Assembly: GCA_014804655.1 (NCBI GenBank)
Contig: JAAUZK010000019.1
Coordinates: 68,033 to 132,032, forward strand
Source of the DNA: Lachnospiraceae bacterium
Lineage (GTDB): Bacteria; Bacillota; Clostridia; Lachnospirales; Lachnospiraceae
Direction of reading: 5' to 3'
Length of the DNA: 64,000 nt
Shown: positions 1-64,000 of the stretch, piece by piece
Position numbering within the stretch: position 1 is the first letter of the stretch
Layout: each line of letters starts with the position of its first letter
Position numbers and translations under genes: made by a program
Notes under the pieces: generated by a model
The model's database searches: none
The model's input: the letters and a program-made list of their open reading frames with translations, nothing else
Told to the model about the DNA's origin: nothing

Positions 1-119
1 AAGCAGGTATTTTTAATATGAAAGTTTACTTCTTTCTCCGATATGCAGCTTTTCTTTTCAATCAGTGATTTGATCACATGAAAATAACAATTATATACTT
101 CTGAAAATATTTCTGTCAT
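1..119 (-). CDS. N-terminus of a second WYL-type regulator (cut by window edge)
   Basis: An open frame starts at the ATG complementary to 117-119 and runs off the left edge, giving 39 residues beginning MTEIFSEVYNCYF. An AAAGGA ribosome binding site sits about 11 bases upstream. It lies 40 bases downstream of the WYL regulator at 160-1404 on the same strand, which suggests a two-gene operon. In clostridia, WYL regulators often occur as unequal tandem pairs, and the start resembles the second member of such pairs from memory. The WYL domain itself is outside the window, so the family assignment is inference from context and the N-terminal sequence. Confidence 0.5.
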   Translation of the reverse strand, partial: MTEIFSEVYNCYFHVIKSLIEKKSCISEKEVNFHIKNTC

Positions 120-159
120 TTGTAACTTTACGTCCTTTTTTCTATAGGAAATTGCTTGT

Positions 160-1404
160 TCATGTCCAATACATGTTGTACATCGTCAAAAAATCTCTCT
201 GAAAACGTTCTTCAAGTTGCGGGCAGTCTGACTTAATAGAAACGATCCGCCCGATAAAGGTACGAATCCACGGCAGCATTTCGTTTGCATCGAATACCTC
301 AATCTCATAGGTAAAGGTGTCAGCAGCGGTTCGCAGGATAACACCGTCTTTTCCTTCACGCTGTAGTCGGTTCAGTATGTATTTTTCAGATTCCTCATTG
401 ATATGGAGCGTCAGTTTAACGTGCTCGGAATGATGGCGGTTGCCATTTTGAAAAGAAACGCCCCAGGCGGATTCTTTATTCCGCTCCAGTTTCTCTTTGA
501 TGACTTCATAGTCGGAATAGGGCTCTTGTATTTTTACCGCCTTTACCGCGTCCATACGAACATTTGCAAAACGCTTCCTATTCGGAAGATAGAGGCATAG
601 ATAACGCCTGCCGGTCCGCGTACTGGTAAAGATTTTCAGCGGAACTCCATCTGTCTTGAGAAAGTTCTCTGATTTCGTACTCTTTATATTCAAAAAGACT
701 GACTTATGCTCATGCATTGCCTGTAGGATGGGAAGAAGCACTTCATCTTCCAGCGTATGTACAAAGAAGTTGTGCTTGATCCGGAACAGGTCGTTTTGGA
801 ATGAGGCGGTGTCCATAATGGTATTCCCGACAATGCCGAGAGGCGAGGAAAGCTGATACAGTTTTATGGTATTTTCCAAACCGGGGTGCGCGGTCAGCAG
901 TTCCTGAAAAGGCGGGGCGAGACGGTACAGTACTTCCTTACCGCATTTCTCTTTCATAAGCATACCTTCCGCGGCATATTGGTTACATTTCCGGCGGACA
1001 ATCTGGGAATCGAACACTTTGTCATATGCTTCAAGGAGACCGTCAGCAATCTCATCTGCTGTCTGCTCCGGGGATTTCAGCAGATAGTCCAAGATATAAA
1101 AGTGCAGCATAATGTCATTATCCGTGAAGCTCTTAGCCTTCCATACCCGATACAGCGGGTTCGTGTCGAGCAGATTGCTGTCGATGGATAAGTAGATATT
1201 TTTCCCTTTTGTTTTTCCCTTTCCGATATAATCCTGCTTGACATAGCCGGACAGCCAGCTTTCCAGTCGGCGGCGCTCGTTATCATAGGTACGACCGCTC
1301 CAGCCGCCGAATTCGTCGCGGGTCTTGAAACCATACACAAAAAAGTCGCGTACATATTCTCTACTTTTGGAAAAAGATTTTATAAGTTCTTTAAATTCTG
1401 ACAT
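160..1404 (-). CDS. WYL-domain transcriptional regulator
   Basis: The 414-residue protein has an N-terminal helix-turn-helix-like region (about 1-160), a WYL domain at about 215-300 (the segment GRRYLCLYLP matches the conserved WYL core) and a C-terminal WCX-like extension at about 330-395. WYL domains bind nucleic acid or nucleotide ligands and often control RNA-repair or defence genes. It is divergent from the Y RNA/TROVE/RtcB genes, so it probably senses damaged RNA or another ligand and controls them; that is inference. A TAGGAG site lies 12 bases before the ATG. Its mRNA leader would contain the two structured repeats at 1447-1629. Confidence 0.85.
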   Translation of the reverse strand: MSEFKELIKSFSKSREYVRDFFVYGFKTRDEFGGWSGRTYDNERRRLESWLSGYVKQDYIGKGKTKGKNIYLSIDSNLLDTNPLYRVWKAKSFTDNDIMLHFYILDYLLKSPEQTADEIADGLLEAYDKVFDSQIVRRKCNQYAAEGMLMKEKCGKEVLYRLAPPFQELLTAHPGLENTIKLYQLSSPLGIVGNTIMDTASFQNDLFRIKHNFFVHTLEDEVLLPILQAMHEHKSVFLNIKSTKSENFLKTDGVPLKIFTSTRTGRRYLCLYLPNRKRFANVRMDAVKAVKIQEPYSDYEVIKEKLERNKESAWGVSFQNGNRHHSEHVKLTLHINEESEKYILNRLQREGKDGVILRTAADTFTYEIEVFDANEMLPWIRTFIGRIVSIKSDCPQLEERFQRDFLTMYNMYWT

Positions 1405-1446
1405 CGAAGTACTTACTCCTAAATCGCATTTTCAGCCAGGCGCTGG

Positions 1447-1533
1447 GGAGAATGCGTACTTTTTGCATTCTCTTAGAGATGATATAGATATACTTAGATC
1501 ATGTATTTTATGATCTTAGTATTTCTCATTTCT
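1447..1533 (-). repeat. Dispersed structured repeat, copy R1
   Basis: Read on the minus strand: outer arm AGAAATGA (1526-1533), core CTAAG-ATCAT ... ATGAT-CTAAG, closing arm TCATCTCT (1475-1482), then the hairpin GAGAATGC/GCATTCTC (1448-1472). The outer arms pair with one G-T wobble. The core stem sequence differs from every other copy but still pairs, as expected of a conserved structure rather than a conserved sequence. It lies between R2 and the WYL gene and would be in that gene's leader. Confidence 0.75.
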
Positions 1534-1541
1534 CAACCTGC

Positions 1542-1629
1542 GGAGAATGCCCGCTTTTGGCATTCTCCTAGACATGATTTAGATGTACTTAGGCGGCGTT
1601 CTTTGACGCCTTAGTATATCTTCATGTCT
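1542..1629 (-). repeat. Dispersed structured repeat, copy R2
   Basis: On the minus strand the outer arms AGACATGA (1622-1629) and TCATGTCT (1570-1577) pair perfectly. The core CTAAGGCG...CGCCTAAG is identical to that of R3 at 26763-26850. The trailing hairpin GGAGAATGCC/GGCATTCTCC spans 1542-1568. A TAAAAT -10-like box lies just upstream on the minus strand, so the element starts about where transcription of the WYL operon would start. It is tandem with R1. Confidence 0.8.
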
Positions 1630-1658
1630 TTTTATTTTACCACACCTTCGCAACTTTT

Positions 1659-1687
1659 TTGAAATGATTATTATGTCTGGATATTGT
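1659..1687 (+). promoter_or_regulatory. Predicted sigma-A promoter of the Y RNA/TROVE/rtcB locus
   Basis: TTGAAA (1659-1664) and TATTGT (1682-1687) are separated by 17 bases and sit about 30 bases upstream of the first tRNA-like RNA. The -10 box is imperfect, which would fit an activated promoter. Control by the divergent WYL protein is inferred from position only. Confidence 0.45.
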
Positions 1688-1715
1688 ATCTTAGATTCAG
1701 ACAGAGGAAAACGAT

Positions 1716-1850
1716 CCGATGGCGAAGCCGCAGTAGCTCAGATGGTAGAGCGCGGAAAAACAAGTCTTGACAAAGACTTTCACAGCAATCGAAATCACCT
1801 GATAAGTGCGTTGTCGTGGGTTCAAATCCCGCCTCGGCGAAAGCCTTCGG
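1716..1850 (+). ncRNA. Y RNA-like (YrlA-type) tRNA mimic, unit 1
   Basis: The 5' and 3' ends pair: CCGATGGC (1716-1723) with GCCTTCGG (1843-1850), one mismatch; a GAA/GAAA internal loop; then GCCG(C)AG (1727-1733) with CTCGGC (1833-1838). Inside are a canonical tRNA D-arm (GCTC...GAGC with AGATGGTA loop, 1736-1751) and a T-arm (GTGGG-TTCAAAT-CCCGC, 1816-1832). In place of an anticodon arm there is a long segment with the hairpin AAGTCTT/AAGACTT (1763-1780). Bacterial Y RNAs of the YrlA class are known tRNA mimics bound by Ro60 (TROVE) proteins, and a TROVE gene follows at 2026. I infer that the AAGTCTT segment, shared with unit 2, is the Ro-binding module. Confidence 0.75.
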
Positions 1851-1871
1851 ATTTTCCAAAGTCTAAGATTA

Positions 1872-1960
1872 GCCTTACCGTGGAAAAATAAGTCTTGTTA
1901 AAGACTTTCACAGCAATACTAAATTGGTCTATGCAGGTTCAAATCCTGCCTCGGTAAGGC
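1872..1960 (+). ncRNA. Y RNA-like tRNA mimic, unit 2 (no D-arm)
   Basis: A perfect 9-bp terminal stem, GCCTTACCG (1872-1880) with CGGTAAGGC (1952-1960), encloses the same GGAAAAA-TAAGTCTTG...AAAGACTTTCACAGCAAT module as unit 1 and a T-arm GCAGG-TTCAAAT-CCTGC (1933-1949). No D-arm is present. It lies 21 bases after unit 1 and 65 bases before the TROVE start codon. It could be a separate RNA or the 3' domain of one longer transcript. Conservation of the shared module between two otherwise different RNAs supports a common protein partner. Confidence 0.7.
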
Positions 1961-2025
1961 TTTATAAAATATTCCGGTATCCGAGTAGTTGTACAGAGGT
2001 TTGAGAATAGCAGGAGGAATTGACT

Positions 2026-3540
2026 ATGAACTTTATGGAAAGATTACATACTATGATAAATGATAATAAGAAGATGACGGAAAACGGAGCATGTGGTTAT
2101 GCGACCACGGGCAGGGCACTGGTGGATCTGAATTTCGCGGTGGCATCTTTAAGAAGCATGACGGAGGCGGAGATCATTAAGAAGTTTATTCCGGCGTTTT
2201 ATGAGGACAGGATGCTCGCGATGAAGTGGCTGTTTTTCCTGCGGGATGTAAGAGGCGGCTTGGGAGAGAGACGAACATTTCGCATTATCATCCGGTATCT
2301 GGCAGGAAACGCGTCGGAGATGATAAACGGGCTGATTGATATCATGGCGGAATACGGACGTTACGACGATTTGTTGTGCCTGTTTGAGACACCGCTTGAA
2401 AATGCGGTATTAGCGGTATTAAAGGAACGGTTGGAGAGGGATATTATAAATATGAAGGAATCCGGGAAGATATCACTCTGCGCTAAGTGGATGCCGGGCA
2501 ACAATACCTCTTCGCAGGAATCGCGGAGAAATGCGGCGAAGTTACAGAATTTCATGGGAATGACGGCTAAGGAGTACAGAAAGATGTTATCTTCCCTGCG
2601 GGCGTATTTGGATGTGACGGAAGTGTATATGAGCGGTAACCGCTGGGAGGAAATTGATTATACAAGAGTTGCGTCCAAGGCAAATATTATTTACCGGAAT
2701 GCATTTATGCTTCATGATCAGGAGCGACGGAAGGACTACCTGAAGGAAGTGCAGGAAAACCATGCGGTAATGCATGCAGGTGTGCTGATGCCGCATGAGA
2801 TCGTGACACAGTATATGGTGCGCACCGGATGGAGAATGCAGACCGGTGCGGAGGATCAGGCACTGGAGGCACTATGGAAGAGTCTTCCGGATATGGCGGC
2901 AGATGCCGGAAATGTGCTCTGTGTGGTGGATGGTTCCGGGAGTATGTTGTGCCCGGTGGGTGACGGAAATACTACGGCACTGCATGTTTCCAATGCGCTC
3001 GGTATTTACTTTGCAGAGCAGATGAGTGGTATCTATCATGATAAGTTTATTACTTTTTCGGCGAATCCGAAGTATGTGGATCTGTCGCAATGCAGAACCC
3101 TTCGGGAGAAGCTGGAGCTGGCATTCTCACACAGTGATTGTTCCAATACGAATATCGAGGCGACTTTTGAACTGATCTTGCAGACAGCGGTGAGAAATCA
3201 CTTAAAGCAGGAGGAACTTCCTGGGACTATCCTTGTGATTTCGGATATGGAATTTGACATGGCGGTAAGCAGATATGGTACAGAGACGCTTTTTGGCACC
3301 ATAGGCAGACGCTTTGCGGCACATGGCTACAAGATGCCGAAGCTGGTATTCTGGAATGTGAACAGCAGAACGAATGTGATTCCGGTTCGTGAGAATGAAC
3401 TTGGTGTGGCGCTGATTAGCGGTTTTTCAGTCAATGTATGTAATATGGTTCTCTCTAATGAGTTAGACCCGTTTGCATGTCTGAAGAAGGTACTTGATAG
3501 TGAGAGATACAGAAAGGTGGAGGAGAGATTATGTTCGTAA
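2026..3540 (+). CDS. rsr: TROVE-domain protein, Ro60/Rsr homologue
   Basis: 504 residues. The start ATG at 2026 is chosen over a TTG six bases earlier because AGGAGG (2012-2017) is spaced 8 bases from it. The N-terminal two-thirds is the helical TROVE ring; the C-terminal third is a von Willebrand A-like fold with an intact MIDAS motif (VVDGSGSM, around residue 300). Ro60 proteins bind misfolded RNAs through the ring cavity and Y RNA on the outside; in bacteria the Y RNA can tether Ro to PNPase. Two Y RNA-like genes lie directly upstream, and the stop codon overlaps rtcB by 10 bases, so translation is coupled. Confidence 0.9.
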   Translation: MNFMERLHTMINDNKKMTENGACGYATTGRALVDLNFAVASLRSMTEAEIIKKFIPAFYEDRMLAMKWLFFLRDVRGGLGERRTFRIIIRYLAGNASEMINGLIDIMAEYGRYDDLLCLFETPLENAVLAVLKERLERDIINMKESGKISLCAKWMPGNNTSSQESRRNAAKLQNFMGMTAKEYRKMLSSLRAYLDVTEVYMSGNRWEEIDYTRVASKANIIYRNAFMLHDQERRKDYLKEVQENHAVMHAGVLMPHEIVTQYMVRTGWRMQTGAEDQALEALWKSLPDMAADAGNVLCVVDGSGSMLCPVGDGNTTALHVSNALGIYFAEQMSGIYHDKFITFSANPKYVDLSQCRTLREKLELAFSHSDCSNTNIEATFELILQTAVRNHLKQEELPGTILVISDMEFDMAVSRYGTETLFGTIGRRFAAHGYKMPKLVFWNVNSRTNVIPVRENELGVALISGFSVNVCNMVLSNELDPFACLKKVLDSERYRKVEERLCS

Positions 3541-4763
3541 TATATAATGATAAAACAAGATTTCCGATCAAGGCGTGGCTGTCGGGAATAGACAGGATAG
3601 AGGAAAGCTGCATAGAGCAGGCTTACAATCTGTCGAATCTTCCTTTTCTACATAAATGGGTGTGCCTTATGCCGGACACCCATACGGGAAAGGGAATGCC
3701 CATCGGCGGTGTTATTGCAACGAAGGATGTGATCATCCCTAATGCGGTGGGCGTGGATATCGGCTGCGGAATGGTGTTTGTGGCAACGGATATCAAATAT
3801 GAGGAGATCAGGGAAGTAATGGTGGGAACGGCATCGATCATGCAGTCGATGATCGGAAATATCATGCGTTCCGTTCCCGTGGGATTTGAGAAACATAAGC
3901 AGAAGCAAGAGTCGGCGGTGCTTGATCTGGCGCTTGAAAATATGGGTAAATATGAGGTGAATCCGGAGCTGGTTCATTTGATTGAGGAGGGCTATTTTCA
4001 AGTGGGAACACTGGGAGGCGGCAATCATTTTATCGAGTTTCAGGAGGATGAGGAAGGGTATCTCTGTATCATGATCCATTCGGGAAGCCGTCATTTGGGG
4101 AAGGAAATCTGCGACTATTTCCACAATAAGGCGCGTGAACTGAACAGCACATGGTACAGTCAGGTGCCGGATGAGTACAGACTCGCTTTTCTTCCGGTAC
4201 ATACCAAGGAAGGGCAGCAGTACATCAACTGGATGCATCTTGCGCTGGACTATGCTTATGAGAACAGGGAACGCATGATGGAGCAGGTGTGCAATGTTGT
4301 AAAGGAGCATATAGAAAAATATGCGGGTCGGACGGTTTCTTTTACCGATCAGATCAACTGTCATCACAACTATGCGGCGTTGGAGAATCACTACGATGCG
4401 AATGTCTGGGTACACCGTAAAGGTGCGACGAGGGTAAGACAGGGAGAGCGCGCAGTCATACCGGGCGCAATGGGCTCTTACAGCTATGTCGTAGAGGGAA
4501 AAGGAAACCCCGAGTCGTTTCATACTTCGTCACACGGGGCAGGCAGGGCTTATTCCAGAACCGGCGCTATGAATGCATTTACGACCGAGCAGGTGATGGT
4601 GGACTTAAAAGAGCAGGGCGTTGTTCTCGGCAAGCGGAAGAAGAATGATGTGGCGGAGGAGTGCAGATTTGCATATAAAGACATCGATGAGGTCATGGCA
4701 CAACAGACGGATATCGTGACTCCGGTCAGAAAGCTTAGGACTGTGGGTGTGGTGAAAGGATAG
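3531..4763 (+). CDS. rtcB: RNA-splicing/repair ligase RtcB
   Basis: 410 residues, the shorter bacterial form. RtcB joins 2',3'-cyclic-phosphate or 3'-phosphate RNA ends to 5'-OH ends through a GMP-histidine intermediate with Mn2+. Visible active-site blocks are PDTHTGKG, VDIGCGM (Cys79, metal), GGGNHFIE, HSGSRHLG and SSHGAGRAYSR, whose His is the guanylylated residue. It is translationally coupled to the TROVE gene (10-base overlap). RtcB next to Ro60 and Y RNA matches the known rsr-yrlA-rtcBA operon of Salmonella, but no rtcA cyclase is present here, as far as the window shows. Confidence 0.95.
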   Translation: MFVIYNDKTRFPIKAWLSGIDRIEESCIEQAYNLSNLPFLHKWVCLMPDTHTGKGMPIGGVIATKDVIIPNAVGVDIGCGMVFVATDIKYEEIREVMVGTASIMQSMIGNIMRSVPVGFEKHKQKQESAVLDLALENMGKYEVNPELVHLIEEGYFQVGTLGGGNHFIEFQEDEEGYLCIMIHSGSRHLGKEICDYFHNKARELNSTWYSQVPDEYRLAFLPVHTKEGQQYINWMHLALDYAYENRERMMEQVCNVVKEHIEKYAGRTVSFTDQINCHHNYAALENHYDANVWVHRKGATRVRQGERAVIPGAMGSYSYVVEGKGNPESFHTSSHGAGRAYSRTGAMNAFTTEQVMVDLKEQGVVLGKRKKNDVAEECRFAYKDIDEVMAQQTDIVTPVRKLRTVGVVKG

Positions 4764-4771
4764 AAAGTATT

Positions 4772-4811
4772 TGCCTCCCCGGTATGATATAATTATCGTA
4801 TCGGGGAGGCA
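4772..4811 (+). terminator. 18-bp hairpin after rtcB
   Basis: TGCCTCCCCGGTATGATA (4772-4789) pairs with 4794-4811 over 18 bp, with two G-T pairs and a four-base loop. There is no T-run after it, so it may be a weak or Rho-assisted terminator, or an mRNA 3'-end stabiliser, rather than a classical intrinsic terminator. Confidence 0.55.
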
Positions 4812-4884
4812 GATTTGCTATTAATGATATATCCCCAAAAAAGAGGTTATTTTTTCATGTTTACCTCGCTAAAATTTAGCAGGA

Positions 4885-4912
4885 TTGATTTATTTTCATT
4901 ATATAGTATAAT
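4885..4912 (+). promoter_or_regulatory. Predicted promoter of the phosphoglycerol-transferase operon
   Basis: TTGATT (4885-4890), a 16-base spacer and TATAAT (4907-4912), in a very AT-rich stretch 71 bases before the next start codon. Confidence 0.55.
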
Positions 4913-4982
4913 ATTTGCATGAGTTTCGACAAAATGGACTGATTTTTCGGCACAAATAAAACATATTTTTGGGAGCAGCGAA

Positions 4983-5333
4983 ATGGAATTTATAGGACTT
5001 TTTTTTCCGGCAATTGTCAGTGTGTTAATTAAAAACAGGAGAAATACGGAAGCCGATTGGCGTATGCCGAGAGTGTTGTTCGGGTATGGGATCTATGTGT
5101 TGATTAATGTTTTTTTGACCGGATGTATTATTACATATGGAATGGGAGTATCCGGCGTAACATCGGACGCTTTGGCCAGCTTCCCGTTTTTTATTAAATA
5201 TACGGTGATTGCGCTTGTAATGGCGGTTATAGTGCCGTATGTGGAGGCAATCATCGGGAAATATATCAAGCTTACATTGACAGTGAGGACTTATGATGAA
5301 AAAAGTGAAGATCATATGGAAGATCATCAGTAG
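4983..5333 (+). CDS. Small integral membrane protein
   Basis: 116 residues with a hydrophobic N-terminus and two further probable membrane spans (about 35-58 and 70-92), ending in a charged tail. A GGGAGC site precedes the ATG. No family is recognised with certainty. It overlaps the following phosphoglycerol-transferase-like gene by 41 bases, so it probably works with that enzyme in the membrane. Confidence 0.7.
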   Translation: MEFIGLFFPAIVSVLIKNRRNTEADWRMPRVLFGYGIYVLINVFLTGCIITYGMGVSGVTSDALASFPFFIKYTVIALVMAVIVPYVEAIIGKYIKLTLTVRTYDEKSEDHMEDHQ

Positions 5334-6861
5334 ATTACTGTTAGTTCTTATATTCTTTTTATTGATTATTTTATTGAAATCAGCAAATTGGTTTTTGGAT
5401 AATTTTAATGAGGTTGACTTTTCAATTGCTCTGTACCAGCTTTTCAGCCCGCTAAAAGGAACAGAATCGGGTGTGCTTGATGATTATATACGTCAATGCC
5501 TGTATCCGTCAGTTTTACTTGCCGTTGCAGGAGTGGCGTTCTATACGCTTTATGACATGATGGCCGGCAGAATCTTTTTGGAAATAGATTTGCGGATCGG
5601 GTTGAGGAATTTGCAGCTTAGAGGGAGAAAGAATAGATTTGCGAATGCAAGAAAGATGGTTGTCTTATGGACGGTTATTGCAGTTCTATGCGTTGGCGTC
5701 TGGAATAGGGCGGCGAAAGTAGGTATACCGGAATATGTACAGAGCGTGACAAATGTATCCAGCATATTTGAATCGAAGTATGTTAGCCCTGACGATGTTG
5801 AGATCATGTTTCCGGAAAAGAAAAGGAACCTAATCGTTATTTATATGGAATCTATGGAAGCCACTTATGCATCGATACAGGAAGGCGGCGGGAAGCCGGT
5901 CAATTACATTCCGGAATTAACTAAGCTGGCAAAAGAAAATGTATCTTTTTCTAATGACGGAGATCTGGGAGGAGCTGGAGCAGCTGCGGAAACCGGATGG
6001 ACAATGGGAGGTTTGTTTTCCAGTGCAACGGGAGTGCCCTATAAATTACCGGTAGACGGAAATGAGGCCGGAGAGTATGACAGCTTTGCACCCGGGCTTA
6101 AAGGCTTGGGAGAAGTGCTTTCGGAAAACGGATATCAGAACTATTTCATGTGTGGGTCAGAGGCGGTTTTCGGCGGTCGCAAAGCCTTTTATGAACAGCA
6201 TGGTGATTTTCATATTTTGGATTACAACGGAGCCAAGAAAGATGGAATCATTCCGGAGGATTATCATGAGTTCTGGGGCATGGAGGATGAGAAGCTCTAT
6301 GAGTATGCGAAACAGCAGTTGGCGGAGATCGCAGGACAGAATAAGCCATTTAATTTTATGATGCTAACGGTTGATACACATCCGGCAGATGGGTATATCT
6401 GTGGTTTATGTGGTGACACCTATGAGAATCAGTATGAGAATGTATTGGCTTGTGCGAGTAGACAGGCAGCTCAGTTTGTCGATTGGGTAAGTGAGCAGGA
6501 GTGGTATGAGAATACAACGATCGTGATTACGGGAGATCACTTGAGTATGAAAGCTGATTTCTGGGATGACATCGACGATTACAACCGTAAGATCTATAAT
6601 TGTTTCATCAATCTTCCGGACGGGCTTATGATCGGACGGACGACGAACAGAGAGTTTTCCATTCTGGATATGTTTCCTACGATTCTGGCGGCGATAGGAG
6701 CTGACATAGAAGGGGACCGGCTGGCATTGGGAACGAATCTTTTCTCGGAAGAAAAAACACTGCCGGAAGAGATGGGGTTCAAGGCGTTTAACAGCGAATT
6801 AAAGTTATATTCTAATTTTTATTATAGGAATTTCGTAGTAGGAAACAAAGTGTCGGCATGA
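5293..6861 (+). CDS. LtaS/MdoB-type phosphoglycerol transferase (alkaline phosphatase superfamily)
   Basis: 522 residues. There are about three membrane spans in the first 145 residues, then an extracytoplasmic sulfatase-like domain (about 175-500). Metal and nucleophile motifs are visible: NLIVIYMESME, ETGWTMGG (the Thr is the probable nucleophile) and VITGDHLSM. Members transfer sn-glycerol-1-phosphate from phosphatidylglycerol to lipoteichoic acid or polysaccharides. Five spans are usual for LtaS, so the small protein encoded upstream may supply the missing ones (inference). The glycerophosphodiesterase-like gene downstream fits a shared glycerol-phosphate polymer pathway. Confidence 0.85.
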   Translation: MMKKVKIIWKIISRLLLVLIFFLLIILLKSANWFLDNFNEVDFSIALYQLFSPLKGTESGVLDDYIRQCLYPSVLLAVAGVAFYTLYDMMAGRIFLEIDLRIGLRNLQLRGRKNRFANARKMVVLWTVIAVLCVGVWNRAAKVGIPEYVQSVTNVSSIFESKYVSPDDVEIMFPEKKRNLIVIYMESMEATYASIQEGGGKPVNYIPELTKLAKENVSFSNDGDLGGAGAAAETGWTMGGLFSSATGVPYKLPVDGNEAGEYDSFAPGLKGLGEVLSENGYQNYFMCGSEAVFGGRKAFYEQHGDFHILDYNGAKKDGIIPEDYHEFWGMEDEKLYEYAKQQLAEIAGQNKPFNFMMLTVDTHPADGYICGLCGDTYENQYENVLACASRQAAQFVDWVSEQEWYENTTIVITGDHLSMKADFWDDIDDYNRKIYNCFINLPDGLMIGRTTNREFSILDMFPTILAAIGADIEGDRLALGTNLFSEEKTLPEEMGFKAFNSELKLYSNFYYRNFVVGNKVSA

Positions 6862-6908
6862 GGATGCTATATGCCGGATGAGATGCAAATAGAGGAATAG
6901 TATAAAAA

Positions 6909-8009
6909 ATGAGCATACGAGCGAAAATCAGTAATGCGGCGTGGGTGGTTTTTCTATGTATTATGATATTTGTGATAATGGGGGCTTTATGGATTCGGGG
7001 AACATATGGAACCTTGACCTTTGCCATGGTGGATGAATCATTCAGAAACGGATTGCAGAATAAGCGTACGTTGTTTGCCGAATATGTCGTATTGCCAACA
7101 ATCGTTATATTTGTTATATTGCTCATTGCCCATATTGTGTGTAAAAAAATTAACAAGCGGAGAGCGGCTTATATTTCTGCATTTTTATTGGGATTATCAG
7201 TTTGTGCCGCAGTAATGATATTGGACGTGGGTTCTTATTTAGGCCGTCAGTACAGATTGGCCGGGCGGCAGTGGTATAATACTGATGATGTCGTAATACA
7301 TGCACTGGGAAGTATTGACGGTGTCACATACACGAACTCAAAGGAAGCATTGGAATACAACTATGAGGCGGGAAAACGCTTGTTTGAATGTGATTTTATC
7401 ATGACGGCTGATAAGCAGATGGTAGCATGTCATGACTGGGAATTCTGGAACAGAGAGACGAACCAGGATGATTCCTTGGATGAGGACTATATTCCTACAT
7501 TGGATGATTTTATGAATCATAAGGTGATGGGAAAATACACTCCGTTGTCCGCAGATGATATTATGAGGTTTCTTAAAGAGCACCCGGATATGTATATTAT
7601 CACAGATACGAAATATTCGCAACCGGAGGTGATTAAAGAAGAATTTTATGCTTTGGTTGATGCGGCGGCAAGAAACGACTGTGAGGAGATGCTGGATCGT
7701 TTTGTTGTTCAGATCTATCATATGTATATGCATGATATTGTGGATGAGATTTATCCGTTTCCAAGTTATATTTTTACGTTATATTCAGAGGGATACAGAG
7801 GCGAGGAGGATAGAATGCAGCAGTATGCAGAGTTCTGCATGCTTCATGATATCGATGTAATCACTATGAACGCGAAATATTATCAGGACGGATTATCGGA
7901 TATATGTGAAAGGTATGGGATACATATGTTTGTGCATACAGTAAATGATGATGATGAGATTGAGGCGTATCGAGAGAAAGGAATCGGGGTATATACCGAT
8001 AATACCTGA
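6909..8009 (+). CDS. Membrane-anchored glycerophosphodiester phosphodiesterase-family protein
   Basis: 366 residues. Three membrane spans lie in the first about 115 residues, followed by a PLC-like TIM-barrel phosphodiesterase domain. The signature HALGSIDG replaces the usual HRG; FECDFIMTADKQMVACHDW supplies the E-x-D and HD catalytic pairs. It would hydrolyse glycerophosphodiesters outside the membrane. It follows the phosphoglycerol transferase by 47 bases in the same direction, so trimming or recycling of glycerol-phosphate decorations is a reasonable job (inference). Confidence 0.8.
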   Translation: MSIRAKISNAAWVVFLCIMIFVIMGALWIRGTYGTLTFAMVDESFRNGLQNKRTLFAEYVVLPTIVIFVILLIAHIVCKKINKRRAAYISAFLLGLSVCAAVMILDVGSYLGRQYRLAGRQWYNTDDVVIHALGSIDGVTYTNSKEALEYNYEAGKRLFECDFIMTADKQMVACHDWEFWNRETNQDDSLDEDYIPTLDDFMNHKVMGKYTPLSADDIMRFLKEHPDMYIITDTKYSQPEVIKEEFYALVDAAARNDCEEMLDRFVVQIYHMYMHDIVDEIYPFPSYIFTLYSEGYRGEEDRMQQYAEFCMLHDIDVITMNAKYYQDGLSDICERYGIHMFVHTVNDDDEIEAYREKGIGVYTDNT

Positions 8010-8039
8010 ATTTTTTTTTAGTAAAAAGGACAGAAAACA

Positions 8040-8360
8040 ATGAAAAATATCAACAAATCGGAAGTATTAATTCTAAAGAATCAGGTTTCTTATCAGGAAG
8101 GACAAGTTGTCAGCAAGACGCTGGCACAGAATGATGCAGTCAGCGTGACGCTGTTTGCATTCGACAAAGGGGAAGAGATCAGTACCCACGAATCCGGCGG
8201 AGATGCTTTCGTCATCTGTCTGGACGGTGTGGGTGAGATTACGATCGATGGCGTAAACTATGAGCTTCACGAAGGGGAATCTATTGTGATGCCCGCAAAG
8301 CATCCCCATGCCGTACGCGGCAAGGAGCAGTTTAAGATGCTGTTGGTAGTGGTATTTTAA
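8040..8360 (+). CDS. Single-domain cupin protein
   Basis: 106 residues forming one cupin barrel, with motif 1 around GEEISTHESGGDAFVICLDG and motif 2 around MPAKHPHAV. Histidines that would bind a metal are present in both motifs. Small cupins of this type are of mixed or unknown function. It ends 13 bases before the convergent DUF89 gene. It may be the last gene of the preceding operon (30-base gap). Confidence 0.85.
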   Translation: MKNINKSEVLILKNQVSYQEGQVVSKTLAQNDAVSVTLFAFDKGEEISTHESGGDAFVICLDGVGEITIDGVNYELHEGESIVMPAKHPHAVRGKEQFKMLLVVVF

Positions 8361-8373
8361 TATGGGATACAAT

Positions 8374-9261
8374 TTAAGAGAAGACAGGGTGAGTTTGACA
8401 TCTATTTTTCATGCAGATCATTTTCTTTTCGGGGACTCCGATATCGTCTGCAATCACTCTGCATTTCGTCATGAGAAGAAAGAATATGTTCTTTTTTTCT
8501 TCACTTAAACATTCATAATTTGCCTGTCCCTTTGCAATGACAATGTCCGCATTATGATAAACTTCTTGAAATTCCCTTGAAGTTCTGGGTAAAACAGTGC
8601 CCAATGAATAATCGCCGTTGCTGATTATCGTTGTATAGGCATCCATGTCTACCGTATAAGCATCTGCTTCCACCGAGTCATTCACAACGGCGGCCCCTCT
8701 TGTAGCAAAGAAAACATGGCATAACGGATTTATTTCCTTGATTTTTTTAATCAGTATTTTGTCAAGACAGATTTCACCACAATTATCTCCCAGATAGAGT
8801 AGTGTATTTGCTTTGTAAATCTCTTGGAACAAAAGAGCAGAATCATCCAATTCCAACGGTTCTTCCTTTAATTTTGCAAAGCAGGATTCTATATCTGAGA
8901 GGGACAAGTCATGAATGGGATTAAAATCAATAATATTTCCTATAATCGCATATTTGATACTTTCCAAGAAGGGATTATCCGATGCATTGATCTCTTGCTC
9001 AAATTGAGGAATCCGTTCTAAAAACATCTTATTGTAACGAGTTCTTGTTTCCTGATAAGGATCATCATTACCGGTTTCGGTTTTTAATAACGAGAAAATT
9101 TCTCCGATTAATTCCGGAGTAGAGGTACTCTTATAATCGACCTTACTTAAATAAGTAAATACATTTCTCAGCAAGTTGTCTTTCTCTTTTAATCCAACTA
9201 TATCTGCAACCTTAATTGCCTGATTAACGGTACAAGGTATACATTTATCATGTATTCTCAT
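8374..9261 (-). CDS. DUF89/ARMT1-like damage-control phosphatase
   Basis: 295 residues from the ATG at 9261, chosen because GGAGG lies 12 bases upstream and the family starts with an N-terminal Cys pair (CIPCTVNQ). The metal-site motif LYLGDNCGE and the KGQANYE motif typical of DUF89 proteins are present. DUF89 enzymes are metal-dependent phosphatases that remove damaged or excess sugar phosphates; the substrate here cannot be told. It is the last of four minus-strand genes (GNAT, GyrI-like, Nudix, DUF89). Confidence 0.85.
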   Translation of the reverse strand: MRIHDKCIPCTVNQAIKVADIVGLKEKDNLLRNVFTYLSKVDYKSTSTPELIGEIFSLLKTETGNDDPYQETRTRYNKMFLERIPQFEQEINASDNPFLESIKYAIIGNIIDFNPIHDLSLSDIESCFAKLKEEPLELDDSALLFQEIYKANTLLYLGDNCGEICLDKILIKKIKEINPLCHVFFATRGAAVVNDSVEADAYTVDMDAYTTIISNGDYSLGTVLPRTSREFQEVYHNADIVIAKGQANYECLSEEKKNIFFLLMTKCRVIADDIGVPEKKMICMKNRCQTHPVFS

Positions 9262-9264
9262 TGC

Positions 9265-9494
9265 GGTTTGCCTCCATGGACTTTTACAGCGTAAATAATC
9301 ATATTTATGCAATATATTCCGATTAAGATTATGTAAACTTTGCCGGCAAGAGAGCCTCTGGTAAAATATCGGAATGCAGATGCCAAGCCAACAAATAAAG
9401 AATAAAACCCTTTTGCTAAATCGGTTTGTATTAACCATTCAGAGTCTTCACAAGCATATGATATCGTCGGCTTCTTTGGGGAGGAAGAATCCTG
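9265..9494 (-). pseudogene. Possible remnant of a small membrane protein gene
   Basis: A minus-strand frame stays open for about 70 codons between the Nudix stop codon and the DUF89 start. It has a hydrophobic stretch (KVYIILIGIYCINMIIYAV) but no credible start codon or ribosome binding site. It could be the 3' remnant of a decayed gene or chance. No homologue is recognised. Confidence 0.2.
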
Positions 9495-9986
9495 TTATAA
9501 AAACTCTCTGCATTTATCCCAATGCATACCAGAGCAATTATTCTCACGAGCTATGACATCATTTACATCATCTATTTTATACCATTTAATGTCATCTACT
9601 TCATCAGAGTTTGAAAACTGTGATTTCTTTACATAAGCAATAAATCCGATCATAATAAGCTGCTTAGGTGCAAAGTAATAACTGGATATATATTTACACC
9701 TTATTACATCTTGTCCGGTTTCTTCCTTTACTTCACGTGCAACAGCATCCTCAATCGTTTCCCCATCTATCATATAGCCGGACACGACTGTCCATTTAGT
9801 AGCTGATATGTAATTCTGCTTTAGTAGAAGTATTTCATTAAACTCATTGACTACTAACACTTCTACAACGGGAAAAGGACTACTGCCATATATTTTTTTA
9901 CATGCTGGACAAATCTTACAATCATCATCACCACATTTAATATCTTCTAACTTATGACCACATTCTGCGCAATATTTATAAATCAT
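9495..9986 (-). CDS. Nudix hydrolase with N-terminal zinc ribbon
   Basis: 163 residues. CAEC...CPAC at the N-terminus forms a zinc ribbon as in NudC-type (NADH pyrophosphatase) enzymes. The Nudix box is complete (G-x5-E-x7-REVKEETG, about residues 70-92). Nudix enzymes hydrolyse nucleoside diphosphate-linked substrates. The SQPWPFP specificity segment of true NudC is not seen, so NADH specificity is doubtful. GGAGGGG precedes the ATG. Confidence 0.88.
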   Translation of the reverse strand: MIYKYCAECGHKLEDIKCGDDDCKICPACKKIYGSSPFPVVEVLVVNEFNEILLLKQNYISATKWTVVSGYMIDGETIEDAVAREVKEETGQDVIRCKYISSYYFAPKQLIMIGFIAYVKKSQFSNSDEVDDIKWYKIDDVNDVIARENNCSGMHWDKCREFL

Positions 9987-10014
9987 TTATTTGCCCCTCC
10001 AACTTGTGATTTGC

Positions 10015-10476
10015 TTATAGCCTTCTGATCGGAAAAAACATATAGTTTTTCCCTGTCTGGGGGCAGGTGAAATCGTGTACAGCTCCTGCCAATGGAATAT
10101 CATTATCTTCCAGATATTTTATTGTCTCTGAGAAGGTATTATCATTTTCACATTCTATATAAATATATTCGTAGCCGGGAATGATCCACTTCGTCCAACC
10201 GTCGGGGGCTTCTGCGTTATCACTACATTCCACTCCGGCAAGATAAAGTCCTTTGTTGAAGTCCTCCCATGGGTTAAAGGAGCGGGAGAAATCAGACATT
10301 GCACCCCATATGCCGCCTATATTTCCGTTTTCATCTTTTTTTGCTAAATGCTTGACTTCGTCAAAATGGGAGTTTGCATCGTCCCATAGCTTTTGTATAA
10401 ATCCTGAGCCGTCTAATGTTGAACCTTCTTTGCCGATTACGACAAAGGAATCTTTTTCACATTTTTCAATTTTCAT
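10015..10476 (-). CDS. GyrI-like (SOUL/AraC effector-binding type) small-molecule-binding protein
   Basis: 153 residues matching the bacterial effector-binding fold (GyrI-like): an alternating strand pattern, a central WGAMSDFSRSF segment and WTKWIIPGYEYIYIE near the C-terminus. Stand-alone members bind or hydrolyse small hydrophobic ligands; no DNA-binding domain is present. GGAGG lies 8 bases before the ATG. It is co-directional with the Nudix and GNAT genes. Confidence 0.75.
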   Translation of the reverse strand: MKIEKCEKDSFVVIGKEGSTLDGSGFIQKLWDDANSHFDEVKHLAKKDENGNIGGIWGAMSDFSRSFNPWEDFNKGLYLAGVECSDNAEAPDGWTKWIIPGYEYIYIECENDNTFSETIKYLEDNDIPLAGAVHDFTCPQTGKNYMFFPIRRL

Positions 10477-10545
10477 ACAACACCTCCATCACTGTTTCTT
10501 TCAAATCCCGATTTGTCAGCTCTAAAAACTGGAATTCTCTATTTC

Positions 10546-11088
10546 TTAAACTGTAATCCAATATCTTTTCATCTTACACCCATCAACATCTATGGTTTTC
10601 TCATAAATTCCGCCATTAGCAAGTATTGTTTTTTCACTGGCTTCATTCTTAACATCACAAGTGACAAGAAGTTTTTCTATTCCCATTGATTTTGCGTTTT
10701 GGATATTTAAACGGAGCATTTCTTTTGCATAACCTTTGCCTCGTTCAGAAGGACGCACTGAATACCCACAATGTCCTCCCCACGTTCCAAGAATAGGATG
10801 ATTTATATGATGACGCAAATCTATCACACCTACAATTTTGTCATCTCCCTTGCGCACAGCTAAGTACATATGCGAAGGAACCGTTGTTCCTACCTCGCCA
10901 CACGTTTCTTCGCTTTTTCTAAGTTCACATATTTTTATCCACTCTTCAGCAGACTTACTTACATCAAGTGATATACAACCTGCAAATTGGTCTTCATTCT
11001 CTACATCACATTCTAAAATTTCTTGACGGAATTTCCATATATCATCTGCATACTTCTTTTGCGGTTCTATTAGTACAATTTGCTCCAT
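10546..11088 (-). CDS. GNAT-family N-acetyltransferase
   Basis: 180 residues of GNAT fold. The acetyl-CoA-binding motif A is VRPSERGKGYAKEMLRL, preceded by the strand containing GHCGYS and followed by LLVTCDVKNEASEKTI. Such proteins acetylate amines on small molecules or proteins; the substrate cannot be predicted. It is the first gene of the minus-strand run and has its own predicted promoter (11188-11216). Confidence 0.88.
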   Translation of the reverse strand: MEQIVLIEPQKKYADDIWKFRQEILECDVENEDQFAGCISLDVSKSAEEWIKICELRKSEETCGEVGTTVPSHMYLAVRKGDDKIVGVIDLRHHINHPILGTWGGHCGYSVRPSERGKGYAKEMLRLNIQNAKSMGIEKLLVTCDVKNEASEKTILANGGIYEKTIDVDGCKMKRYWITV

Positions 11089-11187
11089 TCTAGCTCCATA
11101 AATTAATAATTTGTTTGCAGTCTTCTAATCAGAAAAACATATATTCTTTTAAACCCAATCTGTCATTTTGTCCAGGGAATTTATACA

Positions 11188-11216
11188 AGATTAGCATGAA
11201 CCTATTTTAAAGTCAA
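11188..11216 (-). promoter_or_regulatory. Predicted promoter of the GNAT-GyrI-Nudix-DUF89 run
   Basis: On the minus strand TTGACT (11211-11216), a 17-base spacer and TAATCT (11188-11193), about 100 bases upstream of the GNAT start. Confidence 0.5.
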
Positions 11217-11231
11217 GCTTTTATTTTTATA

Positions 11232-11262
11232 TTGACGGGTTCCTACTATCGGCTGTTATACT
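11232..11262 (+). promoter_or_regulatory. Promoter of the aldo/keto reductase gene with a 19-bp spacer
   Basis: TTGACG (11232-11237) and TATACT (11257-11262) are good hexamers, but the spacer is 19 bases. Stretched spacers are the hallmark of promoters activated by MerR-family regulators, which often control aldo/keto reductase genes. No MerR gene is present in the window. Confidence 0.5.
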
Positions 11263-11314
11263 ATTATTAAAAGATATGGAAATATATTTTTTAAGGCAGG
11301 AGGTATATCAGTAA

Positions 11315-12493
11315 ATGATCATAAGTGATTTTCAGGGAAAAGATTTAGCATTATTAGGCTTTGGGGCAATGCGTCTGCCAGTTGGTGAGGACGGATACAT
11401 TGATGAAAAAACAGTATTTGATATGGTGAAATATGCCAGTGAAAATGGCGTGAACTATTATGATACAGCGTATCCATATCATCAGGGAAATTCAGAGATT
11501 GTTTTAGGAAAGGCATTAAAGCAGCTTCCAAGGGATAGCTATTACCTGGCGGACAAATATCCGGGACATCAGATCAGCAGCAGTTATAATCCGGCAGAAA
11601 TTTTTGAGGAACAGTTGCAAAAATGTGATGTAGAATATTTTGATTTTTATCTCTTACATAATGTATATGAAAATTCCATTCAGGTTTACACAGATCCCAA
11701 GTGGGGAATTATTGATTACTTTATAGAGCAAAAAAAACTTGGAAGGATCAGGCATCTTGGCTTTTCCAGCCATGGAAGCGCGGAAATGATGAGAGAATTT
11801 CTGGATCAGTATGGTGATGTAATGGAGTTTTGCCAGATACAGTTGAATTACCTGGATTGGACATTACAGGATGCAAAAGGAAAATATGAGCTGCTGACAC
11901 AGCGGAATATCCCTGTGTGGGTGATGGAACCTGTGCGGGGTGGAAAACTGGCCTCTTTAGACGAGAAGTATGAAAAACAGCTAAAGGAATTAAGGCCGGA
12001 GGATTCTTCGGCAGCATGGGGGTTTCGGTGGTTGCAGGGTCTGCCTAATGTAAAAATGATATTGAGCGGTATGAGCAATATGGAACAGATGCGGGATAAT
12101 GTTCATACATTTGAAAAGAGAAATCCCTTAAGCGAGGCCGAAAAGAAGCTGCTTGAGGAAATCGCAGAAACCATGAAAAACTCGCTTCCCTGTACAGCAT
12201 GTCGTTATTGCTGTGATGGATGTCCTAAAAAATTGGATATTCCTAAGCTGATCGCATATTACAATGAAATGCGGTTCGCGGCATCTTTTAATATAGGGAT
12301 GGCCATGGATGCAATCGACAAAGAGTATCAGCCTTCAGCCTGTGTGAAATGTGGAAAGTGCAAACAGATCTGTCCACAGCATATAGATATTCCACTGGCA
12401 ATGGAGGAATTTGCAACTGCTTTGTCACAGCTTCCAAGCTGGGCAGACATCTGCAAGGAGAGAGCTGAGGCGGCTAAAAAGTTAAAGAACTGA
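11315..12493 (+). CDS. Aldo/keto reductase with C-terminal 4Fe-4S domain
   Basis: 392 residues. The AKR barrel shows the catalytic tetrad environment: YDTAYPYH (Asp, Tyr), ADKYPG (Lys) and LLHN (His). The C-terminal about 100 residues carry two cysteine clusters, CTACRYCCDGCPKKLDIP and CVKCGKCKQICPQHIDIP, for iron-sulfur clusters. This ferredoxin-linked subfamily is common in anaerobes and is thought to reduce carbonyls using ferredoxin or NAD(P)H. GGAGG lies 10 bases before the ATG; a terminator follows. Confidence 0.92.
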   Translation: MIISDFQGKDLALLGFGAMRLPVGEDGYIDEKTVFDMVKYASENGVNYYDTAYPYHQGNSEIVLGKALKQLPRDSYYLADKYPGHQISSSYNPAEIFEEQLQKCDVEYFDFYLLHNVYENSIQVYTDPKWGIIDYFIEQKKLGRIRHLGFSSHGSAEMMREFLDQYGDVMEFCQIQLNYLDWTLQDAKGKYELLTQRNIPVWVMEPVRGGKLASLDEKYEKQLKELRPEDSSAAWGFRWLQGLPNVKMILSGMSNMEQMRDNVHTFEKRNPLSEAEKKLLEEIAETMKNSLPCTACRYCCDGCPKKLDIPKLIAYYNEMRFAASFNIGMAMDAIDKEYQPSACVKCGKCKQICPQHIDIPLAMEEFATALSQLPSWADICKERAEAAKKLKN

Positions 12494-12505
12494 GTGGATA
12501 TAAGC

Positions 12506-12528
12506 GGGAGGTTCATTACGAGCCTCCC
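12506..12528. terminator. Intrinsic terminator between convergent genes
   Basis: GGGAGGTTC (12506-12514) pairs with GAGCCTCCC (12520-12528) around a five-base loop; TGTATTGTT follows. It ends the aldo/keto reductase transcript and may also serve the convergent Nudix remnant. Confidence 0.75.
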
Positions 12529-12540
12529 TGTATTGTTCTG

Positions 12541-12846
12541 CTACTTTAACATACCCATCAATTTACCGTTATCCTTGTAAAAGAAGTACTCACTTATATT
12601 ATCATCCAAGAAAACTTCTAACATTTTATCCATTCCCTCAGCCAAATGGATCTGCTTCATTTCTTCTAATTCAAGCCAATATACTTCTCGAATTACTGCA
12701 TCTGTAAATAACTCATTCTTTTCAACATGGCCGCCTGGAAATGTAATCCTACCATAGTCATCATCTATCTTCTCTTGCACTAAAACCTTAGAACCATCAT
12801 ATATCATGCACATATTTGTTAAAGTAACTTCTTCCGTTCTTGACAT
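12541..12846 (-). pseudogene. Nudix hydrolase with an internal deletion
   Basis: From the ATG at 12846 the frame encodes 101 residues, against about 150-165 for typical single-domain Nudix enzymes. The N-terminus and first half of the Nudix box are normal (FPGGHVEKNELFTDAVIREV), but REV is followed directly by YWLELEEM, a segment that belongs near the C-terminus of the fold. The EExGU half of the box and about 55-60 residues are missing in frame. The protein therefore lacks its catalytic glutamates and is most likely inactive. Confidence 0.75.
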
Positions 12847-12850
12847 ATAC

Positions 12851-12896
12851 ATTCGGCAAGTGTAGAATATAAAACAACATATTCGGCAAACGCAGA
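12851..12896 (+). promoter_or_regulatory. Paired direct repeats upstream of the BlaI gene
   Basis: ATTCGGCAAGTGTAGA (12851-12866) and ATTCGGCAAACGCAGA (12881-12896) are direct repeats spaced 30 bases apart, three helical turns, between the divergent Nudix remnant and the blaI-like gene. They could be operator sites for BlaI autoregulation, though classical BlaI sites are TACA/TGTA dyads. Confidence 0.4.
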
Positions 12897-12913
12897 ACAA
12901 AATGGAGGTCACG

Positions 12914-13294
12914 ATGAAAAGACTACCGGATTCAGAATTAGAAATTATGATGATCATATGGGAATTAGACAAACCGGTGACAAGGTTTGAGATTGAGGCG
13001 CAGATGGATCAGAGCAGGAAACTTTCGCCCACAACAGTGCTTTCTTTTCTGTCAAGACTACAGGAGAAAGGGTTTCTTGCTGTACAGAAATCGGGGAAAA
13101 ACAATGTCTACATTGCCTTGGTAGATAAGGAAGATTACATGCAGGCAGAGAGCAGGAGCATTTTAAAGCGCATATACAAGAATTCCGCCAAGAATTTTAT
13201 AGCCGCGCTCTATGACGGCAACAGTCTTTCCGACGAGGAACTAAAAGAGCTGGAGGACTATATCAGTGAGAAAAGAAAGGAACGGGAAAAATAG
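12914..13294 (+). CDS. BlaI/MecI/CopY-family repressor
   Basis: 126 residues from the ATG at 12914, which has TGGAGGT just upstream; an earlier in-frame ATG at 12902 overlaps that site. The winged-helix DNA-binding domain occupies about 1-70 (LPDSELEIMMIIWELDKPVT; the recognition helix follows LSPTTVLSFLSRL), with a C-terminal dimerisation helix bundle. BlaI repressors normally answer to a BlaR1/MecR1 protease; none is next to it. The gene is followed at once by a lipoprotein gene, its likely target. Confidence 0.88.
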   Translation: MKRLPDSELEIMMIIWELDKPVTRFEIEAQMDQSRKLSPTTVLSFLSRLQEKGFLAVQKSGKNNVYIALVDKEDYMQAESRSILKRIYKNSAKNFIAALYDGNSLSDEELKELEDYISEKRKEREK

Positions 13295-13296
13295 AA

Positions 13297-14442
13297 ATGC
13301 ATTACATGAAGAAAAAGAGAGTCATGGGTACATTAGGAATTGCGGCAGCACTCATGCTGCTTGCAGGATGTGAAGAACGGAACATGCAGAACCGGACAGA
13401 GCAGGAGGAGCCGGATGCCGTTTCACAATTACAGCAGGATATTGAAGTGGAAGGCTTATCGGACGAGATATCGCTGGATGGATCGGAAGAGTCAGAACTG
13501 CAGGAGCAATCGGAACAGCAGAAGCAATCGGAAGAGCCGAAGCCGGCAGAAGGACCGAAACAGTTATCAGATGAGGTGTCCGACAATCAGATGCAGGATA
13601 AATTGGATGCAGACAGAATCATAGAAGAACAGTCTTTCCAGGTGGAGTTAAATGACTGGGGAGAAGTGAGGTTTGTGTCATATGAACCTGATCCTTCGGG
13701 ACGGGACTCGCATGAAGATGTGTCTTTTTATTTAATGAAAGATGATGAAATCCTGTATCAGTTTCCGTATATTGGTGCAGATCATAGCAGTGGTTATGGT
13801 TTATATTGGGATGTGAAGTTTGTCATGTTTACGGACACGAACGCTGATGAGAAAGAGGATGTAGTGATAGGAGCGGAGTATATGACGGGCGCCGGACCGC
13901 AGGGAGCGATTCCGCATACGGTGGTGCGAATCTATGAAGATAACGGGAACTATTTTACTTATAACGAGGGGATCAGCGATAAAATAAACGAATATCTTCC
14001 GTGGGAAAGCAATGTACTGGCAAAAGATGTAAAAAGACTGATTCAACTGACAAATGGGAACGAGCCGCTTACAGATTACGAAAGCTACACGGGAAAATGG
14101 TGCGTAGGACCCGGATATGTTGCGGCATATGAAGATCCCATGCCCACGAGCAGGAACGAACTGACATGCAGTATCATTAATGGCAATGAATTTTCCGGAA
14201 GTCTTTTTACCGAACAGGGAATAACGGAGAGGATTGCGTCGGTGGATGATATTGTCGGCACGATTCAAAACGGTGAACTGTTTTTTGAATATACAGACGA
14301 CGGCTGGGGCGGAACGGGAACACTCCATATCATGTTTCTTCCCAATCAGATCAATGTAGAAGTTCTGGATCATCAGATGGCGGAAGAAAATGCAATCGGT
14401 TATGGGATATCGGGAAGTTATGAGATGACCATAAGAGAATAA
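13297..14442 (+). CDS. Secreted lipoprotein of unknown function
   Basis: 381 residues. A lysine-rich start and hydrophobic segment end in the lipobox LLAGC (Cys25), so it is a membrane-anchored lipoprotein outside the cell. Residues 26-105 are a low-complexity E/Q/S linker. The rest contains FTDTNADEKEDVVIG, which resembles a VCBS/FG-GAP-like calcium-binding loop, and an apparent second beta-rich domain. It starts three bases after the BlaI stop codon, so it is probably co-regulated with it. No enzymatic motif is recognised. Confidence 0.8.
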   Translation: MHYMKKKRVMGTLGIAAALMLLAGCEERNMQNRTEQEEPDAVSQLQQDIEVEGLSDEISLDGSEESELQEQSEQQKQSEEPKPAEGPKQLSDEVSDNQMQDKLDADRIIEEQSFQVELNDWGEVRFVSYEPDPSGRDSHEDVSFYLMKDDEILYQFPYIGADHSSGYGLYWDVKFVMFTDTNADEKEDVVIGAEYMTGAGPQGAIPHTVVRIYEDNGNYFTYNEGISDKINEYLPWESNVLAKDVKRLIQLTNGNEPLTDYESYTGKWCVGPGYVAAYEDPMPTSRNELTCSIINGNEFSGSLFTEQGITERIASVDDIVGTIQNGELFFEYTDDGWGGTGTLHIMFLPNQINVEVLDHQMAEENAIGYGISGSYEMTIRE

Positions 14443-14449
14443 AAGCTTA

Positions 14450-14536
14450 AGCAGCTCTAAGGCGTCAAAGAACGCTGCCTACGAGACTGCTAAAATGCTC
14501 ATACGGAGAATGCCAAAAACAGGCATTCTCCGTATG
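14450..14536 (+). repeat. Dispersed structured repeat, copy R6
   Basis: A short outer stem AGCAG (14450-14454)/CTGCT (14487-14491), core CTAAGGCGTCAAAGAACGC...GCCTACGAG, then a perfect 15-bp hairpin (14500-14514 with 14522-14536) containing GGAGAATGCC/GGCATTCTCC. It lies 8 bases after the lipoprotein stop codon and before the convergent fic gene, so it forms the 3' untranslated region and may end transcription. Confidence 0.75.
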
Positions 14537-14552
14537 GGGTCGTAAGTAAAGG

Positions 14553-15311
14553 TCAGGTTCTGTGTTTCTGGGTGCGGGCAATCTGCTTTGCCCATGTTTT
14601 CCCCGTCTGTTCCTTTAAAAAGCTGCAAAGTGGATCGAGATCCTGTTTGCTATCCCATGCCTCCAATGCTGTGTAATAATTTTTACGGTCTTCTTCGTGG
14701 ATGATGATCGGCGGATGATTGTGCAGGATCAGAAAGTAATTCATTGCCAAGCGACCGACACGCCCGTTACCATCAGCAAAAGGATGAATATTTTCAAATT
14801 TTGCATGGAAGTATGCCGCGGCAGTCAGTGCATTGCGGTCTGCCACGTCTGTAAGCTCCGAGAGCAGTTCATCCATTTCTTCCGATACGTCTTCTGGTGC
14901 GGCGCCAATCTCTTCTTTGCCGGTGACAAAGTCGTGTTGCTTGTACTCTCCGGGGCGTTCGCCCAGCTGCCATCTGCGCGTGTCGTAAGTATTCTGGGTT
15001 AAGAGCAGATGCAATTCTTTTATAAATTCTTCATCGAAAGCGCGTTTTACATGGAACGAAGTAAGAAACAATTCGTTCGCATCTTTGGCATTGCGGATTT
15101 CAAACAATGTCCGCAGATCTCCGGTGTAAGAAGTTACTCCGTCATGTTCAAAAATCTCTCTGGTATCATGATACGTAATGTTCTCATTTTCGATTTTGCC
15201 GGAATGATATGCGAACGCAATACTGTGTCCGTTTAATGCTTCAGCCAGTTCAGCATCCGTTGTTATATTTTTTTGCTGCCACAGGGCAATGGCTTTTTCA
15301 TAATCTGTCAT
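14553..15311 (-). CDS. Fic-domain protein (predicted AMPylase), self-inhibited class
   Basis: 252 residues. The Fic catalytic motif is complete: HPFADGNGRVGR (about residue 173). An inhibitory helix motif (S/T)xxxE(G/N) is present near the N-terminus as SGKIEN (about 37-42), so this is a class II, self-inhibited Fic protein. Fic enzymes transfer AMP from ATP onto Tyr, Thr or Ser hydroxyls of target proteins. Its start overlaps the stop codon of the isoprenoid-type enzyme gene (ATGA), so the two are translationally coupled. Confidence 0.92.
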   Translation of the reverse strand: MTDYEKAIALWQQKNITTDAELAEALNGHSIAFAYHSGKIENENITYHDTREIFEHDGVTSYTGDLRTLFEIRNAKDANELFLTSFHVKRAFDEEFIKELHLLLTQNTYDTRRWQLGERPGEYKQHDFVTGKEEIGAAPEDVSEEMDELLSELTDVADRNALTAAAYFHAKFENIHPFADGNGRVGRLAMNYFLILHNHPPIIIHEEDRKNYYTALEAWDSKQDLDPLCSFLKEQTGKTWAKQIARTQKHRT

Positions 15312-16543
15312 CTTGTCACGCCTTCCGGATTCATGTTGCTGCTCTGATATGTATTAATTAGTTTTTCCTGCTGCTTCTTCATCTTCTTTAGAAAATCAAC
15401 CGAAAACGGCAGATATGGCTCCAATGCTTTCAAGTATTTCATGGAAAAGAATTGCTGATTCATGGCTGCCGTCAGAAGCGAGATTTCCACGCAGTATTTC
15501 AGGACGAATCCTTTTAACTCAGGATTGACCGGTTCAAATTCCCGAATCATATTCCATGTGAACCAAAGCAGACAGTTGGTGCATTGTTCTAACTTCTGCT
15601 GTTTTTCGGCTTCCGTCATCAGCGTATGGCTTCCTGACTTACGGTCCTCTTCGATATCCTGCAGATCGTCCACCAACTGCAGGATAAACCCGAATTTCAA
15701 ATAGAAGCTTTCTTCATATTCCGTCCAGTCTGGTGTTGCAAAAAGATAATCTGCCAGTACGGAAGTACTTCCTTTACGGATTGAAATCTCCAGAATCTGT
15801 TCTTCCGTCACGCTTTTTTGCTGTTGTCCGATACTGTTATTCTGAGCTTCCAGCAGTTGTAACAGCGTTCCCGCGACTTTCTTCTTTTTCGCGCCATCGT
15901 ATGCGTTCAGAATCATATCCAAAAGGCAGCAGGTTTTTTCCTCCAACAAGTTATGCGGTGTGGCGGTTTCTCCCTGTAGCTTCAATGCGATCATTCGGTT
16001 ATATCGTTCTTTATCCTGTCTTGAAATCTGATCATCGTCAATATAATTGTCAGTATAAGGATAGAGCAGGCTGTAAGCCAGAATCGGGTCTCCTGCATGC
16101 TGTTTCCTTCCCTGCATATCTACGATCATGGCATAGATAAAATAATTCCGCAATGTCTGCCAGATCTGCGCCGGAGTCAGCGTTTCATCAAATTCCCTGA
16201 CCCTGTTTATGAAATGCTTTGTTTCGCACTTAAATGCATTAAGCAGTTCGGGGCTCATCCATTCGGAAAGGGATAGTATTTTTTCTCTTTCTAAGAACTC
16301 CGTGAAATCTTGTTCTAGCTCCTGCTCAAGTTTCTGTTCCCACTGTTTTTGACGCTTTTTATCTTTCGGTTTCTGACGTAGTTTCTTCTGGATTCGCTGG
16401 GAGAATTCCTGTACAAGCGCTTCGTTTTCATTTTTATGTCCGGATTCAATTATGGGAAAAATGTCGGAGTTTTCCTTCAGAAAATCCGGAAAACCCTCTG
16501 GCTGTTTTTCCCATGTTGTTCTGATTTCTTTTGTTGATGTCAT
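15308..16543 (-). CDS. Class I isoprenoid biosynthesis-like enzyme
   Basis: 411 residues from the ATG at 16543 (AAGGAAA upstream). The first about 130 residues are highly charged and helical. The remainder shows two Asp-rich blocks expected for trans-prenyltransferase/terpene-synthase folds: YTDNYIDDDQ (about 190) and LQLVDDLQDIEED (about 312). Such enzymes bind isoprenoid diphosphates through Mg2+. The product is unknown; the 4-base overlap with fic suggests a joint function. A divergent promoter (16568-16597) drives it. Confidence 0.78.
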   Translation of the reverse strand: MTSTKEIRTTWEKQPEGFPDFLKENSDIFPIIESGHKNENEALVQEFSQRIQKKLRQKPKDKKRQKQWEQKLEQELEQDFTEFLEREKILSLSEWMSPELLNAFKCETKHFINRVREFDETLTPAQIWQTLRNYFIYAMIVDMQGRKQHAGDPILAYSLLYPYTDNYIDDDQISRQDKERYNRMIALKLQGETATPHNLLEEKTCCLLDMILNAYDGAKKKKVAGTLLQLLEAQNNSIGQQQKSVTEEQILEISIRKGSTSVLADYLFATPDWTEYEESFYLKFGFILQLVDDLQDIEEDRKSGSHTLMTEAEKQQKLEQCTNCLLWFTWNMIREFEPVNPELKGFVLKYCVEISLLTAAMNQQFFSMKYLKALEPYLPFSVDFLKKMKKQQEKLINTYQSSNMNPEGVTR

Positions 16544-16567
16544 CTTTTCCTTACCTGATAATTGTAA

Positions 16568-16597
16568 AATATAGTATGCTTGCAATGAAGCTGTCAA
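16568..16597 (-). promoter_or_regulatory. Predicted promoter of the isoprenoid enzyme-fic operon
   Basis: On the minus strand TTGACA (16592-16597) is followed after 18 bases by TATATT (16568-16573), 25 bases before the start codon. Confidence 0.6.
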
Positions 16598-16666
16598 GCT
16601 CACGTTTATTATAGCATACTATGGGTATTTTGGGTGGGAAATTAGTTTGCGGGATTCATGCAATCA

Positions 16667-16695
16667 TTGAGAACTAGTACAAAATATAGTATAAT
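16667..16695 (+). promoter_or_regulatory. Predicted promoter of the LytTR/GHKL operon
   Basis: TTGAGA (16667-16672), a 17-base spacer and a perfect TATAAT (16690-16695), 34 bases before the GTG start of the response regulator. Confidence 0.65.
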
Positions 16696-16728
16696 GTGGA
16701 ACAGAGATTTGGAAAGAGGGGTAATGCT

Positions 16729-17448
16729 GTGCTACATATAGCGGTTTGCGACGATAACGAAGCGATGGTTTTTCAAGTAGAAAACGCTATTGACAGATTT
16801 TTTAGTTCTCATTGTGTGGACTGCAAAATACAAACCTATCAGGTCAGTGAAAATCTGCGGTACGATCTGCAAGATGGGATGTATTTTGATTTGTTCCTTT
16901 TGGATATAGAAATGCCCGGAATTGGCGGAATGGATATAGCAAAAGTTGTTTATGACACTATGCCTGCCGCAAAGATTATTTTCATTACATCTCATTTAGA
17001 ATATGCTATATCAGCATATGAATTTTCTGTATTTCGATATATTCCGAAAACGATAATAGACGAGAAGCTGCCGCTTGCGCTGGAAGATTTCTATAAGCTG
17101 TATCGTCTGGAAAGAAATGAATTTTACACGATTGAGGTAAAAAATCATGTGGAGCAGATTCCGTATAGAGAAATACTGTACATTCTGAAGGATGGGAAGT
17201 ATGCCATATTTCATTTGGCAGAGGGAAAAATACGATCGGTAAGAAAGACGCTGGCTCATGTTTTTGAAGAAATAAATAAAAAATATTTTTATTTTGCGGA
17301 CAGGGGATGTATTGTCAATCTGGCAAATGTGGAAGGCATGGATGATACCGAAATCTTTCTGGCGGATGATCAGCGCATTACGATCAGTAAGGCTAATGTT
17401 CCGGATTTCAAAACAACGATGCTTTGCTTTTGGAGGGAACAGATATGA
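16729..17448 (+). CDS. LytTR-family response regulator
   Basis: 239 residues from a GTG at 16729 (GAAAGAGGGG upstream). The receiver domain starts IAVCDDNE, with the phospho-acceptor Asp in LFLLDIEMPG and the conserved Lys in YIPK. A LytTR DNA-binding domain occupies about 135-235. LytTR regulators bind paired direct repeats spaced about two helical turns; such repeats lie before the linked ABC transporter (18758-18789). Its stop overlaps the kinase start (ATGA). Confidence 0.92.
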   Translation: MLHIAVCDDNEAMVFQVENAIDRFFSSHCVDCKIQTYQVSENLRYDLQDGMYFDLFLLDIEMPGIGGMDIAKVVYDTMPAAKIIFITSHLEYAISAYEFSVFRYIPKTIIDEKLPLALEDFYKLYRLERNEFYTIEVKNHVEQIPYREILYILKDGKYAIFHLAEGKIRSVRKTLAHVFEEINKKYFYFADRGCIVNLANVEGMDDTEIFLADDQRITISKANVPDFKTTMLCFWREQI

Positions 17449-18749
17449 TTGCAGTCCAAATATGTGTGGAGTGGCTGGTAACATTCATTGAAAACGCATT
17501 CTATTTTTCCATTGTTCGTGCATTAGCACCGGAGCAGTTTAAGCGGAAAAAGCAGACTTTTTTATTTTTTGCGGTTGCGTCAGTAATTACTACCGGTATC
17601 ATTTTATTGAATTTAATCGATCTTTCTTTCAGCCTTGCGACAATCATCTATTTTTGTCTCGCGCTTTCATTTGGCGCCTGCATACTATTTCGTGGGAATT
17701 TTGTTGGGTTTCTCTCAGTATCCGTGATTTACTTAACCGGCTTGGGGCTTGTCGAAGGTTCTGTTTTAGGATTGATCGAGAGATTTTCCGATCAGGGATT
17801 TTCGGAACAATACCAATCATTCAGTACCTTACGTATCTATATACTTATTGTGCTTAAATTGATAGACAGTCTGGTTATGTTAGTGGTTCATTTTATATTG
17901 AAAAAAGCGAAAGTGACACTGAAGCAGACAGAAAAAGCATTAATAGGCGCTGTATTAGGATTTTTATGTGCTGGTTACTGGCTGTCGGCAATAACTACAA
18001 TGACGAATTTTAAAATAGATATGATTCAGACGATATTAGCCCTTGCTTTTATTTTTATCCTCTGTTCCGTTTATTTTTATGATCAGATAAGACGGATACG
18101 TCAGGAACAGGAAAATACCGCCCTGCAGAATCGGCTCCTGACTAAAAACTATCAAATGGCAAAGTCTTCTTATGAATCAAATGCACGACTGTATCATGAT
18201 ATGGGCAATCATTTTTCCATGCTTCAAAATTATCTGGCAGACGGCAAGGTAGAGGAGGCACAGGCATATCTTAAGAGAATCAGCGGTGACAGGGCAGCTT
18301 ATTCCGTAGAATGCAGGACGGGTATAGAGGCTGTCGATTATATTCTGAGCCAGAAGATGGAAGTTGCCCTGCAGCACAATATAGAAACAACTATCCATGC
18401 AGAATATCCGAAGGATTGCAATATAGACCCTGTTGATCTATGCACCATTCTGACGAACCTGTTGGACAATGCGATCGAAGCGTGTGGGAGAATGCCGGAA
18501 GGATCGGACAAAAAACTGACAGTGACGATTCGTCGTATCAAGCGATTCATTATTATACGTATTGAAAACAGCAGTCTCGAAGAGCCGGTTATTAATAAAG
18601 GAAACTTTCTGACTTCCAAACAGGACAGACGGAATCACGGATGGGGAATGAGGAATGTAAAATCAGCCGTAGAGAAGTATCACGGAGCAATCGAATATGA
18701 ATATTTTGAAAATATGTTTACCGTGAGTGTTATGCTTTTTTATCAATAG
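17445..18749 (+). CDS. GHKL-type sensor histidine kinase
   Basis: 434 residues from the ATG at 17445 (GGAGG upstream). Six or so membrane spans fill residues 1-200, followed by a helix with the phosphorylation site YHDMGNHFSMLQ and a GHKL ATPase domain (N-box LLDNAIEA, G-box HGWGMRNV). This AgrC/peptide-sensor layout usually detects an extracellular peptide and phosphorylates the partner LytTR regulator encoded just upstream. Confidence 0.92.
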   Translation: MIAVQICVEWLVTFIENAFYFSIVRALAPEQFKRKKQTFLFFAVASVITTGIILLNLIDLSFSLATIIYFCLALSFGACILFRGNFVGFLSVSVIYLTGLGLVEGSVLGLIERFSDQGFSEQYQSFSTLRIYILIVLKLIDSLVMLVVHFILKKAKVTLKQTEKALIGAVLGFLCAGYWLSAITTMTNFKIDMIQTILALAFIFILCSVYFYDQIRRIRQEQENTALQNRLLTKNYQMAKSSYESNARLYHDMGNHFSMLQNYLADGKVEEAQAYLKRISGDRAAYSVECRTGIEAVDYILSQKMEVALQHNIETTIHAEYPKDCNIDPVDLCTILTNLLDNAIEACGRMPEGSDKKLTVTIRRIKRFIIIRIENSSLEEPVINKGNFLTSKQDRRNHGWGMRNVKSAVEKYHGAIEYEYFENMFTVSVMLFYQ

Positions 18750-18757
18750 TATATTTA

Positions 18758-18789
18758 GAGGACAGTTACCCATTGTTTTGAGGACAGTT
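18758..18789 (+). promoter_or_regulatory. Paired direct repeats, candidate LytTR binding site
   Basis: GAGGACAGTT occurs at 18758-18767 and 18780-18789, 22 bases apart start to start. LytTR proteins bind two about 9-base repeats containing a GTT core with a 12-13 base spacer, and this pair fits. A TACACT -10-like box (18813-18818) without a good -35 lies downstream, as expected of an activated promoter. Confidence 0.5.
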
Positions 18790-18808
18790 GCGGCAGCTGT
18801 CTTTTTTT
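18783..18808 (+). terminator. Intrinsic terminator of the LytTR/GHKL operon
   Basis: GACAGTTG (18783-18790) pairs with CAGCTGTC (18794-18801) around a three-base loop, followed by seven to eight T. The left arm coincides with the second LytTR-type repeat, so the same bases may act as DNA operator and as RNA terminator. Confidence 0.7.
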
Positions 18809-18854
18809 GTGCTACACTATGGATAAATCGGAGAGGGATAGGAGGAAACACAAT

Positions 18855-19568
18855 ATGAGTGAAAACATTATTCTGGATGTCAGGCATATGCAAAAGGGAT
18901 ATAAGAAATTCCCCGTATTGAAAGATGTATCTTTTCAAATCAAGCAGGGGCATATTCTTGGACTGATCGGGAAAAACGGCGCAGGGAAAACGACCCTTAT
19001 GAAATCTATTCTTGGGTTAAACACAAATTATCAGGGAGAAATCATTTTTCATGGTGCAAAAATGACAGCTTCGAACGAAACGATGAAATCAGAAATCGGT
19101 TCTCTCGTAGATGTAAATTTTTATGATGATATGACAGCCTACCGGAATTTGAAGGTAGCCATGATGTTGACGAAGACAATTCATGGCTCTGAACAGGATG
19201 AACGTATCCATGAACTGCTTTCTTTTGTAGGCCTGGAAACGTCCGCTAATAAGAGTGTACGTTCATTTTCTTTCGGAATGAAGCAGCGTTTAGCGCTGGC
19301 ACAGGCGCTCATTACAAAACCGGTTCTGCTGATTCTGGATGAACCCTTTGTAGGGCTTGATCCCATCGGGATTGAAGAGGTAAAGAGTCTGCTTCGTCGG
19401 CTCTGCCGGGACAATGAAACATCTATTATTTTTTCCAGTCATCAACTCACGGAAGTTTGCGATCTGGCGGATGATATAGTGGTTTTGAGTGACGGTATGA
19501 TTAAGTATTCCGACACATATGAAAATATGAAAAACAGTAATATCTCCATGGTGGAGTTAATGAGATGA
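18855..19568 (+). CDS. ABC transporter ATPase
   Basis: 237 residues from the ATG at 18855, preceded by AGGAGG; upstream in-frame codons are inside the promoter region. Walker A is GLIGKNGAGKTT, the signature is the divergent FSFGMKQ, and Walker B is LLILDEPFVGLDP, followed by the H-loop SSHQ. It pairs with the ABC-2-type permease encoded 13 bases downstream. Linked to a peptide-type two-component system, it probably exports or detoxifies a peptide (inference). Confidence 0.93.
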   Translation: MSENIILDVRHMQKGYKKFPVLKDVSFQIKQGHILGLIGKNGAGKTTLMKSILGLNTNYQGEIIFHGAKMTASNETMKSEIGSLVDVNFYDDMTAYRNLKVAMMLTKTIHGSEQDERIHELLSFVGLETSANKSVRSFSFGMKQRLALAQALITKPVLLILDEPFVGLDPIGIEEVKSLLRRLCRDNETSIIFSSHQLTEVCDLADDIVVLSDGMIKYSDTYENMKNSNISMVELMR

Positions 19569-19581
19569 GGAGGATAGAAAC

Positions 19582-20370
19582 ATGAGTTTAGCACAAGTAA
19601 TCAAAACGGAACTTTATAAGGACAGCCATCGGAAAAGCAGTCTGATGCTGTTCATCCCCATGTTGTTGGCATTCGTTATCACATTCGGGTATTCACAGGG
19701 AATGATTAAGCTTGATCTGACTGTGGGAAGCACAGAGGTATTTTCCTGTATGGACTTTGTTTTCATTGTCTGGAATGTACTGTCGGGACTGGGAATTGTG
19801 GGTATTTTGTTGATTCTATTTGCAGCTTTCCAATTTTCAGGGGAGATTGAGCGTGGACAAATCAAGCTGATGCTACTGCGGATCGGAAAACGGTCAACCG
19901 TAATGCTCGGAAAATATCTGGCGGCAATCATTGTAGCGGGCGTATCCATCATAGGAACGCTTTTGGTATGTATCGTCTCCTATTATTTGTTCGTATCCGG
20001 TTCGTCTATGGGAACAGGTTTGTTTGTATCAACAATAGAGGGGCTTTCTACATGGAATATTTGGGCTTGTATTTTTTTACAGGTTTTAATGTATTTCATC
20101 TTGATCGGGATCACCTTTTTGATCGGGATCTTTACAAATCCCTTTGTTACTTTCATTCTGACCATGGTGATTATGTATGTAGGGAATTACTTAACCGGCG
20201 CTGAAAGTTTTGTTTCTAAGCTGTTTCCGGCATATTGGAGCAACCGGCTTATGTTAAACGGAACGGTATCTATTATATCCGTGGTTATCTCTGTATGCTT
20301 TACAGCGGCGTTGACAGCGCTCATCATGTTCACGGCTACGATACTTTTTCAGAGACAGGACATAAAATAA
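19582..20370 (+). CDS. ABC-2-type transporter permease
   Basis: 262 residues with about six membrane spans and the N-terminal cytoplasmic helix (VIKTELYKDSHRKS) typical of BcrB/ABC-2 permeases of bacitracin- or lantibiotic-type exporters. GAGGATAG precedes the ATG. It forms a transporter with the ATPase encoded upstream. Confidence 0.88.
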   Translation: MSLAQVIKTELYKDSHRKSSLMLFIPMLLAFVITFGYSQGMIKLDLTVGSTEVFSCMDFVFIVWNVLSGLGIVGILLILFAAFQFSGEIERGQIKLMLLRIGKRSTVMLGKYLAAIIVAGVSIIGTLLVCIVSYYLFVSGSSMGTGLFVSTIEGLSTWNIWACIFLQVLMYFILIGITFLIGIFTNPFVTFILTMVIMYVGNYLTGAESFVSKLFPAYWSNRLMLNGTVSIISVVISVCFTAALTALIMFTATILFQRQDIK

Positions 20371-20480
20371 ACAGGACACGGCATGGGGATTTATGATAGA
20401 ATGAATGCGTATTTGAACTTGGGGAGGGAGCGAAACAGGAAACGAATTGAAGAAGAAAGTTAGAATGAGGAGAAATTGAA

Positions 20481-21839
20481 GTGGCAGCGACTGACACTAA
20501 AGACATGACAACAGGTAATCCCGCCCGTTTATTGCTGGCATTCTCCATGCCGCTTATGTTGGGGAATCTGTTTCAACAATTATATACTTTTGTGGATGCG
20601 CTTATCGTGGGACAGTGTGTGAGCGCCAATGCGCTGGCGGCACTTGGAGCGACGGAGTGGCTGACATTTATCATGTTTGGCGTCATTCAGGGAGTTACGC
20701 AGGGATGTTCTGTGGTGATTGCCGGTTTTTTCGGGGAAAAGCAGATAGACGCGTTGAAACGTGCCATATACGGCGGATGTCTCATTGCGGTTGTGGGAGC
20801 GGCAGGATTTACCATGGTAGGACAGCTCGTAATCGTGCCGGGATTGAGATTATTGCGGACGCCGCCGGAAGTTTTTGATCTGACGCAGACATATCTGCGG
20901 ATTCTGTATGCGGGAGTTCCGATTACTTTCCTGTACAATATCGCTGCCGCCATACTGCGTGCGCTGGGAAACAGTAAGAAACCGCTTCATGCGATGATCA
21001 TAGCATCTCTTGGAAATATTGTATTGGATCTGCTTTTTGTGGCGGGACTGGATATGGGAATTGCGGGAGCGGCATACGGTACTGTGCTGGCGCAGGTTCT
21101 GGCGGCGGTTTACTGTGTGATTGCCATAAGGAAGATTGAGGTGTGCCGGATCGGCAGGGAAAACAGAGTGCCGGACAGAAGTATTCTGCGGGAGCAAATT
21201 CGAATGGGCATACCTATGGGCTTGCAGAACATCATTACCGCTATCGGAGGTCTGGTAGTGCAAGCTACGGTTAATGGTTTCGGCATCCTATTTCTGACAG
21301 GATATGCGGCGGCAAACAAGGTATATGTGTTATTAGAGATTGCGGCGACTTCTTACGGACACGGCATTCTCACATATACGGCGCAGAATAAAGGGATTGG
21401 CAATGACAAGAGAATACGGGACGGATTATTTGCTGCATTGGCGATCGGAATTGTTACGGCGCTTATGATGTCCGCTGTTATGGTTTTTGCCGGTCAGGGG
21501 ATATTGGGGCTTTTTATCAAGGAGACGGAAAGCGGTGCCGGCGAGATGATTCGGGTAGGATATAGCTATCTGTGTGTTCTGGCTGTAGGTTTTCCTTTGT
21601 TGTATTGTCTCTATGTGCTCAGAGCATGTATTCAAGGCATGGGAGATTCGATGCTGCCCATGCTGTCCAGTTTTATGCAGGTATTTATGCGGGTGATATG
21701 CGCCCTGTTTCTGACACGTGTGATCGGGAATGAAGGAGTTTTCTGGGGAGAGGTGCTTGCGTGGTTTGGGGCGGATGTGTTTTTGGGAATCGTTTGTGTG
21801 AAGAAGATGGTAGTAAACTCTTCGGGGCTGCTAAAATGA
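20481..21839 (+). CDS. MATE-family efflux transporter
   Basis: 452 residues with twelve predicted membrane spans. It starts at a GTG (20481) after AGGAGAAATT. Family features include the N-terminal MTTGNPARLLLAFSMPLML and the half-repeat starting at about residue 235 (REQIRMGIPMGLQNI). MATE pumps expel cationic drugs or metabolites in exchange for Na+ or H+. No terminator is visible between the ABC permease and this gene. Confidence 0.93.
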   Translation: MAATDTKDMTTGNPARLLLAFSMPLMLGNLFQQLYTFVDALIVGQCVSANALAALGATEWLTFIMFGVIQGVTQGCSVVIAGFFGEKQIDALKRAIYGGCLIAVVGAAGFTMVGQLVIVPGLRLLRTPPEVFDLTQTYLRILYAGVPITFLYNIAAAILRALGNSKKPLHAMIIASLGNIVLDLLFVAGLDMGIAGAAYGTVLAQVLAAVYCVIAIRKIEVCRIGRENRVPDRSILREQIRMGIPMGLQNIITAIGGLVVQATVNGFGILFLTGYAAANKVYVLLEIAATSYGHGILTYTAQNKGIGNDKRIRDGLFAALAIGIVTALMMSAVMVFAGQGILGLFIKETESGAGEMIRVGYSYLCVLAVGFPLLYCLYVLRACIQGMGDSMLPMLSSFMQVFMRVICALFLTRVIGNEGVFWGEVLAWFGADVFLGIVCVKKMVVNSSGLLK

Positions 21840-21912
21840 CATAGCAATGTGTAGGAAGTTATGCTATAGTTTCATTGAATATGCAAAGGAAGCAATCACT
21901 TCAGAAGGGTAA

Positions 21913-22971
21913 ATGGCAATGAAAAGAAGAATATTCAAAATCATAAAGTCCATCGGCTTAGCCATTATTGCATTCGTAATCCTATTTTTTATTATAAGGG
22001 CAGTTGGGGTAAGCATTAACAGAAGAACGCCTGAAGGTGGTATAAATGAGTCCATGTATGTGGATATAAACGGAACAAAGCAATGGATCAATATATATGG
22101 TGAAAATATTAATAATCCGGTTTTACTGTATTTGCATGGCGGACCGGGTTCTTCCACAAGCGATATTGATTATGTGATCACAAGAAAATGGGCAGACGTC
22201 TATACAGTGGTAACGTGGGATCAGAGAAACTGTGGAAAGAGCTATGATGCCGGGCAGAATGAGATTGAATTGACACGGGATATGTTTTTAGAAGACGGAA
22301 AGGAAATGACGGAGTTTATACGAGACTATTTATCAGTAGATCAGATAACCGTACTTGGTCATTCATGGGGATCGATTTACGGGGCAAATCTTGTATTGGA
22401 ATATCCGGATTATTATGAATGCCTCATAGGTACAGGGCAGCTTGTCGATTCAATTGATAATGAGAAGGCATTTAAGGAAGAGGCGATATCTTGGGCAGAG
22501 GGTGACAATGAAGCTTTAGAGCTTGTCAGGCAATTGACGCCGGAGAGCGTGACTATGAATCATATTCTGGCAAGAAATGCTTTGATGGAAAAATACGGTT
22601 ACAACATGATGAAGGACGGTTCTGACTATAATCTCATAACAACGATCATTTTCAATCCAAACTATTCAATTGTTGACTGGGCAAAATTTTTTTCAAGAGA
22701 TATGAGCGTATATTTAACATTTTTCCAATCAGAAGAATTTCAATCATTTTCTTTAAAAGGAAGATTAGAGTATAAAGTTCCTTATTACAATATCAATGGA
22801 AATATGGATTATCAGACTAACTATAAACTGGCAGGGGAGTATTTTGACAGTATAGATGCACCTTATAAAGAACTGTTTATAATGGAAAATACTACACATG
22901 GTTTGCTTGAATCGAAATCGGAAGAATTTTCAAAGATAGTACATAAAATTGCAAGTGGAAGGTCACACTAG
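21913..22971 (+). CDS. Membrane-anchored alpha/beta hydrolase (prolyl aminopeptidase-like)
   Basis: 352 residues. An N-terminal membrane anchor covers residues 14-32. The hydrolase fold has the oxyanion motif HGGPGSS (about 76), the nucleophile elbow LGHSWGS (about 150) and the C-terminal catalytic His in ENTTHGL. HGGPG plus GHSWG is typical of proline iminopeptidases and related epoxide hydrolases. The broken DUF1835 gene starts 21 bases downstream. Confidence 0.88.
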   Translation: MAMKRRIFKIIKSIGLAIIAFVILFFIIRAVGVSINRRTPEGGINESMYVDINGTKQWINIYGENINNPVLLYLHGGPGSSTSDIDYVITRKWADVYTVVTWDQRNCGKSYDAGQNEIELTRDMFLEDGKEMTEFIRDYLSVDQITVLGHSWGSIYGANLVLEYPDYYECLIGTGQLVDSIDNEKAFKEEAISWAEGDNEALELVRQLTPESVTMNHILARNALMEKYGYNMMKDGSDYNLITTIIFNPNYSIVDWAKFFSRDMSVYLTFFQSEEFQSFSLKGRLEYKVPYYNINGNMDYQTNYKLAGEYFDSIDAPYKELFIMENTTHGLLESKSEEFSKIVHKIASGRSH

Positions 22972-22992
22972 ATGAATTTAAGGAGCAGCGAT

Positions 22993-23711
22993 ATGATAGA
23001 GGTATTATTTGGAGATAGTGAAGCAGGCTCAATGAAGGTTGCAAAAAATACCATCATCACAAGTAAAATTGATGGTCCAACATCTGTATGGATAGGCGGA
23101 AAAAAGAAGCCGCCGGAAAGGGAAAACTGCGGCTGGATTGAGGGAACGACAGAGGAGGTTATTTGTCTCGGTTTTTTATTGGATATTGGCGATATTAGGG
23201 AAGATGTAGGCAGTGAGTACCGTAAACATCTGATTTATTCCATGTATGTGCAGGAGCAATGGGGAAGAGACGAGGAAATGAACGCAGAGATAATGACATT
23301 ATGTGATCGTTATTGTTCTGAAATGGAGCGTCTGAGGACTTATCTGGCGGATGGGGCAACAATTAGGGTATGGTACAGCGATGCACCGTATTCGAGGTGT
23401 GGATTTTACCATCTGTGTGCCAATTTGCAAAAATGTCGGAATGAGATAAGTGCCGTAAAACTGCCTGAATATAAAGTCCGCTCTGATAATTCTATCATTT
23501 CTTATAAAAATTGGGGTGAAGTTGCAGCAGAAGAATTACCCGAAAACCGATTAAGGAAGCAAGGTTGATCGGTGATATTCTTGGGCACAATCAGCTTGGC
23601 GTAGGTGATTGGTGGTATGCAAAAAGAATAGATCACTTTATTCAAACCGGAAAAATCAGAATTGTTGAAGATTCGGAAAATAAGTATGCAAGGACAATAT
23701 GTTTGGCATAG
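22993..23711 (+). pseudogene. DUF1835/DUF3658 gene broken by a frameshift
   Basis: The first frame (ATG 22993, AAGGAGC upstream; stop at 23568) encodes a DUF1835-like N-terminal part starting MIEVLFGDSEAGSMK. From about 23541 another frame (offset -1) encodes the matching C-terminal part, LIGDILGHNQLGVGDWWYAK through KIRIVEDSENKYA, ending with TAG at 23711; this resembles the DUF3658 domain that normally follows DUF1835 in one protein. A one-base loss or two-base gain near 23535-23565 explains it. DUF1835 proteins have no established function. Confidence 0.75.
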
Positions 23712-23719
23712 ATTCCGGT

Positions 23720-24070
23720 TTAGTTATTGTCGGAATGGTTGTCTCTATTGTTTTCGCCCCAAACACACAATTGATCCAAAACTTCCATCAGAGATTTCCC
23801 TTTGTCGCTTAATCTATATTCAACCTTCGGCGGTATCTGAGGATATTCTTTTCTGATTATGAGCCGGTCTGCTTCCAATTCCTTCAGATTGCTGCTGAGT
23901 GTTTTGTCCGACACGTTTTTCAAATATCGCTTTAGTTCATTGAAGCGTACGACTTCGAACTCCATCAGGCAATAAAGGATAATCATCTTGTATTTGCCGG
24001 ATATAAGTGACAATGTATAACTGAATCCTGTATCTTCAAAATTGGCTTTCTCGATATAGTTCTTTATCAT
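23720..24070 (-). CDS. HxlR-family transcriptional regulator
   Basis: 116 residues from the ATG at 24070, with AGGAAAG 6 bases upstream. The winged helix contains SLISGKYKMIILYCL, RFNELKRYLKNVSDKTLSSNLKELE and a wing EYRLSDKGKSL, all standard for HxlR regulators of redox or electrophile stress. It is divergent from the flavin reductase gene, its probable target. It lacks an N-terminal cysteine in the usual sensor position. Confidence 0.92.
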   Translation of the reverse strand: MIKNYIEKANFEDTGFSYTLSLISGKYKMIILYCLMEFEVVRFNELKRYLKNVSDKTLSSNLKELEADRLIIRKEYPQIPPKVEYRLSDKGKSLMEVLDQLCVWGENNRDNHSDNN

Positions 24071-24088
24071 TTTAAACTTTCCTGTAGT

Positions 24089-24117
24089 ATAGTACCTGTC
24101 AAATAAGATAGTACTTG
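24089..24117. promoter_or_regulatory. Candidate HxlR operator
   Basis: ATAGTACCTG (24089-24098) and ATAGTACTTG (24108-24117) are direct repeats 19 bases apart in the divergent region. Each contains GTAC, a self-complementary core common in HxlR-type operators. The minus-strand TATACT box for hxlR (24087-24092) overlaps the first repeat, which fits autorepression. Confidence 0.45.
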
Positions 24118-24196
24118 TGGTTTTTCTGTTACCTGCTACAATTATATATACAGAAAGAAGTTCTGTCAATTCTATTCAAGAAGCGAGGTAATCATT

Positions 24197-24763
24197 ATGA
24201 GAAAGAAACTCAACATAACAGAAGGGATTTTTCCGATGCCGGTTTTGATGGTGGCAACTTACAATGAAGATGGCAGTGTTAATGTTATGAATGCCGCATG
24301 GGGCACAATGCAGGAGAGAGGTAATGTTGCTCTCAATTTGACAGAGACACATAAAACAGTAAAAAATATCAAGGCAAATGGTGCATTTACGGTGAGCATT
24401 GCTGATGCGGCCCATGTAGTTGAAGCAGATTACTTTGGGGTTGTATCAGGCAACAATGTTTCAGATAAGTTTGAAAACAGTGGTCTTACCGCGAGCAAAG
24501 CCGAAATGGTGAATGCACCGGTGATCAACGAATTCCCGATTTGCTTAGAGTGTGAGTTTATCGAATATCAGGACGACAAATACGGTTGTGGTGTGATCGG
24601 TAAGGTAGTAAATGTTACAGCAGATGAAAGCGTTATGGCTGGTGACAAAATTGATATGTCTTTAGTAAACGCTATCGCATTCGATCCGTACACGCATGGC
24701 TATTATAAGGTGACAGAAAGAGTCGGCGAAGCATTCAAAGACGGTATGCAGCTCAAAAAATAG
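24197..24763 (+). CDS. Flavin reductase family protein (flavoredoxin-like)
   Basis: 188 residues of the FMN-binding split-barrel fold: PMPVLMVATYNEDGSVNVMNAAWG and KNIKANGAFTVSIAD mark the flavin-binding strands. Members transfer electrons through FMN in anaerobes. The divergent HxlR regulator and shared operator suggest induction by oxidative or electrophile stress. A ribosome binding site (GCGAGG) lies 11 bases before the ATG. Confidence 0.9.
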   Translation: MRKKLNITEGIFPMPVLMVATYNEDGSVNVMNAAWGTMQERGNVALNLTETHKTVKNIKANGAFTVSIADAAHVVEADYFGVVSGNNVSDKFENSGLTASKAEMVNAPVINEFPICLECEFIEYQDDKYGCGVIGKVVNVTADESVMAGDKIDMSLVNAIAFDPYTHGYYKVTERVGEAFKDGMQLKK

Positions 24764-24776
24764 TATCACTACACTG

Positions 24777-24808
24777 CAAGGTCTCTTAGCAATGAGGGGC
24801 CTTGTTTA
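24777..24808 (+). terminator. Probable terminator after the flavin reductase gene
   Basis: CAAGGTCTC and GAGGGGCCTTG pair imperfectly around TTAGCAAT and are followed by TTTAATTATTTCTTT. Confidence 0.5.
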
Positions 24809-24860
24809 ATTATTTCTTTAAAAAATATTAAATCACAATCGGTATTATGGGAGGTATAGC

Positions 24861-25646
24861 GTGCAAATAATCAATAAGAATATAGATAGCGGAAAACCTT
24901 TTGATTGGGGGAAAACATCGTCAGATTATGCAAAGTTTCGCGACGTCTACCCACAGAAATTTTATCAAAAAATTATTGAACGTAATTTATGCTTGACCGG
25001 ACAATCAGCTCTTGATATCGGAACCGGGACGGGTGTCCTTCCAAGAAATATGTATAAGTATGGGGCAAGGTGGACTGCTACGGATATTTCGGAAAATCAA
25101 ATTGAACAAGCCAAAATTCTTTCAGAGGGTATGGATATAGATTATCATACGGTAGCAACAGAGGATATAAATTTTCCTGATAATTCTTTCGATGTAATTA
25201 CAGCTTGTCAATGTTTTTTCTATTTCGATCACAAAAGAATTATGCCGAATCTTTATCATATGCTTAAAGCCGGAGGAAGTATACTCATTTTGTATATGGC
25301 GTGGCTGCCTTTTGAAGATAAGATTGCAGGTGCCAGTGAAAATCTTGTATTGAAATACAATCCAAAATGGAGCGGAGCGGGAGAAACAGTCCATCAGATA
25401 GATATACCTGATTGTTATAAAGAAAATTTTGAACTTGTGTATCGCGAAGAATATCCCATAACAGTACCATTTACCCGTGAAAGCTGGAATGGAAGAATGA
25501 AAGCCTGTCGGGGAATCGGCGCTTCGCTTACGGATAGCGAAATTATAATGTGGGAGCAGGAACACATGGAACTTTTGAAGTCCATTGCCCCTGATGAATT
25601 TGATATTTTACATTATGGAGCTATCGCGGAACTTAAAAAAATTTAA
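24861..25646 (+). CDS. Class I SAM-dependent methyltransferase
   Basis: 261 residues from a GTG at 24861 (GGGAGG upstream). Motif I is ALDIGTGTGVLPR, followed by the acidic loop ATDIS and motif IV DNSFDVITACQCFFYF, matching small-molecule Methyltransf_11-type enzymes. The substrate is unknown. Codon usage and AT content resemble the neighbouring accessory genes. Confidence 0.9.
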   Translation: MQIINKNIDSGKPFDWGKTSSDYAKFRDVYPQKFYQKIIERNLCLTGQSALDIGTGTGVLPRNMYKYGARWTATDISENQIEQAKILSEGMDIDYHTVATEDINFPDNSFDVITACQCFFYFDHKRIMPNLYHMLKAGGSILILYMAWLPFEDKIAGASENLVLKYNPKWSGAGETVHQIDIPDCYKENFELVYREEYPITVPFTRESWNGRMKACRGIGASLTDSEIIMWEQEHMELLKSIAPDEFDILHYGAIAELKKI

Positions 25647-25697
25647 TTTTCAATTTTGTATTTTAACGAATTAGTTTTCAAGGAAAAAGATGAGGAT

Positions 25698-26681
25698 ATG
25701 TTTATTATGATAACTACCGGCTCAAAAATAGGAATCGTTTGTTGTTCAAACGGACAGAAAAAGGAATATTCCGAAAAAATCAGACGTATGGAAGAAATCT
25801 TAAGATCAATTGGGCTTCAGCCTGTATTCAGTGATTATATCTATGCAAAAGAAGATGTTTTCAGTGGTACGGGTAAGGAACGAGCACTGGCGCTCATGGA
25901 GTTCTATCGGGACGATGAGATAAAGGCAATATTTGATATTTCGGGCGGTGATATTGCAAATGGCATTCTTCCCTATCTGGATTACGACGTGATAGCAGAA
26001 AGCGGTAAAACATTTTGGGGATATAGTGATTTAACGACAGTAATCAATGCAATCTATGCAAAGACCGGTAAGGCATCGGTACTGTATCAGATACGGAATG
26101 TACTTTACGATCATGGAGCACAGCAGATCGAGGATTTCAGGAATACTGTCATAAACCGCGCGGATGATTTGTTCCGAATAGATTACAGGTTTATTTCTTC
26201 GGATTCTGTGAATTGGTGTGAAGACACAGATTTGGGTACGGTGAACGGAGAGTATAAAGAACCGGTTGAGAAGCAGGTGAATGGAAAGTGTAAAGAGGTA
26301 CAGCGGCATGTGGCGGATGAGAAATCTAAAGCGTTGCAGGGAATCGTTGTAGGCGGTAATATCAGATGTTTCCTGAAACTGGCAGGAACGGAGTATATGC
26401 CGGATCTTACCGATAAAATACTGCTTTTGGAAGGCTACACTGGGACAGCCGCGAAAATGGAGACGTATTTATGCCAGTTGGAACAGCTCGGGGCTTTTCG
26501 GAAAGTGGCGGGCATTTTGTTGGGAACTTTTACCGAAATGCAGGAGAAAAATGCGGTGCCGTCCATAGAGACGCTCATCAAGAAGTTCGCCGGAAATGAT
26601 TTCCCGATTGCGGTAACGAATCAGATTGGGCATGGGACGGATGCGAAAGGGATCTGGATCGGGCGAGAGCTTGGTCAGTGA
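25698..26681 (+). CDS. S66-family peptidase (LD-carboxypeptidase / MccF-like)
   Basis: About 327 residues from the ATG at 25698 (GATGAGG before it; a second ATG at 25707 is also possible). The fold's conserved parts are visible: SGGDIANGILPYLDYD, the serine nucleophile in WGYSDLTT, the glutamate in LLLEGYTG and the histidine in IGHGTDAKG. S66 enzymes cut LD-peptide bonds of recycled murein or, as MccF, inactivate microcin C. There is a less conserved insert at about 170-215. Confidence 0.9.
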   Translation: MFIMITTGSKIGIVCCSNGQKKEYSEKIRRMEEILRSIGLQPVFSDYIYAKEDVFSGTGKERALALMEFYRDDEIKAIFDISGGDIANGILPYLDYDVIAESGKTFWGYSDLTTVINAIYAKTGKASVLYQIRNVLYDHGAQQIEDFRNTVINRADDLFRIDYRFISSDSVNWCEDTDLGTVNGEYKEPVEKQVNGKCKEVQRHVADEKSKALQGIVVGGNIRCFLKLAGTEYMPDLTDKILLLEGYTGTAAKMETYLCQLEQLGAFRKVAGILLGTFTEMQEKNAVPSIETLIKKFAGNDFPIAVTNQIGHGTDAKGIWIGRELGQ

Positions 26682-26733
26682 GGAGTGTAATATATCAGGA
26701 GTAAAGGAAGAATGATTAATTTATACGATTATA

Positions 26734-26761
26734 TTTACAGAGGAAAATAGTTTGTTATAAT
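26734..26761 (+). promoter_or_regulatory. Predicted promoter of the MFS gene
   Basis: TTTACA (26734-26739), a 16-base spacer and TATAAT (26756-26761). The structured repeat R3 starts two bases after the -10 box, so the transcript would begin within its first arm. Confidence 0.6.
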
Positions 26762-26762
26762 A

Positions 26763-26850
26763 AGACATGAAGTTATACTAAGGCGTCAAAGAACGCCGCC
26801 TAAGTATAACTAAGTCATGTCTGGGAGAATGCGAAGAACACGCATTCTCC
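26763..26850 (+). repeat. Dispersed structured repeat, copy R3
   Basis: The most regular copy. Outer arms AGACATGA (26763-26770) and TCATGTCT (26815-26822) pair perfectly. Inside, AGTTATACTAAGGCG pairs with CGCCTAAGTATAACT with one mismatch. The trailing hairpin GGAGAATGCG/CGCATTCTCC spans 26824-26850. It occupies the leader of the MFS gene and ends 14 bases before the proposed start codon. Confidence 0.85.
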
Positions 26851-26864
26851 GTGCTCTGGGGGAG

Positions 26865-28142
26865 ATGAAAACCTATCTGCTGCTGTGGAGCACCCGGTCT
26901 TTTTCCGGGCTCGGGAGCGCGATGACGAGCTATGCGCTCGTAATCTGGTCTTATACGCAGAAGGGATCGGCGCTTATGACAGCGCTGCTTATGGTAAGTT
27001 CCTATGCGCCCTATGTGCTGCTCAGCATTTTTGCGGGAGCCCTGAGCGACAAGTGGAATAAGAAGAAAACCATGCTGGTGTGTGATACGCTGGCGGCGGT
27101 GACAACTGTGGTTATGCTGGTTTTAATGCATAATGACGCGCTTAGGATATGGCATCTGTATCTGATTAACGGCGTAAACGGCATTATGAATACGGTGCAG
27201 CAGCCGGCTTCCGAGGTGGCGACTACACGTGCGCTGCCTAAGAAATACTATCAGCGTGTAGGAGGGCTGGGGTATTTCGCCAAGTCTTTAAATTCCATTC
27301 TGACACCGATCATCGCTACGGCGGTTTTGGGAATTGCCGGAATGAATGCGGTTGTGGCGTTTGACCTGTTTACGTTCGGGGTTGCATTTATTACATTGGC
27401 GTTCGGAATACGGATTCCGGAAAATGAGGAAGCGGGTGAGGAGCAGGAGAAACTGCTGACATCTGTGAAAAAAGGTCTTATGTATTTGCGCGAGGAACGG
27501 GGGATTTTCGGATTGATTATGTTTCTTGCGGCGATCAATCTGGTGGCATCTATCTATGACGCCGCTTTTCCGGCGATGATGCTGTCGAGAAACGGTGGCA
27601 GTGAGAAAACACTTGGCCTGGTGAATGCGGTGATCGGTGTGACGACCTTCGTGGGAAGTGTGTTTGCGTCTTTTGTGAAGACGCCTAAGAGCAGGGTGCG
27701 GGTGATCTGTAACTGTCTGCTGTTCTCCATGAGCACGGAGAATTTCCTGCTTGCTTTCGGTAGAACGCCGCTTGTCTGGTGTATCGGCGGATTCCTCGGA
27801 TGGATCGCCATACCGCTTATGAGTACGAATTTGGATGCCATCATGAGACTGCGCGTTCCGGAGCAAATGCAGGGACGAGTATATTCCGTGAGAAATTCGC
27901 TGCAGTTTTTTACCATACCGGTAGGGTATTTTCTCGGCGGACTGCTGGTGGATCAGGTGTTCGAGCCGATCATGACGGCGCAGCGCGAGGGTAGTATGCT
28001 GACGAAGATGTTCGGTAGCGGCAAAGGAAGCGGCGCGGCATTTTTGTTCTTCGTGATCGCCTTTGCGGGAATCGGAGTGTGTCTGCATTTTAGGCGCAAT
28101 AAGGACATTTGGGCATTGGAGGCATGCGAGGCAGAAGAATAA
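26865..28142 (+). CDS. MFS transporter (EntS/DHA3-like exporter)
   Basis: 425 residues with twelve membrane spans; MFS motif A-like GALSDKWNKKKTM follows span 2. The start at 26865 is preceded by GGGGGAG with almost no spacing, which is unusual; in-frame ATGs at 26817 and 26829 lie within repeat R3 and would add a charged peptide. Related exporters carry siderophores or macrolides. The substrate is unknown. Confidence 0.88.
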   Translation: MKTYLLLWSTRSFSGLGSAMTSYALVIWSYTQKGSALMTALLMVSSYAPYVLLSIFAGALSDKWNKKKTMLVCDTLAAVTTVVMLVLMHNDALRIWHLYLINGVNGIMNTVQQPASEVATTRALPKKYYQRVGGLGYFAKSLNSILTPIIATAVLGIAGMNAVVAFDLFTFGVAFITLAFGIRIPENEEAGEEQEKLLTSVKKGLMYLREERGIFGLIMFLAAINLVASIYDAAFPAMMLSRNGGSEKTLGLVNAVIGVTTFVGSVFASFVKTPKSRVRVICNCLLFSMSTENFLLAFGRTPLVWCIGGFLGWIAIPLMSTNLDAIMRLRVPEQMQGRVYSVRNSLQFFTIPVGYFLGGLLVDQVFEPIMTAQREGSMLTKMFGSGKGSGAAFLFFVIAFAGIGVCLHFRRNKDIWALEACEAEE

Positions 28143-28169
28143 ATCTCTGAGTGCATTATATAGAAAAAA

Positions 28170-28200
28170 GCAATCGGAAGTTAATCTTGTTTCTGATTGC
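28170..28200 (-). terminator. Minus-strand terminator after the 40-residue frame
   Basis: GCAATC (28170-28175) and GATTGC (28195-28200) with partly paired inner bases form a hairpin. On the minus strand it is followed by six T (complement of 28164-28169). Confidence 0.55.
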
Positions 28201-28303
28201 CATGGTGTGTCTGCCACTGTTTCACAATTTTTTCATACGAAAAGTCTGACATGATGGTAGAGAAAATGAGGTCATGCAGCGGATACTGAAATCCATGCCG
28301 CAT
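28181..28303 (-). CDS. Possible 40-residue protein
   Basis: A minus-strand frame starts at the ATG 28301-28303 with GAGG nearby and encodes 40 residues including YPLHDLIFSTIMSDFSYEKI, ending just inside a terminator hairpin. It lies 12 bases after the DUF6033-like gene. Its first bases overlap that gene's own terminator hairpin (28267-28310), which argues against steady translation. It may be a small protein or the remnant of one. Confidence 0.3.
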   Translation of the reverse strand: MRHGFQYPLHDLIFSTIMSDFSYEKIVKQWQTHHGNQKQD

Positions 28304-28310
28304 GACCTCA
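28267..28310 (-). terminator. Terminator of the DUF6033-like gene
   Basis: TGAGGTCATGC (28267-28277) pairs perfectly with GCATGACCTCA (28300-28310). On the minus strand it is followed by TTTTCT. Confidence 0.7.
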
Positions 28311-28315
28311 TGTGA

Positions 28316-29167
28316 TTAATTGGCATTTCCGGCGACTCCGTTTCCGAATATGTCCAGCGTATTGATATAGGCAGCAGCCGCCATGGCGGCGGAGATGCCT
28401 TCCGGATTCGGGGCTGTCGGAACGGCTTTGCCATCTGATGTGAGGAAGCTGTGTTGCCTTGTACTGCTTAAGTATTGCTGGCGCGTATATTCTTCCCGTG
28501 CGGCAGCTTTCTGGGCGGCGTCTTTTTTTATGGCTCTGTCGACCTGTTCTTTCATCAGTTTTTTTATTCTTTTATGGCGCTTGATCCACCAGTCTTCTTC
28601 GTCCTCATCCTTGTCGGAATTTCCCTTTAACGCCGCTTTACTGATTCCCTCGCCGTGATGTTCTTCGATGGAAGCACCGAAATGTTCGGTGATCATACTG
28701 CCGGCATCATTGCCCCAGCCGAAGAAAGGGTTGCGCACCGAGCGGTCTTCCACGAAATAGCCGAGAATCCATGCTTCGTAGTCAGGGTCTTTGCGCATCC
28801 GCTCCCAGCCCTTATCCGAGATGGTAATGATGGTTGTATCATTGACTCTCGTGAAATCGTAGGGAATCGTATCAAGAAGGGCATAGAAATAAGCCTGATA
28901 TTCTTCCATAGTCATACCTTCTGTGGACAGGTCTGCGACACCGTTTCTTTCTTTCACAGCCTTTCCGGCCCGTACCTGTTTGTCAACATGGGCGGCGCGG
29001 TCAGGATGTCTTCTTTTATATTCCTTGACAACGCTTTCGCTCAGAGAGTCCTTGAAAGAGTTAGTGGTCTGCGCGTCGGAAGACAGCGTTTTCTTCGTGG
29101 AGCTTTGCGCAGAGGTCTCATATATTGTAGTCGGCTGTTTGATGATAGTTGTATTTGTTATGCTCAT
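28316..29167 (-). CDS. DUF6033-like protein of unknown function
   Basis: 283 residues from the ATG at 29167 (GTGAGG 6 bases upstream). A Ser/Thr-rich N-terminus is followed by VVKEYKRRHPDRAAHVDKQV, then ISDKGWERMRKDPDYEAW and HFGASIEEHHGEG, all conserved blocks I associate with a Lachnospiraceae family (DUF6033, from memory). A charged helical region (about 200-240) precedes an Ala-rich tail. There is no signal peptide or membrane span. An association with motility or secretion is only a guess. It is divergent from the COG3044 ATPase gene. Confidence 0.65.
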   Translation of the reverse strand: MSITNTTIIKQPTTIYETSAQSSTKKTLSSDAQTTNSFKDSLSESVVKEYKRRHPDRAAHVDKQVRAGKAVKERNGVADLSTEGMTMEEYQAYFYALLDTIPYDFTRVNDTTIITISDKGWERMRKDPDYEAWILGYFVEDRSVRNPFFGWGNDAGSMITEHFGASIEEHHGEGISKAALKGNSDKDEDEEDWWIKRHKRIKKLMKEQVDRAIKKDAAQKAAAREEYTRQQYLSSTRQHSFLTSDGKAVPTAPNPEGISAAMAAAAYINTLDIFGNGVAGNAN

Positions 29168-29346
29168 ATTCATCCTCACTTCTCTGTATGTTTCACTGTG
29201 AATCTGCTTATGGCAGACATTGATAGCCTGTGTCCGGCGACGGTGACGGTTTATATTATATCATGCTGCCTTGGTGATATAATTTTCGTCAACGCTATCT
29301 GTATGTTTTAGGGGAAGGTTACGAAATGTGATTTCTGTGTTACGAA

Positions 29347-29375
29347 TTGTAGAAGAGTGGGAAATGTGCTAAGAT
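29347..29375 (+). promoter_or_regulatory. Predicted promoter of the COG3044 ATPase gene
   Basis: TTGTAG (29347-29352), a 17-base spacer and TAAGAT (29370-29375), 34 bases before the start codon. Confidence 0.5.
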
Positions 29376-29409
29376 AGAGGACAGATTCAGAGAAGGAGAT
29401 TGGCAGATT

Positions 29410-31128
29410 ATGAATACGGCGACAGAATTAAGAACCAAATTAAGAAACATTGACCATAGAGGCTACCCAGCTTACAAAGAATTAAAGGGACAGTACAATT
29501 TCGGCGATTATGTGCTCTCCATCGACCATGTGCAGGGCGATCCCTTCGCTGCACCGTCCAGGCTCTCTGTGATCGTGAGAAGAGAAAAGGCGGGATTCCC
29601 GGCAGACTACTATGATACCCATGCTAAGCGGGTTACATTGCAGGATCATCTCACGAGGTTGTTCGGCAGATGGGTGTCAGGCGGCAGCTTTCAGGCAAAA
29701 GGTTCCGGCAAGAGCGGACTGATGACAGTTTCCCGCTGCAGTCAGCAGGTGTTGGAGCGCACTGCGATGCGCGTGGAAGCGGGAGATGTGAGGCTGCGGT
29801 TTGAGGCGGGATTTCCTGCTAACGGGCGGACGATCAATGCCAGAGAGTTGGAGAAGATGCTTTTTGATATTCTGCCCGAATGCGTGAGGAAGAGTCTTTA
29901 CTATGCAAATATCGACAAAGAGAAGTTAAAGCAGTCGATTTGGCTGTGTGAGGATCAACAGTATATCAGACAGTGTCTTTCCGAGCAAGGGCTCTGTGCA
30001 TTCGTTGCGGATGGGTCCGTGCTTCCAAGGGAAAGCGGAGTATCGGAAAAACCGATGAAAGGAGCGGTAACCTTCCTATCACCGGAGAGTTTGAAAGTCG
30101 TTTTAAACCTTCCTCATAGGGGAGAGATTACGGGTATGGGTATCCCTAAAGGAATCACTTTGTTCGTGGGCGGTGGTTATCACGGTAAGTCCACGATCCT
30201 ACAGGCATTGCAGAATGGAGTATATAACCATATAGCGGGGGATGGCAGAGAGTTTGTGATCACGGACAATACGGCATTTAAGCTGCGTGCTGAGGACGGG
30301 CGGAGCATCACAGGGGTAGACATATCTCCTTTTATCAGGAATCTGCCGAATAAGAAAGATACGGTGCATTTCTCCACGGAGGATGCCAGCGGCAGTACTT
30401 CGCAGGCGGCTAATCTGATGGAGGCATTGGAGAGCGGCAGCGAACTGATTCTGATTGATGAAGATACATCGGCAACGAATTTCATGGTGAGGGATCAGTT
30501 GATGGCACAGGTGATTACGCCCGGCGAGGAGCCGATTACACCTTTTATAAACAGGGTACGGGGCATGTATGAGGATCTGGGCGTTTCTTCCGTTATCGTG
30601 GCGGGAAGTTCCGGCGCGTTTTTCCATATGGCGGACACGATCATTCAAATGAAGGAGTATGTACCCATCGATATTACCGAGCGGGCGAAACAGGCGGCGG
30701 AGGCATATGACAAAGCGGCCGAGGACAAATCAGTAGGGAACAAAGCAGCAGCTGAATTTCCTGAATTCAACAGACACCGCTGCCCGTCACCGGATATGGC
30801 GCTTAGAAAAGAAGACCGAATCAAAATCAAAACTATGGGAACAAGCGAATTATCCCTTGCCAAAGAGAGCGTGGAACTGCGCTACCTAGAACAGCTTAAG
30901 GATCAGGAGCAGACGGCGGCGCTCGCCTATGTGCTGAAATATGCACAGCTTAAGCTTATGGATGGAAAGAAAGATATAAGGCAGATCGGCGATTTCCTGG
31001 AAAAACAGCTTGACGGTAAAGGGCTTGAGAGTCTTTTTGAACATGGAGATGTGTCGGCTCAGCTTGCAAGACCGAGAAAGCAGGAGATCATGGCTTGCAT
31101 TAACAGATACAGGAGATTGAAGATATAA
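29410..31128 (+). CDS. ABC-class ATPase of the COG3044 type
   Basis: 572 residues, cytoplasmic, with no membrane domain. Walker A is GGGYHGKSTIL (about 255), a degenerate signature lies near SGSTSQAANLMEAL, and Walker B is LILIDEDTSATNFM (about 351). These are the marks of the stand-alone predicted ATPases of the ABC class (COG3044), whose role is unknown; some have been linked to nucleic-acid transactions. GAAGGAGATTGG precedes the ATG. The gene stands alone, with bioY under its own promoter downstream. Confidence 0.88.
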   Translation: MNTATELRTKLRNIDHRGYPAYKELKGQYNFGDYVLSIDHVQGDPFAAPSRLSVIVRREKAGFPADYYDTHAKRVTLQDHLTRLFGRWVSGGSFQAKGSGKSGLMTVSRCSQQVLERTAMRVEAGDVRLRFEAGFPANGRTINARELEKMLFDILPECVRKSLYYANIDKEKLKQSIWLCEDQQYIRQCLSEQGLCAFVADGSVLPRESGVSEKPMKGAVTFLSPESLKVVLNLPHRGEITGMGIPKGITLFVGGGYHGKSTILQALQNGVYNHIAGDGREFVITDNTAFKLRAEDGRSITGVDISPFIRNLPNKKDTVHFSTEDASGSTSQAANLMEALESGSELILIDEDTSATNFMVRDQLMAQVITPGEEPITPFINRVRGMYEDLGVSSVIVAGSSGAFFHMADTIIQMKEYVPIDITERAKQAAEAYDKAAEDKSVGNKAAAEFPEFNRHRCPSPDMALRKEDRIKIKTMGTSELSLAKESVELRYLEQLKDQEQTAALAYVLKYAQLKLMDGKKDIRQIGDFLEKQLDGKGLESLFEHGDVSAQLARPRKQEIMACINRYRRLKI

Positions 31129-31143
31129 TCAGGAATATTGATC

Positions 31144-31176
31144 ATTGTTAACCAATATAAAAATATAGTTGACAAT
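31144..31176 (+). promoter_or_regulatory. Probable BirA (biotin repressor) operator
   Basis: ATTGTTAACC (31144-31153) and AGTTGACAAT (31167-31176) form an inverted repeat with a 13-base spacer, close to the clostridial BirA consensus of TTGTTAAC/GTTAACAA arms. It overlaps the -35 box (TTGACA, 31169-31174) of the bioY promoter, ideal for repression. Confidence 0.65.
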
Positions 31177-31197
31177 ATGTGTTTCTCATGCTAAGAT
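31169..31197 (+). promoter_or_regulatory. bioY promoter
   Basis: A perfect TTGACA (31169-31174), a 17-base spacer and TAAGAT (31192-31197), 43 bases before the bioY start. Confidence 0.7.
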
Positions 31198-31240
31198 AGC
31201 TTCGTCAACGGCAGAATAATCGGATTATTTGGAGGAAGTT

Positions 31241-31846
31241 ATGGGCAGAGAAGCAAGCACACATGTGCAGAATACACAGATGAGAGCAGCGGGAAGAGGT
31301 AAGACATATGATATGGCATATATCGGTATGTTTACCGTGCTGATTGCCATTTGCTCATGGATATCCATCCCCATGGATATTCCCTTTACATTACAGACTT
31401 TTGCGGTATTTCTGTCAGTGGCGATTCTCGGAGGGAAACGTGGTACGTTGTCGGTGATCGTATATGTGCTGTTAGGCGCGATCGGGGTTCCGGTTTTTGC
31501 GGGATTTACAGGAGGATTCGGCATTATTCTGCGAAATACGGGCGGATACATCATCGGATTTATCTTCACGGCGTTAACCATGTGGCTGATGGAGAGGCTG
31601 TTTGGCAGGAGAATATGGGTGCAGGCGCTATCCATGGTGATAGGACTCATTGTCTGCTACGCATTCGGCACGGCATGGTTTATGCTGGTTTATATGAGGA
31701 GTACCGGAGCAGTAGGGCTGATGACGGTGCTCGGCTGGTGTGTGATTCCTTATATCATTCCGGATGCGCTCAAGATCGCATTGGCATTGATGTTGAGTAA
31801 CACATTGCGAAAGCCACTTGCTGGCATTATGGAAGAAACATGTTAG
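31241..31846 (+). CDS. bioY: BioY biotin transporter S component
   Basis: 201 residues from the ATG at 31241 (GGAGG upstream). About six membrane spans; the BioY signature PFTLQTFAVFLSVAILGGKRG and the GFTGGFGIILRNTGGYIIGF segment, which lines the biotin site, are clear. BioY takes up biotin, alone or with the shared ECF module; an ecfA-type gene lies at 63210. The upstream BirA-like operator predicts repression when biotin is plentiful. Confidence 0.95.
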   Translation: MGREASTHVQNTQMRAAGRGKTYDMAYIGMFTVLIAICSWISIPMDIPFTLQTFAVFLSVAILGGKRGTLSVIVYVLLGAIGVPVFAGFTGGFGIILRNTGGYIIGFIFTALTMWLMERLFGRRIWVQALSMVIGLIVCYAFGTAWFMLVYMRSTGAVGLMTVLGWCVIPYIIPDALKIALALMLSNTLRKPLAGIMEETC

Positions 31847-31925
31847 AAGAGGTTCTCAGATAGTACCCTTGATGAAAGGGTGAAAAGTAAGGCGGGAAGT
31901 ATTGTCTGATAAGAAGGGAGTATAT

Positions 31926-32294
31926 ATGTTATACAGGATCAGAGCACATCATGGTATGTGCTTTTCCTTTTTTAAAGGGAAAGGTTACAGCGGAGAATTT
32001 ACGGAGAATATGTGGGCGATGAAGGAGAAGCTTCAGAAAGATCCCCGAGTCATACTTCTGAAGGAGGCGGATGATGTATGCGTGCACTGCCCGAATAATC
32101 AAGGTGGAAAGAGTACCTGCCTAGAAAAGGCAAAGCGCTACGACTGTCAGGTACTTGCGTACTGCGGATTGGAGGCGGGCGTAGAGCTTCGGTGGAAGGA
32201 TTTTGAGAAGCTGGTGCGGGAGAATATACTTGATGTCGGCAGGAGAGAAGAGATTTGCGGTGATTGCGAGTGGAGCGGGATGTGCCGCGATTAA
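31926..32294 (+). CDS. DUF1284 protein, cysteine-rich
   Basis: 122 residues from the ATG at 31926 (AAGGGAG upstream). It begins MLYRIRAHHGMCFSFFKGKG, the DUF1284 hallmark, and has cysteine pairs in VCVHCPNN and EICGDCEWSGMC that could hold an iron-sulfur cluster or zinc. The function is unknown; similar proteins in clostridia are described only as predicted iron-sulfur or zinc-binding proteins. Confidence 0.85.
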   Translation: MLYRIRAHHGMCFSFFKGKGYSGEFTENMWAMKEKLQKDPRVILLKEADDVCVHCPNNQGGKSTCLEKAKRYDCQVLAYCGLEAGVELRWKDFEKLVRENILDVGRREEICGDCEWSGMCRD

Positions 32295-32431
32295 TCCTGT
32301 TGTTCACATCAAAAATCAGTCTATTCACAACATTTCCCCTGAGAAAAGAAGAGTAAAATATAAATTTCATGTATAATAAGCTGTAGATATGGCACGGTGC
32401 CGACGGAGTATCGGGAAGGAATGAACAGGAA

Positions 32432-33271
32432 ATGAAGACCGTAACAATCGTGGTATGTGATGATGACAGAGCATTGCAGGAAATTCTGCGGCGAAAGATT
32501 GAGAAGATGTGCCGGGAGGCGGAAGTAAGCTGTCGGATCGTCTGTTGCGATTCGGGTGAGGAGATACTTGATCTTCATGGGGAAGAAGCGCCGGATATCC
32601 TTTTCTTGGACATACAGATGCCGGGGAAAAGCGGAATGGAGATCGCGGAAGAACTGCGTAAACGGCACAGAGATACGATTTTGATATTTGTGACAGCACT
32701 GTCAGAATATGTTTACGAGGCTTTTGACGTGGGAGCTTTTCACTATCTGGTGAAACCCTTCAGCGATGATAAATTGAAAGAGGTATTGGATAAGGCGCTG
32801 CGGCAGTATGAGAAACAGCAGGAGATTGCGGCGTTACGGCGGACGGATGACAGCATACGGACAGAGGCGGACGGTACGAACGGGCCGATGCAGAATACCG
32901 GAGAGGGCGGAGACGGGTATCGGAACAGACAGGAGCAGACCCCGGCGGCAATTCTTGTGAAGAGGGGCGGCATTTCCACGAGAATACTTTTGGAGGATAT
33001 TATCTACGCGGAAGTATTTAACCGCAAGGTTATGCTGCACACAACAGGCGGAGATATCGAATATTACGGGAAACTGACAGAACTGTCAGAACAGACGGGA
33101 GAGGATTTTTATCGGACGCACCGCGCTTATCTGGTGAATCTGAAATATGTGGAAAAGTACAATGCGACAACGATCTGGCTGGAGCAAGGGTCGGTGCTTG
33201 TGTCCAAAAAACAATACGCAGAGTTTGTCCGGCGGTACATGCAGTATATCAACAGGAAAAGGAGCAGGTAG
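32432..33271 (+). CDS. LytTR-family response regulator
   Basis: 279 residues. The receiver domain (VVCDDDRA, phospho-Asp in LFLDIQMPGKSG, Lys in LVKPF) is joined to the LytTR domain (about 175-275) by an unusually long linker of about 45 residues rich in Gly, Arg and Glu. It is followed directly by its kinase gene. The target genes are not evident; no LytTR-type repeat pair was noticed nearby. Confidence 0.92.
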   Translation: MKTVTIVVCDDDRALQEILRRKIEKMCREAEVSCRIVCCDSGEEILDLHGEEAPDILFLDIQMPGKSGMEIAEELRKRHRDTILIFVTALSEYVYEAFDVGAFHYLVKPFSDDKLKEVLDKALRQYEKQQEIAALRRTDDSIRTEADGTNGPMQNTGEGGDGYRNRQEQTPAAILVKRGGISTRILLEDIIYAEVFNRKVMLHTTGGDIEYYGKLTELSEQTGEDFYRTHRAYLVNLKYVEKYNATTIWLEQGSVLVSKKQYAEFVRRYMQYINRKRSR

Positions 33272-34720
33272 GTGGACAGGATAGATCTGTATTTTGAAAT
33301 AGCCAGTAATATTTACAGCGTGCTGCTTACCTTGATCGTATCATTTTTTTATATGGTATGGGTGAGACCGTTCCTGCTAAAGCGTAGGACGGCATGGCTG
33401 TGCGGCGCGACATATGCGGTGGTCATGGAAATATTGATAATCATTCCGGTCAATATGACAGAAATGGTCGCCTATGGCTTGGTCGTAATGTCCGTTTTTC
33501 TTGTCATGTGTCTGTTTGACCGGGGAAATGTCGGGCAGAAATTTTTTCTGACCATTACTTTTTTCTGTCTGCGATGGCAGAGCTTTTTGATACAGGCCAG
33601 TGTGGGAAATGAATTTTATTTATTGCAGTATAAAATAGAAGAGTCCCTGCTGGGATCGGTGAACGATAAAGATATAGTATGGCTTGGAAGATATTTGGTG
33701 CAGTGCATCCTTGATATACTTCTGGTGATTGGGGTTATGGGAAGTTCTGTCAGGCTGATGCTGTGGGCCTATGGCGTAAGACGGGAGGATATGAAGGGCA
33801 GAGAACTTTTGATCCTGCTTGTGCCCTCGGTTTCAGGGGTGTTCACCTATGAAGTGCTTAAGCATTATGAAAAGATCTACGAGCGCGATTCGGGAAAATA
33901 TGTTTTGGGTATTTACGGTTATCATGACTGGCTGATGTTACTTTACAGTGTGATCTGTTTTATGACGATCTTCGTGATGACTTATGTGTTTCGTCAATGG
34001 CAAAATGAGCGGGAGGAGGACAAACAGCGGGAAGTATTTTCAAGACAGGTGCAGGATCTGGAGAGTCATATCGGTGAGGTGGAGCGGCTTTATCGTGATA
34101 TGCGGAGTCTGCGCCATGACATGGGTAATCATCTCATGACGCTGGAGCAGCTATATGGTGCGGGAGAGTATGAGCAGGCGGAAAAGTATGTGGGGACGCT
34201 GAAACGGGAAATGCAAAACGTCTCATTAGATGTGACAAGCGGAAATCCGGTGACGGATATCATTCTGTCCGGTCGGAAGAAGGAGATGGAAGATAAGGGA
34301 ATCCGGTTTGAGTGTGACTTCCATTATCCACAGACTGGCGGTATCAATGCCTTTGACATGAGCATTATCCTGAACAATGCACTGTCCAATGCGATCGAGG
34401 CGATAGAACGGGAGCAGACGACAACTACAGATAATGACACTCTGCAAAAGAATATAGTGCAAGATGATATATCACTGTCCTCTCATCGTGTGAAAAATAT
34501 GTATATTATAGAAGTGTCTAATCCCTATAAAGGAGAGCTTTCCGTCGATGTGATAAGCGGCCTGCCGGGCACTTCCAAGACCGGTGACGGACACGGTTTC
34601 GGACTTGCCAATATCCGTCATGTGGCACGGAAATACTACGGGGACATGGAGATTGGCAAAGAAATGCGTGAAGGGGAATCATACTGTGTATTGCGGGTAA
34701 TGCTGCAGCTTGCGGGATAG
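33272..34720 (+). CDS. GHKL-type sensor histidine kinase
   Basis: 482 residues starting at GTG 33272, one base after the regulator's stop codon. Six membrane spans lie in about 1-245, then the coiled region with the phosphorylation motif LRHDMGNHLMTLEQLY and a GHKL ATPase domain (N-box NNALSNAIEAIE; G-box GHGFGLANI). It contains an insert of about 20 polar residues in the ATPase lid. It forms the second AgrC-like system in the window. Confidence 0.92.
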   Translation: MDRIDLYFEIASNIYSVLLTLIVSFFYMVWVRPFLLKRRTAWLCGATYAVVMEILIIIPVNMTEMVAYGLVVMSVFLVMCLFDRGNVGQKFFLTITFFCLRWQSFLIQASVGNEFYLLQYKIEESLLGSVNDKDIVWLGRYLVQCILDILLVIGVMGSSVRLMLWAYGVRREDMKGRELLILLVPSVSGVFTYEVLKHYEKIYERDSGKYVLGIYGYHDWLMLLYSVICFMTIFVMTYVFRQWQNEREEDKQREVFSRQVQDLESHIGEVERLYRDMRSLRHDMGNHLMTLEQLYGAGEYEQAEKYVGTLKREMQNVSLDVTSGNPVTDIILSGRKKEMEDKGIRFECDFHYPQTGGINAFDMSIILNNALSNAIEAIEREQTTTTDNDTLQKNIVQDDISLSSHRVKNMYIIEVSNPYKGELSVDVISGLPGTSKTGDGHGFGLANIRHVARKYYGDMEIGKEMREGESYCVLRVMLQLAG

Positions 34721-34940
34721 GAGACGGAGACCTTGGTTCTCTCACAACCGATAAAGGCCCTTCCGCAACATTTCTCTTTATAGGCACAATCGTATGACCG
34801 AAATAAAACATGAAGAGTGAAAAGCTGAAAAGCGTAAGAATCAGTTTTTACACACGGATTTGTGTCTGTGCACACCCGACACAAACTCATGCAATTGTAT
34901 GCCTTAAAAAATAAAAACGTGTGCAGAAAAGAGGAAGCGT

Positions 34941-35783
34941 ATGAACATAAGCGGAGTAAGCGGAGCCGGCATGCAGCCGAATATGTCAGGAATGGGAGCG
35001 GGAGCGGCGGATCAGATGGATCCGGTCAGCAAGGATCTGCGAAGGCAGATAGAGAATCTGCAGAAACAGATGCAGGAACTGTCCGCCAATCAGGAAATGC
35101 CGATGGAGACGAAGATGAAGAAGCGGCAGGAGATGCAGAAGCAGATCAGTGAGTTGGAAGTACAGCTCCGCCAGCGTCAGATGGAAGTCAAAAGGGAGGA
35201 AAACCAGAAGAAAAAGAACAATGGGTCTTCCTTCGATGATCTTCTGGGAACGAAACCGCAGGAGAAACAGGGAGGTAAGCAGAGCGTGGGAATGTCAGCA
35301 GGCAGTATGGAGGCGTTGATATCGGCGGATGTGTCCATGAAGCAGGCGGATGTGCACGGCAGTACGGCGACGAAGATGGAAAACAGAGCCGGTGTGATCG
35401 AGACGGAGATTATGCTGGATTCAGGCAGGGGCGGCAGCAGCAACATAGCGTTTAAGGAAGAAGAACTCGCCAAGACAAAGGCGATAGCGGATCAGGCGGT
35501 ATCTTCACAGATGCAGGCGCTGACGGATGCGAGCGAGGCTGCGCAGAGGGCCAACGAGGATGAAAATGACAACGACAGCATCAAGGACAGTGAGGAGAAA
35601 GAAACATCCGAAAAGGTACAGGATGAGACGACAGCCGCAAATACCGGGCTGGCGGAAAGCCGGAATTCCGAAGGAAGTGCAAAGGATAAAAATAAGGAAA
35701 GTACGGCCGAAAATACTTTTGACGTCGAGAGAATGGGCGTGGCATTCAGCCGCGGGTATCAGCCGGTGGATGTGAAACTGTGA
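34941..35783 (+). CDS. FlxA-like coiled-coil protein
   Basis: 280 residues. Residues about 30-95 form a coiled coil (LRRQIENLQKQMQELSANQ), matching the FlxA-like family; the C-terminal two-thirds is low-complexity, rich in Ala, Glu, Ser and Asp. FlxA in enterobacteria is a flagellar-class gene, but its job is unknown. AGAGGAAGCG precedes the ATG. The 220-base region before it holds no clear sigma-A or sigma-D promoter. Confidence 0.7.
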   Translation: MNISGVSGAGMQPNMSGMGAGAADQMDPVSKDLRRQIENLQKQMQELSANQEMPMETKMKKRQEMQKQISELEVQLRQRQMEVKREENQKKKNNGSSFDDLLGTKPQEKQGGKQSVGMSAGSMEALISADVSMKQADVHGSTATKMENRAGVIETEIMLDSGRGGSSNIAFKEEELAKTKAIADQAVSSQMQALTDASEAAQRANEDENDNDSIKDSEEKETSEKVQDETTAANTGLAESRNSEGSAKDKNKESTAENTFDVERMGVAFSRGYQPVDVKL

Positions 35784-35822
35784 TATAGCAGCAAGTTATA
35801 TAATTGAATAAGACGATATAGC

Positions 35823-35862
35823 AGAGGGAGCCGGATAGAATTGCGGTTCCCTCTTTTCGTTT
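35823..35862 (+). terminator. Intrinsic terminator after the FlxA-like gene
   Basis: AGAGGGAGCCG (35823-35833) pairs with CGGTTCCCTCT (35844-35854, one G-T), followed by TTTTCGTTTT. Confidence 0.8.
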
Positions 35863-35913
35863 TACGGGAAAGGGAATGTCACACAACAAAACAAATGTGT
35901 GCCCGTCAGATTG

Positions 35914-35929
35914 GGTTATGCATTTAACC
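35914..35929. promoter_or_regulatory. Palindrome upstream of the LacI gene, candidate operator
   Basis: GGTTA and TAACC flank a six-base centre (35914-35929), 115 bases before the lacI-type start and just upstream of a weak promoter (TTGCGC, TATAAG). Even-spaced palindromes of this size are typical LacI-family sites, so autoregulation is likely. Confidence 0.4.
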
Positions 35930-36043
35930 TATTGTATTTGCGCTATTTTCTGTTTACACTATAAGAAAGTCTGAGAGACGAGATCTGAGCAGATTTGATC
36001 TGATGTGGTAATGGAGGATAAAGAGAGTCGGAAGGATGATAAT

Positions 36044-37114
36044 ATGGAGCAGCGTGTCAGAATCGTAGACATTGCGGAGGAACTGGGCGTGAGTACAGCT
36101 ACGGTATCTAATGTGATACACGGCAAGACGAAGAAGATTTCGGACCGAACGGTGAAACGTGTGCAGGAGCTTCTGGAAGAGAGACAGTATATTCCCAGTA
36201 TGGCGGGGATTCTGCTCTCCCAGAATAATTCCAGAATCGTTGGCGTGGTGGTGAACGATCATATGAAGTATGAGGGAAAAGTGCTGGAGGATGCCTTTGT
36301 GTCGGCAGCGTTGAATGCGCTTCTGTTTGAGTTGGAGAAATCGGATTATTTTATGATGGTCAAGGCAACGGAGGACTGGAATGAGATCGTGCGCTTTGCT
36401 TCCATGTGGAATATGGACGGACTTGTGCTGCTGGGATTCTGCGAGAGCGATTACGAGAGACTTCGGGAGAAAATGCACATTCCTTTTGTTGTTTACGACG
36501 GATATTTCGAGAAGAATAACAGGATCTGTAATCTGATCATTGACAATTTTGATGGCGGGTGGCAGGTAGGGGACTATCTGCGTCGCATGGGACATCGCAG
36601 GATCTTGTGCGTCTCCGACAATAATATATGCGTGGATAAAGATCGGATGGACGGCTGCCTTGCGGGCATGCGGGCGGATCGGCGGATGGCAGAAATCAAG
36701 GCACGAAGCGGTGGGCAGACAGTCGGCCGTGAAGACAAGCAGGAATGTCAGGTTGATTGGCTTCAAATTCCAATGAGCCGACAGGAGCGCCTATGGTTTT
36801 ATGAGGAACATTTAACGTATATCAGGCAGTACACGGCGGTTTTTGCAGTGTCCGATGTCTATGCGGTGGAGCTGCTCTATTTTTTACAACAGAATCATAT
36901 CTCGGTTCCGGATGAGATATCCGTGGTCGGATTTGACAACACTGTCTTAAGCCGGAACTGTTATCCCGCCCTTACTACAGTGGGACAGGACGCCAAAGAG
37001 CGGGCGGTAGCGGCCGTGCAGGCGCTGAAGGAGCTGAGAAAGGGGAAATTGGAAGAACCGGTCCGAAATCTGCCGGTGAGACTGATCCTGAGGGGGAGCG
37101 TAAGAGCGGTATAG
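36044..37114 (+). CDS. LacI-family transcriptional regulator
   Basis: 356 residues from the ATG at 36044 (GGAAGGA upstream; earlier in-frame starts lack a site). The helix-turn-helix is VRIVDIAEELGVSTATVSNV, followed by the hinge and a periplasmic-binding-type sensor domain ending SVVGFDNTVLSRNCYPALTTV. The ligand is probably a sugar, but nothing in the neighbourhood tells which. It lies 116 bases upstream of a second protein with the same type of sensor domain, fused to GGDEF. Confidence 0.92.
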   Translation: MEQRVRIVDIAEELGVSTATVSNVIHGKTKKISDRTVKRVQELLEERQYIPSMAGILLSQNNSRIVGVVVNDHMKYEGKVLEDAFVSAALNALLFELEKSDYFMMVKATEDWNEIVRFASMWNMDGLVLLGFCESDYERLREKMHIPFVVYDGYFEKNNRICNLIIDNFDGGWQVGDYLRRMGHRRILCVSDNNICVDKDRMDGCLAGMRADRRMAEIKARSGGQTVGREDKQECQVDWLQIPMSRQERLWFYEEHLTYIRQYTAVFAVSDVYAVELLYFLQQNHISVPDEISVVGFDNTVLSRNCYPALTTVGQDAKERAVAAVQALKELRKGKLEEPVRNLPVRLILRGSVRAV

Positions 37115-37230
37115 TATGTGGGGCTTGTTCAATAATCCGGATCGTATGCGTTTACCTTTTTACTTTTTTGTAGTAAGATATATGTGTAAAATATATATAA
37201 TATAATCAGATTTCATTAAGTGGTGGATAT

Positions 37231-39528
37231 ATGAGAGACAAGACGAAAAGGGTAACGATCGGGCTTTTGGTAAGCGGTATCATGGACGATTATACGGAGT
37301 ACATATGTAAGGGCGTGAGGCGTGCCGCTATAGAAGAGAAGGCGGATGTGATCGTTTTCCCTGGAAAATATATTGACAGAGATCTTTCGGAGACCAAGGA
37401 ACTGCGCTATGAGTATCAGTATCATACGATTTTTGCCTATGCGAAGAACAGGCGGATCGATGCGCTTATCATTGCGGCGGACTGCATTGGCTGTTTTACA
37501 TCTCAGAAGAGAATTATGGAGATGCTGGAGGAATATCATGAGTTTCCTTGTATTTTAGTGGCATCTAAGAAGGAAGGCTATGCCGGTGTTGTTTTCGATA
37601 ATTATCAGGGAATCAAGGATGGTCTGGAATATTTGATTCACGGGTGCGGTTGTAAGAAGTTTGCGATGATCGGTGGCAGCGCAGAGAATATGGACGCGGC
37701 AGAGCGAAAGCAGGCGTTTGTCAGCGTGCTTGAAGCAAACGGGATTCCCGTCGAGGATAAAATGTTTGCGGAAGGAAACCTTACCAGAAGGAGCGGCAAT
37801 GTTTTTGCAACGATTCTGGATCGCAATCCGGACGTGGAGGCGGTATTCTGTGTCAACGATGATACGGCAATGGGATTGTATGATGAGCTCAGAAAAAGAG
37901 GAAAAAGAGCCGGAAGAGACATTGCCGTCTTGGGCTATGACGATACGGTGGAGTCCGCGCATGTGTCACCGCCCTTAGCGTCGGTGAGGGCCGATTCGGC
38001 ATGTCTAGGTGAGGAAGCGGTACATATGGCATGCGCAGCGGTAAGAGGAGAGCGGGTAGAGAGTAAGGTGCTGCCTACCAGATTTATCAAGCGTGAATCG
38101 ATCTCGGATAGCATGCGGCATGCCAATAAGGATGACTTCTATCGACTGGAAGACTTCGACTTGCATTTTGACGAGATCTTCCACCGGAGTATTAATGAAG
38201 AAAAGAAAGAACAGATGATTAAGATCCGGGTCGCTTATAAGAGGCTGATGATGGCTTTTGTCAGAAATGCCATGAAAGGTTTCAAAAATCCCAGGAGCGG
38301 TGAGGAGATAGCGCTTCGCGCAGACGAGTTTATCAATACAGGCGGTGTGAAATATGCGGATGTGGATATCCTGCTTTCCCATCTGGAGAGTGCCTATAAG
38401 GTGCTGCGCGGTATGCAGGTTAAGGACGAAGGCAGGACAGAGCTGCGGGATCTTTTCTTCGACCTATACCGTAAGACGGTGCGCGCCATGAATGTACTGG
38501 TGGGCGATATGGAGCAGGAAAAGATCAAAGAAAGCTACGATATGAAGGTTTTCGTTCAGGATATTCTGCAGTTTGAGAAAGGGAAGGATCAGAGTTACGG
38601 TGTGCTGTTGGAGCGGCTGGAATGGCTGGGGATCAGAAATGCGAAGCTGTACATGCTAAAACAGCCGGAGCTGCATCTGTTCAAAGAGGCATACTCCGTA
38701 CCGGAGGCGCTGTATCTGAAAGCGGAGCGCAGAGACGGTGTGGTAAGAACTGTTCCGGCAATGCAGCAGAAGATAGATTTCGATGATATTTACACAGACC
38801 GGGCAGGGCAGAGCAGTTACCGTGTTGTGTTGCCGCTCTTTTCGGACGAAACGATATACGGGATTCTGCTTTGCGATATGACGGATGCGCTTCACGACAA
38901 CGGTGAGTTGCTTGTGAATCAGATGAGTGCGGCGGTGAAGATGTTAAAGCTGTTGGAGGCAAACGAGATGATTCAGCAGCAGCTTGAGGATAATCTGGCA
39001 GCGCTTAAGGACTCTAATATCAAGCTGGATACGCTGTCCAAATCCGATGTGCTCACGGGGATCTATAACAGAAGAGGATTTTATGACGTGACACAGCAGA
39101 TGATCGATGAGTGTGGCGGGAAACAGCAGTCGGCTCTTGCTGTCTATGTGGATATGAATAACCTTAAGATCATCAATGACAGATACGGGCATGAGGAGGG
39201 AGATCATTCTCTGAAACTGATCGGAACCTTCCTGAAAGAAATGGTAGCCGAACAGGGAGTGGCGGGACGAATCGGCGGCGACGAGTACGCCTTTGCGATT
39301 GCCTATGACGGTAATGACGGCGGAGAGACCGTGTTGGAAAGTTTGTATCATAAATTTGAGGTATATAACGAAAACAGTGATAAGGACTACAATATCACCG
39401 TATCGGCCGGAGCCTGTGTTATACAGCCGGGTCAGCAGATCACGCTCAAGGAAGTGCTGCAGCAGGTGGATGAGCGCCTGTATCTGGTGAAACAGAAGCG
39501 TAAGAAGGATGTGGCGAAACACCACTGA
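37231..39528 (+). CDS. LacI-type sensor fused to a GGDEF diguanylate cyclase
   Basis: 765 residues. Residues 1-290 form a LacI-type periplasmic-binding fold without signal peptide or DNA-binding domain (start VTIGLLVSG; FCVNDDTAMGLYDEL; VLGYDDTVESAHVSPPLASV). A helical or GAF-like region follows (about 300-600), then a GGDEF domain with intact active site RIGGDEYAFA. The protein should make cyclic di-GMP in response to a cytoplasmic ligand. No EAL domain is attached. Confidence 0.9.
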   Translation: MRDKTKRVTIGLLVSGIMDDYTEYICKGVRRAAIEEKADVIVFPGKYIDRDLSETKELRYEYQYHTIFAYAKNRRIDALIIAADCIGCFTSQKRIMEMLEEYHEFPCILVASKKEGYAGVVFDNYQGIKDGLEYLIHGCGCKKFAMIGGSAENMDAAERKQAFVSVLEANGIPVEDKMFAEGNLTRRSGNVFATILDRNPDVEAVFCVNDDTAMGLYDELRKRGKRAGRDIAVLGYDDTVESAHVSPPLASVRADSACLGEEAVHMACAAVRGERVESKVLPTRFIKRESISDSMRHANKDDFYRLEDFDLHFDEIFHRSINEEKKEQMIKIRVAYKRLMMAFVRNAMKGFKNPRSGEEIALRADEFINTGGVKYADVDILLSHLESAYKVLRGMQVKDEGRTELRDLFFDLYRKTVRAMNVLVGDMEQEKIKESYDMKVFVQDILQFEKGKDQSYGVLLERLEWLGIRNAKLYMLKQPELHLFKEAYSVPEALYLKAERRDGVVRTVPAMQQKIDFDDIYTDRAGQSSYRVVLPLFSDETIYGILLCDMTDALHDNGELLVNQMSAAVKMLKLLEANEMIQQQLEDNLAALKDSNIKLDTLSKSDVLTGIYNRRGFYDVTQQMIDECGGKQQSALAVYVDMNNLKIINDRYGHEEGDHSLKLIGTFLKEMVAEQGVAGRIGGDEYAFAIAYDGNDGGETVLESLYHKFEVYNENSDKDYNITVSAGACVIQPGQQITLKEVLQQVDERLYLVKQKRKKDVAKHH

Positions 39529-39541
39529 AGCGGTGGAGGAT

Positions 39542-40381
39542 ATGAAGAGGATCGTATTTACCAATGCAGGGCTGAAGAATATAGCGTATCTGACGATGTT
39601 CATTGATCATTTTTTCGCAGTTGTTATCATGGAGATGATCAGACGGCAGTCCGCGGCAGGGTATGAGACGGATCTGCTCCGCCAGATCTATTCGGCGGGA
39701 AGGGCAGTGGGCAGGATCTCCTTTGTGCTGTTTGCTTATCTGGCCGTGGAAGGATTTCTGTACACGAGAAGCAGGCGGGCTTATCTGTTGCGGCTTGGTA
39801 TCTTCGCGCTGGTGTCGGAGGTGCCTTTCGATCTTGCCTTTTCGGGAGAGATTGTGGACCGTGGAAGCCAGAATGTGTTCTTTACCCTGTTTCTGGGTGT
39901 GCTGACTCTGACCGTGTGGGAGTGGGCCGGAAACAATGCCCGACAGGTACAGGGGTGCCACCCGGACAGACGGGACCGGTGTTGGTGGGTTTGCGTGATT
40001 GCATTTCGTGTGGTGCAGTTTGGCACAGTGGTTTGTTGCTGTGTGATGGCGTATGTATTGCATACGGATTATAAATATATGGGTGTGCTTCTGATCTTTA
40101 CCTTCTATCTCATGCATGACGGGAAACTGATTCCGAAGATTGCGCTGGCAGGCTGCGTGATGCTGTTTGGCATATGGAGCGTCAACTGTCTGAGGTATAA
40201 CGGGCTGTATACAAAAGCTTATCTGTTCCGGTTTTCCATGCGGGAGCTGTATGGGCTGGCCGCATTCGTTCCGATTATGCTCTATGACGGGAGCAAAGGG
40301 CGGCAGCTTCCGAAGGCAGTCTGTTACGGCTTCTATCCGGTGCATTTGCTGGCTTTACACTGGGTGGTGACGGTTATATGA
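39542..40381 (+). CDS. TraX-family membrane protein
   Basis: 279 residues from the ATG at 39542 (GGAGG upstream). Start KRIVFTNAGLKNIAYLTMFIDHF and YTRSRRAYLLRLGIFALVSEVPFDL are TraX-family marks, with about seven membrane spans. TraX acetylates the F-pilin N-terminus; chromosomal relatives in Firmicutes are membrane acyltransferase-like proteins of unknown substrate. The gene overlaps the next one (ATGA). Confidence 0.85.
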   Translation: MKRIVFTNAGLKNIAYLTMFIDHFFAVVIMEMIRRQSAAGYETDLLRQIYSAGRAVGRISFVLFAYLAVEGFLYTRSRRAYLLRLGIFALVSEVPFDLAFSGEIVDRGSQNVFFTLFLGVLTLTVWEWAGNNARQVQGCHPDRRDRCWWVCVIAFRVVQFGTVVCCCVMAYVLHTDYKYMGVLLIFTFYLMHDGKLIPKIALAGCVMLFGIWSVNCLRYNGLYTKAYLFRFSMRELYGLAAFVPIMLYDGSKGRQLPKAVCYGFYPVHLLALHWVVTVI

Positions 40382-40839
40382 AAAAATATATGAGAACGGT
40401 CTGTGGACGAATTACAGCGGATGTAAAGCAATACGGCATGACAGGCGCGGCGCTGCTTCTGTATACCGTTGTTGTTAATTTGGTCTTTCACGCATTCTGT
40501 CCCTTGGTGATCTTCTGCGGACTGCCCTGCCCGGGTTGTGGGGTTACCAGAGCAACAGTGTGCTTCCTGGCGGGCAGATGGCAGCAGGCGTGGCAGCTTA
40601 ATCCGGTGATTTTTCCCATCATGATAACAGCAGCTTATTTTGCGTGGAACCGCTATTTGCGAGGACGGAAGGCCAAAGGGATAAAGGGGTGTCTCGTGCT
40701 GATCGCAGTGCTTTTGGTCATAGTCTATCTGGTGCGGATGAGTATGTACTTTCCGGACAGAGAGCCCTATGTCTATAAGGAAGATAATGTGATGATGCAC
40801 TTTTATACTATGATTCGGATTATAAAGAGCGCTCTATGA
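40378..40839 (+). CDS. DUF2752 membrane protein
   Basis: 153 residues. The family motif CGLPCPGCGVTRA with three closely spaced cysteines lies at the start of a membrane segment (about 45-60); three or four spans in all. The function is unknown. It overlaps the TraX-like gene by 4 bases, so the pair is made together. Confidence 0.88.
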   Translation: MKKYMRTVCGRITADVKQYGMTGAALLLYTVVVNLVFHAFCPLVIFCGLPCPGCGVTRATVCFLAGRWQQAWQLNPVIFPIMITAAYFAWNRYLRGRKAKGIKGCLVLIAVLLVIVYLVRMSMYFPDREPYVYKEDNVMMHFYTMIRIIKSAL

Positions 40840-40873
40840 TTTAAAAGTATAACGAAAGAAAACGGAGGATATT

Positions 40874-41515
40874 ATGGAAGAGAACAGCATGAACCGGAAT
40901 TACGGAGAGGACAACAGTCAGACGAATTATAATCAGTCTGACAGCGGTGCGCAATACAGTAGCAGTCAGCCGGATAACGGCTATCAAAATGAAAGCTATC
41001 AAACTAGCGGCGATCAGAACAGCGGCTATCAGGCCGATGGTTACCAGAATAATGGTTTTCAGAATAGCGGTTACCAAAATGATGGCTATCAGAATAACGG
41101 TTACAAGAGCGGCGGTCAAACTGATAGTTACCAGAATAACAGCTATCAAAACAGCAGCTATCAGAATAATGCATATCAAAACGATGGTTACCAAAATAAC
41201 GGTTATGCAAACGGCGGCTACCCAGGTGGCGGCTATCCGAACGCTTATCAGCCTTACAACAATGTACCGCCCTACGGGAATGATCAGCTCGAGCTGGAAG
41301 AGCCTGTCAAAGTCAGCGAATGGGTTCTGGCACTGGTGTTGATGATGATTCCCTGTGTCAATATTATTATGATGTTTGTTTGGGCGTTCAGCAGCACCGA
41401 GAAGAAGAGCAAATCTAATTTCTTCAAGGCGTATCTGATCTTCTTCGCGATTGCGATGGGGCTTGTCGTACTGATGTGGCTCGGCATTCTGCTGTTTGCA
41501 ATTGCATTAAGTTAA
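40874..41515 (+). CDS. Membrane protein with a long YQN-repeat tail
   Basis: 213 residues. Residues about 20-135 are a degenerate repeat of (G/S)YQN(N/D/S), containing almost only Tyr, Gln, Asn, Gly, Ser and Asp, like prion-like sequences. Residues about 140-213 form two membrane spans with a basic loop (STEKKSKSNF). ACGGAGGAT precedes the ATG. A similar two-span module with a disordered N-terminus is seen in other Firmicutes, but the function is not known. The end overlaps the convergent methyltransferase by 4 bases. Confidence 0.8.
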   Translation: MEENSMNRNYGEDNSQTNYNQSDSGAQYSSSQPDNGYQNESYQTSGDQNSGYQADGYQNNGFQNSGYQNDGYQNNGYKSGGQTDSYQNNSYQNSSYQNNAYQNDGYQNNGYANGGYPGGGYPNAYQPYNNVPPYGNDQLELEEPVKVSEWVLALVLMMIPCVNIIMMFVWAFSSTEKKSKSNFFKAYLIFFAIAMGLVVLMWLGILLFAIALS

Positions 41516-42375
41516 ACAGCGCTCCAACGTCCTGACGCGCCGCAGGGCAGAATAAGACCGCTTGCGGTGACCGGCAGACCGATCTCGGAGGATTCCGTGC
41601 TGCCGCCGAAGACAGGTGTGAGAACTGACCGGATCATATAAGTCAGCACGGCGGGCTGTAAACCGGTGGTATATGAATTCACCAGATAAAACAGGGCATC
41701 TTTTGACAGAATCTGCGTGGTAAGGCGGATGAAAGGGAAGATGCTCTCTTCTATTTTCCAGATTTCACCCTTGGGACCTCTTCCGTAAGAAGGCGGATCC
41801 ATGATAATGGCATCGTAAGTATTGCCCCGTCTGATCTCGCGCTCTACGAATTTCACGCAGTCGTCTACCAGCCAGCGGATCGGAGCATCGGCAAGACCGG
41901 ATGCTGCGGCGTTCTCCTTCGCCCATAAGACCATGCCTTTGGAGGCATCTACATGAGTGACGGATGCTCCGGCCTTAGCGGCGGCAAGAGTAGCGCCTCC
42001 GGTGTATGCGAACAGGTTCAAGACTTTCACCGGTCTGCCGGCCCTCTTTATAATAGAAGAAAACCAATCCCAGTTGACAGCCTGTTCGGGAAAAAGCCCC
42101 GTGTGTTTAAAGCTGAAAGGCTTCAGCCGGAAAGTGAGATCCCTGTAATGTATGCTCCATTCCTGCGGCAGATCAAAGAACTCCCATTCGCCGCCGCCCT
42201 TGGAACTTCGGTGGTAGTGCCCGTTCATATGCCTCCAGCGCTTGTCCACACGCTCCGTATCCCATATGACCTGAGGGTCGGGACGCACGAGAATATAATC
42301 TCCCCAGCGTTCCAGCTTCTCTCCGTTTGAGGTGTCTATCACTTCATAGTCTTTCCAGTCGCCTGCGATCCACAT
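41512..42375 (-). CDS. Class I SAM-dependent methyltransferase (RlmI/RlmK-like)
   Basis: 287 residues. The N-terminal about 100 residues form an RNA-methyltransferase-like strand domain (YILVRPDPQVIWD). Motif I is VLNLFAYTGGATLAAA, followed by THVDASKG, and motif IV is IIMDPPSYGRGPKGE. This is the pattern of 23S rRNA m5C or m2G methyltransferases of the RlmI/RlmK type, so rRNA is the likely substrate (inference). Confidence 0.88.
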   Translation of the reverse strand: MWIAGDWKDYEVIDTSNGEKLERWGDYILVRPDPQVIWDTERVDKRWRHMNGHYHRSSKGGGEWEFFDLPQEWSIHYRDLTFRLKPFSFKHTGLFPEQAVNWDWFSSIIKRAGRPVKVLNLFAYTGGATLAAAKAGASVTHVDASKGMVLWAKENAAASGLADAPIRWLVDDCVKFVEREIRRGNTYDAIIMDPPSYGRGPKGEIWKIEESIFPFIRLTTQILSKDALFYLVNSYTTGLQPAVLTYMIRSVLTPVFGGSTESSEIGLPVTASGLILPCGASGRWSAV

Positions 42376-42554
42376 TTTGTATATCCTTTCTCTTCCTTAT
42401 ATATAATCATAATGAATTAAGGATAGCATATTTTATCTGCGAAATCCACAGGACTTTTACAGGCCGGGTCGTGAATAAGCTTTACACTTTCCCGGCAATC
42501 TATTATAATAAAAGTGTAACAGTCAATGCAGGCGGAAAGAAGGCGGGTGATCGT

Positions 42555-42740
42555 ATGACTGAAAAAGAAATGCTGAAGGTTTCTGTTGAGGAATTCTCAC
42601 GGGTTCAGAAATACATGCTTTTAATTCAGGATAAGGATTCGGCTGCATATAAAGAGATCAGGGATCGATATATCGAATTAAAAGTTATACTGGTAGCTTC
42701 GGGTATTAATCTTACGGAATTGGATAAGATAAAAGAATAG
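42555..42740 (+). CDS. Small conserved-looking hypothetical protein
   Basis: 61 residues from the ATG at 42555 (AAGGCGGG upstream). The sequence is amphipathic helical and acidic (MTEKEMLKVSVEEFSRVQKY, then a helix ending in ELDKIKE), without membrane span or known motif. It is followed by a strong terminator and the S10 leader, so it is not part of the ribosomal operon. Confidence 0.55.
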   Translation: MTEKEMLKVSVEEFSRVQKYMLLIQDKDSAAYKEIRDRYIELKVILVASGINLTELDKIKE

Positions 42741-42757
42741 TTGTTTCAGACTGATCA

Positions 42758-42795
42758 AGGGCATAAATCCTGCGGCCAATAGGGATTTATGCCCT
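42758..42795 (+). terminator. Terminator before the S10 operon
   Basis: AGGGCATAAATCC (42758-42770) and GGATTTATGCCCT (42783-42795) form a perfect 13-bp hairpin, followed by ATATTCTTTC. Confidence 0.8.
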
Positions 42796-42842
42796 ATATT
42801 CTTTCATACACCTCTTTTTTTCATATTTTCTGAAAAAAATAC

Positions 42843-42871
42843 TTGCATCCTAAAAAAACATCATGTATACT
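42843..42871 (+). promoter_or_regulatory. S10 operon promoter
   Basis: TTGCAT (42843-42848), a 17-base spacer and TATACT (42866-42871), with an A-rich run in the spacer. Transcription would start near 42878, giving a leader of about 235 bases. Confidence 0.75.
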
Positions 42872-42877
42872 AGTCAT

Positions 42878-43112
42878 TGCTGTGGCATGATAGCTATGAA
42901 GCGTGAGGTTGCTGCCCTATGTGGCAGGTTTTCCGTGGAGCGAATGTCAAGTTAGGAAACTGACGACAAGTCACTGTACAGGCAAAAATGTCCGGTATAA
43001 CCGGAAACAACGTGGTTAGTGCCTTTTTAATATAGGACACACACGGGAGAGTGTACAGTCACCGCTTGTCGTACTTAAGAAGTAAAAGTGCGAAAAGGAG
43101 GCGACTTTTTTT
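42878..43112 (+). promoter_or_regulatory. Structured leader of the S10 operon
   Basis: The leader contains a CTGCC/GGCAG hairpin (42912-42927 region), a long-range helix ACGACAAG (42963-42970)/CTTGTCGT (43065-43072) continued by CTGTAC (42974-42979)/GTACAG (43053-43058), and inside it AGGCA (42980-42984)/TGCCT (43020-43024) followed by TTTTT, enclosing TCCGG/CCGGA. The last resembles an attenuator. S10 operons in other bacteria are regulated by r-protein L4 binding to the leader; a similar role here is inference. Confidence 0.65.
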
Positions 43113-43430
43113 ATGGCAAGTCAAGTAATGAGAATTACATTAAAGGCTTATGATCATCAGTTAGTTGATGCATCTGCAAAAAAAATCATCGAAACAGTGA
43201 AGAAGAATGGATCTCAGGTGAGCGGACCCGTACCGCTTCCTACCAAGAAGGAAGTTGTTACAATCCTCAGAGCGGTTCACAAGTATAAGGACTCCAGAGA
43301 GCAGTTCGAACAGAGAACCCATAAGAGACTCATCGACATCATCACACCGACACCTAAGACGGTGGATGCGCTGCAGAGATTAGAGATGCCTGCAGGTGTG
43401 TATATCGACATCAAGATGAAAAACAAATAA
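43113..43430 (+). CDS. rpsJ: 30S ribosomal protein S10 (NusE)
   Basis: 105 residues, the usual length. The start [15 protein letters not shown] and the loop GPVPLPTKK are diagnostic. S10 is part of the 30S head and, as NusE, binds NusB in antitermination. It is the first gene of the cluster; AAAAGGAGG is 11 bases before the ATG, separated by a T-run. Confidence 0.98.
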
Positions 43431-43489
43431 GACCCCTACTAGGACGACCCCCATGGGGTCCGCTGTAGAACAACAGGAGGTAAGAAGGA

Positions 43490-44176
43490 ATGAAGAAAGC
43501 TATTTTAGCAACAAAAGTCGGAATGACTCAAATCTTCAGCGAAGACGGAACATTAACACCTGTTACCGTACTTCAGGCAGGACCTTGCGCAGTAACACAG
43601 ATCAAAACAAAAGAGAATGACGGTTACAGTGCAGTACAGGTTGGTTTTGTAGATAAGAAAGACAGAATTGTCAACAAGGACAAAGGTGGTAAGAAAGAAG
43701 TAATCCACAGACACGGTGTCAATAAGGCACAGAAAGGTCACTTTGATAAGGCGGGCGTATCGAGCAAAAGATTTGTAAGAGAGCTTAAGCTTGAGAATGC
43801 GGAAGAGTACACACTCGGAAGCGAGATCAAAGCAGATATCTTTGAAGTGGGTGATCATATCGACGCAACTGCGATCTCTAAAGGTAAGGGATTCCAGGGC
43901 GCGATCAAGAGACATGGTCAGCACAGAGGACCTATGACTCACGGTTCCAAATTCCATCGCCATCAGGGTTCCAATGGTGCATGTTCCTCACCGAGTAAGG
44001 TGTTCAAAGGAAAAGGCATGCCGGGACACATGGGCTGTGTAAGGGTGACGGTTCAGAATCTTACGATCGTAAGGGTTGACGCAGATAAGAATCTTATTCT
44101 TGTTAAGGGCGCTGTACCCGGACCGAGAAAAGCCTTGGTAACCATTAAAGAGACAACTAAGGTGGATGTGAAATAG
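43490..44176 (+). CDS. rplC: 50S ribosomal protein L3
   Basis: 228 residues, slightly longer than the E. coli form (209), with the extra residues in the central loop. [12 protein letters not shown] and [20 protein letters not shown], whose Gln is methylated in some bacteria, are conserved. It starts 50S assembly near the peptidyl-transferase centre. The 59-base gap after rpsJ contains a small GACCCC/GGGGTC hairpin. Confidence 0.98.
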
Positions 44177-44211
44177 TGACCTGAGTCACAGATGAAAGGA
44201 GGACCATTCAG

Positions 44212-44832
44212 ATGGCAAACGTATCTGTTTATAATATGGAAGGTAAAGAAGTCGGCAAGATGGACTTAAACGATGCGGTATTCGGTGTCGAGATCAATGA
44301 ACACTTAGTACACATGGCGGTTGTCCAGACACTTGCCAATAAACGTCAGGGAACACAGAAAGCAAAGACTCGTTCCGAAGTGTCCGGCGGCGGCAGAAAG
44401 CCTTGGAGACAGAAGGGAACAGGACATGCAAGACAGGGTTCCACGAGAGCTCCCCAGTGGAAGGGCGGCGGTGTTGTATTCGCACCCGTTCCGAGGGATT
44501 ATTCTTTCAAGTTAAATAAGAAAGAGAAGCAGGCGGCTCTTAAGTCTGTACTGACCAGCAGAGTGCAGGATAACAAGCTGATCGTTTTAGACGAACTGAA
44601 GCTTGATGAGATCAAGACAAAGAAGTTTAAAGAGGTTATGGATAACCTTAAGGTAGAGAAGGCAATGGTAGTGATCGGCGAGCAGGATAAGAACGTGATC
44701 CTTTCCGCAAGAAATCTTCCTACAGTATCTACAGCAGTAGCAGAAAATATCAACGTATATGATATCTTGAAGGGCGACACTTTAGTACTCACTAAGGATG
44801 CCGTAGCAAAGATCGAGGAGGTGTATGCATAA
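44212..44832 (+). CDS. rplD: 50S ribosomal protein L4
   Basis: 206 residues with the extended loop [19 protein letters not shown] that reaches the exit tunnel and is a site of macrolide resistance changes. In enterobacteria L4 also represses its own operon; the structured leader at 42878-43112 could be the target. Its stop overlaps the rplW start (TAATG). Confidence 0.98.
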
Positions 44833-45131
44833 TGGCAGCAATCCAATATTATGATGTAATCCTCAAACCGGTTATCACAGAGAAGAGCATGGCAGGCATG
44901 AGCGAGAAGAAATATACTTTCTTAGTTCATCCCGAAGCCAACAAGACGCAGATCAAAGAAGCTGTTGAGAAGATGTTTGAAGGAACAAAGGTAGCTAAGG
45001 TCAACACGATGAACATGGACGGCAAGACCAAGAGACGCGGCATGGTATACGGCAAGACAGCCAAGACCAAGAAAGCGATCGTACAGTTGACACAGGACAG
45101 CAAGGATATCGAGATCTTTGCAGGATTATAA
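44832..45131 (+). CDS. rplW: 50S ribosomal protein L23
   Basis: 99 residues; [13 protein letters not shown] and [16 protein letters not shown] are standard. It forms the tunnel-exit docking site for trigger factor and SRP. It is coupled to rplD by overlap. Repeat R4 starts three bases after its stop codon. Confidence 0.98.
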
Positions 45132-45133
45132 CA

Positions 45134-45217
45134 AGACAAAGAGTTATTCTAAGGCGATAAAGAACATCGCCTAAGAACAACAACAGCTTTGTCTGAGAGA
45201 ATCGCAAGCGATTCTCT
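45134..45217 (+). repeat. Dispersed structured repeat, copy R4, inside the S10 operon
   Basis: Outer arms AGACAAAG (45134-45141) and CTTTGTCT (45187-45194) pair perfectly though their sequence differs from R3. The core is CTAAGGCG...CGCCTAAG, and the trailing hairpin AGAGAATCGC/GCGATTCTCT (45196-45217) is a perfect 10-bp palindrome. It fills the rplW-rplB gap and would be transcribed in the ribosomal mRNA. Confidence 0.85.
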
Positions 45218-45250
45218 GAAATAAATCATCATAGAAAAGGAGATAAGATC

Positions 45251-46093
45251 ATGGGAATTAAGACATACAACCCATATACACCTTCCAGACGTAATATGAC
45301 CGGTTCTGATTTCTCAGAGATTACCAAGAAGACTCCGGAGAAAGCGTTATGTACTTCTCTTAAGAAGAATGCCGGACGTAACAATCAGGGTAAGATCACA
45401 GTGAGACATCACGGCGGCGGAAGCAGAAGATTATACAGAAACATTGATTTCAAGAGAAATAAAGACGGTATTGCCGCTAAGGTAATCGGAATCGAGTACG
45501 ATCCCAACAGAACGGCAAACATCGCACTGATCTGTTATGAGGATGGTGAGAAAGCATATATCCTCGCGCCGGAAGGATTAACAGACGGCATGAAAGTTAT
45601 GAACGGTCCTGAGGCGGAAGTCAGAGTAGGTAACTGCTTACCGTTATCTGCAATCCCCGTCGGTACACTGGTTCACAACATTGAATTATATCCCGGCAAG
45701 GGCGGACAGATGGTTCGTTCTGCTGGTAACAGCGCACAGCTTATGGCTAAGGAAGGCAAGTATGCGACACTGAGACTTCCCTCCGGCGAAATGAGAATGG
45801 TTCCGATCGTATGCCGCGCAACAGTCGGCACAGTCGGCAACGTAGACCACAACCTGATCAAGATCGGTAAAGCAGGACGTAAGCGCCACATGGGTATCCG
45901 TCCTACGGTCCGCGGTTCCGTTATGAACCCTAATGACCATCCGCACGGTGGTGGTGAAGGAAGAGCGCCGATCGGTCGTCCCGGTCCGTGCACACCTTGG
46001 GGTAAACCGGCACTCGGCTTGAAGACACGTAAGAAGAAGAAAGCGTCCAACAAGCTGATCGTAAGAAGAAGAGACGGCAGAGCTATTAAATAG
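45251..46093 (+). CDS. rplB: 50S ribosomal protein L2
   Basis: 280 residues, usual length. [15 protein letters not shown] at the start and [17 protein letters not shown] near the C-terminus, with the His implicated in peptidyl-transferase centre assembly, are conserved. AAGGAGAT precedes the ATG. It is separated from rplW by a 119-base gap, unusual in this operon, filled by repeat R4. Confidence 0.98.
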
Positions 46094-46104
46094 GAGGAGA
46101 TATC

Positions 46105-46386
46105 ATGGCTAGATCACTGAAAAAAGGACCGTTTGCAGATGCGAGCTTATTGAAGAAAGTAGATGCTATGAACGCGTCAGGACAGAAGCAGGTTATTAAG
46201 ACCTGGTCCCGCCGCTCTACGATCTTCCCTTCCTTCGTGGGACACACATTCGCTGTTCATGACGGAAGAAAGCACGTACCGGTATATGTTACAGAGGATA
46301 TGGTTGGTCACAAACTCGGCGAGTTCGTAGCGACCAGAACTTATAGAGGACACGACAAGGACGAGAGAAAGTCTAAAGTCCGCTAA
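46105..46386 (+). CDS. rpsS: 30S ribosomal protein S19
   Basis: 93 residues; [10 protein letters not shown] and [19 protein letters not shown] are invariant parts of S19, which sits in the 30S head next to S13. GGAGGAG is 5-9 bases before the ATG. Confidence 0.98.
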
Positions 46387-46407
46387 TTTGAAAGGAGGCA
46401 TAAATCT

Positions 46408-46794
46408 ATGGCTAAAGGACATAGATCCCAGATAAAGAGAGAGAGAAACGCGAATAAAGACACAAGACCCTCCGCTAAGTTATCTTACGCCAGAGTGTCT
46501 GTTCAGAAAGCGTGTTTCGTATTGGATGCCATCAGAGGAAAAGATGTGGAGACGGCGCTTGCGATCCTTGCATATAATCCGAGATACGCATCAAGCATTA
46601 TTAAGAAGCTGTTAGAGTCTGCGATTGCGAATGCAGAGAACAACAACGGTATGAATGTGGAGAACCTTTACATTGCAGAGTGCTATGCAAACAAGGGACC
46701 GACCATGAAGAGAGTAAGACCGAGAGCACAGGGCAGGGCCTACAGGATCGAGAAGAGAATGAGCCACATCACAATCGTGCTTGATGAAAGATAG
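46408..46794 (+). CDS. rplV: 50S ribosomal protein L22
   Basis: 128 residues, a little longer than the 110 of E. coli because of a charged N-terminal extension. The beta-hairpin that lines the exit tunnel ([19 protein letters not shown]) is intact, with no macrolide-resistance-type insertion. Confidence 0.98.
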
Positions 46795-46817
46795 GATCAT
46801 ATAGGAAGGAGAACAAC

Positions 46818-47474
46818 ATGGGACAGAAAGTTAATCCACACGGCCTCAGAGTCGGTATCATTAAAGATTGGGATTCTAAGTGGTATGCTGATGCAGAGTT
46901 TTCTGATTTCTTAGTAGAAGACTACAACATCAGAGAATACTTGAAGAAGAAATTATACAGTGCCGGTATTTCTAAGATCGAGATCGAGAGAGCATCCGAC
47001 AGAGTGAAAGTAATCATCTACACTGCAAAACCGGGTGTTGTGATCGGTAAGGGCGGTGCAGAGATCGAAGTAACCAAGAAAGAGCTTTCTAAGCTGACGA
47101 GCAAGAAAGTTTTCGTAGACATCAAAGAGATTAAGAGACCTGATAAGGATGCACAGCTTGTTGCGGAGAACATCGCACAGCAGCTTGAAAATCGTGTATC
47201 TTTCAGGCGTGCCATGAAGTCCTGCATGGGCAGAACCATGAAAGCAGGAGCAGAAGGCATCAAGACTGCTGTATCCGGACGTCTGGGCGGCGCAGATATC
47301 GCTCGTACAGAGTTCTACAGCGAGGGTACTATCCCGCTTCAGACTTTGAGAGCAGATATTGACTACGGTTTTGCAGAGGCCGATACGACATACGGTAAGC
47401 TCGGTGTCAAAGTATGGATCTATAAAGGAGAGGTACTTCCGACTAAATCTAATGTGGAAGGGAGCGATAAATAA
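46818..47474 (+). CDS. rpsC: 30S ribosomal protein S3
   Basis: 218 residues. [20 protein letters not shown] at the start; KH domain GxxG loop [12 protein letters not shown] at about 75; C-terminal domain [14 protein letters not shown]3 lines the mRNA entry channel. Its stop overlaps the rplP start (TAATG). Confidence 0.98.
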
Positions 47475-47911
47475 TGTTAATGCCTAAAAGAGTAAAACGT
47501 CGTAAACAGTTTCGCGGCTCTATGAGCGGAAAAGCTACCCGTGGCAACACGATCACCTACGGTGAGTACGGTATTGTAGCATTAGAGCCCTGTTGGATTA
47601 AGTCCAACCAGATCGAGGCAGCCCGTATTGCTATGACTCGTCATATTAAGCGTGGCGGTAAAGTCTGGATCAAAATATTCCCTGATAAACCTGTAACAGC
47701 GAAACCTGCTGAGACACGTATGGGCTCCGGTAAAGGTACTCTGGAATACTGGGTTGCAGTTGTAAAACCCGGACGTGTTATGTTCGAGATTGCGGGAGTA
47801 GCTGAGGATGTAGCTAAAGAAGCGTTACGTCTTGCAACACATAAGCTTCCATGCAAATGTAAGATCGTTTCTAAAGCGGATTTGGAAGGCGGTGTATCGA
47901 ATGAAAACTAA
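47474..47911 (+). CDS. rplP: 50S ribosomal protein L16
   Basis: 145 residues; [19 protein letters not shown] and [14 protein letters not shown] are typical. L16 supports the A-site tRNA and the late steps of 50S assembly. A second in-frame ATG two codons later is also possible as start. Confidence 0.98.
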
Positions 47912-48110
47912 TAAATTTGTAGAAGATTTAAAGAACAAATCAGATGCAGAATTAGCGCAGGAATTGGTTGATGCGAAGAAAGAACTTTTCAATTTGAGAT
48001 TCCAGAATGCAACCAATCAGTTGGATAACACGGCAAGAATCAAAGATGTCAGAAGAAACATCGCCAGGATCCAGACCGTGATCACTGAGAAGGCAAAAGC
48101 AGTAAATTAA
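47901..48110 (+). CDS. rpmC: 50S ribosomal protein L29
   Basis: 69 residues from the ATG at 47901, matching the family length; upstream in-frame codons lie inside rplP. It is helical, with [20 protein letters not shown] conserved. It overlaps rplP by 11 bases, with GGAAGGCGG as ribosome binding site. Confidence 0.97.
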
Positions 48111-48116
48111 GAAACG

Positions 48117-48171
48117 ACGCTGTAAGAATTGCAAAGCAATTCTTGCGATTTCAGTTTACTGAAATCAAAGG
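48117..48171 (+). repeat. Two perfect hairpins between rpmC and rpsQ
   Basis: AAGAATTGC-AAA-GCAATTCTT type (about 48125-48145) and GATTTCAG-TTTA-CTGAAATC (about 48149-48168) stand side by side in a 76-base gap inside the operon. The first resembles the trailing hairpin of R4, so this may be a decayed or related element. The bases of the core CTAAG motif are absent. Confidence 0.5.
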
Positions 48172-48186
48172 AAAGGAGACTCAATC

Positions 48187-48441
48187 GTGGACAGAAATTT
48201 AAGAAAGACACGTACTGGCAAGGTAACCAGTAACAAGATGGATAAGACGATCGTGGTAGCAATCGAAGACCATGTTAAACATCCGCTTTACAAGAAAATT
48301 GTAAAGAAGACCTATAAATTGAAAGCACATGATGAGAACAATGAGTGCAACATCGGTGATACAGTTAAGGTAATGGAGACCAGACCTTTATCCAAGGATA
48401 AGAGATGGAGACTTGTTGAGATTGTCGAGAAAGCAAAATAG
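48187..48441 (+). CDS. rpsQ: 30S ribosomal protein S17
   Basis: 84 residues with a GTG start after [32 protein letters not shown] and [20 protein letters not shown] are standard for S17, an early-binding OB-fold protein of the 30S body. Confidence 0.98.
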
Positions 48442-48474
48442 TTTATTTGATTATGAAAAGAAGGAGAAATCAGC

Positions 48475-48843
48475 ATGATTCAACAGGAAAGCAGACTTAA
48501 GGTCGCTGACAATACCGGTGCAAAAGAGCTTCTGTGCATCAGAGTTGTGGGCGGTTCTACAAGAAGATATGCACGTATCGGTGATATCATTGTTGCTACG
48601 GTCAAAGACGCAACACCAGGCGGCGTTGTAAAAAAAGGCGACGTTGTAAAGGCTGTAGTTGTTCGTAGTGTAAAAGGCGCTCGTCGTAAAGACGGATCTT
48701 ATATCAGATTTGACGAGAATGCTGCTGTTATCATCAAGGAGGATAAGACTCCGAGAGGAACCCGTATTTTTGGACCAGTAGCGAGAGAGCTTCGTGATAA
48801 ACAGTTTATGAAAATTGTTTCACTGGCTCCGGAAGTATTATAG
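48475..48843 (+). CDS. rplN: 50S ribosomal protein L14
   Basis: 122 residues, exact family length. [20 protein letters not shown] and [13 protein letters not shown] are conserved. L14 takes part in the bridge to the 30S subunit and is where RsfS binds. Confidence 0.98.
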
Positions 48844-48854
48844 GAGGTGCCGGT

Positions 48855-49166
48855 ATGTCAACATTTAAGATTAAAAAAGGTGATACCGTTAAGGTAATCG
48901 CCGGTAAAGACAAAGACAAAGAAGGCAAAGTTATATCCGTAGACAGAAAGAACAATAAGGTTCTGGTTGAAGGAATCAACATGATCACAAAGCATGAGAA
49001 GCCTTCAGCAGCTAATCAGAACGGCGGCATTGTTCAGAAGGAAGCACCTATCAACGCTTCCAATGTAATGTATGTACACAAGGGTAAAGCAACAAGGATC
49101 GGTTTCAAGTTCGAGAATGATAAGAAGGTCCGTTATGCGAAATCCACAGGTGACATCATTGACTAA
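48855..49166 (+). CDS. rplX: 50S ribosomal protein L24
   Basis: 103 residues with an N-terminal KOW motif ([20 protein letters not shown]). L24 starts 50S assembly and lies at the tunnel exit. AGGAGGTGCCGGT precedes the ATG, 11 bases after rplN. Confidence 0.98.
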
Positions 49167-49190
49167 TTCTAAGAAAGGAGGTCTAAAACG

Positions 49191-49733
49191 TTGAGTAGTA
49201 GACTGAAAGAGATGTATAAGAACGAGATCGTAGATGCTATGGTCAAAAAGTTTGGATATAAAAATGTTATGGAAGTTCCGAAACTTGACAAGATCGTAAT
49301 CAACATGGGCGTTGGTGAAGCGAAGGAAAACGCTAAGATTCTGGAAGCGGCTGTGAGTGATATGGAAACGATCACCGGACAGAAGGCAGTCGTGACGAAG
49401 GCTAAGAACTCTGTTGCTAACTTTAAGATCAGAGAAGGTCAGGCAATCGGATGTAAGACGACACTCCGCGGCGATAAGATGTATGAGTTTCTGGATCGCC
49501 TCGTAAACCTTGCACTTCCCCGTGTACGTGACTTCAGAGGTGTTAATCCCAACTCCTTTGACGGCAGAGGCAATTATGCACTGGGTATCAAGGAGCAGAT
49601 CATCTTCCCGGAGATCGAGTATGATAAGGTAGATAAGGTCAGAGGTATGGACGTTATCATCGTCACCACCGCGAAGACGGATGAGGAAGCTCGTGAGTTG
49701 TTGAGATTATTTAACATGCCATTCGCTAAATAG
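49191..49733 (+). CDS. rplE: 50S ribosomal protein L5
   Basis: 180 residues starting at TTG (49191) after AAAGGAGGT. Conserved blocks include [17 protein letters not shown] and [20 protein letters not shown]5 binds 5S rRNA and contacts the P-site tRNA. The rare start codon may lower its translation relative to neighbours. Confidence 0.98.
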
Positions 49734-49747
49734 AAGGAGGTAAATTC

Positions 49748-49933
49748 ATGGCTAAGACAGCAATGAAGATCAAACAGCAGCGTAAACCGAAATTCTCCGT
49801 TAGAGAATACAATCGTTGCAAAATCTGTGGTCGTCCACATGCTTATTTAAGAAAATACGGAATTTGCAGAATTTGCTTCCGTGAATTAGCATATAAAGGT
49901 CAGATCCCCGGCGTTAAGAAAGCAAGCTGGTAA
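49748..49933 (+). CDS. rpsZ: 30S ribosomal protein S14 type Z (zinc form)
   Basis: 61 residues, the short zinc-binding type with CKICGR...CRICFRELA. This is the usual form in Firmicutes; a zinc-free paralogue, if any, is not in the window. Repeat R5 starts three bases after the stop codon. Confidence 0.98.
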
Positions 49934-49936
49934 AAC

Positions 49937-50026
49937 AACGAAAAGTTTTACTAAGGTGCGAAAGAACCGCACCTAAGAAAAACTAAGTTTCGTTGGGAAG
50001 AATGTCGCTGACGCTTGCATTCTTCC
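49937..50026 (+). repeat. Dispersed structured repeat, copy R5, inside the spc operon
   Basis: Outer arms AACGAAA (49937-49943) and TTTCGTT (49988-49994) pair perfectly with a sequence unlike other copies. The core is CTAAGGTGC...GCACCTAAG with AAAGAAC-like loop, and the trailing hairpin GGAAGAATG (49996-50004)/CATTCTTCC (50018-50026). It fills most of the 154-base rpsZ-rpsH gap. Confidence 0.85.
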
Positions 50027-50087
50027 GGTGCATTGACTGGGATAAGTGAATGAAATAAGCGGATCAATAATTTAAGGAGGAAAAATC

Positions 50088-50489
50088 ATGACAATGAGCG
50101 ACCCTATTGCAGATATGCTTACAAGAATCCGTAATGCAAATACTGCAAAACATGATACAGTAGATGTACCCTCATCTAAGATGAAATTAGCTATCGCGCA
50201 GATTCTTTTGGATGAAGGATATATTAGAAAATTCGATTTGATCGATAACGGCAGTTTCAAGACCATTCATATCACATTGAAATACGGCGAGGATAAGAAT
50301 GACAAGATCATTTCCGGAATCAAGAGAATCTCTAAACCGGGTCTTCGTGTATATGCCGGCAAAGAGGATCTGCCGAGAGTTCTCGGAGGTCTGGGCGTTG
50401 CAATCATCTCTACCAATCAGGGAGTTGTAACGGATAAGAAGGCAAGAGAGCTGCAGGTAGGCGGCGAAGTGTTAGCCTTCGTCTGGTAG
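50088..50489 (+). CDS. rpsH: 30S ribosomal protein S8
   Basis: 133 residues; [20 protein letters not shown] and [22 protein letters not shown] are diagnostic. S8 binds the central domain of 16S rRNA and represses the spc operon in E. coli. TAAGGAGGAAAAATC precedes the ATG. Confidence 0.98.
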
Positions 50490-50526
50490 TGGACAATAAC
50501 AAGAATTTAAAACAGGAGGTACGGGC

Positions 50527-51069
50527 ATGTCACGTATAGGAAGAATGCCAATCGCTATTCCCGCGGGTGTAACCGTTGAGGTAGCAGAAAATAATAAAGT
50601 GACTGTAAAAGGTCCTAAGGGAACACTTGAGAGAGTGCTTCCGGCAGAAATGGAAATTAAAGTAGAAGGCGATCAGGTTGTAGTATCCAGACCGAATGAT
50701 TTAAAGAAGATGAAGTCTTTCCACGGTCTGACAAGAACACTGATCCACAATATGGTTGTCGGTGTAACGGAAGGATACGAGAAGAAGCTGGAAGTAAACG
50801 GTGTAGGTTACAGAGCGTCTAAATCAGGCAAGACTCTGACACTTAACCTTGGTTACTCTCATCCGGTGGAAATGACGGATCCCGAAGGTATCGAGACTGT
50901 TATGGAAGGACAGAACGTAATCATCGTCAAAGGTATTGATAAAGAAAAAGTTGGTCAATTTGCGGCTGAGATCAGAGACAAGAGAAGACCGGAGCCTTAT
51001 AAGGGCAAGGGTATCAAGTATGCTGATGAGACAATTAGACGTAAAGTTGGTAAGACTGGTAAGAAATAA
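50527..51069 (+). CDS. rplF: 50S ribosomal protein L6
   Basis: 180 residues; [14 protein letters not shown] and the C-terminal [16 protein letters not shown] loop, which approaches the sarcin-ricin region, are conserved. Length is normal. ACAGGAGGTACGGGC precedes the ATG. Confidence 0.98.
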
Positions 51070-51083
51070 CAGATAAGGAGAGT

Positions 51084-51458
51084 ATGAAGATGGTTAGTAA
51101 GGAATCAAGACAAAAAGTTCGTGTAAAAAAACACAACAGACTGCGTAACCGTTTCAGCGGCACCGCTGATAGACCGCGTCTTTCTGTGTTCAGAAGTAAT
51201 AATCATATGTATGCTCAAATTATTGACGATACAGTTGGAAATACTTTAGTTTCGGCGTCTACTCTCGAGAAGTCTGTAAAGTCTGAACTGGAGAAAACCA
51301 ATAACGTTGATGCAGCAGCATATTTAGGAACAGTAATCGCTAAGAGAGCAATTGAAAAAGGTATTAAGACTGTTGTCTTTGACAGAGGCGGCTTTATATA
51401 TCAGGGTAAGATTGCAGCATTAGCTGAGGCAGCCAGAGAAGCTGGCTTAGAATTCTAG
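51084..51458 (+). CDS. rplR: 50S ribosomal protein L18
   Basis: 124 residues; [17 protein letters not shown] start ([20 protein letters not shown]) and [21 protein letters not shown] end are typical. L18 binds 5S rRNA together with L5. AAGGAGAGT is adjacent to the ATG. Confidence 0.97.
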
Positions 51459-51477
51459 GAAGGGAGAAGGAAATCAC

Positions 51478-51987
51478 ATGAGACGTACAATCATTGATGT
51501 AAGTCAGTTAGAATTGACTGAAAAAGTAGTAACGATCAAACGTGTTACTAAGGTTGTTAAAGGTGGTCGTAACATGCGTTTCACGGCTCTTGTAGTAGTC
51601 GGTGACAGCAATGGTCATGTTGGTGCAGGCTTAGGCAAAGCAACTGAAATCCCTGAAGCAATTCGCAAAGGTAAAGAAGATGCGATCAAGAACTTAGTTT
51701 CTGTTGCACTTGATGATAACAGCAGTATCACACACGATTTTATCGGCAAATTCGGTTCTGCTTCCGTACTCCTTAAGAGAGCTCCGGAAGGTACCGGTAT
51801 TATCGCAGGAGGTCCTGCCCGTGTTGTATGTGAACTTGCAGGTATCAAGAATATCCGTACGAAATCTTTAGGCTCCAACAATAAGCAGAATGTCGTACTT
51901 GCTACGATCGCGGGACTGCGCCAGTTAAAGACTCCTGAAGAAGTAGCTAAGAACCGCGGTAAATCCGTAGAAGAGATTCGCGCTTAA
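51478..51987 (+). CDS. rpsE: 30S ribosomal protein S5
   Basis: 169 residues. The double-stranded-RNA-binding fold [20 protein letters not shown] includes the loop where spectinomycin-resistance changes occur; no such deletion is seen. The rest ([21 protein letters not shown]) is standard. Confidence 0.98.
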
Positions 51988-52034
51988 GTTACCGAAGGTT
52001 GTTGATCGGTCAGAATATTTAGGAGGAAAAGAAG

Positions 52035-52235
52035 ATGGCAGCAAAGAAAGAAGCAGCTAAAACATTAAAGATTACTTTAATTAAATCTACCATTGGTCAG
52101 GTTCCGAAAAACAGGGCAACGGTTGAAGCTATGGGTCTCAGGAAACTTCATCAGACAGTGGAACTGCCTGACAATGCATCAACCAGAGGTCAGATTCAGA
52201 AAGTAAGACATATGGTTAAAGTAGAAGAAGCATAA
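52035..52235 (+). CDS. rpmD: 50S ribosomal protein L30
   Basis: 66 residues; [20 protein letters not shown] is the family start. L30 is small, on the 50S back near 5S rRNA. AGGAGGAAAAGAAG precedes the ATG. Confidence 0.97.
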
Positions 52236-52249
52236 AAGGAGGTGTCAGA

Positions 52250-52690
52250 ATGGAATTATCAAATTTAAGACCCGCGCCCGGGTCAGTACACAGTGATAAT
52301 TTTAGAAGAGGTCGTGGACACGGTTCAGGCAACGGTAAGACAGCCGGCAAGGGTCATAAGGGACAGAAAGCTCGTTCAGGAGCCCCCAGAATCGGATTCG
52401 AGGGCGGTCAGATGCCGTTATACAGACGTATTCCTAAGAGAGGTTTTACCAACAGGAATTCTAAGGATATCGTGGCGATCAACTTAAGTGCGCTGGAAGT
52501 GTTCGACAACGGCGCGACGGTTGACGTGGATGTACTGCTTGAGAAAGGGATCATCAAGAATCCTCGTGATGGGGTTAAGATTCTTGGAAACGGAGAACTT
52601 ACTAAGAAACTCGATGTGAAAGTGAATGCTTTCAGCGCATCCGCGAAAGAAAAGATCGAGGCACTTGGTGGAACAGCAGAGGTGATCTAA
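52250..52690 (+). CDS. rplO: 50S ribosomal protein L15
   Basis: 146 residues; the Gly/Arg-rich N-terminal tail ([20 protein letters not shown]) threads into 23S rRNA. The stop overlaps the secY start (TAATG), coupling ribosome and translocon synthesis. Confidence 0.98.
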
Positions 52691-54003
52691 TGCTTACAAC
52701 CTTAAAGAATGCGTTTAAAATCAAAGAAATAAGAAAGAAACTTTTCTTTACATTTATGATGTTGGTTGTGATCCGTTTCGGATCACAGCTCCCCGTTCCG
52801 GGCATCAACAGAAGCTTCTTTGCGGACTGGTTTTCACAGCAGACCGGAGACGCTTTTAATTTCTTCGATGCTTTTACGGGAGGTTCGTTCCTGAACATGT
52901 CTGTTCTGGCGCTTAATATTACGCCCTATATTACATCGTCCATTATTATGCAGCTTATGACGATAGCGATTCCGAAATTGGAAGAGATGCAGCGTGACGG
53001 TGCCGACGGCAGGAAGAAAATCGCTTCCATCACGAGATATGTGACGGTGGCGCTTGCGCTTATTGAATCCAGCGCTATGGCGATCGGCTTCGGACGTCAG
53101 GGACTGCTGCAGACATATAATGTAATTAATGTGGTTACGGTTATTGCGGCGTTGACAGCCGGCAGTGCGTTTCTTATGTGGATCGGAGAGCGGATTACGG
53201 AGAGCGGTGTTGGCAACGGTATTTCCATCGTGCTGACGATTAACATCCTGTCACGTATACCGCAGGATATTACGCAGTTATTTGAGCAGTTCGTGATTGG
53301 TAAATCCATTGCAAAGGGTGCTGTGGCGGCGATCATTATCATTGCAATCATTATACTGATGGTAGTGCTCGTTATTATCTTAAATGACGGTGTTCGCAAG
53401 ATTCCCGTACAGTATGCCAAGAAAGTACAGGGCAGGAAGATGGTTGGCGGTCAGATGACAAGCCTGCCGTTAAAGGTGAATACCTCAGGTGTTATTCCGG
53501 TAATCTTTGCCTCTTCCCTGATGCAGCTTCCGGTAATCGTTTGTTCGTTTTTCGGTATTACCGGCACAGGTGTGTGGGCTGAGATTTTGAAAGGAGTAAA
53601 TTCCAATTATTGGTGCAATCCGAAACAGCTTGTGTATTCCATCGGACTGCTGGTATATATTGCACTGGTTATCTTCTTTGCGTACTTCTACACATCTATT
53701 ACGTTCAATCCTTTAGAGATTGCGGAGAACATGAAGAAGCAGGGCGGATTTATTCCGGGTATCAGACCGGGCAAGCCTACCAGCGATTATCTGAATAAGG
53801 TGCTTACCTATATTATTTTCATCGGCGCGGTGGGACTTACGATCGTATGCGTTGTGCCGTATTTCTTCAATGGAGTATTCGGGGCAAGCGTATCCTTCAG
53901 CGGAACAAGTCTGATCATTATCGTGAGCGTTGTTCTGGAGACGATCAAGCAGATAGAATCACAGATGCTGGTTCGTAATTATAAAGGATTTTTAAACGAT
54001 TAA
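52690..54003 (+). CDS. secY: Preprotein translocase subunit SecY
   Basis: 437 residues with ten membrane spans. Signature parts include FGSQLPVPGI, the plug-region segment, ALNITPYITSSIIMQL and GIRPGKPTSDYL in the cytoplasmic loop used by SecA and ribosomes. It is translationally coupled to rplO. The following 139 bases contain three small hairpins (GGGACG/CGTCCC at about 54020-54045 is the best), before adk. Confidence 0.98.
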   Translation: MLTTLKNAFKIKEIRKKLFFTFMMLVVIRFGSQLPVPGINRSFFADWFSQQTGDAFNFFDAFTGGSFLNMSVLALNITPYITSSIIMQLMTIAIPKLEEMQRDGADGRKKIASITRYVTVALALIESSAMAIGFGRQGLLQTYNVINVVTVIAALTAGSAFLMWIGERITESGVGNGISIVLTINILSRIPQDITQLFEQFVIGKSIAKGAVAAIIIIAIIILMVVLVIILNDGVRKIPVQYAKKVQGRKMVGGQMTSLPLKVNTSGVIPVIFASSLMQLPVIVCSFFGITGTGVWAEILKGVNSNYWCNPKQLVYSIGLLVYIALVIFFAYFYTSITFNPLEIAENMKKQGGFIPGIRPGKPTSDYLNKVLTYIIFIGAVGLTIVCVVPYFFNGVFGASVSFSGTSLIIIVSVVLETIKQIESQMLVRNYKGFLND

Positions 54004-54142
54004 TTTATATGGAAATGATGGGGACGAGCAGGGCAACCGAGGCGTCCCTTACGTTTCATTGAAAAAGAAAGATTTTTCAATCGCAAATTTGTGCCTTGCG
54101 GCTGCAAAACCGCAGGTTATGAGAAAGGCGTGAGTATCAGTT

Positions 54143-54784
54143 ATGAAAATTATTATGTTGGGCGCACCCGGCGCAGGCAAGGGAACACAGGCGAAAATGA
54201 TCGCGGAGAAATATGAAATCCCGCATGTGTCCACGGGCGACATTTTCAGGGCAAATATTAAGAACGGCACGCAGCTTGGCATGGAAGCAAAGCAGTATAT
54301 GGATCAGGGATTGCTCGTTCCGGATGAGCTGACGGTCAAGATCCTGCTTGACAGAGTGGCGAAGGAAGATTGCAAGAACGGCTATGTGCTGGACGGTTTT
54401 CCGAGGACTATTCCACAGGCGGAAGTACTGGACAAGGCGCTTAGTCAGCTGGGAGATAAGATTGACTATGCAATTAACGTGGATGTGCCGGATGAAAATA
54501 TTGTAAGAAGAATGGGTGGCAGGCGAGCATGCCTTTCATGCGGAGCCACATACCATATTGAGCATGTACCGCCTAAAACGGAAGGAATCTGTGACAGTTG
54601 CGGGCAGGAGCTGGTGCTGCGTGACGATGATAAGCCGGAGACGGTGCAGAATCGTCTGAATGTATATCATGAGCAGACGCAGCCGTTAATTGAGTTCTAC
54701 AGCAAGAAGGGCGTATTGCAGACAGTAGACGGCACGATGGATATGAACGATGTGTTTGAGGCTATTGTGACAGTCTTGTCATAA
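54143..54784 (+). CDS. adk: Adenylate kinase
   Basis: 213 residues. P-loop GAPGAGKGTQA, GFPRTIPQA and a LID domain with four cysteines (CLSCGATYH and CDSCGQEL), i.e. the zinc-stabilised LID found in Gram-positive adenylate kinases. It interconverts ATP + AMP and 2 ADP. Its place after secY is standard. Confidence 0.98.
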   Translation: MKIIMLGAPGAGKGTQAKMIAEKYEIPHVSTGDIFRANIKNGTQLGMEAKQYMDQGLLVPDELTVKILLDRVAKEDCKNGYVLDGFPRTIPQAEVLDKALSQLGDKIDYAINVDVPDENIVRRMGGRRACLSCGATYHIEHVPPKTEGICDSCGQELVLRDDDKPETVQNRLNVYHEQTQPLIEFYSKKGVLQTVDGTMDMNDVFEAIVTVLS

Positions 54785-54837
54785 AGTATGCAAAAGAGAA
54801 ATTGACGTGTGAGAAGTGCTGTGGGAGAGGATATAGG

Positions 54838-55587
54838 ATGGCAATAACGATTAAATCGCCCGGAGAAATTGAACTGATGCGGGAATCGTGCAGGCTGCTT
54901 GGTCTGGTTCATAATGAACTGGCGAAGGTGATCAGACCAGGGATATCCACGAAGGAAATTGACAGAGTGTGTGAGGAGCTCATCCGCAGTTACGGGTGTA
55001 CGCCTAATTTTCTGCACTATCAGGGATATCCGGCCTCCGTGTGTGTTTCTGTGAATGAGGAAGTGGTGCACGGTATTCCGAGAGAAGATCATATAATTCG
55101 GGAAGGCGATATCGTCAGTCTGGATACGGGACTGATCTATCGGGGGTATCATTCCGACGCTGCCAGAACCCACGCGGTAGGGCAGATCAGCGCCGAGGCG
55201 CAGAAATTGATTGACGTGACCAGACAGAGTTTCTTTGAGGGGATCAAGATGGCGAAAGCAGGCAATCATCTCCATGACATTTCCAATGCCATCGCTGCAT
55301 ATGTCACACCGTACGGTTACGGTATCGTTAGAGATCTGGTGGGACACGGCATAGGCACAAGCCTGCATGAGCCGCCGCAGATTCCGAACTTTGCACTGAG
55401 AAGAAGAGGACCGAAGCTGCGACCGGGCATGACGCTGGCGATTGAACCGATGATCAATATGGGTACAGAGGATGTGGAGTGGCTGGATGATGGCTGGACG
55501 GTAGTCTCGGTGGATCATTCCCTATCGGCACATTACGAAAACACAGTGTTGATCACGGAAGGCGAACCGGAGATCCTGACGCTGTGA
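54838..55587 (+). CDS. map: Type I methionine aminopeptidase
   Basis: 249 residues from the ATG at 54838 (GGGAGAGG upstream), chosen because the family begins MAITIKSPGEIELMRES. Metal ligands are visible: the two Asp of LDTGLIYRGYHSDAARTH, His in GHGIGTSLHEPP, Glu in AIEPMI and the last Glu in LITEGEPEIL. It removes the N-terminal Met from new proteins. No N-terminal zinc extension is present. Confidence 0.97.
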   Translation: MAITIKSPGEIELMRESCRLLGLVHNELAKVIRPGISTKEIDRVCEELIRSYGCTPNFLHYQGYPASVCVSVNEEVVHGIPREDHIIREGDIVSLDTGLIYRGYHSDAARTHAVGQISAEAQKLIDVTRQSFFEGIKMAKAGNHLHDISNAIAAYVTPYGYGIVRDLVGHGIGTSLHEPPQIPNFALRRRGPKLRPGMTLAIEPMINMGTEDVEWLDDGWTVVSVDHSLSAHYENTVLITEGEPEILTL

Positions 55588-55664
55588 CAGAATCAGGAAA
55601 TGAGAAGGATTTGTGTCTGCGCCCTCTTATTTAACCATGATGATGTGCGGAAATGGAGTAGAAT

Positions 55665-55919
55665 ATGACAGGAATGCTTGCGAGCTCTAAAGCGGGGCAC
55701 GATCAGAAAACTATATATGTCATAATAGATGAAGACGATGAATATGTATATTTAGCCGACGGCAAAAAAAGAACCGTGGACAGACCGAAGAGGAAAAACA
55801 AGAAACATATTCAGATTATTAAGAAGAAACAGCTGATAAGGCCGACGGACGGTTATAAGGATTTGGAAATCAAGAGAGTGATCAAACAATATCAGGAGGA
55901 AGCAAATGTCAAAAGCTGA
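55665..55919 (+). CDS. KOW-domain RNA-binding protein (L14E-like)
   Basis: 84 residues. It starts [20 protein letters not shown], a KOW-type strand pair, then a basic stretch [18 protein letters not shown]. Firmicutes commonly keep such a gene between map and infA; a ribosome-associated role is likely but unproven. It overlaps infA by 14 bases. Confidence 0.88.
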
Positions 55920-56124
55920 TGTAATCGAAATTGAGGGAACAGTCATTGAGAAGCTGCCGAATACCATGTTTCAGGTGGAACTGGAGAACGGACATGTGGT
56001 GTTAGCGCACATAAGCGGTAAACTCCGCCAGAATTTTATCCGTATTCTGCCCGGTGACAAAGTAACACTGGAGTTGTCACCCTATGATTTATCCAAAGGC
56101 AGAATTATCTGGCGTGATAAATAA
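55906..56124 (+). CDS. infA: Translation initiation factor IF-1
   Basis: 72 residues, exact family length; OB-fold with [20 protein letters not shown] and [22 protein letters not shown]-1 blocks the ribosomal A site during initiation. AGGAGGAAGCAA precedes the ATG within the KOW gene. Confidence 0.98.
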
Positions 56125-56126
56125 GA

Positions 56127-56181
56127 AAAAAGACCTTGCCAAAGATTGGGTATGATGGTATAATGTAAAACGGTCTTTTTT
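56127..56181 (+). terminator. Inverted repeat enclosing a promoter, between infA and rpmJ
   Basis: AAAAAAGACC (56127-56136) pairs perfectly with GGTCTTTTTT (56172-56181). In RNA the right arm ends in a T-run, so read-through transcripts from infA could end here. A complete promoter lies in the 35-base loop, so transcripts starting there would lack the left arm and escape. Confidence 0.55.
56136..56164 (+). promoter_or_regulatory. Internal promoter for rpmJ and the alpha operon
   Basis: TTGCCA (56136-56141), a 17-base spacer with a TG two bases upstream (an extended-type feature) and a perfect TATAAT (56159-56164), 34 bases before the rpmJ start. Confidence 0.75.
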
Positions 56182-56197
56182 GAAAGGAGGGTTTGAG

Positions 56198-56311
56198 ATG
56201 AAAGTAAGGTCATCAGTAAAACCGATCTGCGAAAAATGCAAGATCATCAAAAGAAAAGGAAAGATCAGAGTAATCTGTGAGAATCCAAAACATAAGCAGG
56301 TACAAGGTTAA
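56198..56311 (+). CDS. rpmJ: 50S ribosomal protein L36 (zinc form)
   Basis: 37 residues, [20 protein letters not shown] and on to a tail with Cys and His ([10 protein letters not shown]): the four zinc ligands C-x2-C...C...H are intact, so this is the zinc-dependent type. AAAGGAGGG precedes the ATG by about 6-10 bases. The gene is too short for many gene finders but is certain from sequence and place. Confidence 0.97.
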
Positions 56312-56548
56312 TCCCCGAGCAATTTAGTTTAACGGGGTTCTTGCCTATTATATATAGATGCCGGAGCCTAATGGGAGATTACTTTTTGATACCAACAATT
56401 ATGTTTGGAAAGATCGGATATCTGATCCGGTTGGGTAGAACCTACCCCAATCAATTAGTAAAGCGGGTAAAAGACCGCTTACGGGATTTGCTTCGTAAAC
56501 TCGGATGCCAGTCTCGTACGAAACGTAAAGAAAATGGAGGAAACGTAA
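56312..56548 (+). promoter_or_regulatory. Structured gap before rpsM, candidate alpha-operon leader
   Basis: 237 bases without a convincing gene. Hairpins include CCCCG/CGGGG right after rpmJ, GGGTAG-AAC-CTACCC, GGAT/ATCC and AAGCGG/CCGCTT. In several bacteria S4 regulates the alpha operon through a structured leader before rpsM; this region is in the same place. Sequence similarity to a known S4 leader is not asserted. Confidence 0.4.
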
Positions 56549-56917
56549 ATGGCTCGTATTGCAGGTGTTGACTTACCCAGAGAGAAACGTGTGGAGATTG
56601 GACTTACTTACATCTACGGTATCGGTAGAGTAAGCTCCAACAAGATTCTGGAGGCAGCAAACGTAAATCCTGACACCCGTGTCAGAGAATTAACTGACGA
56701 TGAGGTAAAGAGAATTGCCGAGGTGATCGACAAGGATTACATGGTGGAAGGTGATCTGAGAAGAGAGATCGCACTGAACATCAAGCGTCTTCAGGAGATC
56801 GGATGTTACAGAGGTATCCGCCACAGGAAGGGACTTCCGGTTCGTGGTCAGAAGACTAAGACCAATGCAAGAACAAGAAAAGGTCCGAAGAGAACAGTAG
56901 CAAATAAGAAGAAATAA
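56549..56917 (+). CDS. rpsM: 30S ribosomal protein S13
   Basis: 122 residues; [20 protein letters not shown], the helix-two-turn-helix and the basic tail [15 protein letters not shown] that reaches P-site tRNA are typical. ATGGAGGAAACGTAA precedes the start. Confidence 0.98.
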
Positions 56918-56997
56918 GATGAACCCGGAATCGGGGATTCTGAAAAGTTGTTTAGTAATTGAAGTTAGCAGATTAGGAGAAAGTAGGTTAGTTTATT

Positions 56998-57393
56998 ATG
57001 GCTAAAAAAGTTACAAAAAAAGTGACAAAAAAGCGTGTAAAGAAAAACGTTGAACGTGGACAGGCACATATCCAGTCTTCTTTTAACAATACGATCGTTA
57101 CCTTGACAGATACAGAGGGTAATGCGTTAAGCTGGGCAAGTGCAGGTGGTCTTGGTTTTAGAGGTTCAAGGAAATCTACTCCATATGCGGCACAGATGGC
57201 TGCAGAGACAGCGGCTAAGGCTGCTTTAGTACATGGTTTAAAGACAGTAGATGTTATGGTTAAGGGTCCGGGTTCTGGTCGTGAGGCAGCAATCCGTGCA
57301 TTGCAGGCATGCGGTCTGGAAGTGACAAGTATTCGAGACGTAACTCCCGTGCCTCATAACGGATGTCGTCCGCCTAAGCGCCGCCGCGTCTAA
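56998..57393 (+). CDS. rpsK: 30S ribosomal protein S11
   Basis: 131 residues; a Lys-rich N-terminus, then [20 protein letters not shown] and the invariant end [19 protein letters not shown]. It lines the mRNA channel near the E site. Confidence 0.98.
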
Positions 57394-57470
57394 TTAGAAC
57401 AAAGAGAAAGCATTGGAAGAAGGCGTCAATGACGTTGTAAACAAAATTATAATGAGAGGAGCCAAAAGAA

Positions 57471-58064
57471 ATGGCAGTAAACAGAGTCCCTGTATTGAAA
57501 AGATGCAGATCACTTGATTTAGATCCTACTTATTTAGGATACGATAAGAAATCCAACAGAACATCGGCGAGAGCCGGCAAGAAGATCAGCGAGTATGGTC
57601 TTCAACTCAGAGAGAAACAGAAAGCTAAATTTATCTATGGTGTATTGGAGAAGCCTTTCAGAAACTATTATGAAAAGGCAGAGAGAATGAAAGGTATGAC
57701 CGGTGAGAATCTTATGGTCATGCTGGAGAGCAGACTGGACAGTATCGTGTTCAGAATGGGCTTTGCAAGAACAAGAAGAGAGGCCAGACAGGTCGTAGGT
57801 CATAAGCATTTTCTCGTAAACGGTAAGCCGGTGCATATTCCGTCTTATCTGGTTAAAGCAGGCGATGTGATCGAAATAAGAGAGAAATCCAGATCTCTGC
57901 AGAGATATAAGGATATCCTCGAAGTGACGGCAGGAAGACTTGTTCCGGAGTGGTTAGAGGTAGATCAGGAAGCACTGAAGGGAACCGTGAAATATCTTCC
58001 CACAAGAGAGATGATCGACGTTCCGGTCAACGAGATGCTTATCGTCGAGTTGTACTCTAAGTAA
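57471..58064 (+). CDS. rpsD: 30S ribosomal protein S4
   Basis: 197 residues. Zinc-free type (only one Cys in the N-terminal region). The S4 RNA-binding domain is at about 88-150 ([20 protein letters not shown]). S4 starts 30S assembly and often autoregulates the alpha operon. In some Firmicutes rpsD is elsewhere; here it sits in the operon. Confidence 0.98.
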
Positions 58065-58148
58065 TAAGACGAGCGGAAGAATGTCTTTCTGAACCTTTCT
58101 TCCCGATAACAGTGGTTTTCCAACATGTTCGCAAAGGAGGGTATTTGC

Positions 58149-59108
58149 GTGTTTGATTTTGAGAGACCTAATATTGAGGTTGCGGAAATCTCAGAAGATA
58201 AGAAGTATGGTAGATTCGTAGTAGAGCCTTTGGAGAGAGGTTACGGTATTACCCTTGGTAATTCTCTTAGAAGAATTATGCTTTCTTCTTTGCCGGGCGC
58301 TGCAGTCAGCCAGGTTAAAATCGAAGGTGTTTTACATGAATTCAGCTCTATTCCCGGCGTAAAGGAAGATGTTACGGAGATCATTATGAACATCAAGAGC
58401 CTTGCGATCAAAAATAGCAGCGATACCAATGAACCTAAGACAGCATACATCGAATATGAGGGCGAGGGCATTGTCAGAGCGTCCGATATTCAGGTGGATC
58501 AGGATATCGAGATTTTAAATCCTGATCAGGTGATTGCCACATTAAGCGGCAAAGATACGAAACTGTACATGGAATTGACGATCACAAGGGGAAGAGGTTA
58601 TGTAAGTTCTGACCGCAATAAGGTGGAAGATCTTCCGATCGGTGTGATTGCGATAGATTCTATCTATACACCTGTTGAAAGAGTCAATGTGACCGTAGAG
58701 AATACGCGTGTAGGCCAGATTACCGATTTTGATAAGCTGACGCTGGACGTATACACGAACGGAACGTTGGTTCCCGACGAGGCAGTCAGTCTGGCTGCTA
58801 AGGTACTGAGCGAGCACTTAAGTCTTTTCATTGATCTGTCCGAGAACGCCAAGACCGCAGAGGTTATGGTAGAGAAGGAAGACGATGAGAAAGAGAAAGT
58901 ATTGGAGATGAGCATAGACGAGCTTGAGCTGTCTGTCCGCTCTTACAACTGCTTAAAGAGAGCCGGTATCAATACCGTGGAGGAACTGACCAACAAGACT
59001 TCCGAGGATATGATGAAAGTCCGCAATTTAGGACGCAAGTCTCTGGAGGAAGTATTGGCAAAATTAAAAGAATTAGGCTTACAGCTGAATCCAAGCGATG
59101 AGGCCTGA
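58149..59108 (+). CDS. rpoA: RNA polymerase subunit alpha
   Basis: 319 residues from GTG 58149, spaced 8 bases from AAAGGAGGG; an ATG at 58125 precedes that site and is rejected. [26 protein letters not shown] at about 250-315 ([29 protein letters not shown]) for binding UP elements and activators. Confidence 0.97.
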
Positions 59109-59264
59109 TCTATATATGAATGGCGTGCAGGATAAGCCCGAAGAGCACCCGCGCGCTTGCTCATGAATGGAACTGTTAACACATTCGGTAAGTAAGTCCG
59201 AAGTGCGTGGCCGGATGTACACCATGTTGCGGGAGAGAACTCCCCAGTGAGAAAGGAATTTATT

Positions 59265-59801
59265 ATGGCAAAATACAGAAAACTCGGCAGAACATCTGAT
59301 CAGAGAAAAGCATTACTGAGAAGTCAGGTAACAGCTCTGCTGTACAACGGAAAAATCATTACGACTGAGGCAAGAGCTAAGGAAGTGCGCAAGATTGCGG
59401 AGGGTCTGATCACTTTAGCCGTGAAGGAGAAAGACAATTTCGAGACCGTTAAGGTTACGGCGAAGGTACCCCGTAAGGATAAGGATGGCAAGAGAGTCAA
59501 AGAAGTAGTAGACGGCAAGAAAGTTACCGTTTTCGATACGGTTGAGAAGGAGATTAAGAAAGATATGCCTTCAAGACTTCATGCCAGAAGACAGATGTTA
59601 AAGGTGTTATATCCTGTAAAGGAAGTGCCTTCCACACCTGCAGGCAGAAAGAAAGGCACCAAGGAAGTTGATTTGGTTGCAAAGCTTTTCGATGAATACG
59701 GCGCTAAGTATGCAAGCCGTAACGGCGGTTACACAAGAATCATCAAGATCGGTCCCCGTAAGGGAGATGCGGCGATGGAAGTAGTGCTTGAGCTTGTGTA
59801 A
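59265..59801 (+). CDS. rplQ: 50S ribosomal protein L17 (extended form)
   Basis: 178 residues from the ATG at 59265 (GAAAGGAA upstream). The core matches L17 (KYRKLGRTSDQRKALLRSQV; GGYTRIIKIGPRKGDAAMEV), but about 50 extra residues are inserted in the middle, rich in Lys, Val and Asp, compared with the 110-130 usual. Clostridial L17 with such inserts is known. It is the last gene of the cluster. Confidence 0.96.
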   Translation: MAKYRKLGRTSDQRKALLRSQVTALLYNGKIITTEARAKEVRKIAEGLITLAVKEKDNFETVKVTAKVPRKDKDGKRVKEVVDGKKVTVFDTVEKEIKKDMPSRLHARRQMLKVLYPVKEVPSTPAGRKKGTKEVDLVAKLFDEYGAKYASRNGGYTRIIKIGPRKGDAAMEVVLELV

Positions 59802-59819
59802 TATATATGATATGGTCAA

Positions 59820-59852
59820 ATACCCTGCACAGATGTGCGGGGTATTGTTTTG
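59820..59852 (+). terminator. Terminator of the ribosomal cluster
   Basis: An 11-bp hairpin, ATACCCTGCAC (59820-59830)/GTGCGGGGTAT (59835-59845), one G-T pair, loop AGAT, followed by TGTTTTGTG. Confidence 0.8.
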
Positions 59853-59970
59853 TGTGGAAAAGAAAATATACCGGCCGCATTTTGGGGAAATAGGTATAAT
59901 TATATATATAAATTGGTTTAATTGGTAAATTTTATTGAAAAAACAGAAAAAATTAGAAAAATTATATTTT

Positions 59971-60001
59971 TTTGTGGAATTTATCTACGAATATGTTATA
60001 A
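59971..60001 (+). promoter_or_regulatory. Weak predicted promoter of the chemoreceptor gene
   Basis: TTGTGG (59971-59976) and TATAAT (59996-60001) are separated by 19 bases within a very AT-rich stretch. No clear sigma-D (flagellar) promoter was seen. Confidence 0.4.
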
Positions 60002-60044
60002 TGTTAACACGCGAAAAATATAGTGTATTTGGAGGGACATCACG

Positions 60045-61745
60045 ATGAAATTGAAACAGAAGATTCTTTTGATTTCTATTTTACCATTACTCCTTTTGGG
60101 TATAGTGATCATTGTGTTTGGGGATAAACAGATCACTAATGTAGTGACGGATCAGATTGAGGATGGTCTGAGGGCAACCACGATTGCTGTACGTGTCATG
60201 TTCAGAAAAATGAACAATGAGGTTTATAGCCTGAATGAGAACAATGAACTTGTTAAGGGTGATTTCAATATTTCCCAAACTCAGGATCTGGCGGACGATA
60301 TCAAAGAGGCTACGGGTATCGATATCACTATTTTCTACGGCGACACAAGATATATGACCTCAGTTGTTGATGAGAGTGGTGAGCGTATTATCGGTACGCA
60401 GGCGGGTCCGAGAGCGATTGAGGAAGTATTGGGCAATGGCGAGGAGTTCTTCGCCACGGATGCCGTTGTGAACGATAAACTGTATTTTGGATATTACGTA
60501 CCGTTGTTTGACTTCGAGACTCAGGAGACTATTGGTATGGTATTCGCGGGAGAGCCTCAGGAGGAAGCGCAGGCACAGATTAGAAGAATTATTATGTTGA
60601 TCGTAGCGCTTGTTGTTATAGTCGGCGTTATCTGTGCGGTATTGATCTTTATCACAGTAAATAAGATGGTGAAACATCTGGAAGAGGGCGTGGTTGCTTT
60701 GTCACGTCTTTCGGAAGGAAAGTTGAATATTCATATAGAAGATAAGGTTTTGGAGGAGAAAGATGAGATCGGTGATATCTGTCGTGCGATCGATAAGATG
60801 AAGGTCAATCTGTCGGGTATCATTAATACGATCAAAGAGGACAGTGTGGTTCTGCTTGATGCGTCCGAAAAGCTTCGTGAGAAGACAGATGTCACCACCG
60901 AGCATGTAGAACAGATGGAGAAGGCTGTTAACGAGATTGCGATCGGTGCAGGAAGCCAGGCTGAGGAGACACAGGAGGCTACAGAATCTATTATTCTGAT
61001 GGGTAATATGATCGAGGAGACTGCAAGTGAGCTGGCAAATCTGAATGAGAGAGCTAATTCTATCAAAGAACGTGGTGAGGTTGCTATTGGAGCGCTTCGC
61101 GAATTGCAGAGCACTAATGAGAAGACAAGCGCGTCTATCAATATTATTTATGAACAGACCAATGTAACGAATGAGTCGGCTCAGAAGATTAAAGAGGCAA
61201 CCGCTCTGATTACCAATATTGCGGAAGAGACCAATCTCCTTTCACTGAATGCGTCTATTGAAGCAGCACGAGCAGGTGAGCAGGGTAGAGGATTTGCAGT
61301 TGTTGCTGCACAGATTCAGAAACTGGCTGAGCAGTCTAATGAGTCCGCAAGACAGATCGAAGGAATTATCCTTTCTCTGATCGAGGATTCCGACAAGGCA
61401 GTTGCTACCATGAATGAAGTAAAAGAAATTATGGAGCTACAGAATGAGAATGTTACCAACACTGGCACGCAGGTAACACAGCTTCTGAATGATGTAGATG
61501 AATCATTGATCATGATCGGTGATGTTACAGAGAAGACGAATAAAGTCAATGATGTACGAAGCAGTGTAGTAGATACGGTACAGAACCTGTCGGCGATTGC
61601 ACAGGAGAATGCGGCAAGTACACAGGAGACATCCGCATCTGTTACAGAGATCAGCGGTATTATCACAGAGATTGCCGGCAATGCTGCAGAGCTTAAGGGA
61701 ATTTCCAACAGAATGGATGACAGCATGTCAATGTTTGAGATGTAG
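60045..61745 (+). CDS. Methyl-accepting chemotaxis protein with a Cache-type sensor
   Basis: 566 residues. Membrane span 1 (about 7-27), an extracellular single-Cache domain (about 30-180; [32 protein letters not shown]), span 2 (about 186-208), HAMP (about 210-265) and the signalling domain with the invariant hairpin region [20 protein letters not shown]. It sends signals to CheA/CheW; no che genes are in the window. GGAGG precedes the ATG. Confidence 0.95.
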
Positions 61746-61792
61746 GGCATATGGCCGGAAGAGGACAGGCTTAAGAAATATCAGTAATAATA

Positions 61793-61828
61793 AACCCCCG
61801 AGAATATATTTTCTCGGGGGTTATTTTT
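61793..61828. terminator. Intrinsic terminator after the chemoreceptor gene
   Basis: AACCCCCGAGAA (61793-61804) pairs perfectly with TTCTCGGGGGTT (61811-61822), followed by ATTTTT. It could also end the convergent peptidase transcript, since an A-run lies on the other side. Confidence 0.9.
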
Positions 61829-61912
61829 CCTTGAAGGATACATATTCCGAGTTTGCGAAAGATGCGTAGCATCTTATGAACAATATCTCGCAATTGAGCT
61901 TTGCTCAATTTG

Positions 61913-62887
61913 TTACAATACAATCTGGAAATGTTGGTAGTCCTTACAAGAGTTCCAGTTGCCGCCCCATGTGAATCCATGTTCTGTGAACAACTTGTAG
62001 CACAGATCATTTTCATCAATCTTATAAGGGAAGTCCAGAGAGCGATCCGTGTACACTTCGCTGCCCTTGGGGGAAATATAGGTTTCTCCGGTGCCATCCT
62101 TATTGAATACGACGTAAGGGTTGTAGAATGGGTTAATGTCGATGGCACAGCCGAGTGCATGTTTTGACAGATTCGTAGTGCCGTCCACCACCCGGTAGTT
62201 AAAACAGGAAGTATTATTGTCCAACATGGAGAGCGTGTCATCGCCGTCATATTCATCTATGAGACGGATTCGCTCGATCCGATAGTCGTTCTGATACAGT
62301 TCATAGAATATTTCCACCATATCCTGTGCAATTGCCTTGTTGCAAATCAGTTCACCGATTTGCTCTTCGCCGTTAAAATCAATGTAGAGCAGCCCCACAT
62401 AGTTTAAGTCCTCATAAGCTATGGTACAGCCGCTTTCGGGATAGGAGATTCCCGTGATCTTATCTTTGATGCTGTTACTCAGAGGTTCATAATAGAATCC
62501 TGTTTGATAAGTAGTTCGCTCCGTATTAGCTGCCATATTGTCCGGCTCCTTGCGGTCTGCTGCGGAATCTGAAGTAGTGCTTTCGTTTCCGTCAGGGATC
62601 GTGTCTTTAGGAGTATTGTATGCGGTAGGCTCGTCCGAAGTTTCGGCATTCGCTTGCTCTGTGTCAGCTTCGGCACTGCCAGTCTCTGGATCCTCCGTTG
62701 CAGTACCGTATGCGATCTCCGGATTGGCTTTGGCGTATTCCTCCAGTGTTTCCGAGCCGATCAGAAGATGGGTAAGGAATGCGCATACCATAATCAGCAG
62801 TACGATAAAAAGGAAAGGTCCGGCGGCAAGATGCAATAATTCTTTTAGATTACCGGGCGTTTTATTAGATGATGTATTTTGTGACAT
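61913..62887 (-). CDS. M15-family D-Ala-D-Ala carboxypeptidase (VanY-like), membrane-anchored
   Basis: 324 residues from the ATG at 62887 (AAGGAG 9 bases upstream). A membrane anchor lies at about 22-45, followed by a long Thr/Glu/Ser/Ala-rich linker (about 55-120), then the M15 domain with zinc ligands in SKHALGCAIDINPF (His, Asp) and a final His in CKDYQHFQIV. Such enzymes trim D-Ala from peptidoglycan stems outside the cell. The 26-residue upstream extension possible in frame is rejected for lack of a ribosome binding site. Confidence 0.88.
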   Translation of the reverse strand: MSQNTSSNKTPGNLKELLHLAAGPFLFIVLLIMVCAFLTHLLIGSETLEEYAKANPEIAYGTATEDPETGSAEADTEQANAETSDEPTAYNTPKDTIPDGNESTTSDSAADRKEPDNMAANTERTTYQTGFYYEPLSNSIKDKITGISYPESGCTIAYEDLNYVGLLYIDFNGEEQIGELICNKAIAQDMVEIFYELYQNDYRIERIRLIDEYDGDDTLSMLDNNTSCFNYRVVDGTTNLSKHALGCAIDINPFYNPYVVFNKDGTGETYISPKGSEVYTDRSLDFPYKIDENDLCYKLFTEHGFTWGGNWNSCKDYQHFQIVL

Positions 62888-63209
62888 ATATGTCATATCT
62901 CCTTTCTCAAGGTATATTTGGTGATAAATAGAAGGTTCAGTGTACTGTTCAAGCATAGTCAATACTTAGTTTAGTTTGTGTGGAAAGTTAAATAATTTGT
63001 GAACAGCAGCAACTATTACGCGAACCTCTAAAAGTATATCATAAAACCTTGTGTTTTGGGGGATTAGTTAGTATAATAAGCGATGAATTGAATTAGTTAT
63101 CACAGACTGAGTTGTTGCAGCATAACTGTGAAGAACAGGGCTCTGAACAGTTACGTTACAGCGTTAAAGTGTATACACATGAATTTGCAATAGGAGTTAT
63201 ATATCGTAG
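62888..63209. promoter_or_regulatory. Gap between the divergent peptidase and ecfA genes, with an ecfA promoter
   Basis: A promoter for ecfA is seen: TTGTGT (63049-63054), a 17-base spacer, TATAAT (63072-63077). The leader then contains a hairpin, AACTGT (63124-63129)/ACAGTT (63147-63152) with an inner CAG/CTG pair. No riboswitch fold is recognised and no gene is seen in the remaining AT-rich sequence. Confidence 0.5.
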
Positions 63210-64000
63210 ATGGGAATCATTAAGACAGATAAACTGGTATTTGAATATATAAGGCGTGACGAAGAGGGAAACGTGGAGGGAATCACCCGCGCAGTGGACG
63301 AGGTCGATCTGGATGTGAAGCAGGGCGATTTCGTTGCGATTCTGGGGCATAACGGTTCAGGCAAGTCCACGCTGGCCAAGCATATCAACGCGATCCTGTA
63401 TCCCACCGAAGGTGCAGTGTGGGTGGACGGTATGGATACGCGGGACGAGAAGGATCTGTGGAATATCCGTCAGGAAGCGGGTATGGTTTTCCAGAATCCC
63501 GATAATCAGATCATCGGACAGGTGGTCGAAGAGGATGTGGGATTCGGACCGGAGAATATGGGCGTGCCTACGGAAGAGATCTGGGCGCGCGTGGAAGAGA
63601 GTCTGAAAGCGGTGGGGATGTACACATACCGCAAATTCTCACCGAATAAGCTATCCGGCGGACAGAAGCAGAGAGTTTCGATAGCAGGCGTTATCGCTAT
63701 GCACCCCAAATGCATTATCCTTGATGAGCCGACGGCGATGCTTGATCCCAACGGACGCAAGGAGGTAGTGCGCGCCGTCAGGGGATTAAATGATGTGGAA
63801 GGGATCACGGTGGTGCTGATCACCCATTATATGGAAGAAATTATTCACGCGGATAAAGTTTTTGTCATGGATAAGGGGAAGGTCGCAATGGAGGGAACGC
63901 CGCGTGAGATCTTTTCACAGGTGGAAAGGCTCAAGGAACTGCGTCTGGATGTGCCACAGGTGACACTGCTTGCCTATGAATTGCAGCAAAGGGGCGTAGA
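63210..64000 (+). CDS. ecfA1: ECF transporter ATPase EcfA (cut by window edge)
   Basis: 263 residues visible from the ATG at 63210 (AGGAG upstream); the stop codon is beyond the window. Walker [12 protein letters not shown]-loop with the ECF-specific [20 protein letters not shown], signature LSGGQKQR and Walker [14 protein letters not shown]. It powers the shared energy-coupling factor transporter that serves S components such as BioY. ecfA2 and ecfT normally follow. Confidence 0.95.

Follow-up and report, generated by a model that had tools for sequence, protein, structure and literature searches.

Two tRNA-mimic RNAs sharing a helix-ACAGC module in front of a Ro60-like protein and RtcB in a Lachnospiraceae genome

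In the window analysed here, the whole stretch of 64,000 nucleotides from a Lachnospiraceae bacterium (contig JAAUZK010000019.1), two tandem RNAs stand in front of the genes for a Ro60-like protein and the RNA ligase RtcB, and the locus probably encodes a Ro60-like ribonucleoprotein that, together with RtcB, forms part of an RNA-repair regulon with a WYL protein as its probable controller. Both RNAs, as the computation shows, are conserved structured tRNA mimics, each with a helix-NN-ACAGC module that tracks the protein. The features of the locus are the following (window positions, strand in brackets):

1..119 (-): beginning of another regulator-like ORF (337 aa) that extends largely beyond the window
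160..1404 (-): putative WYL-type regulator, divergent from the RNA operon
1648..1668 (+): operator-like site TCGCAACTTTTTTNNNNTGAT, 17 fixed bases, within a conserved promoter region
1659-1687 (+): -35/-10-like TTGAAA...TATTGT
1716..1847 (+): RNA1, mimic in tRNA order, core about 1727-1841, with bulged extended acceptor stem, D arm, module hairpin, anticodon-like arm and T arm
1736..1751 (+): RNA1 D arm, GCTC...GAGC, its stem invariant across 21 aligned RNAs
1762..1786 (+): RNA1 module, AAGTCTT-GACA-AAGACTT-TC-ACAGC
1796..1808 (+): RNA1 anticodon-like arm, CAC-CTGATAA-GTG, with a 7-base loop of the form CTNNNAA
1816..1832 (+): RNA1 T arm
1866..1965 (+): RNA2, without D arm, with an 8-9 bp terminal stem (1872-1880/1952-1960), module and T arm
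1890..1914 (+): RNA2 module, AAGTCTT-GTTA-AAGACTT-TC-ACAGC
1933..1949 (+): RNA2 T arm
2026..3540 (+): Ro60-fold protein, 504 aa, DUF2828 (PF11443) and DUF7788 (PF25043), with a vWA-like part bearing DxSxS
3531..4763 (+): RtcB RNA ligase (PF01139)

An earlier note, made from the letters alone, had described two tandem RNAs with terminal stems and T arms, a module common to both, and a difference in type, one of them being devoid of a D arm. All of this is borne out by alignments of 21 (RNA1) and 15 (RNA2) homologues: the helix-TC-ACAGC layout is the same in the two RNAs, RNA1 has D and T arms, and RNA2 has the T arm only. Changes on both sides of a pair, the sign of covariation that the note had proposed as a check, occur in both cases. 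For RNA1 (alignment A3, 23 pairs), 97.5% of 480 pair cells are paired, a value that drops to 29-55% when the partner strand is slid, and 9 of the 23 pairs have changed on both sides (shuffled mean 4.9); for RNA2, 96.5% are paired, against 34-65% after sliding, with double changes in 5 of 21 pairs, these pair-cell counts overstating the independent events because the sequences in A3 and A4 are related. The number of further pair types in the two alignments was no higher than in shuffles. Energies tell the same partners from strands combined across loci, since the matched acceptor strands of RNA1 reach -13.4 kcal/mol vs -7.4, and the matched terminal stem of RNA2 -19.4 vs -15.0, with 0 of 10000 permutations attaining the matched energy for either RNA. 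Folded as single sequences, RNA1 is unremarkable (z -1.3) and RNA2 better (z -3.4). The weakest and least certain helix of RNA1 is the anticodon-like arm (85% paired), an arm that the RNA2 alignment lacks.

The mimicry of tRNA that had been proposed is likewise supported, as RNA1 presents D, T and acceptor parts in tRNA order and gives a weak match to the Rfam tRNA model (30.5 bits, gathering 29); no Rfam match up to E 1 was obtained for RNA2. Despite that match, RNA1 was rejected as a complete functional tRNA: ARAGORN calls no tRNA in the window, and none upstream of the gene with introns allowed either.

The module was followed across 67 loci, a choice made up of the window, 15/22, 28/30, 2/9 and 6/8 loci of four sets, 12 of 682 phage records and 3/4 plasmids, with near copies, short fragments and further copies within the source genome excluded. 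A loose rule (three gaps, up to 2 GU) was replaced by a strict one because its background was 42%; the strict rule takes an ACAGC outside the gene that has, exactly two bases 5' of it, a 7-mer with a complementary partner nearby. Such is the case for 110 of 215 ACAGC outside the gene, with a background of 10.3% at other positions and 13/131 for ACAGC within the gene; at that background rate, chance alone would let through about one ACAGC in ten and account for some 22 of the 110 positives. The proportion peaks at a gap of 2 (51%) and falls to 31% at gap 1, 15% at gaps 0 and 3, and 7-9% at gaps of at least 5, and ACAGC ranks first among the 1024 pentamers under the strict rule. Among loci less than 60% identical, 60/109 sense but 1/53 antisense occurrences qualify, and 28 of 37 loci have the element. 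At least one element is present in 12/12 loci of the window clade, 29/34 of other bacteria, 3/6 from IMG/VR, 7/12 phages and 2/3 plasmids. The strict rule gives no element at 14 of the 67 loci, among them L082, L084, L086, L089 and L090; at L071 none is seen upstream by eye, and the loose rule lists downstream partners. Elements were also read by eye in Listeria, Enterococcus, Felix O1-like, mycobacterial and Campylobacter phages and in a Bacillus plasmid. The most transcribed region of Listeria phage CKA15 was considered as an ACAGC element and rejected, as it gives a full-length ROOL match below gathering. By similarity, the three elements of LP-124 fall in a gap of the CKA15 record, at positions 25216-25610.

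The protein had been called a TROVE protein, a name of which the predicted Ro60 fold stands and the Pfam assignment does not. In comparisons of protein and regulator against Pfam and NCBIfam, TROVE is not among the Pfam matches of the window protein up to E 10, and Pfam TROVE (PF05731) has 0 matches in its own genome and in 299 genomes of the family (the control, Deinobacterium chartae, does respond). A PDB sequence search gave weak matches only, TROVE entries appearing at E 0.18. Computation nevertheless shows a Ro60-type predicted fold: the ring-plus-vWA arrangement of Ro60 is recovered through Foldseek and VIA matches to Ro60 with residues 12-481 of the predicted model, a prediction from the single sequence having been discarded (pLDDT 41). 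Residues D302, S304 and S306 are invariant in alignments A1 (11 sequences) and A2 (53 sequences), and belong to DxSxS, the metal-site motif of the vWA domain. In the searched literature, mentions of DUF2828 come from plant work, to judge by the titles.

A covariance model of RNA1 (R1) gave 11 matches above 60 bits in the 299 genomes, the next best reaching 59.5; 11 candidates per genome were scored, so RNA counts are a lower bound, and only matches above 60 bits were used because 91-base matches, up to 59.5 bits, were taken as ordinary tRNAs. Ten of the 11 lie upstream of DUF2828 genes, or 8 of 9 (P 4e-8) without the training sequences G000 and G568. In the remaining genome, G429, a search up to E 1 yielded no DUF2828 gene, and its RNA has both the module and an upstream operator-like site. 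The link between RNAs and Ro60-fold protein is put forward as a genomic association.

The source bacterium has gut bacteria among its named relatives. Its Ro60-fold gene and rtcB overlap by 10 bases (3531-3540), as had been noted, and the RtcB product matches Pfam RtcB with 382.3 bits (cut-off 27). RtcB was seen at 13 of the 67 loci, many of which have short flanks of about 1.5 kb; it is of two kinds, 84-100% or 26-29% identical to that of the window, and lies on either side of the DUF2828 gene, in two cases 1.4-2.5 kb distant. At six window-clade loci (L005, L008-L012), no RtcB was found in 3.9-5.0 kb downstream. RtcB is a repeated, non-obligatory partner of DUF2828 loci.

The operator-like site extends this association beyond the window. 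TCGCAACTTTTTT, with one mismatch allowed, is present within 1 kb upstream of the gene at 24 of 67 loci, with 4 matches in 835 kb elsewhere, and at 21 of those 24 it precedes the first element. Exact copies of the longer TCGCAACTTTTTTNNNNTGAT number 27, spread over 25 of 299 genomes (its reversed control gave 0 among the matches listed), and the source genome has a single one, at window position 1648. Eight of the 27 are at DUF2828 loci; all 19 others were read, of which 14 are followed by rtcB (11 closest to the RtcB of the window, 3 closest to a different kind) and 3 by Band_7, while one has an unannotated next ORF and one, beside a contig end, has none, Pfam having been run on ten of the frames near these sites. 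A WYL-type gene is found in 13 of 18 fetched TCGCAACTTTTTTNNNNTGAT regions, not in all. Because the next ORF is mostly rtcB and a WYL-type gene is usually near, the site marks an RNA-repair regulon; control by this WYL class is the simplest reading, and we infer that the WYL protein may bind the site. The RNA-repair setting suggested in the earlier note is supported, and the WYL-type control it proposed is probable, given that the site stands before these RNAs and before rtcB genes elsewhere, usually with such a WYL gene nearby. As for the regulators placed on the other strand, the one at 160-1404(-) is matched by no Pfam family up to E 10 and is called WYL-type through 3 of 120 listed homologues, the only ones with a name (the other 117 have none), and the ORF from 119(-) was not confirmed as WYL. 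Makarova et al. 2014 treat both WYL and RtcR, and the portion of their text consulted states no WYL-rtcB link (PMC4012209).

The module occurs in two strand orders. In the window clade the partner strand is just upstream and a four-base loop caps the helix (hairpin form), the loop being GNNA in 21 of 24 strict hairpin forms; the T arm is 3' of the module in 24/24 of these RNAs, the two of the window included, and the D arm 5' of it in 18/24, so hairpin-form RNAs keep the tRNA strand order. Most other loci have the partner downstream, the two ends of the unit being made up by the module (terminal form), with T before D in 5/5 units where both arms were found (L019 doubtful). Terminal units mostly start A-AAG... 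and finish ...CUU-G, and where such a unit has only one partner the helix is followed by G in 46/48 and preceded by A in 30/48, the very bases that open and close the GNNA loop. In a tree of 66 proteins (L043 dropped because of N runs; labels of L066 and L067 set by hand, as were those of L008 and L010, with no change), hairpin-bearing loci form two supported branches, one of 16 rows (96/92) and one of 5 rows (100/100), which terminal-only branches separate, and both forms coexist by the strict rule in L042, L043, L045, L062 and L063. Tandem arrays read in a shifted register would convert one form into the other. It is also conceivable, if quite improbable, that the two orders are linear forms of one circle and that RtcB, being a ligase for such joins, circularises the RNAs in vivo: the hairpin form would then result from joining the ends of a terminal unit through two bases (G-NN-A loop), and genes could drift between permutations because the circle would be the working form. 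If so, Ro60-like ribonucleoproteins would hold circular tRNA mimics.

Other roles for these RNAs have to be weighed. The tRNA-like elements could be a cis-acting mRNA leader, offering sites by which the operon is controlled through its own Ro60-like protein or through damaged RNA. The elements do sit between operator-like site and gene, and no terminator-like site was found in 1400-2100, so that separate release of the RNAs is conjectural. However, phages L072 and L073 have their elements downstream of the gene, modules flank the gene on both sides in L018, L061 has seven upstream ACAGC with a partner (loose rule), and G429 carries the RNA without the gene, all of which make a leader unlikely. 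A function as decoys or bait, absorbing or reporting tRNA-cutting nucleases whose cuts RtcB would then seal, would suit the D, T, acceptor and anticodon-like parts of RNA1 and the presence of RtcB in operon and regulon, and a competitive-inhibitor role has been raised for YrlA (Hughes et al. 2020; PMC7790460). Yet RNA2 keeps the module while its alignment lacks both the D arm and the anticodon-like arm, which argues that protein binding comes first, and we regard the decoy as decidedly improbable.

Finally, RNA1 might be a tRNA precursor whose anticodon stem is interrupted by an intron-like insertion and which is spliced with the help of RtcB. Omitting columns 41-88 of A3 would leave a 5-bp anticodon stem with a CTNNNAA loop, and ARAGORN, when introns are allowed, reports split tRNAs at related loci, among them L008, L042, L045, L046 and L063. 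Still, the RNAs of the window are not called even so, the supposed intron contains the conserved module, RNA2 has no anticodon arm, and the pairs in question are the weakest helix (85% paired); hence a precursor is scarcely credible.

The earlier designation as bacterial Y RNAs does not hold in the YrlA sense, as the Rfam YrlA model (RF02553) has no match up to E 1 in window 1-9000 and the strands of these RNAs follow the other circular permutation. Below its gathering value of 69, that model does match relatives whose units are permuted (L081 with 47.8, 34.4 and 28.4 bits, L038 with 38.2), and pairs of neighbouring ordinary tRNAs also reach 37.7-40.8 bits. YrlA matches in 106 of 149 genomes were rejected, none being at gathering and the three inspected spanning two neighbouring tRNAs. 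The likeness lies in the tRNA-like D and T arms (both in RNA1, T only in RNA2) and in the Ro60-fold partner with RtcB in the operon, as in Salmonella rsr-yrlBA-rtcBA (PMC7790460). YrlA is described as superposing on tRNA with a circular permutation (PMC11472068): its order is basal stem, T arm, loop-closed acceptor and D arm, whereas the window RNAs combine tRNA order with an ACAGC hairpin. Terminal-form units with both arms share the T-before-D order of the Rfam YrlA model, whose consensus has no ACAGC in the basal stem, unlike the RNAs of the window; and where the YrlA operon has RtcR, the window locus has the WYL-associated operator-like site. The Rsr of the D. radiodurans Rsr/Y RNA/PNPase complex (RYPER), a TROVE-type protein, differs too, with 13% identity. 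Circularly permuted tRNA genes serve the production of functional tRNAs, which is not implied for the window RNAs. One tRNA-like shape in two strand orders is what such genes (PMC3978253) have in common with the present system. Phage Ro-like proteins belong to the same family, DUF2828 being matched by 682 of 50697 phage records, some of them labelled Ro-like, and in the 16 phage elements, counted over 12 loci, the module sits at the unit ends, as opposed to the hairpin of the window RNAs. The Ro-like protein of Listeria phage CKA15 has been proposed as a partner of Y RNAs, in a paper whose consulted part names no shared RNA element (PMC12282133). In all, the system resembles Ro60/Y RNA but falls outside YrlA, by model and by strand order, and outside Pfam TROVE.

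For the preferred reading, a Ro60-like ribonucleoprotein with RtcB, the most likely pathway would start with an RNA-damage signal acting via the WYL protein to change transcription from the site at 1648. The RNAs would be cut out of the transcript, a step for which the acceptor-like stem at their ends suggests tRNA-processing enzymes, and the Ro60-like ring would bind the helix-ACAGC module. The tRNA-like half, which in YrlA is reported to dock PNPase (PMC8394870), would dock a tRNA-handling protein, either RtcB itself or a nuclease (PNPase, for instance), and damaged RNAs may in this way be sorted between decay and ligation, the whole system sitting within a damage response that also produces RtcB.

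The helix-ACAGC element, covered by no Rfam model in the scans made, offers a way to search bacteria and phages for Y-RNA-like RNAs, and the fact that a single RNA design occurs naturally permuted around one protein family indicates that a binding module is separable from topology. Through the operator-like site, rtcB is connected with a class of WYL regulators, and the signal sensed by the regulon becomes testable. Moreover, Ro60 is a human autoantigen, and a link has been drawn between lupus and commensals that carry Ro60 orthologues (PMC8394870); the field is widened by a Ro60-like family of Lachnospiraceae which escapes TROVE-based searches.

The hairpin-rich element that lies within the window as two tandem copies (1447-1540 and 1545-1635) folds with z-scores of -7.8 (1447-1542) and -6.2 (1550-1634), and its second copy matches 32 places across the genome of origin, its own position included, which makes it a dispersed repeat.

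In locus L018, six modules flank the gene for the Ro60-fold protein (DUF2828) on both sides:

Modules in L018, by position
2414
4413
4684
4818
6763
6901

Ahead of the DUF2828 gene in L062, ordinary tRNA genes and a mimic with tRNA order form a single row.

Full-length matches to the ROOL RNA (RF03087) were found in L091, with 90.1 bits, and in L070 (1923-2474), with 87.4 bits, both under the gathering score of 99.1.

L091 2696-3247, Listeria phage cka15 (record 26195-26746): ROOL RF03087 match below gathering

The cka15 match spans the non-coding region for which PMC12282133 reports that its two main ORFs account for 7-34% of all transcripts; the authors of that paper were unable to identify them. 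A further ROOL RNA (192 bits) lies at 8089-8608 of the Erysipelotrichaceae locus L019, about 1.6 kb downstream of the DUF2828 gene.

An orphan tRNA-order RNA with both module and operator-like site occurs at about 6093-6205 of L103, followed downstream by an isochorismatase and a NAPRTase gene; no DUF2828 gene was found across its genome (G429). Genome G589 bears a second operator copy, after which comes a 712-aa open frame (L109, 1078-3213, minus strand) without any match in Pfam. Finally, Band_7/SPFH genes come immediately 3′ of the operator-like site in L111, L112 and L116, a position which suggests a third member of the operator-linked regulon.
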